Below are positions 1 to 45,229 of a stretch of 45,229 bases of DNA, in pieces. Position 1 is the stretch's first letter. Each line of letters starts with the position of its first letter. Where the stretch lies: assembly GCA_017621975.1 (NCBI GenBank), contig JAGARW010000120.1:1-45229 (forward strand), written 5' to 3'. A program made the position numbers and the translations under genes. The DNA comes from Lachnospiraceae bacterium. Its GTDB lineage: Bacteria > Bacillota > Clostridia > Lachnospirales > Lachnospiraceae. Below the pieces are notes generated by a model. The model made no database searches, had not been told where the DNA came from, and saw only the letters and a list, made by a program, of their open reading frames with translations.

Positions 1-57
1 AATAGATAATTTGTCGGATGCCGCCCGCCTATTTGCTGTGATAACGCTCACTTCTTC

Positions 58-86
58 TTGCTTTCTTCCCGAAAAAATGATAAAAT
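58..86 (+). promoter_or_regulatory. Sigma-A promoter of the first gene
   Basis: A -35 TTGCTT (58-63) and a -10 TAAAAT (81-86) are separated by 17 bp, with TGA directly before the -10 giving an extended -10. It lies about 40 bp ahead of the GTG start at 125. Seen directly; function inferred. Confidence 0.6.
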
Positions 87-124
87 ATGTTCCGTTATCA
101 GTCATTAAAAATAGGAGGGATATC

Positions 125-601
125 GTGAGTACAGGAAGCATTGTATTGTTATGTATATTAGCGGTTCTCATTGTCGCTATTGTTGTGCTTTATTTTCTTG
201 GAAAAAAGGCGCAGAAAAAGCAGAGTGAACAGCAAGCGCAGATCGAAGCCAATAAGCAGACCGTTTCCATGCTGATTATCGACAAAAAGCGAATGCCGCT
301 GCGGGATTCCGGGCTGCCGCAGTTTGTGATCGACCAGACGCCCAAATATCTGCGCCGTTCCAAGCTGCCGATCGTTAAGGCAAAGGTTGGTCCGCAGGTT
401 ATGTCGCTCGTATGCGACGAAAAGATTTTTGATTCCGTTCCGGTCAGAAAAGAAGTCAAAGCAATGGTCAGCGGCATTTATATCGTCGGCGTCAAAGGAC
501 TGCACGGCAAACCGGTACAGGTACAACAGAAAAAGAAAGGCTTCTTCAAGCGCGCTCTTGAGACTGCGCAGGAAAAAGCAGGTGCAAAACCGCTGAAATA
601 A
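125..601 (+). CDS. Small single-pass membrane protein, unknown function
   Basis: The frame is open further upstream, but the GTG at 125 follows a strong AGGAGGG site at the right distance, giving 158 aa. Residues about 5-25 form one hydrophobic segment, followed by a Lys/Gln-rich stretch typical of a cytoplasmic juxtamembrane region. A compact mixed domain follows and the C-terminus is basic. No catalytic motif is visible and I do not recognise the family with certainty. The most likely topology is a short outside N-terminus and a cytoplasmic domain of about 130 residues. It is a single-gene unit with its own promoter and a strong terminator. The assignment as a gene is secure; the function is unknown. 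Confidence 0.75.
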   Translation: MSTGSIVLLCILAVLIVAIVVLYFLGKKAQKKQSEQQAQIEANKQTVSMLIIDKKRMPLRDSGLPQFVIDQTPKYLRRSKLPIVKAKVGPQVMSLVCDEKIFDSVPVRKEVKAMVSGIYIVGVKGLHGKPVQVQQKKKGFFKRALETAQEKAGAKPLK

Positions 602-641
602 AGAAAAGGATGATCGATCCCATAGGATCGGCTTGTAGGAA

Positions 642-684
642 ACGGGCGGGCGTCTCTTCTCAAAGAAACGCCCGTCCGTTTTTA
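642..684 (+). terminator. Intrinsic terminator
   Basis: A 12-bp GC-rich stem (642-653 with 668-679, one G-U pair) is followed by TTTTTA. It lies 40 bp after the stop codon of the membrane-protein gene. Confidence 0.85.
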
Positions 685-740
685 TGTTATCCTCTGTTTT
701 TTTTTAATCGTTTTTGGCTCCGCGCCGCTGACGCAGACCT

Positions 741-1634
741 TTAATCGGTAAACAGCAGAACCCAGTATTTATTGCTTCTGCCTACGCCTACATATCTGTA
801 ATCCTTTTCCAGAAGCTCCGACTTGTCGCTGCTATCCGATTTCCATTCTTCCAACAGCTTGCCCATATCCGAAGTATTGTTCTTTTGATAGATCATTCCG
901 TACTCGTCAAAGCCGCTGATTCCAAACTGGGAGAAAACGGAGGAATACGACTCGCCGTTTGGACGCGTGCTGGACGCTCTCTCATTGTCGTCCATTTCCA
1001 TTGCCAGCAGTGTCGCCGCTTCTTCCAGAACATCTTCGCGACGGAGTTTTTTCCTGTCCTTATCGTCGCGGTAGCTGTTGATCTTGCTTACGAGCGACTT
1101 CGCGTTTCCGTTATTACTGTCCGCCCTCTGTAGCACTCTGTTGTACTGCGTCTGGTCAAGCCCGTACTTATATGCGCCGGATGAAGACGACGATGTACCG
1201 GAAGACGTATTTGTATTCGTTGGCGCGCAGCCCCTTCTTCCTTCATTCTTTCCAAATAATGTATAATGCAGATATAATTTCTGAGGGTCATTGCCCAATA
1301 CTGCAACGACGTCTTTGTTGTTATTTGCATAATATACCGGATCAAAACCGTTTTCCATAATGCTTGCTACAGACTGCTGCGTAGCAGGAGTAGGGTATGC
1401 CGTAGGCGCTACCGGAAGCCTGCCCTCGTTTTTTCCAAACAGCTTGTAATGCGTATATAAATTCTGTTCATTCGTACCGAAAACCGCTTTGACATCAGGA
1501 TTGCTGTCCGCATAATACACTGCGTCAAAAATCGTTCCGTCGCTCATTTGTTTGGGCGCTGCAAAAGCAGTCATAGACGTTTGCAGCATCACCGCCGCCA
1601 AAAAGCCGATCATAATCCATTTCTTTTTCATCAT
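741..1634 (-). CDS. Secreted CAP (SCP) domain protein with two N-terminal repeats
   Basis: 297 aa. Residues 1-26 are a signal peptide (MKKKW, hydrophobic core, AFA cleavage site). Two 37-residue repeats follow, at about 36-72 and 97-133, each with FD-VYYA-N-DV, LY-HY and FGKNEGR. Next come a Ser/Thr/Gly-rich linker (138-153) and a C-terminal domain (160-297) with CAP/SCP features: an INSYRDD helix, EEAATLLAMEM, RPNGESY, and a terminal YVGVG...YWVLLFTD strand. The usual CAP histidines are not evident, so enzymatic activity is doubtful. No LPXTG or membrane anchor is seen, so it is probably released or wall-associated through the repeats (inference). The ATG at 1634 has AAGGAGGG 7 nt upstream. 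It is monocistronic with its own promoter. Confidence 0.75.
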   Translation of the reverse strand: MMKKKWIMIGFLAAVMLQTSMTAFAAPKQMSDGTIFDAVYYADSNPDVKAVFGTNEQNLYTHYKLFGKNEGRLPVAPTAYPTPATQQSVASIMENGFDPVYYANNNKDVVAVLGNDPQKLYLHYTLFGKNEGRRGCAPTNTNTSSGTSSSSSGAYKYGLDQTQYNRVLQRADSNNGNAKSLVSKINSYRDDKDRKKLRREDVLEEAATLLAMEMDDNERASSTRPNGESYSSVFSQFGISGFDEYGMIYQKNNTSDMGKLLEEWKSDSSDKSELLEKDYRYVGVGRSNKYWVLLFTD

Positions 1635-1682
1635 GTACCACCCTCCTTTTCCATATGACAGACGAGACCGTCTGTTATCTTT

Positions 1683-1711
1683 ATCATATACAATTCCGGT
1701 CCCGCTATCAA
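1683..1711 (-). promoter_or_regulatory. Sigma-A promoter of the CAP-protein gene
   Basis: On the minus strand, TTGATA (1711-1706), 17 bp, TATGAT (1688-1683). The predicted transcript would start near 1676, almost exactly at a perfect 7-bp hairpin (1669-1675 with 1658-1664, GTCT loop), so the mRNA 5' end is probably folded. The hairpin ends just before the Shine-Dalgarno sequence. Confidence 0.7.
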
Positions 1712-1748
1712 TATTTATGGAAAAGTTTAAAGAAAAATTAAAAATTTC

Positions 1749-4700
1749 TCACGATTTCGCTTTTATCAGACTCTTTTTTCCTCTTTTCTTTTTCGGTTTC
1801 CCGTCTTTCGTTTTTTTACAGATCATCAGGTAGAAGGTCGGCAGAAGCAGCAGCGCCAGCAAAGTAGAGGCTGTCAGACCGCCGATGACAACGACCGCCA
1901 TACCCTGCATCATCGCGCCGTTATCGCCCCAGCCGACCGCCATCGGGATCATGGAAAGGATCGTCGTCAGCGTCGTCATCAGGATCGGACGCAGTCTGGA
2001 ACGTCCCGCTTCTACAAGCGCGTCCTCGAGCTTCATGCTCACTCTGTTCTGATTGATCGTATCGACAAGAAGGATTCCGTTATTTACAACCGTACCAACC
2101 AACATCAGGAAGCCGATCAGCGATACCATACTGATCTTGCACTGCGTCAGCATCAGCAGAAAGAACGAACCCGACAGGCTGAACGGAATGCAGAACATAA
2201 CGAGCAGAGAATAACGGATCGATTCAAACTGAATCGCCATGACCATAAATACAAGGAAGACCGCGCTTGCGATCGCTCCGCCGATCGCGCCAAATTCCTC
2301 TCCCATCATTTCGTCCCTTGAGTTTACGCCCTGGGACACATTGCCAGGAAATCTTGTCGAATCGATCTTTTCCTGGATCTCCTCCGACGCCCGGTCCATA
2401 TCCTCCGAGGTCATCGTCGCGGTAACGCTCGTCGTGTACTCGCTGTCCTCGCGCCTGATCGTCTGCGGCGTGTCGGTGTAAACGATATCCGCGATCTGGG
2501 AAAGCGGCACGAGAATACCTTCCGAATTTTTCAGTGAAAGATTCAGCAGCTCTTCCGGCTCTTCATACGTGCCATCCGGGTATTCGACTGTGACCGTATA
2601 ATCCTCTCCGTCGATCGAAAGCTCCGTAACGTCCAGACCGCCGAGCGCCCTCGACACCTCGCTCGCGACCTCCCGCGCCGTAAATCCCATAGCGTCCGCT
2701 TCCATCGGGTCCACCTCGATCTGCGCCTTCGTCTGCGTATCAGACAGATCTGCCTCCACGCTCAGCACGCCGCTCGTATTTCTCATGATCTCTACGAGCA
2801 TATCCGAAGCCTCCTGCAGATCGTCCAGATCGTCCCCGACAAGAACGAATTCCTTGCTGTTTCCGCCGCCTCCTCCCGACATTCCCATCGAAGAGGAAGA
2901 GCTTACCGTGATCTCGCAGCCGTCCGCATAGCCGCGAAGCGCCTGCCCCCATTTATTGACGGTCTCATCCGTATCGGCGTCGTCCGCCAGCTCCACATTG
3001 ATCGATACGCTCGACGAGCTTTCCGAAACCTGCGTGCTGACGCTCTTCGCTTCCGGCTGCTCCTGAAGATACGCTTCAAGACTGACCGCGACCTCATCCA
3101 TCTTTTCGAGCTTCTGACCGGAACGGAACGACGCGCTGACGGACGCCTGTCCTTCATCCGTATTCGACATCAGTTCCGTCTTCAGAAACGGAATCATACA
3201 AACGGACAATACAAAAATCAAAACCGCAACGAGCGCCACCGTCTTTTTCCTGTTCAAAAGCTTACGCAGCAAAGCCGCATACTTGTCGGAAACGACGCCC
3301 AATATTTGATTGACCTTACTTTCCTTCTTTTCGATCGGGCAGAATCTGGAAAAGCACAGCGGCACAAGCGTGATCGCCGAAAACAGCGACGCCGTCAGCG
3401 AAAAGATGATCGTAAAGCCAAGCTGTGAGAACATCTGACCCGACATGCCTTCCAGCAGAGAAAGAGGCAGATATACGACGACCGACGTAACGGTAGACGC
3501 CAGGATCGAAAGGAGCACTACCTTTGTTCCCTCGTACGCCGCCTCGATAAAGCTCATGCCCTCGTCTTTTTTTCGGAAGCACATTTCAATGACGACGATC
3601 GAGTTGTCTACCATCATACCGATGCCGATTACAAGGGCGCTCATCGTAATCATATTGAGGGTATAACCCATATACTTCATCAGGATCAGCGCCACCAGCA
3701 CGGAAACCGGCATCGAGCAGCCGACGATGAAGCTTCCCTTGAAATCTCCGAAAAACAGAAACAGGATCAGCATCGAAAGGATGATCGCGATGACGAGCGT
3801 CTCTGCAACCGAATAAATGGAGTCTACGATCGTCTCGCTGCTGTCATAAGTAATATCAAACTGAACGTCCGGATTCTCGCTCTGCAGCCGCTCGATCGTC
3901 TTCGTTACGTTTTCCGAAAGCGTTACCGCGCTGTCGTCCTGATTTTTCGTAATGGACAGACTGATATTGTCCGTCCCGTTGTAACGGCTCAAGCTGTTCG
4001 AATCGGAATAGCCGTAGCCGACGTAAGCGATATCCCCCAGATGGATCGCCCTGTCGCCAACCGTGATCGGAACGTCTCGCAGCTTTTCTACCGTATCGTA
4101 TTTTACTTCGGTGCTGACCTCTACCGACTGATCTCCATGCGACGCGCTGCCGCTCGGCACGGTAAAATTCACCGCCGTGATCGCCGAAGAGATATCGCTC
4201 ATCGTCAGACCATACTGTGAAAGCGTCTCCGGCGCGATCGAAATGGAAATATACTGCGAATTACCGCCGGATATATCGATGCTCGCCACCTGCGTGATCT
4301 TTTCCAGTTCTTTTTCTACCGTATCTTCTGCAAAATCGAGCAGCGTATCCGTATTTTCCGAGGTCAGGGAAATCCTCATATTCGCCTCGGAATTGTTGTC
4401 CATCGTCAGGATCGAGACTTCGTCCACGTCGTCGGGAAGCTGCATCTTTACCTGTTCCATCTTTTTCTGTACGTCGATGTACATTTCGTCCATATCCGTA
4501 CCGTATTCAAAGGACAGCATAACGACCGATCTTCCTTCTGTGGAATTGGAAGAAATCGAATCCAGACCGGACAGCGTGCCTACGCCGTCTTCTATGACCT
4601 TCGTAACAAGCTCTTCTACATCCTCTGGTCCCGCATCGCTGTAAGGCGCCATAATGACCATCATCGGCATGTTCATTTCCGGCGTCAATTCCAGGTCAAA

Positions 4701-4796
4701 TCCCATGATAGACGAAAATCCATAAATAATCAGCGCCGCAATGCAGACGATCGCCGCCACGGGGCGATGCAGCACTGTTTTTGTCAGTTTATTCAT
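1749..4796 (-). CDS. RND-family efflux transporter (HAE1 / AcrB-like)
   Basis: 1015 aa, full length for a hydrophobe/amphiphile efflux RND protein. Seen: TM1 near residues 12-30, a first periplasmic-type loop starting with the PEMNMPMMVI stretch, a TM2-TM6 block with GMMVDNSIVVIEM in TM4, a second large extracytoplasmic loop with a Gly-rich MGMSGGGGG patch, and a second TM block with VVNNGILLVD in TM10. TM4 keeps only the first of AcrB's two relay aspartates (DN instead of DD) and TM10 has NN where AcrB has Lys. From memory this is common in Gram-positive homologues such as SwrC. The frame opens upstream with an Arg/Lys-rich run, but that lies inside the preceding gene. The ATG at 4796 follows GGAGGG and overlaps the preceding stop by 8 nt, so the two genes are translationally coupled. 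Substrate unknown. Confidence 0.9.
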   Translation of the reverse strand: MNKLTKTVLHRPVAAIVCIAALIIYGFSSIMGFDLELTPEMNMPMMVIMAPYSDAGPEDVEELVTKVIEDGVGTLSGLDSISSNSTEGRSVVMLSFEYGTDMDEMYIDVQKKMEQVKMQLPDDVDEVSILTMDNNSEANMRISLTSENTDTLLDFAEDTVEKELEKITQVASIDISGGNSQYISISIAPETLSQYGLTMSDISSAITAVNFTVPSGSASHGDQSVEVSTEVKYDTVEKLRDVPITVGDRAIHLGDIAYVGYGYSDSNSLSRYNGTDNISLSITKNQDDSAVTLSENVTKTIERLQSENPDVQFDITYDSSETIVDSIYSVAETLVIAIILSMLILFLFFGDFKGSFIVGCSMPVSVLVALILMKYMGYTLNMITMSALVIGIGMMVDNSIVVIEMCFRKKDEGMSFIEAAYEGTKVVLLSILASTVTSVVVYLPLSLLEGMSGQMFSQLGFTIIFSLTASLFSAITLVPLCFSRFCPIEKKESKVNQILGVVSDKYAALLRKLLNRKKTVALVAVLIFVLSVCMIPFLKTELMSNTDEGQASVSASFRSGQKLEKMDEVAVSLEAYLQEQPEAKSVSTQVSESSSSVSINVELADDADTDETVNKWGQALRGYADGCEITVSSSSSMGMSGGGGGNSKEFVLVGDDLDDLQEASDMLVEIMRNTSGVLSVEADLSDTQTKAQIEVDPMEADAMGFTAREVASEVSRALGGLDVTELSIDGEDYTVTVEYPDGTYEEPEELLNLSLKNSEGILVPLSQIADIVYTDTPQTIRREDSEYTTSVTATMTSEDMDRASEEIQEKIDSTRFPGNVSQGVNSRDEMMGEEFGAIGGAIASAVFLVFMVMAIQFESIRYSLLVMFCIPFSLSGSFFLLMLTQCKISMVSLIGFLMLVGTVVNNGILLVDTINQNRVSMKLEDALVEAGRSRLRPILMTTLTTILSMIPMAVGWGDNGAMMQGMAVVVIGGLTASTLLALLLLPTFYLMICKKTKDGKPKKKRGKKSLIKAKS

Positions 4797-6624
4797 TTCC
4801 GCCCTCCTCCGCCGCTTTCGTTTCCGTCTCTGCTTCCGCTCTTCCTGCTTCCGTTTCCGCTTCTGTGCTTTCCGTTTCCGCACTCATCTCTGTCTCAGCG
4901 CCTTCCGTCTCTTCTGATTTCAGAGTTACTTCCGTGCCGTCCTTCAACTGGGAAGACCAGCTTGTAATGACCATCGTATCCTCGGTAACGCCGCTTTTGA
5001 TCTCTACCATATCGTTTTCCGTGATTCCCGTCTGAACGAGCGTTTTTACCGCCTTTCCGTCCTTGATACAGTATACGTATGCGTTTTCATTTTCGTAATA
5101 AACGGCGTTGAGCGGTACGAGCATCGCATTATCCGCGCTGTCCGAGACAAGCGTGATCTTGATCGTCATGCCCGCTTTCAGTCCGTCCGGCTCTACGGCG
5201 ACGGAAGCCTCCGCCTTATACAGACCGCTCGTCTCTTCCACAACGTCGTACAGCTTCGTAATGTAGCCCTCGTATTCCTGATCGTTCTTTGTAAAAGTGA
5301 CCTCCTGTCCTTCCGACAGCGCCGTGTATGTCTTTTCCGGCACATAGAAGACCGCTTTCAGGCTGTCGCTGCTCTCTATTACGTAAGCGTTCATGCCGCT
5401 TGTCGCCATCTCATACTGATTGACTGTCTTGGATTTGACGATACCGGAGACCGGAGCCTTTACTTTCGTATCGTCCAGCGCTTTCTGCGCGCTGTTCACG
5501 CTCGCCTGCGCGCTGCTGATATTGGCTTTCGCGCTTTCCACGTTTGCGTTCGCGCTGATCAGCGAGGAGTTGGAGCTTGCCAGATTGGCGTTGGACTGCG
5601 CGATGATAGTCGCGATCGTATAGTTTTCGTAATCCGCCAGCATCTTTTCCGCCAGCTTCTGGCTATCTTCCGCTTCCAGTACTTTATTCTTCTGGATCTC
5701 CAGATTGATTGCCGCCGTGATCTGACTCGTCAGGGCGGAATCCTTCGAATCGTTCGCGCTCCGCTTGCTGCTGCTTGAGCTGGAAATCGTAGAATCCGCG
5801 GAAGAGATCATGACGTCCAGCGCCGCTACGCTATCCGCGTCCGCCTCCGCCTTTATGTACGCCTCGGCATAATCTCTCGCGTCAGGATCGTCGCCAAGCC
5901 CGGACAGCTCGCCTACGCTGATATACTCGGAAGCCTTGCTCTCCGGATCCGCCGCGTTCAAGATCGTATAATAATTGGTGCGGACCTTTTCCAGACTGCT
6001 CTTATATTTTTTATAATGGTCGATGTCGTCCTTCAGATCGTCGATCTCATCCTCCAGATCGTCGTAGGCGTCCTGCGCGTCGTACAGCGTCTGTTTATCC
6101 AGCTCGCGCAGCTCCTCCGCTTCCTTTAATGCGTATTTTGCGCTCGCTACCTTATTTTCCAGCTCCATCTGATCCGTCTCCACCTTGCCGAGATTCTCCG
6201 TGATCTCCGCCTGCGTATAGATCAGATTCAGCTGCGCCGAAGACGCCGCCGCCTCTGCGGACGAAAGCGTCGCGTTTGCGGAAGTCAGCGTAGCCTGCGC
6301 TTGCTGCAGCGAATTTTCCGCGTCCGTGGGATCGATCTCAAACATCAGATCTCCGGCGCTGACCGTATCTCCTTCTTCAAAATAGGTCGCCGTTACCTGT
6401 CCCGAAGTAAACGGCATGACCGTCGTTTCGCTTCCCGCTTCGATTTCTCCCATATAATCGCTGTATGACTTTACGCTGCCGCGCCCGGGAACAGACGCTT
6501 CTACCTCAAGCGCGCTGACCTCCTGCGCCGGCATCTCTCTTTTGCCGCAGCCGCCCAGCAGCATTGCCAGAATCAGGGCAAATATGCCCGCGGCCGCTTT
6601 TCTCCTCTTCCTCTGTCTTTTCAT
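4789..6624 (-). CDS. Membrane-fusion (HlyD/AcrA-type) lipoprotein of the RND pump
   Basis: 611 aa, long for the family. The ATG at 6624 is chosen because AGGAGGT lies about 10 nt upstream. A signal peptide ends in the lipobox LLGGC with Cys26, so it is a lipoprotein on the outer face of the membrane. Order: N-terminal beta-barrel/lipoyl half near 45-90 (GQVTATYFEEGDTVSAGD), a long alpha-helical hairpin about 100-380 rich in Ala/Ser/Asp/Lys heptads, the second lipoyl half (VKAPVSGIVKSKTVNQYE), then a beta-barrel and membrane-proximal domain to about 565. The last ~45 residues are an acidic Glu/Thr/Ala low-complexity tail. It is the first gene of the efflux operon, divergent from the two-component genes starting at 6919. 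Confidence 0.88.
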   Translation of the reverse strand: MKRQRKRRKAAAGIFALILAMLLGGCGKREMPAQEVSALEVEASVPGRGSVKSYSDYMGEIEAGSETTVMPFTSGQVTATYFEEGDTVSAGDLMFEIDPTDAENSLQQAQATLTSANATLSSAEAAASSAQLNLIYTQAEITENLGKVETDQMELENKVASAKYALKEAEELRELDKQTLYDAQDAYDDLEDEIDDLKDDIDHYKKYKSSLEKVRTNYYTILNAADPESKASEYISVGELSGLGDDPDARDYAEAYIKAEADADSVAALDVMISSADSTISSSSSSKRSANDSKDSALTSQITAAINLEIQKNKVLEAEDSQKLAEKMLADYENYTIATIIAQSNANLASSNSSLISANANVESAKANISSAQASVNSAQKALDDTKVKAPVSGIVKSKTVNQYEMATSGMNAYVIESSDSLKAVFYVPEKTYTALSEGQEVTFTKNDQEYEGYITKLYDVVEETSGLYKAEASVAVEPDGLKAGMTIKITLVSDSADNAMLVPLNAVYYENENAYVYCIKDGKAVKTLVQTGITENDMVEIKSGVTEDTMVITSWSSQLKDGTEVTLKSEETEGAETEMSAETESTEAETEAGRAEAETETKAAEEGGNE

Positions 6625-6735
6625 GTTCCGTCTTACCTCCTGTATCGTCATGCACATCCTGCAATCAGTTTTTCGCTCATGATGATACCGAATGAATTTA
6701 AACTCAAGTTAAACAATTTCCTGTTATTTGCAATT

Positions 6736-6851
6736 TTCACATATTCTTCACATTTTTCTTTTCCCGCGCCGGTTTTCCGCGTTTTCCGTTTACAGGCTTC
6801 ACACATTCTTCACACTTTTTTTATGCAGCGTTTATCTGATTCTGCTATACT
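6736..6851 (+). promoter_or_regulatory. Divergent regulatory region with two TTCACA-N5-TTCACA boxes and an extended -10
   Basis: Two copies of TTCACA-N5-TTCACA occur at 6736-6752 and 6798-6814. The hexamers repeat every 11 bp within a box and the boxes are 62 bp apart. An 11-bp direct repeat is the usual layout for OmpR/PhoB-type dimers. TGC TATACT (6843-6851) is an extended -10 for the response-regulator gene with no good -35; the second box sits just upstream of where a -35 would lie, as expected for an activator-dependent promoter. The first box is on the efflux-operon side. Sites are seen; regulation is inferred. Confidence 0.6.
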
Positions 6852-6918
6852 ACGGATAGCGTCGGTGTACAGGGGCAACACGCTATTAAAATATGATTAC
6901 AAAGGAGTTTGTCAAGAC

Positions 6919-7608
6919 ATGTTTCAGATTTTAGTTGCAGAGGACGATCCTCATACAAGAAAGTTATTTTGTACGATTTTAAAGCATAACGGTTACTCCG
7001 CCGTGCCGGCGGCAAACGGCATGGAAGCGCTCGGTCTGCTCGAACATCATCATATCGATCTTGTCATTCTGGATATTATGATGCCTGGCATGGACGGCTA
7101 TCAGCTCACAAAGGAGCTGCGTTCTTATCAAAGCGATCTTCCTATTATTATGGTAAGCGCAAAATATCTTCCCGAGGACAAACGGAAGGGCTTCCTTTCG
7201 GGAACGGACGATTATATGACGAAGCCGGTCGACGAGGTAGAACTGCTGCTGCGGATCAAGGCGCTCCTGCGGCGCGCCCATATCGCGCATTCCCGTATGC
7301 TGCAGATCGGCGAGGCGATTCTCGACTACGACTCTCTGACCGTGACGCGGCGCGGCGTCTCCATGCAGCTTCCGCAAAAGGAATTTTATTTATTATATCT
7401 TCTTCTGTCCCACACAGATAAGATCTTTACCCGGATGCAGCTTATGGACGAAATCTGGGGACTTGACAGCGAATCGGGGGACAACACGGTTCCCGTCCAT
7501 ATCAACCGGCTCCGCAACCGTTTTTCAGACTGGCAGGATTTCCAGATCGTTACGGTGCGCGGACTCGGCTATAAAGCGGTAAAAGGAGAAACGGAATATG
7601 ATAAGTAA
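6919..7608 (+). CDS. OmpR/PhoB-family response regulator
   Basis: 229 aa. The ATG at 6919 follows AAAGGAG; the longer upstream frame crosses the promoter region and is not used. The receiver domain spans 1-120, with acidic pair D9/D10, phospho-acceptor D52 (LVILDIMMPGMDG), the switch serine in MVSAKY and the conserved Lys in MTKPVDE. The C-terminal winged-helix domain (about 130-225) shows LPQKEFYLLYLL, the recognition-helix region with TVPVHINRLRNR, and the terminal VTVRGLGYKA. It is translated into the overlapping kinase gene (11-nt overlap). Divergent orientation to the RND operon suggests that pump as its target (inference). Confidence 0.93.
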   Translation: MFQILVAEDDPHTRKLFCTILKHNGYSAVPAANGMEALGLLEHHHIDLVILDIMMPGMDGYQLTKELRSYQSDLPIIMVSAKYLPEDKRKGFLSGTDDYMTKPVDEVELLLRIKALLRRAHIAHSRMLQIGEAILDYDSLTVTRRGVSMQLPQKEFYLLYLLLSHTDKIFTRMQLMDEIWGLDSESGDNTVPVHINRLRNRFSDWQDFQIVTVRGLGYKAVKGETEYDK

Positions 7609-8746
7609 AAAAATTTTTCAAAAAGGAGGCGGACTCAGCAAATATACGCTGTTTTTTTCGTTTCTTTCCTTTATAGCGCTTCTTGTCACAAACGTTCTCG
7701 CGTTCATTATCCTGTTTTTTCTGATCGAGCACGGTGTCTTACGCCCGTCGCCGCCCGACGACGCGTCTCCGTTTCCTCATACGGAAAACATTATGTTTCT
7801 GATCCAGAATTTCTTTATCAGTCTGATCCTCGGACTCTGTTCGTCCGGCTTTCTGATCGTTTTTACGGCAAAGCCGATCAAGTCGCTCATTACCGCGATC
7901 AACAAAATGGCGGACGGCGATTTCAGCGTCAGGATCAGCAATACGCACGACAAGATTTTCGGGGCGGTCAACGAAAGCTTCAATAAAATGGCGGACGAGC
8001 TGAGCAGCGTCGAAATGCTGCGAAACGACTTCATCAACGATTTTTCCCATGAATTCAAAACGCCGATCGTTTCCATCCGGGGCTTTTCCAAGCTGCTGCA
8101 GTCGGAAGATTTGACGGAGGAGGAACGGAACGAGTACCTTTCCATTATCATTTCGGAATGCGACCGTCTCTCTTCTCTTTCCACGAATGTTTTGAGCCTT
8201 TCCAAGCTGGAAAACCAAAAGATCGTTTCCAATATGGAAACCTTTTATCTGTCGGAACAGATACGGCAATGCATCCTTTTACTGGAAAGCAAGTGGCATG
8301 AAAAAAATATTTCATTCGATCTTGATCTGGAAAATTTTATCTATCTGGGAAACAAAGAAATGCTTCAGGAGGTGTGGATGAATCTGATCGACAACGCCGT
8401 TAAGTTTTCTCCCAAAAACGGCGCGATCGAAATCGTTCTGCGGCAGGATACGGAGAAGAGACAGGTCTATTTCAGAATCAGGGATTATGGCTGCGGTATT
8501 TCCGAACAAAGCAGAAAACGTATCTTTCAGAAGTTTTATCAGGAGGATGCCTCCCATACGACGCATGGAAACGGTCTTGGGCTTTCCATCGCCGCCAGAG
8601 TCATCGAGCTCCATAACGGCAGCCTTACGCTCGGAGAGCCGCAGGAGGTCGGCGCGGCGTTCGAAATACGTCTGCCGATCCTACAGCTCTACCGGACGCT
8701 GCCCGACGGCTCTTCGCTCGTCAGCTTTCCGCAAAACCGTCCCTAG
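7598..8746 (+). CDS. Two-component sensor histidine kinase
   Basis: 382 aa. Two membrane segments (about 17-43 and 65-90) flank a very short extracytoplasmic loop of about 20 residues, so it probably senses within the membrane or through a partner (inference). HAMP follows at about 90-140, then a HisKA domain with H151 in SHEFKTP. The HATPase_c domain carries an N box (NLIDNAVKFSP), a G1 box (DYGCGIS) and a G2 box (GNGLGLSIA). It is the partner of the regulator immediately upstream. Its 3' end overlaps the convergent DUF1934 gene by 26 bp, with no terminator visible between them. Confidence 0.93.
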   Translation: MISKKIFQKGGGLSKYTLFFSFLSFIALLVTNVLAFIILFFLIEHGVLRPSPPDDASPFPHTENIMFLIQNFFISLILGLCSSGFLIVFTAKPIKSLITAINKMADGDFSVRISNTHDKIFGAVNESFNKMADELSSVEMLRNDFINDFSHEFKTPIVSIRGFSKLLQSEDLTEEERNEYLSIIISECDRLSSLSTNVLSLSKLENQKIVSNMETFYLSEQIRQCILLLESKWHEKNISFDLDLENFIYLGNKEMLQEVWMNLIDNAVKFSPKNGAIEIVLRQDTEKRQVYFRIRDYGCGISEQSRKRIFQKFYQEDASHTTHGNGLGLSIAARVIELHNGSLTLGEPQEVGAAFEIRLPILQLYRTLPDGSSLVSFPQNRP

Positions 8747-9161
8747 AACGCACGTCCATGCTGATGCGGCAGTCCGCCAGATGCTCGTAATTGATCTCCA
8801 GGGCATAGTCCACATGGACGCGGATCTGCCGTTCCTCTTCCTCGACCTCGATCTGCCGCGTGTCGATCCCGACAAGAATACTGCCGAACGGCGTGCGGTA
8901 ATCGGTCATATTTTTTTTATTCTCTTCAAAAATCATATGGACGTTGACGAGTCCCCTCTTCGTCAGGTCGAGCGTCTTCCCGTTCCATTTGATAATGTTT
9001 TTCGTTGTGTCGTGAAAGCCTTCCGTCGCTTCTTCGTAAACGACATAATGGTTGTCGTTTTTCCTGTAATACTCCGCCGCCGTTACCGTTTCCAGATCGC
9101 CGGCGTCGTTTTCCCCTTCAAACTGTAGTCCTTTGATGGAAAGCAGAACCTCTTTTGTCAT
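8721..9161 (-). CDS. DUF1934 family beta-barrel protein (YwiB-like)
   Basis: 146 aa. It opens MTKEVLLSIKGLQF and shows the alternating strand pattern of the small lipocalin-like DUF1934 family, including TEGFHDTTKNIIKW and the MTDYRTPFGSI block followed by HVDYALEINYE. In this family the gene often sits close to murI, as here (from memory). AGAGGAAATT precedes the ATG. The gene is 69 nt downstream of murI on the same strand with no clear terminator between them, so it is probably the last gene of the ispE-murI cluster. Molecular function is not known to me; presumably cytoplasmic. Confidence 0.8.
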   Translation of the reverse strand: MTKEVLLSIKGLQFEGENDAGDLETVTAAEYYRKNDNHYVVYEEATEGFHDTTKNIIKWNGKTLDLTKRGLVNVHMIFEENKKNMTDYRTPFGSILVGIDTRQIEVEEEERQIRVHVDYALEINYEHLADCRISMDVRSRDGFAES

Positions 9162-9230
9162 AATTTCCTCTATTCTAAGCGCGCCCGCGCCCTTTTTTCC
9201 ATTTGATGCGTTTCCAAAAGCCCCGTATTT

Positions 9231-10055
9231 TTAATATGTTTCAATATTAATGACCTTTGCCGAAAGAATCCCGTATTTGATGATGGAATTGGCAAAGCGG
9301 ATAAATTTCTCCGCGGCGTCGCTGACAAAAAACTGATACTGATTGCTGCCAAGCTCCGGCTTTGTTTCATTCAGCAGTTCTTCCTGCTCCAGCAGCTCCC
9401 GCAGTTCTCTTGCCGTCTCGTAAGCGGGGTTGACAAGCGTCACGCCCTCGCCGACGACCTTACCGACCGTCGAACGGATCAGCGGATAATGCGTACAGCC
9501 GAGAATGAGCGTATCGATTCCGCTGTCGATCAGACCGCTCAGATACCGCATTGCGATCTCGTCCGTCACCGGATCGTGCAGCAGCCCCTCCTCTACAAGC
9601 GGCACAAACAGCGGACATGCTTTTCCGAGCACCTCCGCTTTCGGATTGATCTCTTTTATGTACCGGGAATAAATCTCGCTGCCGATCGTCGCTTCCGTAG
9701 CGATCACGCCGATCTTTCCGTTTCTTGTAGCGTCGGACGCCACCTTTGCGCCCGGCTTTACGACGCCGATGATCGGAATGTCAATTTCTTTTTCGATTTC
9801 ATCGAGCGCATAAGCGCTCGCCGTATTGCAGGCGACCACGATTGCCTTGACGTCCTGCGTCCGCAGGAAGCGGACAATCTGTCTTGAATATCTTGTTACC
9901 GTTTCCTTCGATTTGCTTCCGTACGGCACTCTTGCCGTATCTCCAAAGTAAACGATTCTTTCATTCGGAATCTGACGCATGATCTCGCGCGCAACGGTCA
10001 GTCCTCCGACGCCCGAATCAAACACCCCGATCGGGGCGTTTCTGTTCATTTTCAT
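9231..10055 (-). CDS. murI: Glutamate racemase
   Basis: 274 aa, normal length. Converts L-glutamate to D-glutamate for peptidoglycan, in the cytoplasm. The active-site pair of cysteines is present: Cys76 in VVACNTASA and the second Cys in ILGCTHYP. The N-terminal catalytic Asp13 lies in GVFDSGVGGLTV, and FGDTARVPYG is the substrate-binding loop. The start at 10055 is preferred because GGAG lies 6 nt upstream; the alternative Met two codons later is too far from it, and the longer open frame runs back inside the preceding gene. The start overlaps the preceding small membrane-protein gene by 38 bp, suggesting coupled translation. Confidence 0.95.
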   Translation of the reverse strand: MKMNRNAPIGVFDSGVGGLTVAREIMRQIPNERIVYFGDTARVPYGSKSKETVTRYSRQIVRFLRTQDVKAIVVACNTASAYALDEIEKEIDIPIIGVVKPGAKVASDATRNGKIGVIATEATIGSEIYSRYIKEINPKAEVLGKACPLFVPLVEEGLLHDPVTDEIAMRYLSGLIDSGIDTLILGCTHYPLIRSTVGKVVGEGVTLVNPAYETARELRELLEQEELLNETKPELGSNQYQFFVSDAAEKFIRFANSIIKYGILSAKVINIETY

Positions 10056-10365
10056 TTTGTTCTCCGTTCCGAAGCGCTTTTTCAGTCCTTTTTTCGCCAC
10101 GCTCTGCGCTCCATTTTGAAATTGCATCTGTGGCACGGCTCTTAATAATCACCTCTCCCGGCTCCGCTTCCAGCATCGCAAAAAAACTTTCTGTTCCGGA
10201 TACCGTATCGTCCCCCTGCCCGTCCTCGGAAACTGCCTGAAAGGTCTCTTCTGTCATCGCAATGTTCGGATACAAGATTCCCCACCAGCCTGCGGACAAA
10301 ACCGCCAGAAGGGCAAGCTGCCCTATGTAGATGCTTATCCATCCTTTTTTATGATATTCCGTCAT
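10018..10365 (-). CDS. Small single-pass membrane protein, unknown function
   Basis: 115 aa from the ATG at 10365, which has AGGAGAG 7 nt upstream. A basic N-terminus (MTEYHKKGW) is followed by one hydrophobic segment (about 9-32, ending WWGILYPNI), then a soluble tail with an acidic patch and a highly charged C-terminus. The final third overlaps the murI start in another frame, so that part may be under dual constraint. It sits between gntR and murI. No family recognised. The start codon lies in one arm of an inverted repeat (see 10359-10411). Confidence 0.6.
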   Translation of the reverse strand: MTEYHKKGWISIYIGQLALLAVLSAGWWGILYPNIAMTEETFQAVSEDGQGDDTVSGTESFFAMLEAEPGEVIIKSRATDAISKWSAERGEKRTEKALRNGEQNENEQKRPDRGV

Positions 10366-10411
10366 GGTCTCTCTCCTATCATTTCTTTTATGAAAAGTTT
10401 TTCCATGACGG
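10359..10411 (-). repeat. 9-bp inverted repeat embracing the start codon of the small membrane protein
   Basis: CCGTCATGG (minus strand 10411-10403) can pair perfectly with CCATGACGG (10367-10359). The downstream arm contains the ATG at 10365 and the ribosome site lies in the 35-nt loop. In mRNA this could hide the start codon. On the plus strand the same stem is followed by GCTTTTTTTA, so it could instead terminate antisense transcription. Pairing is seen; either role is inference. Confidence 0.4.
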
Positions 10412-10428
10412 CTTTTTTTATTCAAATA

Positions 10429-11118
10429 TTATCTGCCGCTTTTTTGTTCCATCTCGATTTTACGCATGATCGCTTCTTCCTGATTGTCAATGTGCGTCAT
10501 AACGCTCTGCGCGGCTTTTTCCTTATCCTTTTCCAAAATACTCTCATACATCGTCCTATGCTCGCGCAGAATCTGCGGATGCTTGCTTACGTCCTTCAGA
10601 TACTCGAAGCGGTAACGGTACATCTGCTCGCCGAGGTTGCTGATGATCTGCACAAGACGCAGATTTCCCGACGCCTCTACGATCGCGTCATGAAACGCCA
10701 CGTCCGCGCTTGCGATCGCTCCCGCGTCCTTTGTTGCAACCGCCGTTTCCACTTGCTCGAGACGCTCTTTCAGTTCCTGCTTTTTCTCCTCGCTGATCCT
10801 CTCGCATGCCAGCTCGATCGCCAGACTTTCGAGCGCCTGCCGCACTTCCAGCACATCCTTTAGGTTCTTTTCGGTAATATTGGCAACTTCTGCTCCCCTG
10901 CGCGGGATCATTGTCACAAGCCCTTCCAGCTCCAGTTTGCGGATCGCCTCACGGATCGGCGTCCGGCTGACGCCGAGACGGTTTGCCAGATGGATCTCCA
11001 TCAGACGCTCTCCCGGCTTGAGCTCTCCCGTCAGAATCCCTCGCCGAAGCGTTTTGAACACCACATCCCGGAGCGGAAGAAATTCATCCATATTCACCTG
11101 TAATTTATCGTCCTTCAT
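10429..11118 (-). CDS. GntR-family transcriptional regulator, FadR/FCD subfamily
   Basis: 229 aa. The N-terminal winged helix (about 15-80) contains the GntR signature GELKPGERLMEIHLANRLGV followed by SRTPIREAIRKLELEGLV. The C-terminal all-helical FCD ligand domain (about 90-215) keeps the family's metal/ligand histidines in DVAFHDAIVEASGN, LREHRTMYESI and MTHIDNQEEA. Such regulators usually sense small organic acids; the ligand here is unknown. It is 32 nt downstream of ispE on the same strand. Tandem repeats over the ispE promoter make autoregulation plausible (inference). Confidence 0.9.
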   Translation of the reverse strand: MKDDKLQVNMDEFLPLRDVVFKTLRRGILTGELKPGERLMEIHLANRLGVSRTPIREAIRKLELEGLVTMIPRRGAEVANITEKNLKDVLEVRQALESLAIELACERISEEKKQELKERLEQVETAVATKDAGAIASADVAFHDAIVEASGNLRLVQIISNLGEQMYRYRFEYLKDVSKHPQILREHRTMYESILEKDKEKAAQSVMTHIDNQEEAIMRKIEMEQKSGR

Positions 11119-11150
11119 CGCTCATCCTCTTGCTTTCTCTTTGCCGCGCA

Positions 11151-12023
11151 TCATTCGATACACGTCGCGTCTGAAAATGTCGTTACGAAAAGCTGCTTCG
11201 CCAGACCGCTCTGCTCCGCCTTCTCATATGCCGCCTGCGCGTCCTGTTCCGTCCTGAAAATACCGAATACTGTCGGTCCGCTGCCGCTCATCAGCGCGGT
11301 AACGGCTCCGCTCCCTCGTAAAAGCTCTTTGAGCTGCGCAATAACCGGGTATTTCCTTTCCGTTACCGTTTCCAGAATGTTTTCCATGTGGTTGCACATT
11401 CCGTCCAGATCCCCTGCCCGGATCGCCGCCTCCACGCTGTCAATATCAGGATGATGCCTGATCGTCTCCACATGCAGATTTTCATATACATATTTTGTCG
11501 ACACGGAAATATCCGGCTTAGCGATCACAAGATATGCCGCGGGAGGAGCCGGCAGCGGCGTCAATACCTCGCCGATGCCCTCGGAACGCATCGTCCCTCC
11601 GACAATGCAATACGGCACGTCCGCTCCGATCTGTACGCCGAGGCGTTTCATTTCTTCTATCTCCATTCCAAGGGAAAACAGACGGTTCAATCCGTGGAAT
11701 GCTGCCGCCGCGTCGCTGCTGCCGCCTGCCATGCCCGCCGCCATCGGAATCTTCTTTTTCAGCGTTATCCGAACGCCCGGAAAAGGATGCTGCTGCCGTA
11801 TCATAGCCGCTGCCCGATAAACAAGATTGCTTTCATCCGCCAAAAGCTCCGTATTGTCAATGCGCAGGCTGATTCCCTCTTCTGCTTTTTCAAAGGTAAG
11901 CTCGTCGTACAGATCAACTGTCTGCATAATCATCCGCACCTCATGATATCCGTTTTCCATACGGCGTACGACGTCCAATCCTAAATTGACCTTCGCCATC
12001 GCCTTTAATGTGATCTGATCCAT
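11151..12023 (-). CDS. ispE: 4-diphosphocytidyl-2-C-methyl-D-erythritol kinase
   Basis: 290 aa. Phosphorylates CDP-methylerythritol with ATP in the MEP isoprenoid pathway, in the cytoplasm. GHMP-kinase hallmarks: the catalytic Lys in KAMAKVNLGLDV, the ATP loop PMAAGMAGGSSDAAAAF, the catalytic Asp in GADVPYCIVGG, and the C-terminal ALMSGSGPTVFGIF loop. The ATG at 12023 is preferred because TGGAG lies 9 nt upstream; a GTG 15 bp earlier has no ribosome site. It leads the ispE-gntR-murI cluster from a consensus promoter. Confidence 0.95.
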   Translation of the reverse strand: MDQITLKAMAKVNLGLDVVRRMENGYHEVRMIMQTVDLYDELTFEKAEEGISLRIDNTELLADESNLVYRAAAMIRQQHPFPGVRITLKKKIPMAAGMAGGSSDAAAAFHGLNRLFSLGMEIEEMKRLGVQIGADVPYCIVGGTMRSEGIGEVLTPLPAPPAAYLVIAKPDISVSTKYVYENLHVETIRHHPDIDSVEAAIRAGDLDGMCNHMENILETVTERKYPVIAQLKELLRGSGAVTALMSGSGPTVFGIFRTEQDAQAAYEKAEQSGLAKQLFVTTFSDATCIE

Positions 12024-12040
12024 ATCCGGTATCTCCACTT

Positions 12041-12080
12041 GTACTTTGTATACATAGATTGTACTTTATTATATACAATT
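12041..12080. promoter_or_regulatory. Tandem 20-bp repeat, probable operator over the ispE promoter
   Basis: On the plus strand GTACTTT starts at 12041 and again at 12061, each followed within a few bases by TATACA. The first copy contains the palindrome TGTATACA (12047-12054). The second overlaps the -10 of the ispE promoter and the first lies in the early transcribed region, where a repressor would act. TGTATACA-type palindromes are used by some FCD-type GntR regulators (from memory). Confidence 0.45.
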
Positions 12081-12096
12081 TCCTATAAAAAATCAA
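12068..12096 (-). promoter_or_regulatory. Sigma-A promoter of ispE cluster
   Basis: Minus strand TTGATT (12096-12091), 17-bp spacer, perfect TATAAT (12073-12068). It lies 45 bp upstream of the ispE ATG. Confidence 0.8.
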
Positions 12097-12104
12097 TGCC
12101 GCTA

Positions 12105-12132
12105 TAAACAATCCTTACGTTTTGTCCGATAC
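12105..12132 (+). promoter_or_regulatory. Possible sigma-28-like (flagellar/motility) promoter
   Basis: TAAA (12105-12108), 16 bp, TCCGATAC (12125-12132) resembles the motility sigma consensus TAAA-N15-GCCGATAA, with a one-base longer spacer and two mismatches. A related GTCGATACAAAA occurs at 12159-12170. Start codon at 12198. The match is imperfect. Confidence 0.35.
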
Positions 12133-12197
12133 AAACTATGAGAAGTATCCAAATAACGGTCGATACAAAATGTATTCATGAACAGGGAGGTTATCAA

Positions 12198-12851
12198 ATG
12201 AGTGTAAACGGAATTACAGCAGCAAGCGGCGTCGATTATAATGCATATGACGCAGGCAGCAAAAATACGACTACGGTCTCAAAAGAGGCTGCAAAAGCAG
12301 AAGAAACCGCCGCAAAAAATGACACAGGCGTTGTATATGAAAAATCTTCTGAAACGCAGACAGATTCCGCAAAAAAGACCTATAAGCCGAATACAGAGCT
12401 GATCGCAAAGCTGAAAGCGGATGCGGACGCGCGTACGGAGCAGCTCCGCAGCCTTGTACAGCAGCTCTTTACAAAACAGGGGAACGCGTACGGCATCGCA
12501 ACGGACGACGACATGTGGAAGTTTCTCGCAGGGGGCAATTTCACCGTAGACGCCGCAACGAAAGCGCAGGCTCAGGCCGATATTGCAGACGACGGATATT
12601 GGGGCGTCGAGCAGACGTCAGACCGCATTCTTGATTTTGCGAAAGCGCTGTCCGGCGGCGATCCCGATAAGATCGAAGAGCTGAAAAACGCTTTTATCAA
12701 GGGCTTCAAGCAGGCGACAGGCGCATGGGGCAAAGATCTTCCGAGTATCTCCGGCAGAACCTACGACGCTACGATCGAGAAATTTGACAAATGGGCGGAA
12801 GAATCCAAAAAAACACAGACGACAGAAGATACGGCACAGTCGGAAGCATAG
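12198..12851 (+). CDS. Conserved hypothetical protein, possibly motility-regulated
   Basis: 217 aa. The ATG at 12198 follows GGGAGG; the frame is open 20 codons upstream but without a ribosome site. Residues 1-75 are a low-complexity Ala/Thr/Lys/Glu/Ser region lacking hydrophobic segments, opening MSVNGITAASGVDYNAY, a style seen in proteins exported by, or associated with, flagella. Residues 78-205 are an ordered helical domain containing DDGYWGVEQTSDRILDFAKA, ALSGGDPDKIEELKNAF and LPSISGRTYDATIEKFDKW. I recall similar GYWG...LP-IS-T domains in uncharacterised proteins of flagellated bacteria, but cannot name the family with confidence. No signal peptide. It is a single-gene unit ended by a clear terminator. 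Confidence 0.7.
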   Translation: MSVNGITAASGVDYNAYDAGSKNTTTVSKEAAKAEETAAKNDTGVVYEKSSETQTDSAKKTYKPNTELIAKLKADADARTEQLRSLVQQLFTKQGNAYGIATDDDMWKFLAGGNFTVDAATKAQAQADIADDGYWGVEQTSDRILDFAKALSGGDPDKIEELKNAFIKGFKQATGAWGKDLPSISGRTYDATIEKFDKWAEESKKTQTTEDTAQSEA

Positions 12852-12861
12852 GATGCATATA

Positions 12862-12900
12862 AAAACGGTATTCTCAAACAGGATACCGTTTTTTATTTTT
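12862..12900 (+). terminator. Intrinsic terminator
   Basis: AACGGTAT (12864-12871) pairs with ATACCGTT (12883-12890), 11-nt loop, followed by a T-rich tail TTTTATTTTTT. It begins 10 nt after the stop. Confidence 0.85.
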
Positions 12901-12903
12901 TAG

Positions 12904-13212
12904 GATTCGGGTGTCAAAAGGTTTTATCGAAAACTGGTATTGTCAAATTGCACAATATATTTTATTGACTGTGCCTGCGCAGGATATTAGACTTTCTTAG
13001 TGTTCCGCCTCCATGCAGCAATTTTCGGACACGATGTCCGAAAAAGGCGAAGCTGAGCCAAGGACGGCGAATCTTCGCCGCTTGCGTCAGATTGTTTCAG
13101 ACCATTGCCGGAACGCTTAGAAAGTCTTATATCCGCAGCCCGGAACAGGAAATAAAATTTTTGTACAATTTGACTAGGCATTGCAAAAATAAAACCTTTT
13201 GACACCCGAATC
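12904..13212. repeat. 309-bp nearly fully palindromic element (MITE-like or large folded RNA)
   Basis: Outer arms 12904-12927 and 13189-13212 are perfect 24-bp inverted repeats beginning GATTCGGGTGTCAAAAGG. Inside, 12942-12955 pairs with 13161-13174 (one mismatch), 12960-12966 with 13151-13157, and 12982-13007 with 13109-13134 (26 positions, two mismatches and one G-T). The centre holds three more hairpins: one around TTTTCGGACA/TGTCCGAAAA, one GGCGAA/TTCGCC, and the palindrome CCTGCGCAGG in the left arm. No clear target-site duplication is seen and there is no transposase. The 72-codon open frame on the minus strand within it looks incidental. It fits a non-autonomous mobile element or a structured RNA. 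Confidence 0.8.
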
Positions 13213-13330
13213 TTTATAAAAAATACTCATCCATATTTTATATAGTTCGTTTTGTGCATTATCACGCATTTTTTTTGTTTAATTTGTTTTTTTCTCAGAA
13301 CTGTCTGAAAACTTTTTTGAAAATTAGGAA

Positions 13331-13359
13331 TTGACATTCTCATTCAAACTCTTTATGAT
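13331..13359 (+). promoter_or_regulatory. Consensus sigma-A promoter
   Basis: Perfect TTGACA (13331-13336), 17 bp, TATGAT (13354-13359). The 5' leader contains a small GCGGC/GCCGC hairpin (13374-13387) just before the AAGGAGG site of the next gene. Confidence 0.85.
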
Positions 13360-13410
13360 ATATCCACAAAGAAGCGGCAAACGCCGCATACAAAAAGGAG
13401 GTTCCTTGTT

Positions 13411-14031
13411 ATGGAAAGATTTGTAATTGCCATTACCCGTACATGCGGCAGCGGCGCCACCAGCATCAGCAAGCTTCTCGCCGACGATCTCGGCATTGAA
13501 ATGTATGACCGCAAGCTCCTGCAGCTCGCTTCCGACGACAGCGGTATCAGCGAAGCGCTGTTCGCCAGAGCCGACGAGCACATGAAAAACAGTTTGCTTT
13601 ACCGCGTTTCCAAAAAGGTATACAACGGAGAGCTCATTCCGCCGGAAAGCGACGATTTCACATCCAACGACAACCTGTTCAACTATCAGGCGAAGGTATT
13701 AAAAGAACTGGCGGAGAGGGAATCCTACATATGCATCGGCAGAGCCGCCGACTATATTCTGCGCGATTACCCTAACGTCATCACGATCTTTATTTACGCG
13801 CCGCTTGAAAAGTGCATCGACAAAGAGATGGAGCGTCTCGGCATCGGACGGAAGGAAGCGGAAAAGCACGTTCTGACGACCGACAAATACCGCCGCGAAT
13901 ATTATAAATACCATACCGGCAGAGAATGGGAAGATCCCTATAATTACGATCTCTGCCTGAATACGGGTAAGCTCACCTACGAGCAATGCGTCCAGATCAT
14001 CAAGAATTATCTGGCTTCCCGTGTCGGTTAA
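13411..14031 (+). CDS. Cytidylate-kinase-like (Cytidylate_kin2) family protein
   Basis: 206 aa. The N-terminal strand and P-loop-like segment read FVIAITRTCGSGATSISKLLA (the CGSGATS variant of GxxGxGKS, without the usual Lys), followed by DDLGIEMYDRKLLQLAS. Later motifs are ICIGRAADYIL, the IFIYAPLEKCIDKEM strand, and a lid-like RKEAEKHVLTTDKYRREYYKYHTGREW segment before a final LCLNTGKLTYEQC. This is the pattern of the cytidylate-kinase-like family, common in Clostridia, whose substrate is not established. The P-loop variation makes classical CMP kinase activity uncertain. The start is fixed by AAGGAGG and a consensus promoter. Cytoplasmic, monocistronic. Confidence 0.8.
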   Translation: MERFVIAITRTCGSGATSISKLLADDLGIEMYDRKLLQLASDDSGISEALFARADEHMKNSLLYRVSKKVYNGELIPPESDDFTSNDNLFNYQAKVLKELAERESYICIGRAADYILRDYPNVITIFIYAPLEKCIDKEMERLGIGRKEAEKHVLTTDKYRREYYKYHTGREWEDPYNYDLCLNTGKLTYEQCVQIIKNYLASRVG

Positions 14032-14083
14032 TTTCAGTCATCCATAGCAAGTGCGTTATATTATATTTTTGGACAATATATTG

Positions 14084-14149
14084 AATTTAAAAAAATTTTC
14101 ATATTTTTTTAAATTTAGTGTTGCATTTTCCGAAAACTTTATCTATAAT
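14084..14149 (+). promoter_or_regulatory. livJ promoter with AT-rich upstream palindrome
   Basis: TTGCAT (14121-14126), 17 bp, perfect TATAAT (14144-14149). Directly upstream is a perfect 13-bp A/T inverted repeat (14084-14096 with 14103-14115) that could act as an UP element or as a weak terminator for the preceding gene. Transcription should start near 14156. Confidence 0.75.
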
Positions 14150-14169
14150 ACAATTCATTAACAGGAACG

Positions 14170-14204
14170 AAGGAGTTTCATCTTCACGATGAAGCTCCTT
14201 TTTT
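14170..14204 (+). terminator. Promoter-proximal terminator hairpin in the livJ leader (possible attenuator)
   Basis: A 13-bp stem (14170-14182 with 14188-14200, one G-T pair, loop TTCAC) runs into a T tract at 14199-14204. The stem can be lengthened by AACG/CGTT and TTAACA/TGTTAA on either side. It begins only about 14 nt after the predicted start of transcription and ends 40 nt before the livJ ATG. No second promoter is visible after it, so livJ transcription should have to read through. Confidence 0.65.
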
Positions 14205-14244
14205 CGTTGTTAAAATTGCTATGAGGCAAAAAGGAGGAGAAATT

Positions 14245-15462
14245 ATGAAGAAAAAAACATTATCTGCTTTACTGGCTCTGACCTTGGCGGCTTCCCTGAC
14301 AGGATGCGCGACAACGGGCGCAGGCGCCGAGACGGCTGCTCCCGCTGCTGAGGAAGCGGCGGCGGAAACAGAAAGCGCAGCGACGGAAAGCGTATCTCCT
14401 GAGGGCGATACGATCAAGATCGGCGTTTCCGCTCCGATTACAGGCGGTCTTGCGTTGTACGGTGAATCCGCACAGAATTCCGTTAAGATGGCCGTTGATG
14501 AGATCAACGCAGCCGGCGGCGTACTTGGCAAGCAGCTTGAGATCGCAGAGATCGTCGATGATAAGGGCGACTCTACAGAAGCTGTCAATGCATACAACCG
14601 TCTGATGAGCGACGGCGTTGTCGCAGTCATCGGTACCTACACGTCTTCCTGCTCGATTCCAATGGCAGAAAGAGCGCAGGAAGAAGGCATGCTGCTGATT
14701 TCCCCATGCGCGACAAACGCAAAGCTGACTTTAGTCGGACCGAACATTTTCCGCGCATGCTTTATTGACCCGGTACAGGGACCGATGATGACGAAATTCG
14801 CAAAAGAAGAACTCGGCGCGACGAAAGCGGCCGTCATCTATGCAAAGGATGACGATTATTCCAACGGTCTGCACGAATCCATTACAGAAGCCTGGGCAGG
14901 CTACGGACTGGAAATGGTATACGAAGGAGAATCCACAACAAAAGACGTTGACTTCTCCGCACAGGTATCTCAGGTAGTTGCAAGCGGCGCAGACGTACTC
15001 TTCTATCCGTGCATGCTCGATCAGGTTCCGATCCTTGTACAGCAGGCAAGAGAAGCAGGCTTTGAAGGCGCCATCGTCGGCGGCGACGCATGGGACTGCT
15101 CCGATACGACCGGCAAAGAAGACTACTTCAACAATACTTACTATACAAATCACTACGCTCCTGAAGATCCTTCCGAAGCAGTTCAGGCTTATGTAAGCAC
15201 TTATAAGGATACTTACGGTGCAGATACCTTGACCGCTGCAGGCGCATGCTACTATGATTCCGTTAAGATGGTCGCACAGGCGATCGAAGCAAGCGGCACC
15301 GGCGCTACGGCAGATATTATCAAAGCTATGACAGGCATGACATACGAAGGCGTAACAGGTTCCTTCACGTTGGATGAAAACGGGGACCCGAAAAAACCGA
15401 TCACATTCGTAGAGTTCAAAGACGGCGCTCCTGTATGGAGATCTAACGTAATGCCTGAATAA
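14245..15462 (+). CDS. livJ: Branched-chain amino acid ABC transporter, substrate-binding lipoprotein
   Basis: 405 aa. The ATG at 14245 follows AAGGAGGAG. A signal peptide ends in the lipobox SLTGC (Cys21), followed by a 30-residue Ala/Glu linker. The mature part is a type-1 periplasmic-binding fold: TIKIGVSAPITGGLALYGES, the DDKGDSTEAVNAYNRL segment, AVIGTYTSSCSIPMAE with the ligand-contacting Ser/Thr cluster, the AKDDDYSNGLHES hinge region and GGDAWD. It delivers Leu/Ile/Val or a related amino acid to the LivHMGF membrane complex; the specificity cannot be read from sequence. First gene of a five-gene operon. Confidence 0.92.
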   Translation: MKKKTLSALLALTLAASLTGCATTGAGAETAAPAAEEAAAETESAATESVSPEGDTIKIGVSAPITGGLALYGESAQNSVKMAVDEINAAGGVLGKQLEIAEIVDDKGDSTEAVNAYNRLMSDGVVAVIGTYTSSCSIPMAERAQEEGMLLISPCATNAKLTLVGPNIFRACFIDPVQGPMMTKFAKEELGATKAAVIYAKDDDYSNGLHESITEAWAGYGLEMVYEGESTTKDVDFSAQVSQVVASGADVLFYPCMLDQVPILVQQAREAGFEGAIVGGDAWDCSDTTGKEDYFNNTYYTNHYAPEDPSEAVQAYVSTYKDTYGADTLTAAGACYYDSVKMVAQAIEASGTGATADIIKAMTGMTYEGVTGSFTLDENGDPKKPITFVEFKDGAPVWRSNVMPE

Positions 15463-15493
15463 TGAAACCAGAAAAAGAAGGAGGGTGTCCTTT

Positions 15494-16381
15494 ATGTCGT
15501 TATTTATTCAGAGCATCATCAATGGTCTGAATCAGGGCGCTGTGTACGCCTTGGTCGCTCTTGGCTATACCATGGTATACGGTATCATCCGTATGATAAA
15601 CTTTGCACACAGTGATTTCATCATGGTCGGCAGCTATACGCTGTTCTATACGATCCCGCTGATGGTCGGCGCAGGAATGCCTGCGTGGCTTTCCGTCGTC
15701 GTCGCCGTCGCAGTCTGCGTCGCAGTCGGCGTTACGGTAGAGGCGGTCGCTTACAAGCCTGTCAGAAACGCGGGCAGCATGTCAGCCCTGATCACAGCGC
15801 TTGCCATGAGCTTATTTCTTGAAAACCTGGCGTTGGTATTGTTCGGTGCCAATCCGAAGTCGGTACCTGAGATCTTCTCACTGCCTACTTTGAAAGTCCT
15901 CGGAATCATTTTACCGGTAAAATATCTGGTAACGCTTTCCATCGGTCTTTTCATGATGCTGGCGCTGCATATCTTCGTAAAAAAGACAACTTTAGGAAAG
16001 GCAATGCGCGCCGTTCCCGAAGATAAGGAAGCCTCCACACTGGTAGGAATCCATGTCAACAAAATCATTACGACAACCTTTGCCATCGGCTCCGGTCTGG
16101 CAGCGGTTGCCGCACTGATGTACTGCTCCACCTATCCAAGGTGTACGACGGACATGGGGACTATGCTCGGTATCAAAGCATTTATTGCAGCCGTTCTCGG
16201 CGGCATCGGGAGTATTCCCGGTGCCATGCTGGGCGGCATTCTTGTAGGACTTCTGGAAATCCTCATTAAGGTTTATCTGGCTCCGGGCTGGTATGAAGCG
16301 ATCACATACAGTATTCTGATCGTCGTATTACTTGTACGCCCTGCTGGAATCCTTGGCAAAAACGTAGGCGAGAAAGTGTAG
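15494..16381 (+). CDS. livH: Branched-chain amino acid ABC transporter permease LivH
   Basis: 295 aa polytopic membrane protein with about eight hydrophobic segments. The ATG at 15494 follows GGAGGG; a GTG 9 bp earlier overlaps that ribosome site and is rejected. Family markers: the N-terminal GLNQGAVYALVALGYTMVYG, the cytoplasmic EAA-like loop with GKAMRAVPEDKEASTLVGI, and the terminal VLLVRPAGILGKN. It pairs with LivM to form the membrane channel. It lies 31 nt after livJ, and its stop is 9 nt before the livM start. Confidence 0.93.
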   Translation: MSLFIQSIINGLNQGAVYALVALGYTMVYGIIRMINFAHSDFIMVGSYTLFYTIPLMVGAGMPAWLSVVVAVAVCVAVGVTVEAVAYKPVRNAGSMSALITALAMSLFLENLALVLFGANPKSVPEIFSLPTLKVLGIILPVKYLVTLSIGLFMMLALHIFVKKTTLGKAMRAVPEDKEASTLVGIHVNKIITTTFAIGSGLAAVAALMYCSTYPRCTTDMGTMLGIKAFIAAVLGGIGSIPGAMLGGILVGLLEILIKVYLAPGWYEAITYSILIVVLLVRPAGILGKNVGEKV

Positions 16382-16390
16382 GTGAGGACA

Positions 16391-17398
16391 ATGCCGGAAA
16401 AAATGAAAAAAAATTATTTCATCAATCTGATCGGTATCATACTCGTGTTCCTCGTTATGATGGGAATTTTTGATACCGGGATATTGGGAGCAAAAACAAA
16501 TTACATCATGGGTATCGCGATTATCGCGATGATGACGGTCATCATCGTCTGCTCCCTGAACTTACTGACGGGATATATGGGAGAATTTTCTCTCGGTCAT
16601 GCAGGTTTTATGTCGGTAGGCGCATATTCCTCCGCGGCGGTCACAATGGCTATGATAAACGCCGGAATTACGCTTCCTACCGTACTCTATTTTATCATCG
16701 CAATCATTGTCGGCGGTATTTTTTCCGCTTTTGTCGGTTTCATTGTCGGCATCCCCGCGCTGCGGCTTAGGGGCGACTATCTTGCGATCGTTACGGTAGC
16801 TTTTGCGGAAATTGTCCGCGTTGCTTTTACAAACTTTCAGATTACCGGAGGCGGCAAAACGCTGAGCGGTATTCCTAAAGTTTCCGATTATCATTACATC
16901 TATATCGTTATGGTAATCTGCGTTGCTTTGATGTATATGTACGTCCGTTCCAGATTCGGCAGAGCCGTAATCGCGATCCGCGAAGATTATATTGCGGCGG
17001 CGGCTTCCGGAATCAACGTTACTTACTATAAAGTTATGACCTTTGTCCTTTCCGCCTTTTTTGCAGGCGTAGCGGGCGCTATTTATTCCCATTATCTGAC
17101 CGCTATTATCCCGACGTTCTTCAACTTCATGAAGTCGTCCGAATTTTTAACAATGGTTATCCTCGGCGGAAGCGGTTCTCTGACCGGTTCTATCATCGGC
17201 GCCGCAGTGCTTGCGGCTCTTCCCGAAGCGCTGCGTGATTTCCAGATCTACCGTATGCTGATGTACTCTGTTGTGCTTGTTATCATTATGATCTTCAAGC
17301 CGTCCGGCATCTTCGGCACATGGGAATTCTCGCTACCCAGGGTCCTTAACAGAGTATTCGGTAAGAATCAGAAAAAAGGAGGCGCTGCACATGAGTAA
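16391..17398 (+). CDS. livM: Branched-chain amino acid ABC transporter permease LivM
   Basis: 335 aa, about nine membrane segments. The ATG at 16391 follows AGGTGAGG. Markers: LNLLTGYMGEFSLGHAGFMSVGAYS near residue 60, LRGDYLAIVTVAFAEIVR, the cytoplasmic coupling loop GRAVIAIREDYIAAAASGIN, and the terminal IFKPSGIFG. Forms the permease with LivH. The last 8 nt overlap the livG start, so the two are translationally coupled. Confidence 0.93.
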   Translation: MPEKMKKNYFINLIGIILVFLVMMGIFDTGILGAKTNYIMGIAIIAMMTVIIVCSLNLLTGYMGEFSLGHAGFMSVGAYSSAAVTMAMINAGITLPTVLYFIIAIIVGGIFSAFVGFIVGIPALRLRGDYLAIVTVAFAEIVRVAFTNFQITGGGKTLSGIPKVSDYHYIYIVMVICVALMYMYVRSRFGRAVIAIREDYIAAAASGINVTYYKVMTFVLSAFFAGVAGAIYSHYLTAIIPTFFNFMKSSEFLTMVILGGSGSLTGSIIGAAVLAALPEALRDFQIYRMLMYSVVLVIIMIFKPSGIFGTWEFSLPRVLNRVFGKNQKKGGAAHE

Positions 17399-18161
17399 AG
17401 AAGCACCTGTTTTGGAAGCAAAAGGACTTGGTATCCAATTCGGCGGTCTGAAAGCCGTCAATGATTTTACAATGAAAATCGGTCAAAGCGAGCTTGTCGG
17501 TCTGATCGGACCAAACGGCGCAGGCAAAACAACGGTCTTCAATCTGCTGACCGGCGTTTATCAGCCGACAGAAGGCTCTTATTTCCTAAACGGCGAAAAA
17601 ATGAACGGCAAGCAGTCCCATCAAGTCGTTGCGGCCGGAATCGCAAGAACTTTCCAGAATATCCGTCTCTTTAAAAAAATGACCGTTTTGGAAAATGTTA
17701 AGATTGCATTTAACAAAAATATGAAATATAGTCTCTTTTCCGCCTTTTTCCGTACTCCTGCTTTTTGGAAAGAAGAAGCGGAAATCGACGCAAAGGCAAG
17801 AGAGCTCCTTTCTCTGTTCCATCTTGAAGACCTCGCGGACGAAGCCGCTGAAAACCTCCCTTACGGTAAACAGCGGAAGCTGGAAATTGCCAGAGCGCTT
17901 GCAACCGATATGAAGGTGCTCCTTTTGGACGAACCGGCCGCCGGTATGAATCCGACCGAAACGGCAGAGCTTTTGGAGTCCATTAACCTGATTCGCGAGA
18001 AATTCAATATTTCCATTCTCCTGATTGAACACGATATGAGCCTTGTTATGAATGTCTGCGAACGGATCATCGTTTTGAATTACGGTGAGATTCTCGCAAC
18101 CGGAACGCCGGAAGAAATTTCACAAAATCCAAAAGTAATTTCCGCTTATCTGGGCGATTAG
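17391..18161 (+). CDS. livG: Branched-chain amino acid ABC transporter ATP-binding protein LivG
   Basis: 256 aa cytoplasmic ATPase. Walker A GPNGAGKTT near residue 40, Q-loop in IARTFQNIRLF, a degenerate ABC signature LPYGKQRKLEIARAL, Walker B VLLLDEPAAGM and switch His in LLIEHDMSLVM. The insertion FFRTPAFWKEEAEIDAKA between Q-loop and signature is typical of LivG rather than LivF. AAAGGAGG precedes the ATG. Pairs with LivF; 10 nt separate them. Confidence 0.95.
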   Translation: MSKEAPVLEAKGLGIQFGGLKAVNDFTMKIGQSELVGLIGPNGAGKTTVFNLLTGVYQPTEGSYFLNGEKMNGKQSHQVVAAGIARTFQNIRLFKKMTVLENVKIAFNKNMKYSLFSAFFRTPAFWKEEAEIDAKARELLSLFHLEDLADEAAENLPYGKQRKLEIARALATDMKVLLLDEPAAGMNPTETAELLESINLIREKFNISILLIEHDMSLVMNVCERIIVLNYGEILATGTPEEISQNPKVISAYLGD

Positions 18162-18171
18162 GAGGTGCGTT

Positions 18172-18885
18172 ATGAGTTTATTGGAAATCAAAGATTTGAA
18201 CGTACATTACGGCGCTATTCATGCCATTCATGACGTTTCCCTTGAGGTCAACGAAGGAGAGATCGTCACACTGATCGGCGCCAACGGCGCAGGCAAAACA
18301 ACGATTCTGCACACAATCTCCGGTCTGCATAAAGCGACTTCCGGCAGCGTTACGCTAGAAGGGCATGATCTGGTCAAAACCGAGCCGAGCAGGATCATCT
18401 CCCTCGGCATGGCTCATGTCCCGGAAGGAAGACATGTATTTGCACAAATGACCGTAGAAGAAAATCTGGAAATGGGCGCCTTTATCTTTTCAAAGGACAA
18501 ATCGGGAATTCAGGCTTCCATGAAGGATGTTTACGAGCGTTTTCCCCGCCTGAAGGAACGCCGCAGACAGCTTGCCGGGACCTTATCCGGCGGCGAACAA
18601 CAGATGCTTGCCGTAGGACGCGCACTCATGGCAAAGCCGAAGATCCTTCTCATGGACGAACCTTCTATGGGACTTTCTCCGCTCCTTGTCAAAGAAATTT
18701 TTAAGATCATCGAAGAAGTCCACAAGCAGGGGATCACTATTTTGCTTGTAGAACAAAATGCAAAGATGGCGCTTTCCATTGCCGACAAAGCGTACGTTCT
18801 CGAAACGGGACGTATCAAGATGAGCGGCAGCGCCAAAGAGCTGATGAGCAACGACGACGTCAGAAAGGCATATCTCGGCGTATAA
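18172..18885 (+). CDS. livF: Branched-chain amino acid ABC transporter ATP-binding protein LivF
   Basis: 237 aa. Walker A GANGAGKTT, the LivF-type MAHVPEGRHVFAQMTVEENL segment, signature LSGGEQQMLAVGRALM, Walker B ILLMDEPSMGL and switch region LLVEQNAKMAL. AGGAGG precedes the ATG at 18172. It is the last gene of the liv operon and is followed by a strong terminator. Confidence 0.95.
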   Translation: MSLLEIKDLNVHYGAIHAIHDVSLEVNEGEIVTLIGANGAGKTTILHTISGLHKATSGSVTLEGHDLVKTEPSRIISLGMAHVPEGRHVFAQMTVEENLEMGAFIFSKDKSGIQASMKDVYERFPRLKERRRQLAGTLSGGEQQMLAVGRALMAKPKILLMDEPSMGLSPLLVKEIFKIIEEVHKQGITILLVEQNAKMALSIADKAYVLETGRIKMSGSAKELMSNDDVRKAYLGV

Positions 18886-18902
18886 TTTTATAAAACTGCA
18901 AA

Positions 18903-18950
18903 AAAGCTGTTGCTTCGGTCATTCTCCGCCGGAGCGGCAGCTTTCTTTTT
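18903..18950 (+). terminator. Intrinsic terminator of the liv operon
   Basis: A long stem (AAAGCTG... at 18903-18918 with ...CAGCTTT at 18929-18944, several G-U pairs) is followed by CTTTTTATTTT. Confidence 0.85.
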
Positions 18951-19017
18951 ATTTTCTATTCTCTGTTCCGTTTTTTATTTTCCGCTTCCGTTTCCTGCCC
19001 TTTTCTTGTATAAATGG

Positions 19018-19047
19018 TTGGATTTCCTGTAAAAACTATGCTAAAAT
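19018..19047 (+). promoter_or_regulatory. Promoter of the glycosyltransferase-UXS pair
   Basis: TTGGAT (19018-19023), 18 bp, TAAAAT (19042-19047) preceded by TGC, an extended -10. Confidence 0.65.
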
Positions 19048-19099
19048 AAAGAAAATTGTGCTTTACTTGACAAAAAGCAAACAAAGGAGAATAAGACTT

Positions 19100-19816
19100 A
19101 TGAATAAAACAATGGATGATATTGTGTTGTCAGTTGTCATTCCGTGTTACAACGAAAAAGAAACGATTGAAACGGTTCTGGACGCTGTCCGCGACTGCGG
19201 CGTTAAACACACGGAAATCATCGTTGTCGACGACTGCTCCACAGACGGTACGAGAGACCTGTTAAAAGGGGAGCTTCGCGGCAAGATCGACCGCCTGATC
19301 TTCCACAAAGTCAATCAGGGAAAAGGCGCCGCTCTTTCCAAAGGCTTTCAGGCTGCAACCGGCGACGTCGTCGTTATTCAGGACGCCGATCTGGAATATG
19401 ACCCAAAGGATTTCGTACGCCTGCTCGAGCCGTTCGTAAACGGGCGCGCGGACGCTGACGTCGTATACGGTTCCCGCTATGCAAGAGGCGAGAAATATAT
19501 GATCAAACGCTTTTATCATACCGCGGGCAATAAGTTTCTGACACTTATGTCGAATCTATTTACCGATCTCGGTCTGACCGACATGGAAACATGCTACAAA
19601 ATGTTCCGCCGCGAGCTGATTCAGTCCATCACGATCGAAGAAAAACGCTTCGGTTTCGAGCCGGAGATCACGGCAAAGATCGCAAAGAAACGCTGCCGTA
19701 TCTATGAAATGCCGATTTCCTATTATCCGCGTTCCTATACCGAAGGCAAAAAGATCGGCGTAAAAGACGGCTTCCGCGCTATTTATTGTATTCTGAAATA
19801 TAACCTTTTTTCTTAA
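19100..19816 (+). CDS. Family 2 glycosyltransferase
   Basis: 238 aa from the ATG at 19100 (AAGGAG upstream; the frame is open 14 codons earlier without a ribosome site). GT-A fold: [19 protein letters not shown], first Asp pair in [12 protein letters not shown], metal-binding DAD in [21 protein letters not shown], and a C-terminal [11 protein letters not shown] / [13 protein letters not shown] block. The pattern matches polyprenol-phosphate sugar transferases of the DPM1/GtrB type, but no C-terminal membrane segments are present, so it would be a soluble, membrane-associated enzyme. Donor sugar unknown. It is followed after 68 nt by a UDP-glucuronate decarboxylase, suggesting cell-surface polysaccharide work. 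Confidence 0.85.
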
Positions 19817-19884
19817 AAGGAAAGACTAATATTGAAAAACACATCAGAAATGAAGAGTAGATTGCTCTGACATGGAGGAGTAGT

Positions 19885-20817
19885 ATGAATCGTGTACTTG
19901 TTACAGGGGGCGCCGGTTTTCTCGGCTCCCATTTATGCGAACGTTTATTGCAGGACGGCAATGATGTCATTTGTGTGGACAATCTCTACACAGGAAGCAA
20001 GGACAACATCCGTCATCTGATGGCAAATCCATATTTTGAGTTTATCCGCCACGACGTGACGGAGCCTCTGTATGTAGAAGTCGATCAGATCTACAATCTC
20101 GCCTGCCCGGCAAGCCCGGTTCATTATCAGGCGAATCCGGTCAAAACGACAAAGACAAGTGTGTACGGAGCGCTCAATATGCTTGGTCTCGCGAAACGCG
20201 TCGGCGCACGTATCCTGCAGGCGAGCACGAGCGAGGTATACGGCGATCCGGAAGTACATCCACAGCCGGAAACTTACCGCGGCTGTGTCAATCCGATCGG
20301 CATCCGCTCCTGCTATGACGAAGGCAAGCGTGTGGCGGAAACGCTGTTTTTTGATTATCACCGTATGCACAATCTGGAAATCAAAGTTATGCGTATTTTC
20401 AACACATACGGTCCGAGGATGAATCCTTCCGACGGCCGCGTTGTTTCCAACTTTATCGTGCAGGCGCTTCGCGGCGAAGATATTACGATCTATGGCGACG
20501 GTTCCCAGACGCGCAGCTTCTGCTACGTCGACGACCTGATCGAGGGCATGGTGCGTCTCATGGCGTCTCCGGCGGATTTTACCGGTCCATGCAACATCGG
20601 CAATCCGGGAGAATTTACCATTTTGCAGCTCGCAGAAAAGGTTATTGCCATGACAGATTCTAAATCGCAGATCGTATACAAACCGCTTCCTTCCGATGAT
20701 CCGCTTCAAAGAAAGCCTGTGATCGATCTCGCAAAAGAGCATCTGGAATGGGAGCCTCACATCGCGCTCGACGAGGGGCTGAAAAAGACGATCGAATATT
20801 TCAAGCGCGTGATCTGA
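19885..20817 (+). CDS. UDP-glucuronate decarboxylase (UDP-xylose synthase), extended SDR
   Basis: 310 aa. NAD-binding [15 protein letters not shown] at the N-terminus, the [13 protein letters not shown] segment characteristic of UXS enzymes, the catalytic Thr/Ser in [16 protein letters not shown], and the Tyr-Lys pair in [12 protein letters not shown]. The [11 protein letters not shown] and [15 protein letters not shown] blocks are also standard. It would convert UDP-glucuronate to UDP-xylose in the cytoplasm. Related NAD-dependent sugar epimerases are the alternative, but the CYDEGKR and [10 protein letters not shown] signatures favour decarboxylase. ATG preceded by GGAGGAG. Shares the upstream promoter with the glycosyltransferase. 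Confidence 0.88.
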
Positions 20818-20854
20818 CAGGCAGCTTCCGGCAAATCATTTTTCAAAACAAAGC

Positions 20855-20920
20855 AAAACGTCCGGTTTTCATGAATTTCCTTAGCTTAGGATTCCTTCAT
20901 AAAAAACCGGACGTCTTTTA
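20855..20920. terminator. Bidirectional terminator between convergent genes
   Basis: ACGTCCGGTTTT (20858-20869) pairs perfectly with AAAACCGGACGT (20903-20914), with further pairing inside the loop (ATGAA/TTCAT). T-rich tails are present in both directions, serving the UXS gene on the plus strand and rfbD on the minus strand. Confidence 0.85.
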
Positions 20921-20921
20921 T

Positions 20922-21776
20922 TTACAGCGTTTTCATATATTCCGCGATCGCGGCTTCCCACGGCGCAAATTTGAAATCGGTCGTCATATCGAGCATATAA
21001 TTGTCAAGAACGGAATATGCCGGACGGTGCGCCTGTCCCGGAAATTTCTTATCGTACGCATCCGTCGTGATACCTTCCACAACGGTAGCTTTTCCCGCCA
21101 GACGGAAAATCTCTTTCGCAAATTCCGCCCAACTGCATTCTCCCTCGCATGTCGCATGAAACGTTCCGTAATTATCCGTCGGAAGCAGGTAAGCGATCGC
21201 TTTTGCCAGCTCCATCGAATAAGTCGGCGTACCGAACTGGTCGTTTACGACCTGAACCTTATCGCTCTTTTCCGACAACGCAAGCATCGTCCTTACAAAG
21301 TTTTTGCCCTCTCCATACATCCATGCGGTACGCAGAATGAAATAACGGCTGCCAAATTCCTTTACCAGCTCTTCGCCGAGCAGCTTTGTTTTCCCGTAAA
21401 CGCTCATCGGATGGACGGCGTCATATTCCTTGTAATGGCTGTCCGTATTGCCGGAAAAAACGTAATCCGTTGAGATCTGGAATACCTTCGCGCCCGTCTC
21501 CCGCGCGGCGATGCTCAGGTTTCTAGGTCCGATGGCGTTAATACGGAACGCATTGTCCCCGTCCGTCTCACAGGCGTTGACATTCGTATGCGCCGCACAG
21601 TTGATGATGGCGTACGGCTTTACTTCCTTCGCAAGCGCCATAACCTTGTCGATGTCCGTAATGTCCAGTTCCGGCACATCCGTATTGACCAGCTTATATT
21701 CTTCCTGATCTGCAAGCGCCCGGTTGATCGCTCTTCCAAGCTGTCCGTTACAACCCGTTACAATAATATTTTTCAT
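20922..21776 (-). CDS. rfbD: dTDP-4-dehydrorhamnose reductase
   Basis: 284 aa SDR-type reductase making dTDP-L-rhamnose from the 4-keto sugar with NAD(P)H. N-terminal IIVTGCNGQLGRAINRAL, NCAAHTNVNACETD (the NxAAxTxVdxaE block of RfbD), FQISTDYVFSG with catalytic Thr, and VYGKTKLLGEELV with the YxxxK pair. GTPTYSMELAKAI is the usual C-terminal marker. It lies 30 nt downstream of leuA on the same strand, an unusual operon partner. The other rhamnose genes (rfbA, B, C) are not in the window. Confidence 0.92.
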   Translation of the reverse strand: MKNIIVTGCNGQLGRAINRALADQEEYKLVNTDVPELDITDIDKVMALAKEVKPYAIINCAAHTNVNACETDGDNAFRINAIGPRNLSIAARETGAKVFQISTDYVFSGNTDSHYKEYDAVHPMSVYGKTKLLGEELVKEFGSRYFILRTAWMYGEGKNFVRTMLALSEKSDKVQVVNDQFGTPTYSMELAKAIAYLLPTDNYGTFHATCEGECSWAEFAKEIFRLAGKATVVEGITTDAYDKKFPGQAHRPAYSVLDNYMLDMTTDFKFAPWEAAIAEYMKTL

Positions 21777-21806
21777 TTCTATTGACCATGCCTTTCCAAT
21801 GATTTC

Positions 21807-23483
21807 TTAATTTCCAAGCCCCAATCTGTTGACCGCAGAGAACAGCGCTCTGATCGAAGCCCTTGTAATATTGGAGCTTACGCCGACGCCGTAAGTAACT
21901 CTGCCGCTGTCGGAATCGAGCAGATGGATATAAGCCGCGGCTTGAGAATTGGAACCGCTCTGCAGCGCATGCTCTTCATAGTCAAGCACTTTGATCCGCA
22001 CGCCGAGCGTTTCCTGCATACCGCGCTGTACCGCGTCGATCGGGCCGTTGCCGACCGCTTCGAAGCTCTTCTGGGTTCCGTGATCCGTATAGGTAACGCA
22101 TACCTTTGTATCGAATTCGGACTTCGTTTCTCCCGACAAATCGGTCACATGAAGCTTTCTGAAATGCAGAGGCTCTTTCTGGTTCAGATATTCGATGCGG
22201 AACTGCTCCATGATCTGATCCGGAGATACCTCGCCCTGCTTTTCCGAAATCTTCTGGATCGTATTTGCAAATTCCTTGTGCATTGCCTTCGGCAGCTTGA
22301 ATCCAAAATAAGTGTCCATAATGAACGCGACGCCGCCTTTGCCGGACTGGGAATTGATCCGCACGATCGGCTCGTACTCTCTTCCGATATCCGCAGGATC
22401 GATCGGAAGATACGGTACCTGCCAGTATTCTCCGCCTCTTTCGCGCATTGCCTGAACGCCCTTGTTGATCGCGTCCTGATGAGAACCGGAAAACGCCGTG
22501 AATACCAGCTTTCCCGCATACGGATGACGCGGATGGATCGGAATCTTGCAGCATCTCTCATAGATTTCGATAATCTCGTTGATATGCTCGATGTTCAGCT
22601 CAGGATTCACGCCCTGCGAGAACATATTATATGCTATATTCATAATATCTACGTTGCCTGTCCGCTCGCCGTTGCCGAACAGCGTTCCTTCGACACGCTC
22701 CGCTCCTGCCAGCATGGAAAGCTCTGCGGAAGCGACGCCGGTGCCGCGGTCATTGTGCGGATGTACGCTTAAAATAATACTTTCCCGATCTTCGAAGTGT
22801 TTATTCATCCATTCGATCTGATCCGCATAAACGTTCGGCGTATTCATCTCAACGGTAGACGGAAGATTGATAATGATCGGGTTCTCTTTCGTAGCGCCCC
22901 ACTCCTTCTGCACTGCGGTGCAGATATCGAGCGCAAAATCCAGTTCGGTTCCGGTAAAGCTCTCAGGTGAGTATTCCAGAATGATCTTGCCCGGAAACTT
23001 CGCCGCATATTCTTTTACAAGCCTTGTTCCTTTGATGGCGATCTCTTTGATCTCTTCTCTGTTCATATGGAATACGACGTCGCGCTGCAAGGTAGACGTT
23101 GAATTATAAATATGCACGATCGCCTGACTGCACCCTTCGATCGACTCGAACGTTCTTGCAATCAGTTCCTCGCGGCACTGCGTCAGAACCTGTACCTTAA
23201 CGTCGTCCGGTATCATCTTGCGTTCGATCAGCTGTCTGAGAAAATCAAATTCGATCTGGCTCGCCGCCGGGAATCCGACCTCGATCTCCTTAAAGCCAAG
23301 CTTGATCAGATACTGGAACATTTCAATCTTTTCTTCTACGATCATCGGATCGATCAGCGCCTGATTGCCGTCGCGCAGATCGACGCTGCACCAGATCGGC
23401 GCCTTTTCGATCTCCTTATTCGGCCATTCGCGTTCCGGATAATCTATGACCGGATTTTTTTGATAACGCTTATAATTCAACAT
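21807..23483 (-). CDS. leuA: 2-isopropylmalate synthase (long, LeuA2-type)
   Basis: 558 aa. Condenses acetyl-CoA with 2-ketoisovalerate, the first step of leucine synthesis. The ATG at 23483 follows AAAGGAGAAG; a 15-codon upstream extension is Lys/Arg-rich and not used. HMGL-like barrel: WCSVDLRDGNQAL, GFKEIEVGFPAASQIEFDF, and the metal site in SVHPHNDRGTGVA. The region HPRHPYAGKLVFTAFSGSHQDAI is typical of the long fungal-like form, and the C-terminal ~120 residues are the leucine-sensing LeuA dimer domain. I looked for a T-box leader: only about 100 nt separate it from the upstream terminator and no T-box elements are seen. Confidence 0.95.
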   Translation of the reverse strand: MLNYKRYQKNPVIDYPEREWPNKEIEKAPIWCSVDLRDGNQALIDPMIVEEKIEMFQYLIKLGFKEIEVGFPAASQIEFDFLRQLIERKMIPDDVKVQVLTQCREELIARTFESIEGCSQAIVHIYNSTSTLQRDVVFHMNREEIKEIAIKGTRLVKEYAAKFPGKIILEYSPESFTGTELDFALDICTAVQKEWGATKENPIIINLPSTVEMNTPNVYADQIEWMNKHFEDRESIILSVHPHNDRGTGVASAELSMLAGAERVEGTLFGNGERTGNVDIMNIAYNMFSQGVNPELNIEHINEIIEIYERCCKIPIHPRHPYAGKLVFTAFSGSHQDAINKGVQAMRERGGEYWQVPYLPIDPADIGREYEPIVRINSQSGKGGVAFIMDTYFGFKLPKAMHKEFANTIQKISEKQGEVSPDQIMEQFRIEYLNQKEPLHFRKLHVTDLSGETKSEFDTKVCVTYTDHGTQKSFEAVGNGPIDAVQRGMQETLGVRIKVLDYEEHALQSGSNSQAAAYIHLLDSDSGRVTYGVGVSSNITRASIRALFSAVNRLGLGN

Positions 23484-23582
23484 CTTTCTTCTCCTTTTCC
23501 CTTTCTTCCCTTTTTGCAAACTGCGCATCTTATTTAATTAGGATAAAAATACAAACCAAAATAGAACAAATTTCTATGAAAT

Positions 23583-23614
23583 CAAAAAATCAGCCCATCC
23601 AGAGATGGACTGAT
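23583..23614 (-). terminator. Intrinsic terminator after ptsH
   Basis: Minus strand: an 11-bp stem (23614-23604 with 23599-23589, one G-U pair, 4-nt loop) followed by a TTTTTT run. It ends the ptsH transcript before leuA. Confidence 0.85.
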
Positions 23615-23628
23615 AAACGTTGATTTCT

Positions 23629-23892
23629 TTATTCTCCAAGACCGCTTTCGATCACTGCGATAAGAGCCTTCAGAGCTTCCTCTTCGTCCTCTCCTTCGCA
23701 TACGAATTCAACTTCATCGCCGCATTTTACGCACGCGCCAAGTACGCTCAATACACTTTTTGCATTGGCAGTACCATCTCTGAATGTAAATGTTATCAAT
23801 GATTTGAATTGCATTGCCTCTTTACATAGGATGCCAGCAGGTCTTAGGTGTAGTCCTGTTGGGTTTTTGATTACTACCTTTTGGCTTACCAT
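23629..23892 (-). CDS. ptsH: HPr family phosphocarrier protein
   Basis: 87 aa. The phosphorylatable His15 is in PTGLHLRPAG and the regulatory Ser46 region reads NAKSVLSVLGACVKCG, so both the PTS phosphotransfer and the HPr-kinase sites appear intact. The presence of His15 argues against Crh. Residues after 68 are acidic (EGEDEEEALKAL). Transfers phosphate from enzyme I to sugar-specific EIIs. GGAGG precedes the ATG. It lies 61 nt after glmM on the same strand and may be co-transcribed; no EI gene is nearby. Confidence 0.9.
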   Translation of the reverse strand: MVSQKVVIKNPTGLHLRPAGILCKEAMQFKSLITFTFRDGTANAKSVLSVLGACVKCGDEVEFVCEGEDEEEALKALIAVIESGLGE

Positions 23893-23953
23893 ATTGCTTC
23901 CTCCAATTTATATCTTACCCCCTGCGGGAATATCATATCTTCTCTATATCCTA

Positions 23954-25378
23954 TCATATCATGCATTTTGTATTTTCACAAGTACAATCTGCCCGGCTGC
24001 CGCATAGGACTTTGGTCTTCCGCCCTTTCTCCAGCATACAGTTCTGAATCAGCTCCGCCAGTTTCTTCGCTTCTTTCTCGATCAGCTTCTGATCTTTTCC
24101 TTCGATCATGACACGTACAAGCGGTTCTGTTCCCGATGGACGGATCAATACTCTGCCTTCTCCCGCAAACATACCGTTCAGCTTTTCAATCGCTGCGGCA
24201 ATCTCAGGATATTCCATATATTTTTCTTTTTTGTGGTTCGGTACTTTTGCATTGACAAGCGCCTGCGGCAGCACCTCCATGATCTTTGCAAGCTCGGAAA
24301 GAGGTTTTTCTGTCTCTACCAATACCTGAAGCAGATGCAGCGCGCTGAGAAGTCCGTCGCCCGTTGTATTTTCATCTAAGAAAATAACATGCCCCGACTG
24401 CTCGCCGCCAAGGCTTGCTCCGATCTCACGCATCCTTTCCAGAACATAACGGTCGCCGACCTTTGTCTGCTCCGCATGAATGCCGTTCTTTTCCGCCATC
24501 AGGAAAAATCCAAGGTTACTCATAACGGTAACAACGATCGTATCGCCTTTTAGCTTTCCCCGCTGTTTCATATGATTGCCGACGATCGCCATGATCTGAT
24601 CGCCGTCTACGACCTTACCGTTTTCATCGACTGCCAGAAGTCTGTCTGCGTCTCCGTCGAATGCAAGACCGATATTTGCCTTTTCATATACGACGCGCGC
24701 CATCAGTTCTTCCATATGCGTAGAACCGCAGTTCGCATTGATATTTGTGCCGTCTGGATTGTTATGGATTGCAATGACTTCCGCGCCAAGTTCTTTCAAA
24801 GCTTCTACGGAAGTATAATGAGAAGCGCCTTCCGCACAGTCGACTACAATCTTTAAACCGCTCAGATCGACGTTCACCGACTGGATCGCATGATTGATGT
24901 ATTCTTCTCTCGCATCGGTACGGTATTTGATCTTACCTACTCCGGAACCGATCGGAAACTTAATATCCTTCATATCGCTTTTCAGCAGCGCTTCAATCTC
25001 ATCTTCCATAGAATCGGGCAGCTTATAACCGTTTCCATCAAAAAATTTGATGCCGTTAAACTCTACCGGATTGTGAGATGCAGAGATCACAACGCCTGCA
25101 TCTACTTTATATTTTTTTGTCAGGTACGCGACCGCAGGCGTCGGTACAACGCCGACATAAACGGCGTTCGCGCCTACCGAGCAGACGCCCGCCATCAATG
25201 CGTTTGCGAGCATATCTCCTGAAATCCTCGTATCGCAGCCAACCATAATCGTAGGCTTGTGTTTGTTTTCCTTTGTAAGCACATAGGCTCCTGCCTGCCC
25301 CAGCTGCATTGCAAGCGTTGGAGTCAGCTCCTCATTCGCAACGCCTCTTACTCCATCCGTACCAAATAATCTACCCAT
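23954..25378 (-). CDS. glmM: Phosphoglucosamine mutase with a Cys-rich C-terminal tail
   Basis: 474 aa, about 25 longer than usual. Interconverts glucosamine-6-P and glucosamine-1-P for UDP-GlcNAc synthesis. N-terminal [13 protein letters not shown], catalytic phosphoserine in [14 protein letters not shown], Mg loop [11 protein letters not shown], sugar loop GGEQSGHVI, and the phosphate-binding [12 protein letters not shown]. The normal end is near [10 protein letters not shown]; a tail follows with four cysteines ([16 protein letters not shown]). Third gene of the cdaA-cdaR-glmM set, in which CdaA and GlmM are known in other Firmicutes to interact and balance c-di-AMP with wall precursor supply. 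Confidence 0.95.
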
Positions 25379-25416
25379 TTTCTCTCCATTCCGAAGCGCA
25401 GCTTTCCCAACTGCCC

Positions 25417-26709
25417 TTACTCATTATTTTCTGCTTCCTTTTCAACGATTTCTATCGGAAGCACAATTTCCTCTTCCTGGCTGATTCCTTCGGGAAGCGT
25501 CACTGTAAGCTTCATCTGATACTCACCCGCCCTCAGTTCCGTCAGAGAATGCTGCTGCATATAAGCCGCCACATCGACTGACGCGGCGATCTCTGTTTCT
25601 TCCATTTCTTCAATCGTCTTTGCAAGGCCTCCGACCTTGAGAACGATTTCCTCTTCCGTCTCTCCGATCCTGCCAGTCAGCTCCTCCGGAACGCCGCTTA
25701 TTGCGATTTCGTCGGCATTCAGCGGTATCTCCGCCGTAATTTCTTTTTCAATGGAAACCGCAACGTTTACTTTACCGCTGAAGTCACTTTCCGCAAGAAT
25801 AATATTTTCCGGCAGATATTTCTTTACGTCAATCGACGTCGCCAGATCGCTGTTCTTTCCCGACACATTGAGAGCGGCGTCCGTTATTTCGATCTGGGCA
25901 ATATTTTTGATTGCGCTTCCTCTGCCTGCAACCAATACGGTAGACGGTTTGCTTTCGATCTCGCCTGTCAGCGCATAACCGTCCGCAGGCGTTCCGCTCG
26001 GAACGAATACAAGCGGCACTCTCTTTGTCTGTAAAATCTCAACGCCTACCTTTACCTGATCCAGACTCTTCTTCAGATTGTCCTCTTCCACCGGATTGTT
26101 GTCCGCATCATACAAATGTATCGTAGCGTCTGTGCGAATATCCTGTGACAATCCCGCCACGTCTACCGATACTTCCGCATGATCTACACGGTCTACAAGC
26201 GATTCCGGTCCCGATACTCTGACGAGATTCTGCTCCGCGCTTACGTTTCCGAGAATATAGCCTTCCGCAGGCTCGCCTACTGTCTTTGTTGTAATCATAA
26301 ACTGCTTGCGCTTCATATCTTCAACCCGGATCAGCATATTCTCGGTAGGAGACACAATGCTGTCCAGTTTATCATTATATTTGTTTGTACTAAGCTTTAT
26401 GCGCACCATCGTGTCCATAAAGTTAATTTCCTGCATATCCGCTGTCGCAATAATATTTTCCCGCCCCAGCGTATCCAGTATGCTTCTCTTCGCCCATACG
26501 GTAACGTCGATCACATTTGTTTCATCCAGTATTTCATATACTTTTCCCTGGCTGGTCACCGCATCCTCATTCAATATCTCTACCGGAATATTGCGGAATA
26601 CCGTTTTATCCACCGGATCGCTGATATTAACGACGCTGAACCATATTGCAACAGAAAACAAGACTGCCAGAATTTTCAGGCCCAGATTATCTGTCAACTT
26701 CTTTTTCAT
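25417..26709 (-). CDS. cdaR: CdaA regulatory protein, YbbR repeats
   Basis: 430 aa. A single N-terminal membrane anchor (residues 9-27, [18 protein letters not shown]) is followed by four YbbR-type beta domains on the outer face, for example the repeated V-V[22 protein letters not shown] pattern, and an acidic C-terminus. In other Firmicutes this protein binds and modulates the diadenylate cyclase CdaA. The ATG at 26709 lies 23 bp inside the cdaA 3' end with a GGAAGG site, so translation is coupled. 38 nt to glmM. Confidence 0.92.
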
Positions 26710-27568
26710 TCTTTGACCTTCCCTTCCACAATCTTTTCTTTTTTTCTTCTACCGGCTTATTCTGAATCATGAGCAGCTTGCCTTTCAGCTCCTCCGAGTC
26801 CAGATTGCGGTACAACTGCCCCTCGTATGCGGCGCTTACATGTCCCGTTTCCTCCGAAACAATGATCGTCAGGGAATCCGTCACCTCGGAAATGCCTACG
26901 CCCGCCCGATGTCTCGTTCCAAGCTCCTTGCTTAAATTCATATTGTCGGAAAGCGGCAAATAACAGGTTGCCGAAACAATCCTGTCCTCTCTTACAATGA
27001 CAGCGCCGTCATGAAGCGGCGTATTGTGTTCAAAAATATTGATCAGAAGCTGGCTTGTCAGAACGCCGTCTACCTCAATGCCGGTCCTCTCGTATTCTGC
27101 GAGCGACTGGTTCTGCTCGATCACGATGAGGGCGCCGGTGCGTACCTTGCCCATTTCATAGCACGCCTTGATGATCTCCTGCATCGTCCTGTCAGAAAAA
27201 TGCCCACTCGTATCCTTTGAATTGTCAAACGGAACGAGCGAAGCAAAAAAATTGGTTCTTCCGAGCTGCTCCAACGCGCGGCGCAGCTCCGGCTGCAGCA
27301 CAACGACAATCGCAATTACAGCAAGGCTGAGCACATTCTCAGCGATCCAGAGAATCGTCGTCATATTGAATATCGCGGCAACAAGAATAAACGCCATAAT
27401 GACGATAATTCCTTTGAGCAAAGACCATGCACGGGTATTCTTGATCCACAGGATAATCTGATACACCAAAAAGGAGATAATGATAATCTCCACAATATCA
27501 GTCCATCTTATGCTCGGCATGTGAAGCCTGTTTAAATATACCCCTGCAAGATTTGCCAGTTGACTCAT
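26687..27568 (-). CDS. cdaA: Diadenylate cyclase (DisA_N domain)
   Basis: 293 aa. Three N-terminal membrane segments (about 25-100) precede the DAC domain. The catalytic motifs are both present: DGA in TPLHDGAVIV and RHR in GTRHRAGVG. Makes c-di-AMP from two ATP, controlling potassium and osmotic homeostasis. The C-terminus is Lys/Arg-rich. The start ATG overlaps the stop of the upstream membrane-protein gene (ATGA), so the cluster is tightly coupled. Confidence 0.95.
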   Translation of the reverse strand: MSQLANLAGVYLNRLHMPSIRWTDIVEIIIISFLVYQIILWIKNTRAWSLLKGIIVIMAFILVAAIFNMTTILWIAENVLSLAVIAIVVVLQPELRRALEQLGRTNFFASLVPFDNSKDTSGHFSDRTMQEIIKACYEMGKVRTGALIVIEQNQSLAEYERTGIEVDGVLTSQLLINIFEHNTPLHDGAVIVREDRIVSATCYLPLSDNMNLSKELGTRHRAGVGISEVTDSLTIIVSEETGHVSAAYEGQLYRNLDSEELKGKLLMIQNKPVEEKKKRLWKGRSKNEKEVDR

Positions 27569-28566
27569 ACTCTTTTCATTCCACTCTTATCTGTTTTCTT
27601 GATGACACTGCCCGTCGCGCGCGGCGGCGCTGCATTTTTTTTCTGAGTTGTTATTTTTTTAACGGTTTTGGACGGCTTCGCTACCGTGATTTTCGGAACC
27701 GCCTTTACATAATAGTAATATTCATCGTCCTCAAACTGTACATATTCTGTCCGGGAATAATCCACATTGAACACAAAGAACTGCAAAAGCTTTACAATCG
27801 CAATAGACAGTATTGCCCCGATCACCGTTGAAACAAGCGATATATTCGTATCAAACATCAAATCGCCCGCAAGCAGAATCGCAACCGCGGCAAGCGTACC
27901 GGACATGACTGCAACTGTCCACGAATGGTTCATACTCATCCTGCGGATCAGATACACGACTAATACCGTAACCGCAAACGCAAATACCATAACAAGCATC
28001 GTTTTATTATTGAGAAGCCCGTCTACCACATAACGGTACTTCTGCATGGCACTCTCTGCGTCCATTGAATTCAGCGTTCCCACACTTTCCGAGATATACT
28101 GGAGAATGCTGTAAATCACAACGCCGCAGCCCACCGATACCGCGGAGGCCGGCGTTCCGACAAGCCCTGCCGAGAGAGGCATAGCAAGCGGAATATTAAG
28201 AGTACAGCAAAGCGGCGTTAAAAGCACCAATGCCCCGTCCTTCGGTGAAAAACGGAAATACAGCAGAAACATCACCATAAAAAGCGCCAGCACAACGATC
28301 GCGCACTCCGCGGAAAATGCATATAAATGCAGTAAAATAAAAAGCGCCGCGATCAAAATCATAAAATTCATCGGCAGGAAGGAACATAAAAGCGCTGCTA
28401 CAAGAACAACCGTAATGCTGTTAATACGGCTCATATAGCCCAGCTTTCCGTTTATCATCATAAGCGTAATCAATGCCAGAAGGAATTTTACGACCGGCGT
28501 AATATATATTTCATATTTTCCGTAGATTCCCTTTAAATACTCTTTCAGGACCAGTAAGTTTGTCAT
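27565..28566 (-). CDS. Polytopic membrane protein of unknown function, coupled to cdaA
   Basis: 333 aa. About ten hydrophobic segments occupy residues 20-265, with a conserved-looking loop PLAMPLSAGLVGTPASAVSVGCG near residues 129-152 and a cytoplasmic tail (270-333) that is first acidic and Tyr-rich (EDDEYYYYVKAVP) and then strongly Lys/Thr-rich. No transporter ATPase or known catalytic motif is visible. The stop codon overlaps the cdaA start by 4 nt and it shares the operon, so a role in c-di-AMP or envelope physiology is likely (inference). A gut-clostridial family of this kind is sometimes labelled as a permease, but I see nothing that proves it. Confidence 0.8.
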   Translation of the reverse strand: MTNLLVLKEYLKGIYGKYEIYITPVVKFLLALITLMMINGKLGYMSRINSITVVLVAALLCSFLPMNFMILIAALFILLHLYAFSAECAIVVLALFMVMFLLYFRFSPKDGALVLLTPLCCTLNIPLAMPLSAGLVGTPASAVSVGCGVVIYSILQYISESVGTLNSMDAESAMQKYRYVVDGLLNNKTMLVMVFAFAVTVLVVYLIRRMSMNHSWTVAVMSGTLAAVAILLAGDLMFDTNISLVSTVIGAILSIAIVKLLQFFVFNVDYSRTEYVQFEDDEYYYYVKAVPKITVAKPSKTVKKITTQKKNAAPPRATGSVIKKTDKSGMKRV

Positions 28567-28590
28567 AACTCTTTCCTTTCAGGAATTTCC

Positions 28591-28989
28591 CTATCGTCTG
28601 GCGTCATCCTCATATAATTCCGACAATTCCTGCAGATGGGAATAGTATTTCTTCAGGCTTTTCCTCGCCCGATTATAGCGGTAGGAATATACGAGATAAG
28701 AAATAACCGTATAAATTCCTGTAAATATCACATAAGCAAGCAGAAACTTTTTGCCCGTTTCCAGAAGATCGACCTGATAGATCTCTTTCATAACGGTTTC
28801 GAAATGATAGAACGCAAATATACCAAGCACAATCGCAAATACAAGAGTTGCGCTGAGCACGGATTTGATCATCTGCAGACTGATATAATCGCTTCTGAAA
28901 TAATTGCCGATCGCCATATTATGCCTGCCTTCATTTTCTTCGTAAGCAGCCATCTTTGTCATCAGTCTGATCCGCTCCTCATTCAGCAT
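28591..28989 (-). CDS. Two-TM membrane protein, unknown function
   Basis: 132 aa from the ATG at 28989, just downstream of AAGGGGGATGGAG; the frame is open upstream through the preceding gene region but without a ribosome site. Residues 1-35 are charged (MLNEERIRLMTKMAAYEE), two hydrophobic segments lie at about 40-62 and 79-100, and the C-terminus is basic then acidic (YNRARKSLKKYY...ELYEDDARR), so both ends probably face the cytoplasm. First gene of the transcript that continues into cdaA-cdaR-glmM, 24 nt ahead of the polytopic protein. No family recognised. Confidence 0.7.
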   Translation of the reverse strand: MLNEERIRLMTKMAAYEENEGRHNMAIGNYFRSDYISLQMIKSVLSATLVFAIVLGIFAFYHFETVMKEIYQVDLLETGKKFLLAYVIFTGIYTVISYLVYSYRYNRARKSLKKYYSHLQELSELYEDDARR

Positions 28990-29017
28990 AACTCCATCCC
29001 CCTTATGTACGCAAAGC

Positions 29018-29046
29018 AGTATAGCACAAAAACCGCTGTCTGTAAA
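29018..29046 (-). promoter_or_regulatory. Promoter of the c-di-AMP operon, inside the preceding terminator
   Basis: Minus strand TTTACA (29046-29041), 17 bp, TGC plus TATACT (29023-29018), an extended -10. The -35 is in the loop of the terminator hairpin of the upstream gene. Confidence 0.7.
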
Positions 29047-29055
29047 ATCAGCGGT
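29025..29055 (-). terminator. Intrinsic terminator after yvyF
   Basis: Minus strand ACCGCTG (29055-29049) pairs with CAGCGGT (29038-29032) and is followed by TTTTTG. The yvyF stop codon is inside the upstream arm. Confidence 0.75.
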
Positions 29056-29458
29056 CGAGATAACGCATTCTCGGATTGTCCCTGTTGTCCTTCGGACGCT
29101 TCGGCGCAGGCGCCGTCTTCGGTTTAATCGCATTGGAAAAGGTATTTGTCATCTCCACCTTGCATTTGTCACAGAATCTTCCTGTCCTGATCGGAGCGCC
29201 GCACTTCTCACAGTTGAAGAAAACGACGGAATCCTCCGAAAATACAAGCCGCTCCTCCCGCACCCACTGATGGATCTGGGGAATTTCCACGCCGCAATGC
29301 TCCGCAACTTCATGAATGCCGGCTCCCTTGTTTGCTCTGATAAATTCCTTTACTTCCTGAAACTTTGCTTCCATCTCTTCTCTGCATTGCTGGCAGATCT
29401 TCGGTCCCATCACATAATTGAAAACTCTGCCGCATTTTCTGCAATTACGAACTTCCAT
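29048..29458 (-). CDS. yvyF: YvyF-type flagellar operon zinc-binding protein
   Basis: 136 aa. Three Cys-pair elements: CRKCGRVF at residues 6-13 with CQQC at 22-25, and CEKCGAPI plus CDKC near 83-99, enclosing a helix-turn-helix-like segment HEVAEHCGVEIPQIHQWVREERL. This is the layout of the YvyF family (flagellar operon protein), next to comFC as in Bacillus subtilis. It probably influences flagellar gene expression, though the mechanism is not established. The C-terminus is Lys/Pro/Arg-rich. 17 nt downstream of comFC. GAGGG precedes the start. Confidence 0.85.
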   Translation of the reverse strand: MEVRNCRKCGRVFNYVMGPKICQQCREEMEAKFQEVKEFIRANKGAGIHEVAEHCGVEIPQIHQWVREERLVFSEDSVVFFNCEKCGAPIRTGRFCDKCKVEMTNTFSNAIKPKTAPAPKRPKDNRDNPRMRYLDR

Positions 29459-29475
29459 TATAAACCCTCCGTTTT

Positions 29476-30192
29476 CTATTGCCTCTTCGAAGCATTTTCT
29501 AAAGAAATGCCTGCCGCAAGCGCAATGAAATAAACTTCCTTGATTCCGGCTTCCCGCAGGACCGCCGCAGCAGCGTCTATCGTACTGCCGGTCGTATAAA
29601 TATCGTCAATAACTATAATTGTATTTAATTTTACATCATTTCTACATAATTTAAAAGCCTTTTTCAAATTATTTTGGCGCATTTCACGGTTCAGGCATTT
29701 CTGCGGAACCGTCTTTTTGACGCGCCGGAGAAGTCCGCTCTCTACCCGGATTCCAAGCTGCCTGCCAAGAACGTCCGCAAGCGCCTGCGCCTGATTGTAC
29801 CCCCGCGTCCTTCTACGGGTTCTGTGCAGTGGAACCGGAACAAGCGCGTCGGGATTCCACCGACGTATCACATCTCCCAGCAGACGCGCCAACTCCCCTC
29901 CGTAAAATTCCGCATATTCCCGCCTGCCTTTATATTTGAAGCGGTACATCGATCTGCGGACGCACGGATATTCATACAGCGCCCTGCCTTCTGTGTAGAA
30001 ATGCTGAGTCTGCATACAGTCCGCGCAGTATTCTTCCCTCTCATCAACAAGCCCCTTTCCGCATTTTCTACAGAAAGGCGGCTTAACTATCTTCAATTTA
30101 TCCGCACACGACGTACAAATCAGCGCTCCGATCGGCAGCGCCCGGTCGCACACCGGACACCGCCGCGGAAATAATAGGTCGATCCATATCAT
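29476..30192 (-). CDS. comFC: ComFC-like phosphoribosyltransferase-fold protein
   Basis: 238 aa. The N-terminal zinc ribbon has CPVC, CTSC, CRKCG and CADC pairs (residues 13-60). A phosphoribosyltransferase domain follows, with RFKYKGRREYA, LVPVPLHRTRRRTRGYNQA and the PRPP loop IVIDDIYTTGSTIDAA. In competent bacteria ComFC is needed for DNA uptake processing; in non-competent ones the role is unclear. The start overlaps the recD2 stop by 4 nt (ATGA), so the two are coupled; comFA is absent here. Confidence 0.9.
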   Translation of the reverse strand: MIWIDLLFPRRCPVCDRALPIGALICTSCADKLKIVKPPFCRKCGKGLVDEREEYCADCMQTQHFYTEGRALYEYPCVRRSMYRFKYKGRREYAEFYGGELARLLGDVIRRWNPDALVPVPLHRTRRRTRGYNQAQALADVLGRQLGIRVESGLLRRVKKTVPQKCLNREMRQNNLKKAFKLCRNDVKLNTIIVIDDIYTTGSTIDAAAAVLREAGIKEVYFIALAAGISLENASKRQ

Positions 30193-32432
30193 ATTATATC
30201 ACATTGTTCTCTAATCCGATCTGCAAGCCCGCTGAACCGCCTTTGTTCGTGTTCATTCGCAATCATGGCATGTACGGTTTCCCTGCTGCCAAGTATCGTC
30301 ACACAATTTTTTGCTCTTGTCACCCCCGTATAGAGCAAGTTTCGATTCATCAGCATTTTCGGTCCGCCAAGCAGCGGCATAATGACTGCGGGATATTCGC
30401 TTCCCTGAGACTTATGGATCGTCACCGCATAAGCAAGCTCAAGCTCCTCAAGTCCGGAAAACGGATAATGTACCCGCCTTGCGCCGTCCAGTTCCACCGT
30501 AACCGTCTGCGCAAATTCGTCGATCTGCAGGATCCTTCCCATATCGCCGTTGAACACGCCCATTCCTTTTTCGATCGGAATATTATAACGGCTGACGATC
30601 TCCCATTCAAGCTGATAATTATTCCGTATCTGCATGACTTTATCGCCTTCGCGCAGAAGCGTCTCCCCATGACGGTATTCTTTTTTATGTTCATCCTCAG
30701 GATTCATATAGCGCTGCAGGATGCGGTTCAGCGCTTCCACTCCAAGATTACCCTTGCGCATCGGCGTCAGCACCTGAATGTCATACGGCGGCGCATCCAC
30801 ATAGCGCGGCAGCTTTTCTGTAATCAGCTGAATCATGTGCTTATAGATAACGCCTACGTCGTTTCTCTCAAGAAAAAAGAAATCCCGGCTCTTATTGTCC
30901 ATCCTGATCTGCTCGCCTCGGTGGATTCTATGCGCATTGACGACAATATCGCTTTCTCCTGCCTGCCGGAATATTTTTTGAAGCATTACGACCGGGAAAC
31001 AATGGCTGTCGATCAGATCTTTCAGCACCTGCCCCGGTCCGACGCTCGGGAGCTGGTTGACGTCTCCTACCATGATCAGACGCGTACCGACCGTGACTGC
31101 TTTCAACAGCGACTGAAATAAATGAATATCGACCATCGACATTTCATCAATAATCAAAACGTCTGCCTCAAGCGGATTTTCTTCATTCTTTTCAAAGGAA
31201 GCCCGCCTGCGCTCCCCGTCCGCCGGACCGTTTAATTCAAGCAGCCTGTGAATCGTCCTTGCTTCGTAGCCCGTCGCCTCTGTCATGCGCTTTGCCGCCC
31301 GTCCGGTCGGCGCCGCCAGCAGAATATCCATTCCCTCCTGCTCAAAATACCGGATGATCGTATTGATCGTCGTTGTCTTACCCGTACCGGGACCTCCCGA
31401 TAAGATCAGCAGCCCGTTTTTGATGCTTTCCAAAACCGCTTTCCTTTGCAGCTCGTCCAGTTCGATCGAAAGCTCCTTCTCCAGCGCCTGAATCTTCTTC
31501 CATAGCGCGACCTCCTCCGAAGGGAGCAGTTCTCCTCCCTGTCCCAGAGAGACGTTGAGGTCGTGCAGCATTTTCGCGCAATTTAATTCCGCATAATAAT
31601 ACTGCATACTGTATACGATCTGCCCTCCGTCCTTTTCTTTGATCACAAGCTTTTTATCGATCATCAGATTCATAAGCTGCGGTTCGATCTGCTCCGGCGA
31701 AAGTAAGAGCAGTTCTCCTGCCTGCATCAGCAAAAGCTCTTTGGGCAGGTAAACATTCCCCTCCGCAGACGCCTGCAGAAGCGCATATAAAATACCGCTT
31801 CGTATCCGGTAATCCGAATCGGTATGAATCCCGATCTTTGCAGCGATCTCATCCGCCATTTTAAAACCGACCCCCTGAATATCCTCTGCCAAAAGATAAG
31901 GGTTCTCCTGCATAACGCCATAAAGGCGCATGCCGTATGTATTATAAATTTTAATCGCCAACGTATTTGAAATTCCATATTTCTGCAAAAAGAGCATCGC
32001 ATCCCGCATTCCCTTTTTTTCCTCTATCTGAATGGAAATCTCTCTTGCAATCCGCTCACTGATCCCTTTTACTTCAACAAGCCGCTCCGGTTCCTCTTCC
32101 ATAATGCGGAATGTGTCTTCTCCAAACCGTTTCACAATCCTTGCCGCCAAAGCCTCTCCAACGCCTTTGATCGCACCGGAACCAAGGTAACGCTGTATGC
32201 TGACGATGTCCTCGGGAAGCAGAGTCGTATAAGATTGTGCCTTGAACTGTCTTCCATAAAGCGCATGCTCCGTATATTCTCCTGTCATTTCAATGCTTTC
32301 GCCCTGATCCAGTCCCCGGAACATACCGACGCATGTGATCTCCTCCTCATCACTGATCAGGTTCATCACCGTATAACCATTTTCTGCATTCTGATATATG
32401 ATATGATCCACATATCCCTTTAACGTTTCCAT
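30189..32432 (-). CDS. recD2: RecD2-type ATP-dependent DNA helicase
   Basis: 747 aa. The ATG at 32432 is chosen for GGAGAAGAA just upstream; the longer frame begins inside the terminator region. N-terminal OB-like region (KGYVDHIIYQNAENGYTVMNL), tandem helix-hairpin-helix segments at about 90-200 (YLGSGAIKGVGEALAARIVKRFG), then SF1 helicase motifs: Walker A GGPGTGKTTTIN near residue 350, motif II DVLIIDEMSMVD, the GDVNQLPSVGPGQVL block, and the C-terminal YAVTIHKSQGSEYPAVI and LLYTGVTRAK motifs. A 5'-3' helicase for DNA repair, without RecB/C partners. Coupled to comFC. Confidence 0.95.
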   Translation of the reverse strand: METLKGYVDHIIYQNAENGYTVMNLISDEEEITCVGMFRGLDQGESIEMTGEYTEHALYGRQFKAQSYTTLLPEDIVSIQRYLGSGAIKGVGEALAARIVKRFGEDTFRIMEEEPERLVEVKGISERIAREISIQIEEKKGMRDAMLFLQKYGISNTLAIKIYNTYGMRLYGVMQENPYLLAEDIQGVGFKMADEIAAKIGIHTDSDYRIRSGILYALLQASAEGNVYLPKELLLMQAGELLLLSPEQIEPQLMNLMIDKKLVIKEKDGGQIVYSMQYYYAELNCAKMLHDLNVSLGQGGELLPSEEVALWKKIQALEKELSIELDELQRKAVLESIKNGLLILSGGPGTGKTTTINTIIRYFEQEGMDILLAAPTGRAAKRMTEATGYEARTIHRLLELNGPADGERRRASFEKNEENPLEADVLIIDEMSMVDIHLFQSLLKAVTVGTRLIMVGDVNQLPSVGPGQVLKDLIDSHCFPVVMLQKIFRQAGESDIVVNAHRIHRGEQIRMDNKSRDFFFLERNDVGVIYKHMIQLITEKLPRYVDAPPYDIQVLTPMRKGNLGVEALNRILQRYMNPEDEHKKEYRHGETLLREGDKVMQIRNNYQLEWEIVSRYNIPIEKGMGVFNGDMGRILQIDEFAQTVTVELDGARRVHYPFSGLEELELAYAVTIHKSQGSEYPAVIMPLLGGPKMLMNRNLLYTGVTRAKNCVTILGSRETVHAMIANEHEQRRFSGLADRIREQCDII

Positions 32433-32470
32433 TTCTTCTCCATTCCGAACACAAATCCAAACACAAAAGC

Positions 32471-32504
32471 GCAAAAAGGGACTGCCTTTCAAAAAGCAGC
32501 CCCC
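32471..32504 (-). terminator. Intrinsic terminator of the flagellar operon
   Basis: Minus strand GGGGCTGC (32503-32496) pairs with GCAGTCCC region (32486-32478), followed by TTTTTGCG. It lies 14 nt after the flgJ stop and just ahead of the recD2 start. Confidence 0.75.
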
Positions 32505-32517
32505 AGCTTTCATTTTT

Positions 32518-32874
32518 TTATGCTTCCGATCCGTTATTAATTTTCATCTGTTCATAGAGCATCTGCGCCAGTCCAAGCCCTCCCGTTTCCGTAGACAGGG
32601 AAGCCATCTCCTGTATCATGCTGTCTCTATAATAATCTACCATCGTTCCCGTTGACTTAAAACTGTATTCTGTCTCAGGAACCGTCTTCTGCATTTCCTT
32701 AAACATCTGCTCCACAAAATAGGATTCAAACTGCTTGCAGGCGTCCAAAAGCTGCTCGTCGTCGGTGCCTTTTTGCTTTTCCTTCCAGTCTGCTTTCATC
32801 TTTTCCAGCTTTTGGTTGTCAGACTGCGTTTTCATATAGTCCGTATAAATAGAACTAAGTCCTGTTAAGTCCAT
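32518..32874 (-). CDS. flgJ: Flagellar rod-binding protein, FlgJ N-terminal type
   Basis: 118 aa, only the rod-binding domain without the peptidoglycan hydrolase domain of proteobacterial FlgJ, as is usual in Firmicutes. The hallmark is LLDACKQFESYFVEQMFKEM followed by STGTMVDYYRDSMIQEMAS and GGLGLAQMLYEQM. It would act as a rod assembly scaffold outside the membrane. AAGGAGG precedes the ATG. The 372-bp gap between it and flgG holds the tandem-repeat array, but both lie on the same strand. Confidence 0.88.
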   Translation of the reverse strand: MDLTGLSSIYTDYMKTQSDNQKLEKMKADWKEKQKGTDDEQLLDACKQFESYFVEQMFKEMQKTVPETEYSFKSTGTMVDYYRDSMIQEMASLSTETGGLGLAQMLYEQMKINNGSEA

Positions 32875-32897
32875 GATACGCCTCCTTCTTTGTTCTG

Positions 32898-33246
32898 CCT
32901 ACAAGCCATGCTTCATGGCGGGCTGCGACTTGTGGTCCTGCCGTCTTTGTCCTGTTTGCAAGCCATGCTTCAGCTCGAAATCACGGATTTCTCGCTGACG
33001 GGCTGCGCCCTATACGCCTGCCGTCCGACTGTTCTGTTTGCAAGCCATGCTTCAGCTCGAAATCACGGATTTCTCGCTGACGGGCTGCGCCCTATACGCC
33101 TGCCGTCCGACTGTTCTGTTTGCAAGCCATGCTTCAGCTCGAAATCACAGATTTCTCGCTGAAGGGCTGCGCCCTATGAAACCATCAAATGAGCCTTCTG
33201 TCTGCAAGCAGCCTTCGGCTCATTCGCTGCTTTCGCATGGCTTGGC
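32898..33246. repeat. 82-bp tandem repeat array flanked by inverted ends
   Basis: Units start with TGCAAGCCATGCTTCAGC at 32957, 33039 and 33121, exactly 82 bp apart. Copies 1 and 2 are full length and nearly identical; copy 3 is cut after about 57 bp. A degenerate, internally deleted copy lies at 32898-32956. Each unit carries a hairpin GAAATC-ACG-GATTTC inside CAGC/GCTG. At the far end, GCATGGCTTG (33235-33244) is the inverse of the unit start CAAGCCATGC, so the array is bounded by inverted repeats. The whole 372-bp interval between flgJ and flgG is this material; there is no gene. The 82-bp period shifts reading frame at each copy, so it is not coding. Confidence 0.9.
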
Positions 33247-34065
33247 TTAACGTTTCAAGTTGTTAGCCTGTTGGAGCATTTCGTCGGATGTCGTGATCGC
33301 TTTGGAGTTCATTTCATAGGCGCGCTGCGCGACGATCATATTGACCATTTCATCGACGACCTGCACATTGGAGCGTTCCAGATATCCCTGTACGATCTCG
33401 CTCTTTTCCAAGTTATTGTTTCTTGCCTCATTGATCGCCTCTCCGCTTGCCGTCGTCTCTCTATAATAGCTGCCGCCGATCTTATCCAGACCAGTCGGAT
33501 TATTAAACTGATAAAGACCGATCGTAATGCCGAGCGGCTGCGGGTTGTTGTCGGCATCGGGATAATAGAATTCTCCTTCCTCCGATACCGACAAGTTGCT
33601 TGCCGTGTAATTCCTATTAAATGTGATCTCTCTTCCCGTCGTACTGAGTACCGGATAACCGTCCGACGTACAGAGCGTCAATCCGCCGTTATCATTTGTG
33701 CTCAAAAAGAAATTGCCGTTTCTCGTATAATATGTATTTCCGTCGTCTCCGGCAATCGCAAAAAAGCCCTTGCCGCTGATCGCAAAGTCTGTCGTACTCT
33801 CCGAATCCTGGAAAGCTCCCTGACTGAAAATGGAACTGATGGAGGAATTGCGTACGCCGAGACCAACCTGCGCGCCTACCGGCTTATTCTCACCGTTTGC
33901 CGTCGTCGTCTTCGTCTGAAGCGTCTGATACAGCAACGACTTAAAATTTGCCACTTCTGTTTTATAGCCTGTCGTATTTACATTTGCAAGATTGTTCGCA
34001 ATCGTATCAATGTTTGTCTGTTGGGCGATCATACCTGTCGCCGCCGACCATAAAGACCTTACCAT
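33247..34065 (-). CDS. flgG: Flagellar hook-basal body rod protein (FlgG / FlhP type)
   Basis: 272 aa. The N-terminal rod motif SLWSAATGMIAQQTNIDTIANNLANVNTTGYK and C-terminal ERSNVQVVDEMVNMIVAQRAYEMNSKAI are the paired helices shared by axial flagellar proteins. The central TTDFAISGKGFFAI, YYTRNGNFFLS and DGYPVL strands are FlgG/FlgF-like. Exported through the flagellar type III apparatus to form the distal rod. By gene order (mbl - this pair) it matches Bacillus flhP. 64 nt separate it from the upstream rod gene. Confidence 0.9.
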   Translation of the reverse strand: MVRSLWSAATGMIAQQTNIDTIANNLANVNTTGYKTEVANFKSLLYQTLQTKTTTANGENKPVGAQVGLGVRNSSISSIFSQGAFQDSESTTDFAISGKGFFAIAGDDGNTYYTRNGNFFLSTNDNGGLTLCTSDGYPVLSTTGREITFNRNYTASNLSVSEEGEFYYPDADNNPQPLGITIGLYQFNNPTGLDKIGGSYYRETTASGEAINEARNNNLEKSEIVQGYLERSNVQVVDEMVNMIVAQRAYEMNSKAITTSDEMLQQANNLKR

Positions 34066-34129
34066 CTTCTGCTCCTCCTTTATATTCCCCTGTCCTATAT
34101 GAATTATTTATAAGTCGTTCTTCCTGTTA

Positions 34130-34912
34130 TCAGCCGTTCAGTCTGCCAAGCTGGTTCACTGCAATATCAAGCGAGCTATCGTATGTCTGCACAACCTTCT
34201 GATTTGTCTCATATGCCCTCGAAACGTTGATCATATCTACCATTTCCTTCACGACCTGTACATTGGAATGTTCCAGATAACCGGAAATCACACGTGCGTC
34301 GCTGTCTGTCTCAGTCGCTCCTTCTACTGTCTGAAAAAGATTCTCTCCGTAGTGCTCAAGATAATTATAATCTTCAAAATCAGTAATGCCGATCGTTGCG
34401 ACACTGCTGCCATCCTGCCAGATCGTTCCGTCCTCTGTAATCTCCGCCGGCAAAAGCGGATCTAACTCAATCTGTTCGCCCCTGTCGCTCAGAACGAAAT
34501 CACCGTCCTTCGTTACAAGATAGCCTTCCTCCGTCAGCGTAAAATTACCGTCCCGCGTATATTTGGTAGAAGTAACGCCGGCCTTGTTCGTAAATTCGAT
34601 TGCAAAGAAACCTGACCCTGCAATCGCCAAATCAAATGTATTTTCCGTTTCCTTTAAAGGTCCTTCCGAATAATCGGTATAATTCTCACCGATCTTGACG
34701 CCCATGCTCATTGCGCCGATCCTGCGCGCCAGATTGGGCGTCTCCGACGTATCCTTGATCTTATAAGCAAGCACGTCGTGAAACGACTGAGACGTCGCTC
34801 CTTCTTTTTTATAACCTACGGTCGCACTGTTGGCGAGGTTGTTTGTCAAAGTATCCATTCTATGCTGCTCGTTCACCATGCCTGTATAGGCCGTATACAA
34901 CCCTTTTAACAT
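34130..34912 (-). CDS. flgF: Flagellar basal-body rod protein (FlgF / FlhO type)
   Basis: 260 aa. N-terminal GLYTAYTGMVNEQHRMDTLTNNLANSATVGYKKEG and C-terminal SGYLEHSNVQVVKEMVDMINVSRAYETNQKVVQ helices, with the central FDLAIAGSGFFAIEF and YTRDGNFTL strands. It is shorter than the next gene and diverges in the N-terminal motif (ATVGYKK), which fits FlgF or Bacillus FlhO, proximal rod. AAGGGGAG precedes the ATG. It lies 67 nt downstream of mbl. Confidence 0.88.
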   Translation of the reverse strand: MLKGLYTAYTGMVNEQHRMDTLTNNLANSATVGYKKEGATSQSFHDVLAYKIKDTSETPNLARRIGAMSMGVKIGENYTDYSEGPLKETENTFDLAIAGSGFFAIEFTNKAGVTSTKYTRDGNFTLTEEGYLVTKDGDFVLSDRGEQIELDPLLPAEITEDGTIWQDGSSVATIGITDFEDYNYLEHYGENLFQTVEGATETDSDARVISGYLEHSNVQVVKEMVDMINVSRAYETNQKVVQTYDSSLDIAVNQLGRLNG

Positions 34913-34979
34913 ATTGCTCCCCTTTTCCGCGCCCGCTTATACCGCGCGCTTTAACACGTTTGCAGGCTGATACTGCAAA

Positions 34980-35975
34980 TCAATTTTCGTCTCTGTAGCC
35001 CGCAAGAAATTCTACATATTTTCCGGTGCCGATCGCAACTGCCGTCATCGGATCTTCCGCTGTCATTGTGTTAATGCCTGTCTTTGCTTCAATCAGATCC
35101 TCCAGACCGCGGAGCAGACTGCCGCCTCCCGTCAGAACGATTCCTCTGTCCGCAATATCCGCCGCCAACTCCGGAGGCGTTTTTTCCAGTACGCTGTGAA
35201 TCGTCTCAATAATCTGTGAGGTTGTCTCCTTTAATGCCTCTTCCGTTTCCTCAGAGGAAACCTTAATCGTCTTCGGCAGACCTGTTACAAGATTCCTGCC
35301 TCTGACGTCCATATAATCAACTTCCGCCCGTTTATAAGCGGAACCGATCTTAATCTTCAAGTCTTCCGCCGTCCGCTCTCCGATCAGCAGATTATGCTTT
35401 TTACGCATATAGCGTACGATCGCCTCGTCAAAATCATCGCCTGCGATCTTAATGGAAGCGCTGACTACCGTACCGCCGAGAGAAATCACGGCAATATCCG
35501 ACGTACCGCCGCCAATATCCACGATCATATTGCCGCACGGTTTGGAAATATCAATCCCTGCGCCGATCGCCGCCGCAATCGGTTCTTCAATGATAGAAAC
35601 CTCGCGCGCCCCCGCCTGATAGGTTGCATCCTCCACCGCTTTCTTTTCTACTTCCGTAACGCCGCTCGGAACGCATACTGCAATGCGCGGCTTGCGAAAT
35701 GTCTTTTTGCCGAGCGCCTTCTGGATGAAGTATTTCATCATCTTTTCCGTAACCGTATAATCGGAAATAACGCCCTGGCGCAGCGGACGCACCGCTACGA
35801 TATTGCCCGGCGTCCTTCCAAGCATCAGCCTTGCATCCTCGCCGATCGCTTTAATTCTATTCGTATCTCTGTCGAATGCAACGACAGAGGGTTCCTTCAA
35901 TACAACGCCTTTTCCTCTTATATATACAAGAATACTCGCCGTTCCCAAATCGATGCCGATATCCGTATACTGCAT
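34980..35975 (-). CDS. mbl: MreB/Mbl family actin-like rod-shape protein
   Basis: 331 aa. Actin fold: phosphate-1 loop IGIDLGTASILVYIRGKG, connect-1 region, phosphate-2 loop MIVDIGGGTSDIAVISLGG, and the adenosine motif GIVLTGGGSLLRGLE. SIIEEPIAAAIGAGIDI is the standard MreB core. Polymerises under the membrane to guide cell-wall elongation. The choice of Mbl over MreB rests on synteny with the two rod genes (Bacillus mbl-flhO-flhP), not on sequence alone. First gene of the flagellar-shape operon. Confidence 0.9.
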   Translation of the reverse strand: MQYTDIGIDLGTASILVYIRGKGVVLKEPSVVAFDRDTNRIKAIGEDARLMLGRTPGNIVAVRPLRQGVISDYTVTEKMMKYFIQKALGKKTFRKPRIAVCVPSGVTEVEKKAVEDATYQAGAREVSIIEEPIAAAIGAGIDISKPCGNMIVDIGGGTSDIAVISLGGTVVSASIKIAGDDFDEAIVRYMRKKHNLLIGERTAEDLKIKIGSAYKRAEVDYMDVRGRNLVTGLPKTIKVSSEETEEALKETTSQIIETIHSVLEKTPPELAADIADRGIVLTGGGSLLRGLEDLIEAKTGINTMTAEDPMTAVAIGTGKYVEFLAGYRDEN

Positions 35976-36074
35976 AATCCTAACCCCTTTCTAATGCTAT
36001 CTATCATAATATTTACCAAATGTCTGCTCTTTAAACAAAAAAACTGACATAGAAACATCCTGCGACGTTATAAC

Positions 36075-36102
36075 ATTATAACCTAAAGCGGCGCATTTTC
36101 AA
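36075..36102 (-). promoter_or_regulatory. Sigma-A promoter of mbl
   Basis: Minus strand TTGAAA (36102-36097), 16 bp, perfect TATAAT (36080-36075). The leader to the ATG is about 95 nt. Confidence 0.75.
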
Positions 36103-36145
36103 AGGGTTTTCCAAAAATTCACAAAAAATTAAAGAACGCAGTCAA

Positions 36146-36280
36146 TCAAGCAGATCCTTCTGCCCATTCACCGCGTCCATGCTGCTTTGATTCGTTTGTA
36201 TCTGTTTTGCTGTACCAAGCATATTTTAAAAACCCAAACAGTAATCTGTAGTCCTGAATATCAATATCTTTTCCTGACAT
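36146..36280 (-). CDS. Small ORF, 44 aa, unknown
   Basis: The frame opens MSGKDIDIQDYRLLFG and continues FLKYAWYSKTDTNESKQHG, ending EWAEGSA. It begins 7 nt after the stop of the next gene upstream on the same strand, with only a weak purine-rich ribosome site (GATGATG), so it would depend on coupling. The amino-acid mix looks protein-like rather than random, but it could be the remnant of a longer gene. No family recognised. Confidence 0.4.
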   Translation of the reverse strand: MSGKDIDIQDYRLLFGFLKYAWYSKTDTNESKQHGRGEWAEGSA

Positions 36281-36287
36281 ACATCAT

Positions 36288-37148
36288 CTAATCAATTTTC
36301 ACTCCGTATACATAATTCGACGGATATTCCAAGCACCATAAATCCTCCCCATACGGAATATCCAACGTATGATTTTCGCTTAATACATATTCTTTGCCAT
36401 TAAGCTTAAATACGCTTCCCGGCTCATAATTCATAAGCTGATATCCTGTTGACGTGATACTCTCATATTTACTGTCATATCTTTCTTTTGAATGAATCAC
36501 TCCTCCTGTTTCACTTGCGGAATAATATTGAGTAGCCTCTCTTTCTCCCATTTTGACAGTAAAGAAGCCTTGTTCCATTCCAGCCTCATCCATAAACTCC
36601 CGCACTTCATCGCTGGACCATGTAAGACCATAGTAAACAGGGTCCCTACTCATCATGTACCGCCAGAATTTAGAATAATTTTGCGCTGTCGCATCATGTT
36701 CAGCGCCTCGGATATATTCTGAATACGGCGTTCCCACACACTTATCGTTCGTGAATAATATATGTTCTCTCCCATCGGACGACACATACTTAAAATAATG
36801 ATTCTGTCCGAAATCGATGGTATTATTGCAGGCTTTCACCTCCGACAAGGTATTTACATCAATTTCAGGAATCTGATCCGCCGTAAAGCGATACCCTTCG
36901 TATTCATATACATCCCCATGTTTTTTAACTTTAGACATATCACGATTAATAAGCAACAACAGCGTATCCGAAATATATGTGCTTTTTTTCACAGTAAACG
37001 GCGAATACAATCCGGCATCGTTCATCCCGCTTTGGCTTTTTATAAACATATCCCGTTGGCTTCTGTCAGTCTTCTGCCCTAACAAAATACGGACCGCCGT
37101 TCGCTGTTGATTAATCCGATATTCTTCATTGATACGATTAACATTCAT
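36288..37148 (-). CDS. Hypothetical protein in an AT-rich block
   Basis: 286 aa. The ATG at 37148 has AGGGG about 8 nt upstream; a GTG 9 bp earlier would leave no ribosome site. The N-terminus is MNVNRINEEYRINQQR, rich in Asn/Arg/Gln; no signal peptide or membrane segment. The centre has DVYEYEGYRFTADQIPEID, NHYFKYVSSDGREHILFTND and many Tyr residues, and the C-terminus is beta-rich with LWCLEYPSNYVYGV. No motif I can assign. Base and codon use are visibly more AT-rich than in mbl and uvrA on either side, which suggests lateral acquisition (inference). The nearest neighbours on both sides are core genes in the same direction. Confidence 0.65.
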   Translation of the reverse strand: MNVNRINEEYRINQQRTAVRILLGQKTDRSQRDMFIKSQSGMNDAGLYSPFTVKKSTYISDTLLLLINRDMSKVKKHGDVYEYEGYRFTADQIPEIDVNTLSEVKACNNTIDFGQNHYFKYVSSDGREHILFTNDKCVGTPYSEYIRGAEHDATAQNYSKFWRYMMSRDPVYYGLTWSSDEVREFMDEAGMEQGFFTVKMGEREATQYYSASETGGVIHSKERYDSKYESITSTGYQLMNYEPGSVFKLNGKEYVLSENHTLDIPYGEDLWCLEYPSNYVYGVKID

Positions 37149-37173
37149 CAGCACCACCCCTGTTCAAAGCCGC

Positions 37174-37308
37174 TTACTGTGTAATGACAATATCATCCTC
37201 AACATATGTGGACACTACAGGATAAGCATAAAACAATTCAATCGATGGGGTAAATGACGTCGTTTTACGATAATCAATCTCACCCCTTGAATGGGAGCCT
37301 GCAAATAC
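37174..37308 (-). pseudogene. Headless 44-codon coding remnant
   Basis: Reading the minus strand from 37308, an open frame of 44 codons opens VFAGSHSRGEIDYRK, continues SIELFYAYPVVST and ends EDDIVITQ before a TAA at 37174. An in-frame TAG sits immediately before it and there is no start codon or ribosome site. The sequence is protein-like, so it is probably the 3' end of a decayed gene upstream of the hypothetical gene at 36288-37148. It could also be chance. Confidence 0.35.
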
Positions 37309-37400
37309 CTATTAACTAATAAACTGATTTAATGTATGAAAATATCTCATTTTCATTGATAAATATTTTAACTTTATATCGGCAATTCCATGCAAAAGCT

Positions 37401-40253
37401 TTAGGCTCTTTCCAGCATTTTTTTCACATAAATCCCGGTATAAGAATTCGGATTCTCCGCTACCTGCTCCGGCGTGCCTTCCGCTATGACCGTGCCGCCG
37501 CCGTCGCCTCCTTCCGGTCCGATATCGATAATATAGTCCGCCGTTTTGATCACGTCAAGATTATGCTCGATGACGACGACCGTATTGCCGCCCTCCGTCA
37601 GACGGCGCAGGATCTCGACCAGCTTATGCACATCGGCAAAATGAAGCCCTGTCGTCGGCTCGTCCAAAATATAGATCGTCCTGCCCGTACTGCGTCTGCT
37701 CAGCTCCGTCGCCAGCTTGATACGCTGCGCCTCGCCGCCCGAAAGCGTCGTTGACGGCTGTCCGAGTTTGATATAAGAAAGCCCTACGTCATACAGCGTC
37801 TGTATTTTATTCTGGATCGACGGTACGTTTTCAAAAAAGGTCACCGCCTCTTCCACCGTCATGTCAAGCACGTCGTAAATGCTCTTGCCTTTGTATTTCA
37901 CTTCCAGCGTTTCTCTGTTGTAACGTTTTCCTTCGCAGACCTCGCAAGGCACGTAAACGTCGGGCAGGAAATGCATCTCGATCTTAATAATGCCGTCGCC
38001 GCTGCACGCTTCGCATCGACCGCCCTTCACATTGAAGCTGAATCTGCCCTTCTTATATCCTCTGGCGCGGGCGTCCTGCGTTCCCGCAAACAGATCTCTG
38101 ATCTGATCGAATACGCCCGTATAAGTCGCCGGGTTGGAACGGGGCGTCCTGCCGATCGGCGACTGATCGATCGCAATGACTTTATCGAGCTGCTCCATCC
38201 CGTCGATCCGTTCATGCTTTCCGGGTATCGTTCTCGCACGGTTCAGCGTTCTTGCAAGGCTCTTATATAAAATCTCATTGACAAGCGAGCTTTTCCCGGA
38301 ACCCGATACGCCCGTTACGCAGGTCATAATGCCGAGCGGGATATTGACGTCTATCTTTTTCAGGTTATTTTCCGCCGCCTTACGGATCGTCAGATAACCT
38401 GTCGGTTCCTTCCGCACCTCCGGCACCGGAATCTTCATTTTACCGCTCAGATACTGTCCCGTAACGGAACCCGGAACCTGCATGATCTCCTCCGCCGTTC
38501 CGCACGCTACGACTTCGCCGCCGTGGGAACCCGCGCCGGGACCGATATCGACGACATAATCCGCCTCGCGCATCGTATCCTCGTCGTGCTCCACAACAAT
38601 CAGTGTATTGCCCAGATCGCGCAGATTTTTCAACGTTGCAAGCAGTTTATCGTTATCTCTTTGATGAAGGCCGATACTCGGTTCGTCAAGAATGTAGCAG
38701 ACGCCGACGAGTCCCGAACCGATCTGCGTTGCCAGACGGATACGCTGCGCCTCGCCGCCGGAAAGCGTACCGGTAGCGCGGGAAAGCGACAGATATTCCA
38801 GTCCGACGTCTACGAGAAATCCGACTCTTGCGCGGATTTCCTTCAGGATCTGTCTTCCGATGATCTGCTGATTTTCCGTCAGCTTCATCTCCTGTAAGAA
38901 AGCGTACAGACCGCGGATCGACATCGAAGTGATCTCATATATATTTTTGTTGCAGACCGTAACGGCAAGCGACTCTTTTTTCAGACGCTGCCCTTTGCAT
39001 TCCTTACACGGCGTAATGCGCATAAAAGTCTCATATTCCTGCTTTGAAAGATCGGAAGCCGTCTCGCGGTAACGGCGTTCTACATTTTTGATCAGTCCGT
39101 CAAACGCAACCGGATAAACGCCTTCTCCGCGCTGTCCTTTATAATGCACTTGCACTTCTTTTCCGCCCGTACCGTAAATTAAAATATCGTGTATTTTTTC
39201 AGGATATTCCCCAAACGGCGTATCCAGATCAAACCCGTATTCTTTTGCCAGCGCCTGCAGGATCGCGTTTGTAAAGCTGCCCGGATCGGCGCACGACTGC
39301 CAGCCGAGCACGGTGATCGCGCCCTCGTTGATACTGAGCGACTTGTCGGGAATCATCAGGTCCTCGTCAAATTCCATCTTATAACCGAGTCCAAAGCAGA
39401 CCGGGCAAGCTCCGAACGGATTATTAAACGAAAAGCTGCGCGGTTCAATCTCTTCAATGCTGATTCCGCAGTCCGGGCAGGAAAAGCTCTGGCTGAAATT
39501 CAACGGCTGTCCGCCGATCACATCCGCCTGAAGCAGTCCGTCGGAAACGGCAAGCGCATTTTCCACGGAATCGGTAAGACGCCGTTCAATGCCCGCTTTG
39601 ACAACAAGGCGGTCTATGACGATCTCAATATAATGCTTGTTGTTTTTCTCAAGCTTGATCTCTTCCGTCAGCTCGTACAGGTTGCCGTCGATACGCACGC
39701 GCACATATCCGCTCCGTTTCGCGCGCTCCAATACTTTGACATGCTCGCCTTTCCTGCCGCGCACAACCGGAGCAAGAAGCTGGATTTTTGTTCCTTCCGG
39801 CAGCGCCATGATCTGATCGACCATCTGATCGACAGACTGCTTTTTGATCTCCCTGCCGCATTTATAGCAGTGCGGCGTACCGATCCTCGCATACAAAAGC
39901 CGGAAATAGTCATAAATCTCCGTTACAGTTCCGACTGTAGAGCGCGGATTGCGGTTGGTAGATTTCTGATCGATCGAAATCGCGGGGGAAAGCCCTTCTA
40001 TTTTTTCCACATCCGGCTTTTCCATCTGTCCGAGGAACTGTCTCGCATACGAAGACAGGGATTCCATATATCTCCGCTGGCCCTCCGCATAGATCGTATC
40101 AAAGGCAAGGGAAGACTTTCCCGATCCCGACAGCCCGGTCAGTACGACCAGTTCGTTCCGCGGAATATCTACGTTGATATTTTTTAAATTATGTTCGTTG
40201 GCGCCTCGAATTTTGATATATTCCTTCGGGCGCATCTTTTTTATCTCACTCAT
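37401..40253 (-). CDS. uvrA: Excinuclease ABC subunit A
   Basis: 950 aa. Two ABC ATPase modules: Walker [10 protein letters not shown] near residue 38 and GVSGSGKSS near 650; signatures [12 protein letters not shown] and [12 protein letters not shown]; Walker [11 protein letters not shown] and [10 protein letters not shown]. Zinc modules CPDC...CPVC near 260-285 and CEAC...CEVC near 745-770. Damage sensor of nucleotide excision repair. The ATG at 40253 overlaps the uvrB stop by 8 nt and has a GGAG site inside uvrB, so translation is coupled. Confidence 0.97.
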
Positions 40254-42243
40254 CGTCTTTCTCCAATTCCAGTAAATGCTTCTTTAAGTCGATCAACTGA
40301 TCACGCAGCACGGCGGCCGTTTCAAAGTCAAGCTCTGCTGCCGCTTTTTTCATCTTCTTCTGTAAATCAGAAATCAGCTTTTCCAGTTCTTCGCGATCCA
40401 TCGATTCCGGATCTTTTTCAAGCGCGATCTCTTCTTTTGCCACTTCCTTGGAAATGCTGATCAGATCGCGGACTGCCTTTTTGATCGTCTGCGGCGTAAT
40501 GCCGTGCTCTTCGTTATATTTTTTCTGAATTTCCCGACGCCGATTCGTTTCGTCGATCGCCGCGCGCATGGAATCCGTCATCGCATCCGCGTACATAATG
40601 ACATGTCCTTCCGCGTTGCGGGCTGCGCGCCCGATCGTCTGAATCAACGACGTTTCGGACCGCAGGAATCCTTCTTTATCAGCATCCAAAATTGCTACAA
40701 GAGAAATTTCAGGAATATCAAGCCCCTCCCGCAGCAGATTGATGCCGACCAGCACATCGAACACATCGAGACGCATATCGCGAATGATCTCCGCGCGCTC
40801 CAGCGTATCAATATCGGAATGCAGATATTTTACCCGGATTCCGACCTCCCGCATATAATCCGTCAGGTCCTCCGCCATCCGCTTCGTCAGCGTTGTAATC
40901 AATATTTTATTTTTCTTTTCTACCTCTTTGTTGACTTCCGAGATCAGATCGTCGATCTGTCCCTCTACCGGACGCACAAAAATCTCGGGATCGAGCAGCC
41001 CCGTCGGACGTATGATCTGCTCGGCTCTCAGCAGCTCATGTTCTTCCTCATACGCGGCCGGCGTTGCGGAAACAAACAGAAGCTGATCGATATGCTCCTC
41101 AAACTCATGGAACGCCAGCGGTCTGTTGTCCAGCGCGGACGGCAGCCGGAACCCATAATCGACAAGCGTCGTTTTCCTCGACCGGTCCCCGGAATACATT
41201 GCGCCGATCTGCGGTATCGTCATATGCGATTCGTCTATAATAATGAGATAATCATCTTTAAAATAATCCATCAGCGTCATCGGCGGCGCTCCCGGCGCCG
41301 AATTGTTCAAATGACGGGAATAGTTCTCAATACCGGAACAAAAGCCCGTTTCACGCAGCATCTCAATATCGAAATTCGTACGCTCCGAAATACGCTGCGC
41401 TTCCAGAAGCTTGTCCTCGCCTTTGAAGTAACGCACCCGCTCTTCCAACTCTTTCCCGATCGTCTCGCACGCATGATTGATCTTTTCCTGCGGCACAACG
41501 TAATGAGACGCCGGAAAAATAGCCACGTGCTCCAGATAAGCGTGCACCTTCCCTGTCAGAATATCGACCTCCGCGATCCGGTCGATCTCGTCTCCGAAAA
41601 ATTCGATCCGAATCAGATAATCCCCGCCCTGCGCGGGATATACTTCCACAACGTCGCCCCTGACACGGAAATTGCATCGCTCAATATCCATATCGTTTCG
41701 GTTGTACTGCATATCGATCAGCTCCCGGATCACGGCGTCCCTGTCCTTGACCATACCCGGCCGCAGGGAAACGATCATCTCCTGATAATCGTCGGGGCTT
41801 CCCAGACCATAAATGCACGATACGCTCGCCACAACGACTACGTCCCGCCGCTCAGTCAGAGACGCCGTCGCGGAAAGGCGCAGCTTGTCAATCTCATCAT
41901 TGATCGAAGAATCCTTCGCAATATAAGTGTCCGTACTCGGCACATACGCCTCAGGCTGATAATAGTCGTAGTAGGACACAAAATATTCTACCGCGTTATT
42001 GGGAAAAAATTCTTTAAACTCCCCATAAAGCTGTCCCGCAAGCGTCTTGTTATGCGCGATGACAAGCGTCGGTTTATTCAGCCGGGCGATGATGTTCGCC
42101 ATCGTGAACGTCTTACCGGAGCCGGTCACGCCAAGCAGCGTCTGAAACTGATTGCCCGCCTCAAAGCCGGCGACAAGCGCATCGATCGCCTGCGGCTGAT
42201 CGCCGGTGGGGGCATATTCTGATACTAGTTCAAAGTAATCCAT
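40246..42243 (-). CDS. uvrB: Excinuclease ABC subunit B
   Basis: 665 aa. Walker [10 protein letters not shown] near residue 41, the DNA-clamping beta-hairpin region [24 protein letters not shown] motif II, helicase motifs ending [13 protein letters not shown], and the C-terminal UVR domain ([20 protein letters not shown]) that recruits UvrC. First gene of the uvrB-uvrA operon; AGGAGAG precedes the ATG. No Bacillus-type LexA box (GAAC-N4-GTTC) is visible in the 55 bp upstream; a short palindrome GAATGTATTC (42263-42272) is there instead. Confidence 0.97.
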
Positions 42244-42298
42244 GAAATCTCTCCTATGAATACATTCGTTAACTTACAAACCGATCGTAACATCTTTT

Positions 42299-43306
42299 CT
42301 AATCTTCTCCCTTAAGATATTTTTCAACTTCTTTATCAAATTCAGAAACATATTCTCGATCCTGTTTAACTCTAAAAACTTCATACTCTTTATTAGCTTT
42401 CTCTATAGCAGTATCATGCGATATATGTCCATTCCCTGATAATACCTTACGTCGATTATTCACCAAGAACTGATTTATCTGATCTACCCAATCTTGCATA
42501 CTCATTAATATTTCATCCTCAGCCATCAACTCTGCATAGTCAATAAACATGGTTACCAGTCTGTTCAAGCGAGACAATTCTTTCTCATTTAAATAATTCT
42601 TAGCAATTCCAATATCACGTTTTAAAACCTTTCCATTAGGTGCATCTTTCCACGTAGTAAGTCCCATTACAGGTTTTTCTGAATCCGCCCGTTCATATAT
42701 TAATTCTGCCGCGGTTTTCCCAGTAACCGCAAAATGAAGTTTATTCTGGACAAAAGCATAAAAATTCTTTGTTGTTTCACTATTCTTATCATAATCATAA
42801 CTACATTGCTCAAAAACATCTGTAATTTTTTGATAAGCTCTTCGCTCACTCGCTCTAATTTCGCGAATACGCTCCAGCAATTCATCAAAATAATCTTTTC
42901 CGAAAGGCTTGCCATTTTTTAGCATATCATCATTTAAAACGAATCCTTTTGTAATATACTCTTTTAATGTTTTAGTAGCCCACTGCCTAAAACGCGTAGC
43001 TTTTTTAGAATTTACCCGATATCCGACTGCTATAATAGCATCAAGATTATAAAGCTCTTGCTCGCGCTTGACATTTCTATTCCCCTCCTTTTGAACTATT
43101 TCCATTTTGGAAACAGTTGACTCTTTTATAAGTTCTTCATCCTCAAATATATTAGACAAATGCTTTGAAATAGCTGGTACATTAACATCAAACAACTCTG
43201 CCATCGCCTTCTGTGTCATCCAAAAAGTTTCATCCTTAAAAATTACATTTACACATATATTTGTATCTTCTATCTGATATAGGACAATTTCATGTTTCTT
43301 GTTCAT
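42299..43306 (-). CDS. RhuM family (virulence-associated) protein
   Basis: 335 aa. N-terminal part (about 15-125) contains TFWMTQKAMAELFDVNVPAISKHL, a helix-turn-helix-like block, then YNLDAIIAVGYRVNSKKATRFRQWATKTLKEYI, the standard RhuM core. The C-terminal half has FYAFVQNKLHFAVTGKTAAELIYERAD and RLVTMFIDYAELMA. The molecular role of this family is not settled; it often accompanies restriction-modification or other accessory loci (from memory). Codon use is markedly AT-rich (many ATA, TTA, AAA) compared with uvrB and the chemotaxis genes, a sign of transfer. AGGAG precedes the ATG. No partner gene lies beside it. Confidence 0.85.
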   Translation of the reverse strand: MNKKHEIVLYQIEDTNICVNVIFKDETFWMTQKAMAELFDVNVPAISKHLSNIFEDEELIKESTVSKMEIVQKEGNRNVKREQELYNLDAIIAVGYRVNSKKATRFRQWATKTLKEYITKGFVLNDDMLKNGKPFGKDYFDELLERIREIRASERRAYQKITDVFEQCSYDYDKNSETTKNFYAFVQNKLHFAVTGKTAAELIYERADSEKPVMGLTTWKDAPNGKVLKRDIGIAKNYLNEKELSRLNRLVTMFIDYAELMAEDEILMSMQDWVDQINQFLVNNRRKVLSGNGHISHDTAIEKANKEYEVFRVKQDREYVSEFDKEVEKYLKGED

Positions 43307-43528
43307 TCCTATTCTTCTCCTCTAACTTACAATCTGAAGCGTCGATTCCGATTTTTATACTACCATCTTAATATTCTACTATATAGTGTTACCTTCCCCA
43401 TTGTTCGCCGCACACGCGCGGCAAATTTTATAAAAATCAAATTTTAGTAGCAACAGTATAGCACACCGTTTTCAAAAAGTACAGAAGGAATCGAATGTTT
43501 GTTCTGTGCTTTGCTCCCAAAAAGATTC

Positions 43529-43557
43529 TTTACATAAATCCAACTTCCGTTTATACT
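43529..43557 (+). promoter_or_regulatory. Promoter of the CheX-like/CheY pair
   Basis: TTTACA (43529-43534), 17 bp, TATACT (43552-43557). The rest of the 328-bp gap from 43307 holds no gene; a small GCCGC/GCGGC hairpin lies at 43407-43422. Confidence 0.7.
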
Positions 43558-43634
43558 AAAATAGTCAGAAAATATATTAATTTTCTTGTTTTATGAATAG
43601 AAGCAAAAGCTAAATCATATATGGGGGAAACAAT

Positions 43635-44504
43635 ATGGTAGAGTACATACTCGGCAATTATCTTGTAGCAAACGGCAAGATCACGGCAGAGCAGTTGGAA
43701 AACGCTCTGGTGAGACAGGATTGTGTACGCGCAAAGCTTGATCTGATCGCAGTTGCGGAAGGAATGCTGACTTTAGAACAGGCAGACGAGATCAACAGAC
43801 TGTTGGCGGACCCGGACGAATTTGGCAACATTGCCATAGCAAAGGGCTTCCTGAACGAGGCGCAGGTAAGCAAGCTTTCAAAAAAGCGGGGAAACGGCTA
43901 TATGATGTTTATTCAGGCTCTGGTAGACAGCGGTTATCTGCCAATTTCTGAAATAGATTCCTTTGTTGACGAATTCCGCCGCGCAAATCACTACAGTCAT
44001 TCTGAAATGGATGCTCTCAAGAGCGATAACGCTGACCGCATCGTTCCCTTATTCATACCGGGAGAAGGAAGCGAGTTTATCGAAATCGTTTCTCTTGTAA
44101 TCAATACCGCGATCCGCTTGATCGACAGGCATATTTATATCGGCAAGGCAGAAATTACTGACGTTTTTCCTTCAAAGGATCATGTCAGTCAGACGCTGGT
44201 TGGCTGGAGCGGCATGATAAACGCTCTATCGGAAGGCGACGGCGCACTTCTGACGCTCGCTTCCATCTTTGCTCAGGAAGAGTTCGAACAGCTTGATCAG
44301 GACGCTTTAGACGCGGCAGGAGAATTTCTGAACTCCGTTAATGGCTTATACGCTTCTTCATTAAGCTCGGAAGGCTGTTTTCTTGAACTGTCGCCGCCCG
44401 ATTATGGCATTCTTACGACAGAATTAAATCCGGCAATCTGCAAAGTACCTCTTTATATAGGCAGCCAATGTTTCTATTTTACAGCGGCAAAAGCCGCCTA
44501 TTAA
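43635..44504 (+). CDS. CheC/CheX-type phosphatase fused to an N-terminal four-repeat domain
   Basis: 289 aa. Residues 1-115 consist of four repeats of 28-29 residues whose central glycines are G14, G43, G71 and G100, each of the form L-x-LV-xxG-x-hxxxEh. The first, ILGNYLVANGKITAEQLENA followed by LVRQ, closely matches the c-di-GMP-binding MshEN motif (RLGxx, two aliphatics, xxG, ending LxxxLxxQ). Residues 130-289 are CheX-like, with the phosphatase signature D-x3-E230-x2-N233-x20-P254 (GEFLNSVNG...ELSPP). CheC/CheX proteins dephosphorylate CheY-P. A CheY-like gene follows after 29 nt. Start fixed by GGGGGAA before the ATG. The c-di-GMP idea is inference; the phosphatase motif is seen. Confidence 0.8.
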   Translation: MVEYILGNYLVANGKITAEQLENALVRQDCVRAKLDLIAVAEGMLTLEQADEINRLLADPDEFGNIAIAKGFLNEAQVSKLSKKRGNGYMMFIQALVDSGYLPISEIDSFVDEFRRANHYSHSEMDALKSDNADRIVPLFIPGEGSEFIEIVSLVINTAIRLIDRHIYIGKAEITDVFPSKDHVSQTLVGWSGMINALSEGDGALLTLASIFAQEEFEQLDQDALDAAGEFLNSVNGLYASSLSSEGCFLELSPPDYGILTTELNPAICKVPLYIGSQCFYFTAAKAAY

Positions 44505-44533
44505 AAACGACAACAGGAATGGAGGAAGGTAAA

Positions 44534-44899
44534 ATGACAACCGTTTTATTAATAGACGACTCAAGAACATCCAGAAAAATGCTAACTGAAATGTTAGAAA
44601 ACCACGACTTTAAGATAATCGGAGAAGCCCGCAACGGCGAGGAAGGCTATTTAAAATATAAGGAACTCAAGCCGGATATTGTCACAATGGACATTACAAT
44701 GCCGGTTATGGACGGCATTGAATCGTTAAGCCTGATCCGACACGAGAACGAAAATGCAAAGGTCGTTATGATCACTGCGGCAGGGCAGAAGGAAATCATG
44801 ATGGAAGCCCTGAAACGCGGCGCGGCAGACTTTATTACAAAACCGTTTGATGAGGCTGAGATCATCGCAACCCTGATGAAAGTCGAGCAGCAGGAATAA
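44534..44899 (+). CDS. CheY-like single-domain response regulator
   Basis: 121 aa receiver without output domain. Acidic pair D9/D10 in LLIDDSRTSRKML, phospho-acceptor Asp in IVTMDITMPVMDG, switch Thr in VVMITAAGQKE and conserved Lys in FITKPFDE. The ATG at 44534 follows GGAGGAAGGT; a longer upstream frame overlaps the preceding gene. In an operon with the CheX-like phosphatase, its probable regulator. Either chemotaxis CheY or a stand-alone signalling receiver; no other che genes are in the window. Confidence 0.9.
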   Translation: MTTVLLIDDSRTSRKMLTEMLENHDFKIIGEARNGEEGYLKYKELKPDIVTMDITMPVMDGIESLSLIRHENENAKVVMITAAGQKEIMMEALKRGAADFITKPFDEAEIIATLMKVEQQE

Positions 44900-44903
44900 A
44901 TTG

Positions 44904-44936
44904 AAAACCCGCTCTGACATGCAGGAGCAGACCGGG
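44904..44936 (-). terminator. Possible weak terminator for the minus-strand gene at the right edge
   Basis: CCCG (44908-44911) and TCTG (44913-44916) pair with CAGA (44928-44931) and CGGG (44933-44936). In the minus direction the stem is followed by TTTTC. On the plus strand it is followed by an A-run, so it does not look like a CheY terminator. Confidence 0.35.
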
Positions 44937-44972
44937 CAAAAAAAGAACTGCCTGCAAAAACAAACCAAACAA

Positions 44973-45126
44973 AAAAGGAACTGCCATACAAAGCGTGTAT
45001 TTCGAATATCATACATTTTTAGCGAATTTGGCGAGTACGTCTTGGAGACCCTGGACTCCAAGCGAACGCAGCCTGAGCGTGAAATGTATGATATTCGGAA
45101 ATCGTTTTTATGCGACAGTTCCTTTT
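44973..45126. repeat. 154-bp palindromic element (MITE-like or folded RNA)
   Basis: Ends AAAAGGAACTG (44973-44983) and CAGTTCCTTTT (45116-45126) are perfect inverted repeats; a second perfect 16-bp pair lies inside (45003-45018 with 45082-45097), and the apex has CTTGGAG (45041-45047) with CTCCAAG (45055-45061). A near copy of the left end (AAAAAAAGAACTGCC at 44938) occurs just outside. No coding frame of note and no transposase. Different in sequence from the element at 12904-13212. Confidence 0.75.
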
Positions 45127-45165
45127 ATTCTATCTTATTATGTCTACCGTTCTTCTGTTATTCAG

Positions 45166-45229
45166 TTATTCTCCCGTTACGAGTATCTCTTTTGCCCGCT
45201 CAAGCTGGTTGTCGTATCCTTCTTCCAAG
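45166..45229 (-). CDS. 3' end of an unidentified gene (cut by window edge)
   Basis: The minus-strand frame entering from 45229 reads LEEGYDNQLERAKEILVTGE and ends at TAA (45168-45166). The charged helical character and the lack of stops suggest the real C-terminus of a protein, but 20 residues are too few to identify it. Confidence 0.45.
   Translation of the reverse strand, partial: LEEGYDNQLERAKEILVTGE

What the first reader, a model, noticed from the sequence alone, without database searches (positions are those of the whole stretch)
12904..13212. 309-bp nested palindrome without coding content
Nearly every segment of the left half has a complement in the right half, with a perfect 24-bp end pair and an inner 26-position pair that tolerates only two mismatches and one wobble. 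Three further hairpins occupy the centre. It sits exactly between a terminator and a promoter, as expected for either a MITE or an independently folding RNA.
Basis: seen in the sequence. Interest (0 to 1): 0.7.

Follow-up and report, generated by a model that had tools for sequence, protein, structure and literature searches.

The report
Mobile DNA hairpin carrying conserved RNA
The palindrome is one of some fifty copies in this bacterium of a small jumping DNA element whose centre is a known but unexplained RNA, TwoAYGGAY, so an orphan RNA family turns out to travel inside mobile hairpins.

Summary
Observation confirmed: window 12904-13212 is a 309-bp nested palindrome (fold z about -14 on both strands), non-coding, 10 bp after a terminator stem. 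It is not 'MITE or RNA' but both. The genome holds 55 matches to Rfam TwoAYGGAY (RF01731); this copy scores 121.7 bits. Its ends GATTCGGG..CCCGAATC also bound core-less derivatives, and exact 7-bp target duplications flank 8 of 36 full own copies (cross-pairs 11 of 1260) and 16 of 47 elements found elsewhere through the end sequence (14 of 2162). All 17 elements of 295-315 bp given to Rfam there (of 23) carry TwoAYGGAY. The core behaves as RNA (G-U 146, A-C 51); the outer arms differ between copies yet pair within each, with nearly symmetric mismatches, pointing to DNA-level arm copying. Loops often keep GGA, as CsrA sites do; all 24 RNA-bearing genera contain CsrA (78 of 223 sampled), but flagellin tracks equally well. 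No transposase or exact empty site was found. No paper found describes TwoAYGGAY as mobile.

The parts
12904..13212 (+). whole element: non-autonomous mobile palindrome (MITE), 309 bp; + is the strand of the RNA core
   Evidence: 40 places scored by blastn in the own genome (40 of 106 candidates were scored, so a lower bound), many ending exactly at positions 1 and 309
12904..12927 (+). left terminal inverted repeat, GATTCGGGTGTCAAAAGGTTTTAT
   Evidence: same ends on core-less derivatives
13189..13212 (-). right terminal inverted repeat
12942..12962 (+). outer arm, left half (pairs with 13154-13174); variable between copies, complementary within a copy
13154..13174 (+). outer arm, right half
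12975..13141 (+). TwoAYGGAY RNA core (Rfam RF01731), full-length match, 121.7 bits against a gathering score of 43
12982..13007 (+). basal helix of the RNA core, 5' side (pairs with 13109-13134)
13109..13134 (+). basal helix of the RNA core, 3' side
13022..13044 (+). core hairpin 1; loop region CACGAUG, without GGA
   Evidence: the same loop is common among own-genome copies
13046..13079 (+). core hairpin 2; loop CAAGGACG with GGA at 13062-13064 (CsrA-like)
12861..12898 (+). intrinsic terminator of the upstream gene; preferred kind of neighbour of the insertions
   Evidence: 15 of 35 full own copies abut a terminator against 3 of 136 random intergenic points

Best explanation
A non-autonomous DNA transposable element (MITE) whose cargo is a conserved structured RNA. 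SHOWN: many dispersed copies with common inverted ends, 7-bp target duplications, a preference for intrinsic terminators, intergenic positions, and shortened derivatives that kept the ends, lost the RNA hairpins and still carry duplications. So a transposase that reads the ends moved them (the enzyme itself was not found). SHOWN: the middle is TwoAYGGAY RNA. INDICATED: the core is kept as an RNA on one strand (compensatory changes, G-U tolerated over A-C, conserved loops), while the outer arms are rewritten copy by copy and kept complementary in a nearly strand-symmetric way. INFERRED: the arms correct each other at DNA level, by template switching at the palindrome. INFERRED, less sure: when transcribed, the hairpin loops with GGA bind CsrA (or a protein like it), so each insertion adds a decoy site or puts a neighbouring transcript under CsrA. 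Many own-genome copies lost GGA in hairpin 1 and keep one site, so the recent burst would be weak decoys.
For: Copies. Exact 7-bp direct repeat at the fixed boundary: 8 of 36 own copies vs 11 of 1260 cross-pairs, other lengths 0-2 of 36; second set, found through the 18-base end alone in other records: 16 of 47 vs 14 of 2162, with 0 or 1 of 47 at 4-6 and 8-10 bp (two of the 47, L245 and L248, have the same flanks and are probably one site in two contigs, which would make it 15 of 46); elements under 200 bp, too short for the core, 6 of 20, those of 290-320 bp 8 of 23. 17 of 17 elements of 295-315 bp with these ends carry RF01731, the one 244-bp element does not (17 of 23 such elements were given). 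Terminators 15 of 35 vs 3 of 136. No copy spanned by a predicted gene in 54 own and 51 foreign copies (own gene finder). Covariation on 20 copies of G001+G006: 51 of 68 pairs change on both sides, 257 such cells vs 77 +- 8 in shuffles, slid controls 46-74. G-U vs A-C: core 146:51, outer arms 140:104 by consensus fold, Fisher p 3e-4; by local alignment that treats both alike, 45-nt outer arms 123:118, basal helix 79:34. Own left arm pairs best with own right arm in 17 of 17, 4 of 4, 10 of 10, 8 of 10, 17 of 22 and 20 of 51 fetched copies of six genomes. CsrA: 9 of 9 RNA-bearing relatives (43 of 61 have a CsrA match); 31 of 36 in the class sample vs 94 of 355; 24 of 24 genera.
Against: The window copy itself has no exact target duplication (TTTTTAG / TTTATAA, 5 of 7). 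No base-exact empty site. No autonomous partner: none beside 14 solo ends, some imperfect, no ISL3 or IS256-type transposase in the own draft genome, one IS4-type frame with an in-frame stop and one fragment, neither with these ends; other transposase families were not searched, and the assembly is 85% complete. CsrA cannot be separated from flagella: all 125 CsrA-positive genomes also have flagellin, 33 of 36 RNA-bearing genomes have flagellin, and within flagellin-positive genomes 31 of 125 with and 2 of 17 without CsrA carry the RNA (p 0.36). Five RNA-bearing genomes gave no CsrA hit, two of them 95% and 98% complete. RNA strand is random to neighbour genes, which speaks against a fixed place in a transcript. 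Window hairpin 1 has no GGA. G-U/A-C cells are not independent; the outer arms show a slight G-U excess by one method (p 0.012), and hairpin stems counted once each give only 14:6 (p 0.058). No expression data.
Confidence: 0.75

Rival explanations
1. A pure MITE: DNA only. The whole palindrome, core included, is kept paired by arm-to-arm template switching, and Rfam took a repeated DNA palindrome for an RNA.
For: Outer arms show strand-symmetric mismatches (123 G-U vs 118 A-C); orientation is random to genes; derivatives too short for the core have duplications as often as full ones; template switching is documented as a maker and mender of hairpins (PMC8794818, abstract and outline seen).
Against: The core has a clear G-U excess (146:51), invariant positions cluster in the loops and the basal motif while many stem positions vary, and the same core sits between unrelated arms in the copies I read from nine families and between different ends in G005.
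Confidence: 0.2
2. Dispersed genes for a CsrA-binding small RNA (CsrB/RsmY-like sponge) that are not mobile; the repeats at the ends are part of the RNA.
For: Conserved GGA-type loops, strong covariation, 24 of 24 genera with CsrA, earlier motif-based proposal (PMC4333381, passages read).
Against: 7-bp duplications, core-less derivatives with the same ends, copy number from 0 to 55 among ten species of one genus.
Confidence: 0.12
3. A cis-regulatory leader or 3'-end element of the adjacent genes (the Rfam type label is Cis-reg).
For: In the window both neighbours run on the RNA strand; nine of the ten neighbouring pairs under 1 kb that I found are divergent, as leaders between divergent genes would be.
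Against: Downstream gene on the RNA strand in 24 of 53 own and 21 of 50 foreign copies with a call, upstream gene in 24 of 49 and 25 of 49: no preference.
Confidence: 0.08
4. A one-off inverted duplication without function.
For: None beyond the palindrome itself.
Against: 55 RF01731 matches in the genome and matches in 36 of 391 class genomes.
Confidence: 0

Closest known systems
Rfam RF01731 TwoAYGGAY RNA (first listed in PMC2864571, 2010)
   Same: Full-length match over 168 of 168 model positions, 121.7 bits; same two hairpins and basal helix.
   Different: The model ends where the long variable arms begin; the 2010 table (passage read) rates it as probably an RNA and probably not cis-regulatory, from human gut, gamma-Proteobacteria and Clostridiales. 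None of the passages I saw calls it repeated or mobile. The window copy lacks the two name-giving loops in strict form. A 2025 preprint (passages) notes that its two hairpins differ in stability, as they do here.
Bacterial MITEs and intergenic palindromic repeats such as ERIC/RU (PMC2759123, start of abstract seen; the rest recalled)
   Same: Short, palindromic, dispersed between genes, MITE-like.
   Different: Carries a curated RNA family as core, arms change sequence from copy to copy while staying paired, often sits beside terminators.
CsrB / RsmY CsrA-sequestering small RNAs (named in passages of PMC4333381 and PMC4383904)
   Same: GGA in hairpin loops, sites in pairs in many relatives, occurs in genomes with CsrA.
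   Different: Many mobile copies instead of one or few genes, about two sites per copy at most in the usual layout, no proof of expression or binding.
Template-switch evolution of RNA hairpins (PMC8794818, abstract and outline)
   Same: Double-sided changes in stems.
   Different: Here seen in parallel in many copies of one repeat, with nearly strand-symmetric arms next to a strand-biased core.

Membership tests
Rfam RF01731 TwoAYGGAY | score over the curated gathering threshold, full length | tested here: met
   121.7 vs 43 bits, positions 1-168
Rfam RF01731 TwoAYGGAY | consensus secondary structure with covariation | tested here: met
   20 copies of two congeners, 51 of 68 pairs with changes on both sides, 0 of 500 shuffles as high
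Rfam RF01731 TwoAYGGAY | two AYGGAY terminal loops | tested here: not met
   window loops are ACGAU and AAGGAC; relatives such as G013 have two NGGA loops. Membership rests on the covariance model; the strict name-giving loops are lost in this copy
MITE | short, non-coding, terminal inverted repeats | tested here: met
MITE | many dispersed copies with the same ends | tested here: met
MITE | target-site duplication of fixed length | tested here: met
   7 bp, exact in 8 of 36 and 16 of 47; the window copy itself 5 of 7 positions
MITE | related autonomous element with the same ends | tested here: inconclusive
   none found; three transposase families searched in a draft genome
CsrA-sequestering sRNA | CsrA encoded in the genome | tested here: met
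   G000:C160:11045-11203, E 3.7e-24
CsrA-sequestering sRNA | several GGA hairpin loops | tested here: inconclusive
   one in the window copy; a strict hairpin count over 149 copies gave 0 in 57, 1 in 35, 2 in 52, 3 in 5; 49 of the 57 are own-genome copies, whose hairpin 2 has only three closing pairs and is missed by the five-pair rule (compare)
CsrA-sequestering sRNA | expressed and binds CsrA | not testable with these tools
   needs RNA-seq and a binding assay
Cis-regulatory leader | fixed orientation to a downstream gene | tested here: not met
   24 same, 29 opposite in the own genome; 21 and 29 elsewhere

The most novel reading that the evidence does not exclude
A class of selfish DNA hairpins across Clostridia that carries CsrA decoys: a regulator-binding RNA is the constant part, exchanged between different transposon ends and DNA arms, so that bursts of transposition retune the host's CsrA (motility and carbon) network, while the arms evolve in concert by palindrome-templated copying.
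Probability: 0.25. Interest if true: 0.85.

Novelty: new variant of a known kind. Interest (0 to 1): 0.62.

Why it matters
TwoAYGGAY has been listed since 2010, and in the papers I saw its function is still open. Seeing that it travels as the core of MITEs that favour terminators, with up to dozens of copies and patchy presence between sister species, changes what experiments make sense (decoy or cargo instead of a single riboregulator). It also gives a natural test bed for an open question in RNA evolution: how much stem covariation is selection on RNA and how much is DNA template switching. Here a strand-biased core and nearly strand-symmetric arms lie side by side in the same molecules, over a hundred times. 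It is a warning that covariation alone does not prove an RNA in palindromic repeats.

Tried and rejected
Single-copy or one-off duplication: rejected. ISL3-type element (my first guess from the end sequence, from memory): no such transposase; IS256-type: none; IS4-type: one frame with a stop and one fragment, without these ends. Autonomous partner beside solo ends: 14 loci looked at, no element with a transposase between two ends seen by eye in the translated frames; these frames were not searched against families. Base-exact empty site: the gene pair is syntenic in G007 without an element, but the intergenic DNA is not alignable. Finding outer boundaries by plain folding of flanks gave random outer pairs and was dropped; boundaries were set by similarity. 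Cis-regulatory leader: no orientation bias. CsrA-specific link: looked strong until the flagellin control, now stated as not separable. The strict hairpin count for GGA loops undercounts hairpin 2 of the own family; both counts are reported. An nhmmer search with a model of own cores found none of the 20 fetched G013 and G031 copies; they were oriented from the Infernal strands. Literature search for MITEs at terminators found nothing.

Rows dropped or partial: 54 of the 55 own RF01731 matches went into the copy set (the one cut at a contig end, C180, was left out); one search used 51 of the 54, because the arms of three run off the contig; one search kept 44 of 51 own copies (over 90% identical ones dropped) and did not include G008, G017 and G032. 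Foreign copies are the fetched ones: G001 17 of 17, G005 22 of at least 38, G006 4 of 8, G013 10 of 20, G031 10 of 18, G017 4 of 7, G008 2 of 2, G032 2 of 2. One search used 35 copies with 100-bp flanks. Own-genome copies ignore small predicted frames lying wholly inside an element. The handle lists were copied by hand; the neighbour pairs were read by eye, whose lists are capped (38 and 7 scored per genome).

Papers: PMC2864571, PMC4333381, PMC7657543, PMC11701678, PMC4383904, PMC11661157, PMC7682815: passages only; PMC8794818: abstract and outline; PMC2759123: start of abstract in a listing. That TwoAYGGAY as a mobile element is not in print rests (open-licence PMC papers only; of the 7 papers counted, 5 were listed, and I saw passages of those 5).

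Mended: 'twelve families' for unrelated arms became nine (those whose sequences I read), the possible duplicate site L245/L248 is named, and PMC11661157 and PMC7682815 were opened.

Full report
WHAT IS THERE. The 309 bases 12904-13212 form a nested palindrome on both strands (-139.8 and -140.8 kcal/mol, shuffles about -73) with perfect 24-bp ends and two inner arm pairs. My gene finder puts no gene on it. Upstream ends an ORF of up to 237 aa without a Pfam match, with a terminator (12861-12898); downstream starts a cytidylate-kinase-like gene. Rfam's TwoAYGGAY model fits 12975-13141 on the + strand from first to last position, 121.7 bits against a threshold of 43.

IT IS A REPEAT. The draft genome (2.68 Mb, 196 contigs, 85% complete) holds 55 RF01731 matches, all over threshold. 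blastn with the element lists 40 places in one orientation (only 40 of 106 candidates were scored), the best full-length ones 90-96% identical. Several copies lie at contig ends, as repeats do in draft assemblies. In a class-wide sample 36 of 391 genomes match at E 0.001, 27 over the curated cut-off, in 24 of 223 genera and 12 families.

IT MOVES, OR DID. Own copies end at the same bases, GATTCGGGTGTCAAAAGG..CCTTTTGACACCCGAATC. Of 36 copies with both ends, 8 have an exact 7-bp direct repeat at the boundary against 11 of 1260 mismatched left/right pairs; exact repeats of 4, 5, 6, 8, 9 and 10 bp occur in 0-2 of 36. Examples are L004 CTATGAA and L009 CTCAGAG; the window copy has a decayed one (5 of 7). 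The end sequence also bounds eight elements of 62, 68, 101 and 150-161 bp that lack the RNA hairpins; by eye four of these (L110, L112, L115, L117) have an exact 7-bp repeat. In 47 cases both ends lie 38-375 bp apart, 23 of them at 295-315 bp. Sixteen of 47 have an exact 7-bp duplication against 14 of 2162 cross-pairs, and no other length peaks; L245 and L248 share flanks and may be one site. Seventeen of 17 elements of 295-315 bp given to Rfam contain TwoAYGGAY, a 244-bp one does not. Elements too short for the core and full ones have duplications about equally often (6 of 20, 8 of 23), so the ends seem to suffice for movement. I therefore call it a MITE. The enzyme is missing.

WHERE IT LANDS. 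No copy is spanned by a predicted gene: 0 of 54 own, 0 of 51 from other genomes (home-made gene finder). Fifteen of 35 full own copies abut an intrinsic terminator, 8 at the left and 7 at the right end, against 3 of 136 random intergenic points of the same loci. The RNA strand has no preferred direction relative to upstream or downstream genes.

CORE AND ARMS BEHAVE DIFFERENTLY. In relatives the arms outside the Rfam model differ widely between copies yet pair within the copy. Mean duplex energies of own left with own right arm are -47 to -78 kcal/mol, cross-pairs -19 to -46. In G001, G006 and G031 every fetched left arm (17, 4, 10) pairs best with its own right arm, in G013 8 of 10, in G005 17 of 22, and in the own genome with its near-identical copies 20 of 51. 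The arms reach about 40-50 nt beyond the model in G013 and G031, 70-90 in the own genome, up to about 130 in G005. On 20 copies from two congeners the predicted structure has 68 pairs, 51 with changes on both sides; 257 double-changed cells against 77 in shuffles and 46-74 in slid controls. Such covariation would normally be taken as proof of RNA. But a wobble on one strand is an A-C clash on the other, so RNA selection should favour G-U over A-C on the RNA strand and DNA-level upkeep should not. Outer 45-nt arms: 123 G-U, 118 A-C over 124 copies by an alignment that treats both alike (75-nt arms 262:238, p 0.15); basal helix of the core: 79 and 34. By consensus fold on five genome sets: outer 140:104 (p 0.012), core 146:51, difference p 3e-4. 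Hairpin stems: 22:6, or 14:6 counting each stem once (p 0.058). Cells are not independent, so these are indications. My reading: the core is kept as RNA; the arms are kept complementary mainly at DNA level, most simply by template switching at the palindrome, a mechanism proposed for RNA stems (PMC8794818, abstract). This part is inference.

WHAT THE CORE MAY DO. The loops are among the most constant parts. In alignment A1 the second-loop GGA is in all 20 copies. Across genomes loops often read CANGGAUG, or in hairpin 1 of several genera CACGAUG without GGA. The RMfam paper saw CsrA-site matches in TwoAYGGAY and proposed CsrA-binding sRNAs in Clostridia (PMC4333381, passages). I tested co-occurrence: CsrA is in 9 of 9 RNA-bearing relatives (43 of 61 overall, one of these under the curated cut-off) and in 31 of 36 RNA-bearing class genomes against 94 of 355 others. 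The five without a hit (G236, G277, G316, G333, G377; 84, 80, 88, 95 and 98% complete) belong to genera in which other sampled species have CsrA, so 24 of 24 RNA-bearing genera are CsrA genera, 78 of 223 being so overall. The control weakens this: flagellin is found in 142 of the same genomes, including every CsrA-positive one, and in 33 of 36 RNA-bearing ones; inside the flagellin set CsrA makes no significant difference (31 of 125 vs 2 of 17). The data fit a CsrA ligand but equally any motility-linked cause. Sense and antisense insertions are equally common, so if the RNA acts it needs a promoter of its own or read-through; the scan shows only one weak promoter-like match inside on the + strand (12965-12993, 9 of 12) and one that starts in the right end (13199-13227, 10 of 12), about as many as shuffles give.

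VERDICT. The palindrome is a MITE that carries TwoAYGGAY RNA; mobility and the RNA-family core are shown, the two modes of arm and core upkeep are indicated, CsrA binding is a hypothesis. A second set of ends in G005 (392-396 bp elements, both ends found in 6 of 22 copies, with 10-12 bp direct repeats visible by eye in two of them) suggests that the core has been carried by more than one kind of transposon end.

Noticed in passing
G000 C64 and C85, G001 C18, G005 C53, C22 and C65, G017 C47 and C33, G236 C47, G279 C1: Neighbouring copies under 1 kb apart are divergent (5' ends facing) in 9 of the 10 pairs I found in the capped listings; one is tandem, none convergent (chance about 3e-5 if orientations were random). 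Unexplained.
   Followed up: partly
L107, L109-L112, L114, L115, L117: Internal-deletion derivatives of 62 to 161 bp share the ends but lack the RNA hairpins; L107 keeps part of one side of the basal helix.
   Followed up: partly
L142, L144, L150, L153, L155, L157 (G005): A second end type (CGACAAACGCATGAATGAAC..) surrounds the same RNA core, with possible 10-12 bp target repeats in L142 and L144.
   Followed up: partly
own-genome copies, G017, G032, some of G031, L212, L215: A core hairpin repeatedly shows the loop CACGAUG instead of CANGGAUG, i.e. GGA shortened by one base, in several genera, with the stem intact.
   Followed up: no
L236, L271, L290, L294, L300: Solo copies of the 18-base end lie inside contigs without a second end nearby, some a few dozen bases before an ordinary gene.
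   Followed up: no
L339 (G000:C17:1350-2114): An IS4-type transposase frame with one in-frame TAG; no ends like those of the element nearby.
   Followed up: no
L239, L246, L267, L285: Records labelled Muribaculum, Muribaculaceae or Gastranaerophilales carry the end sequence, L246 the whole element; probably contigs binned into the wrong genome.
   Followed up: no
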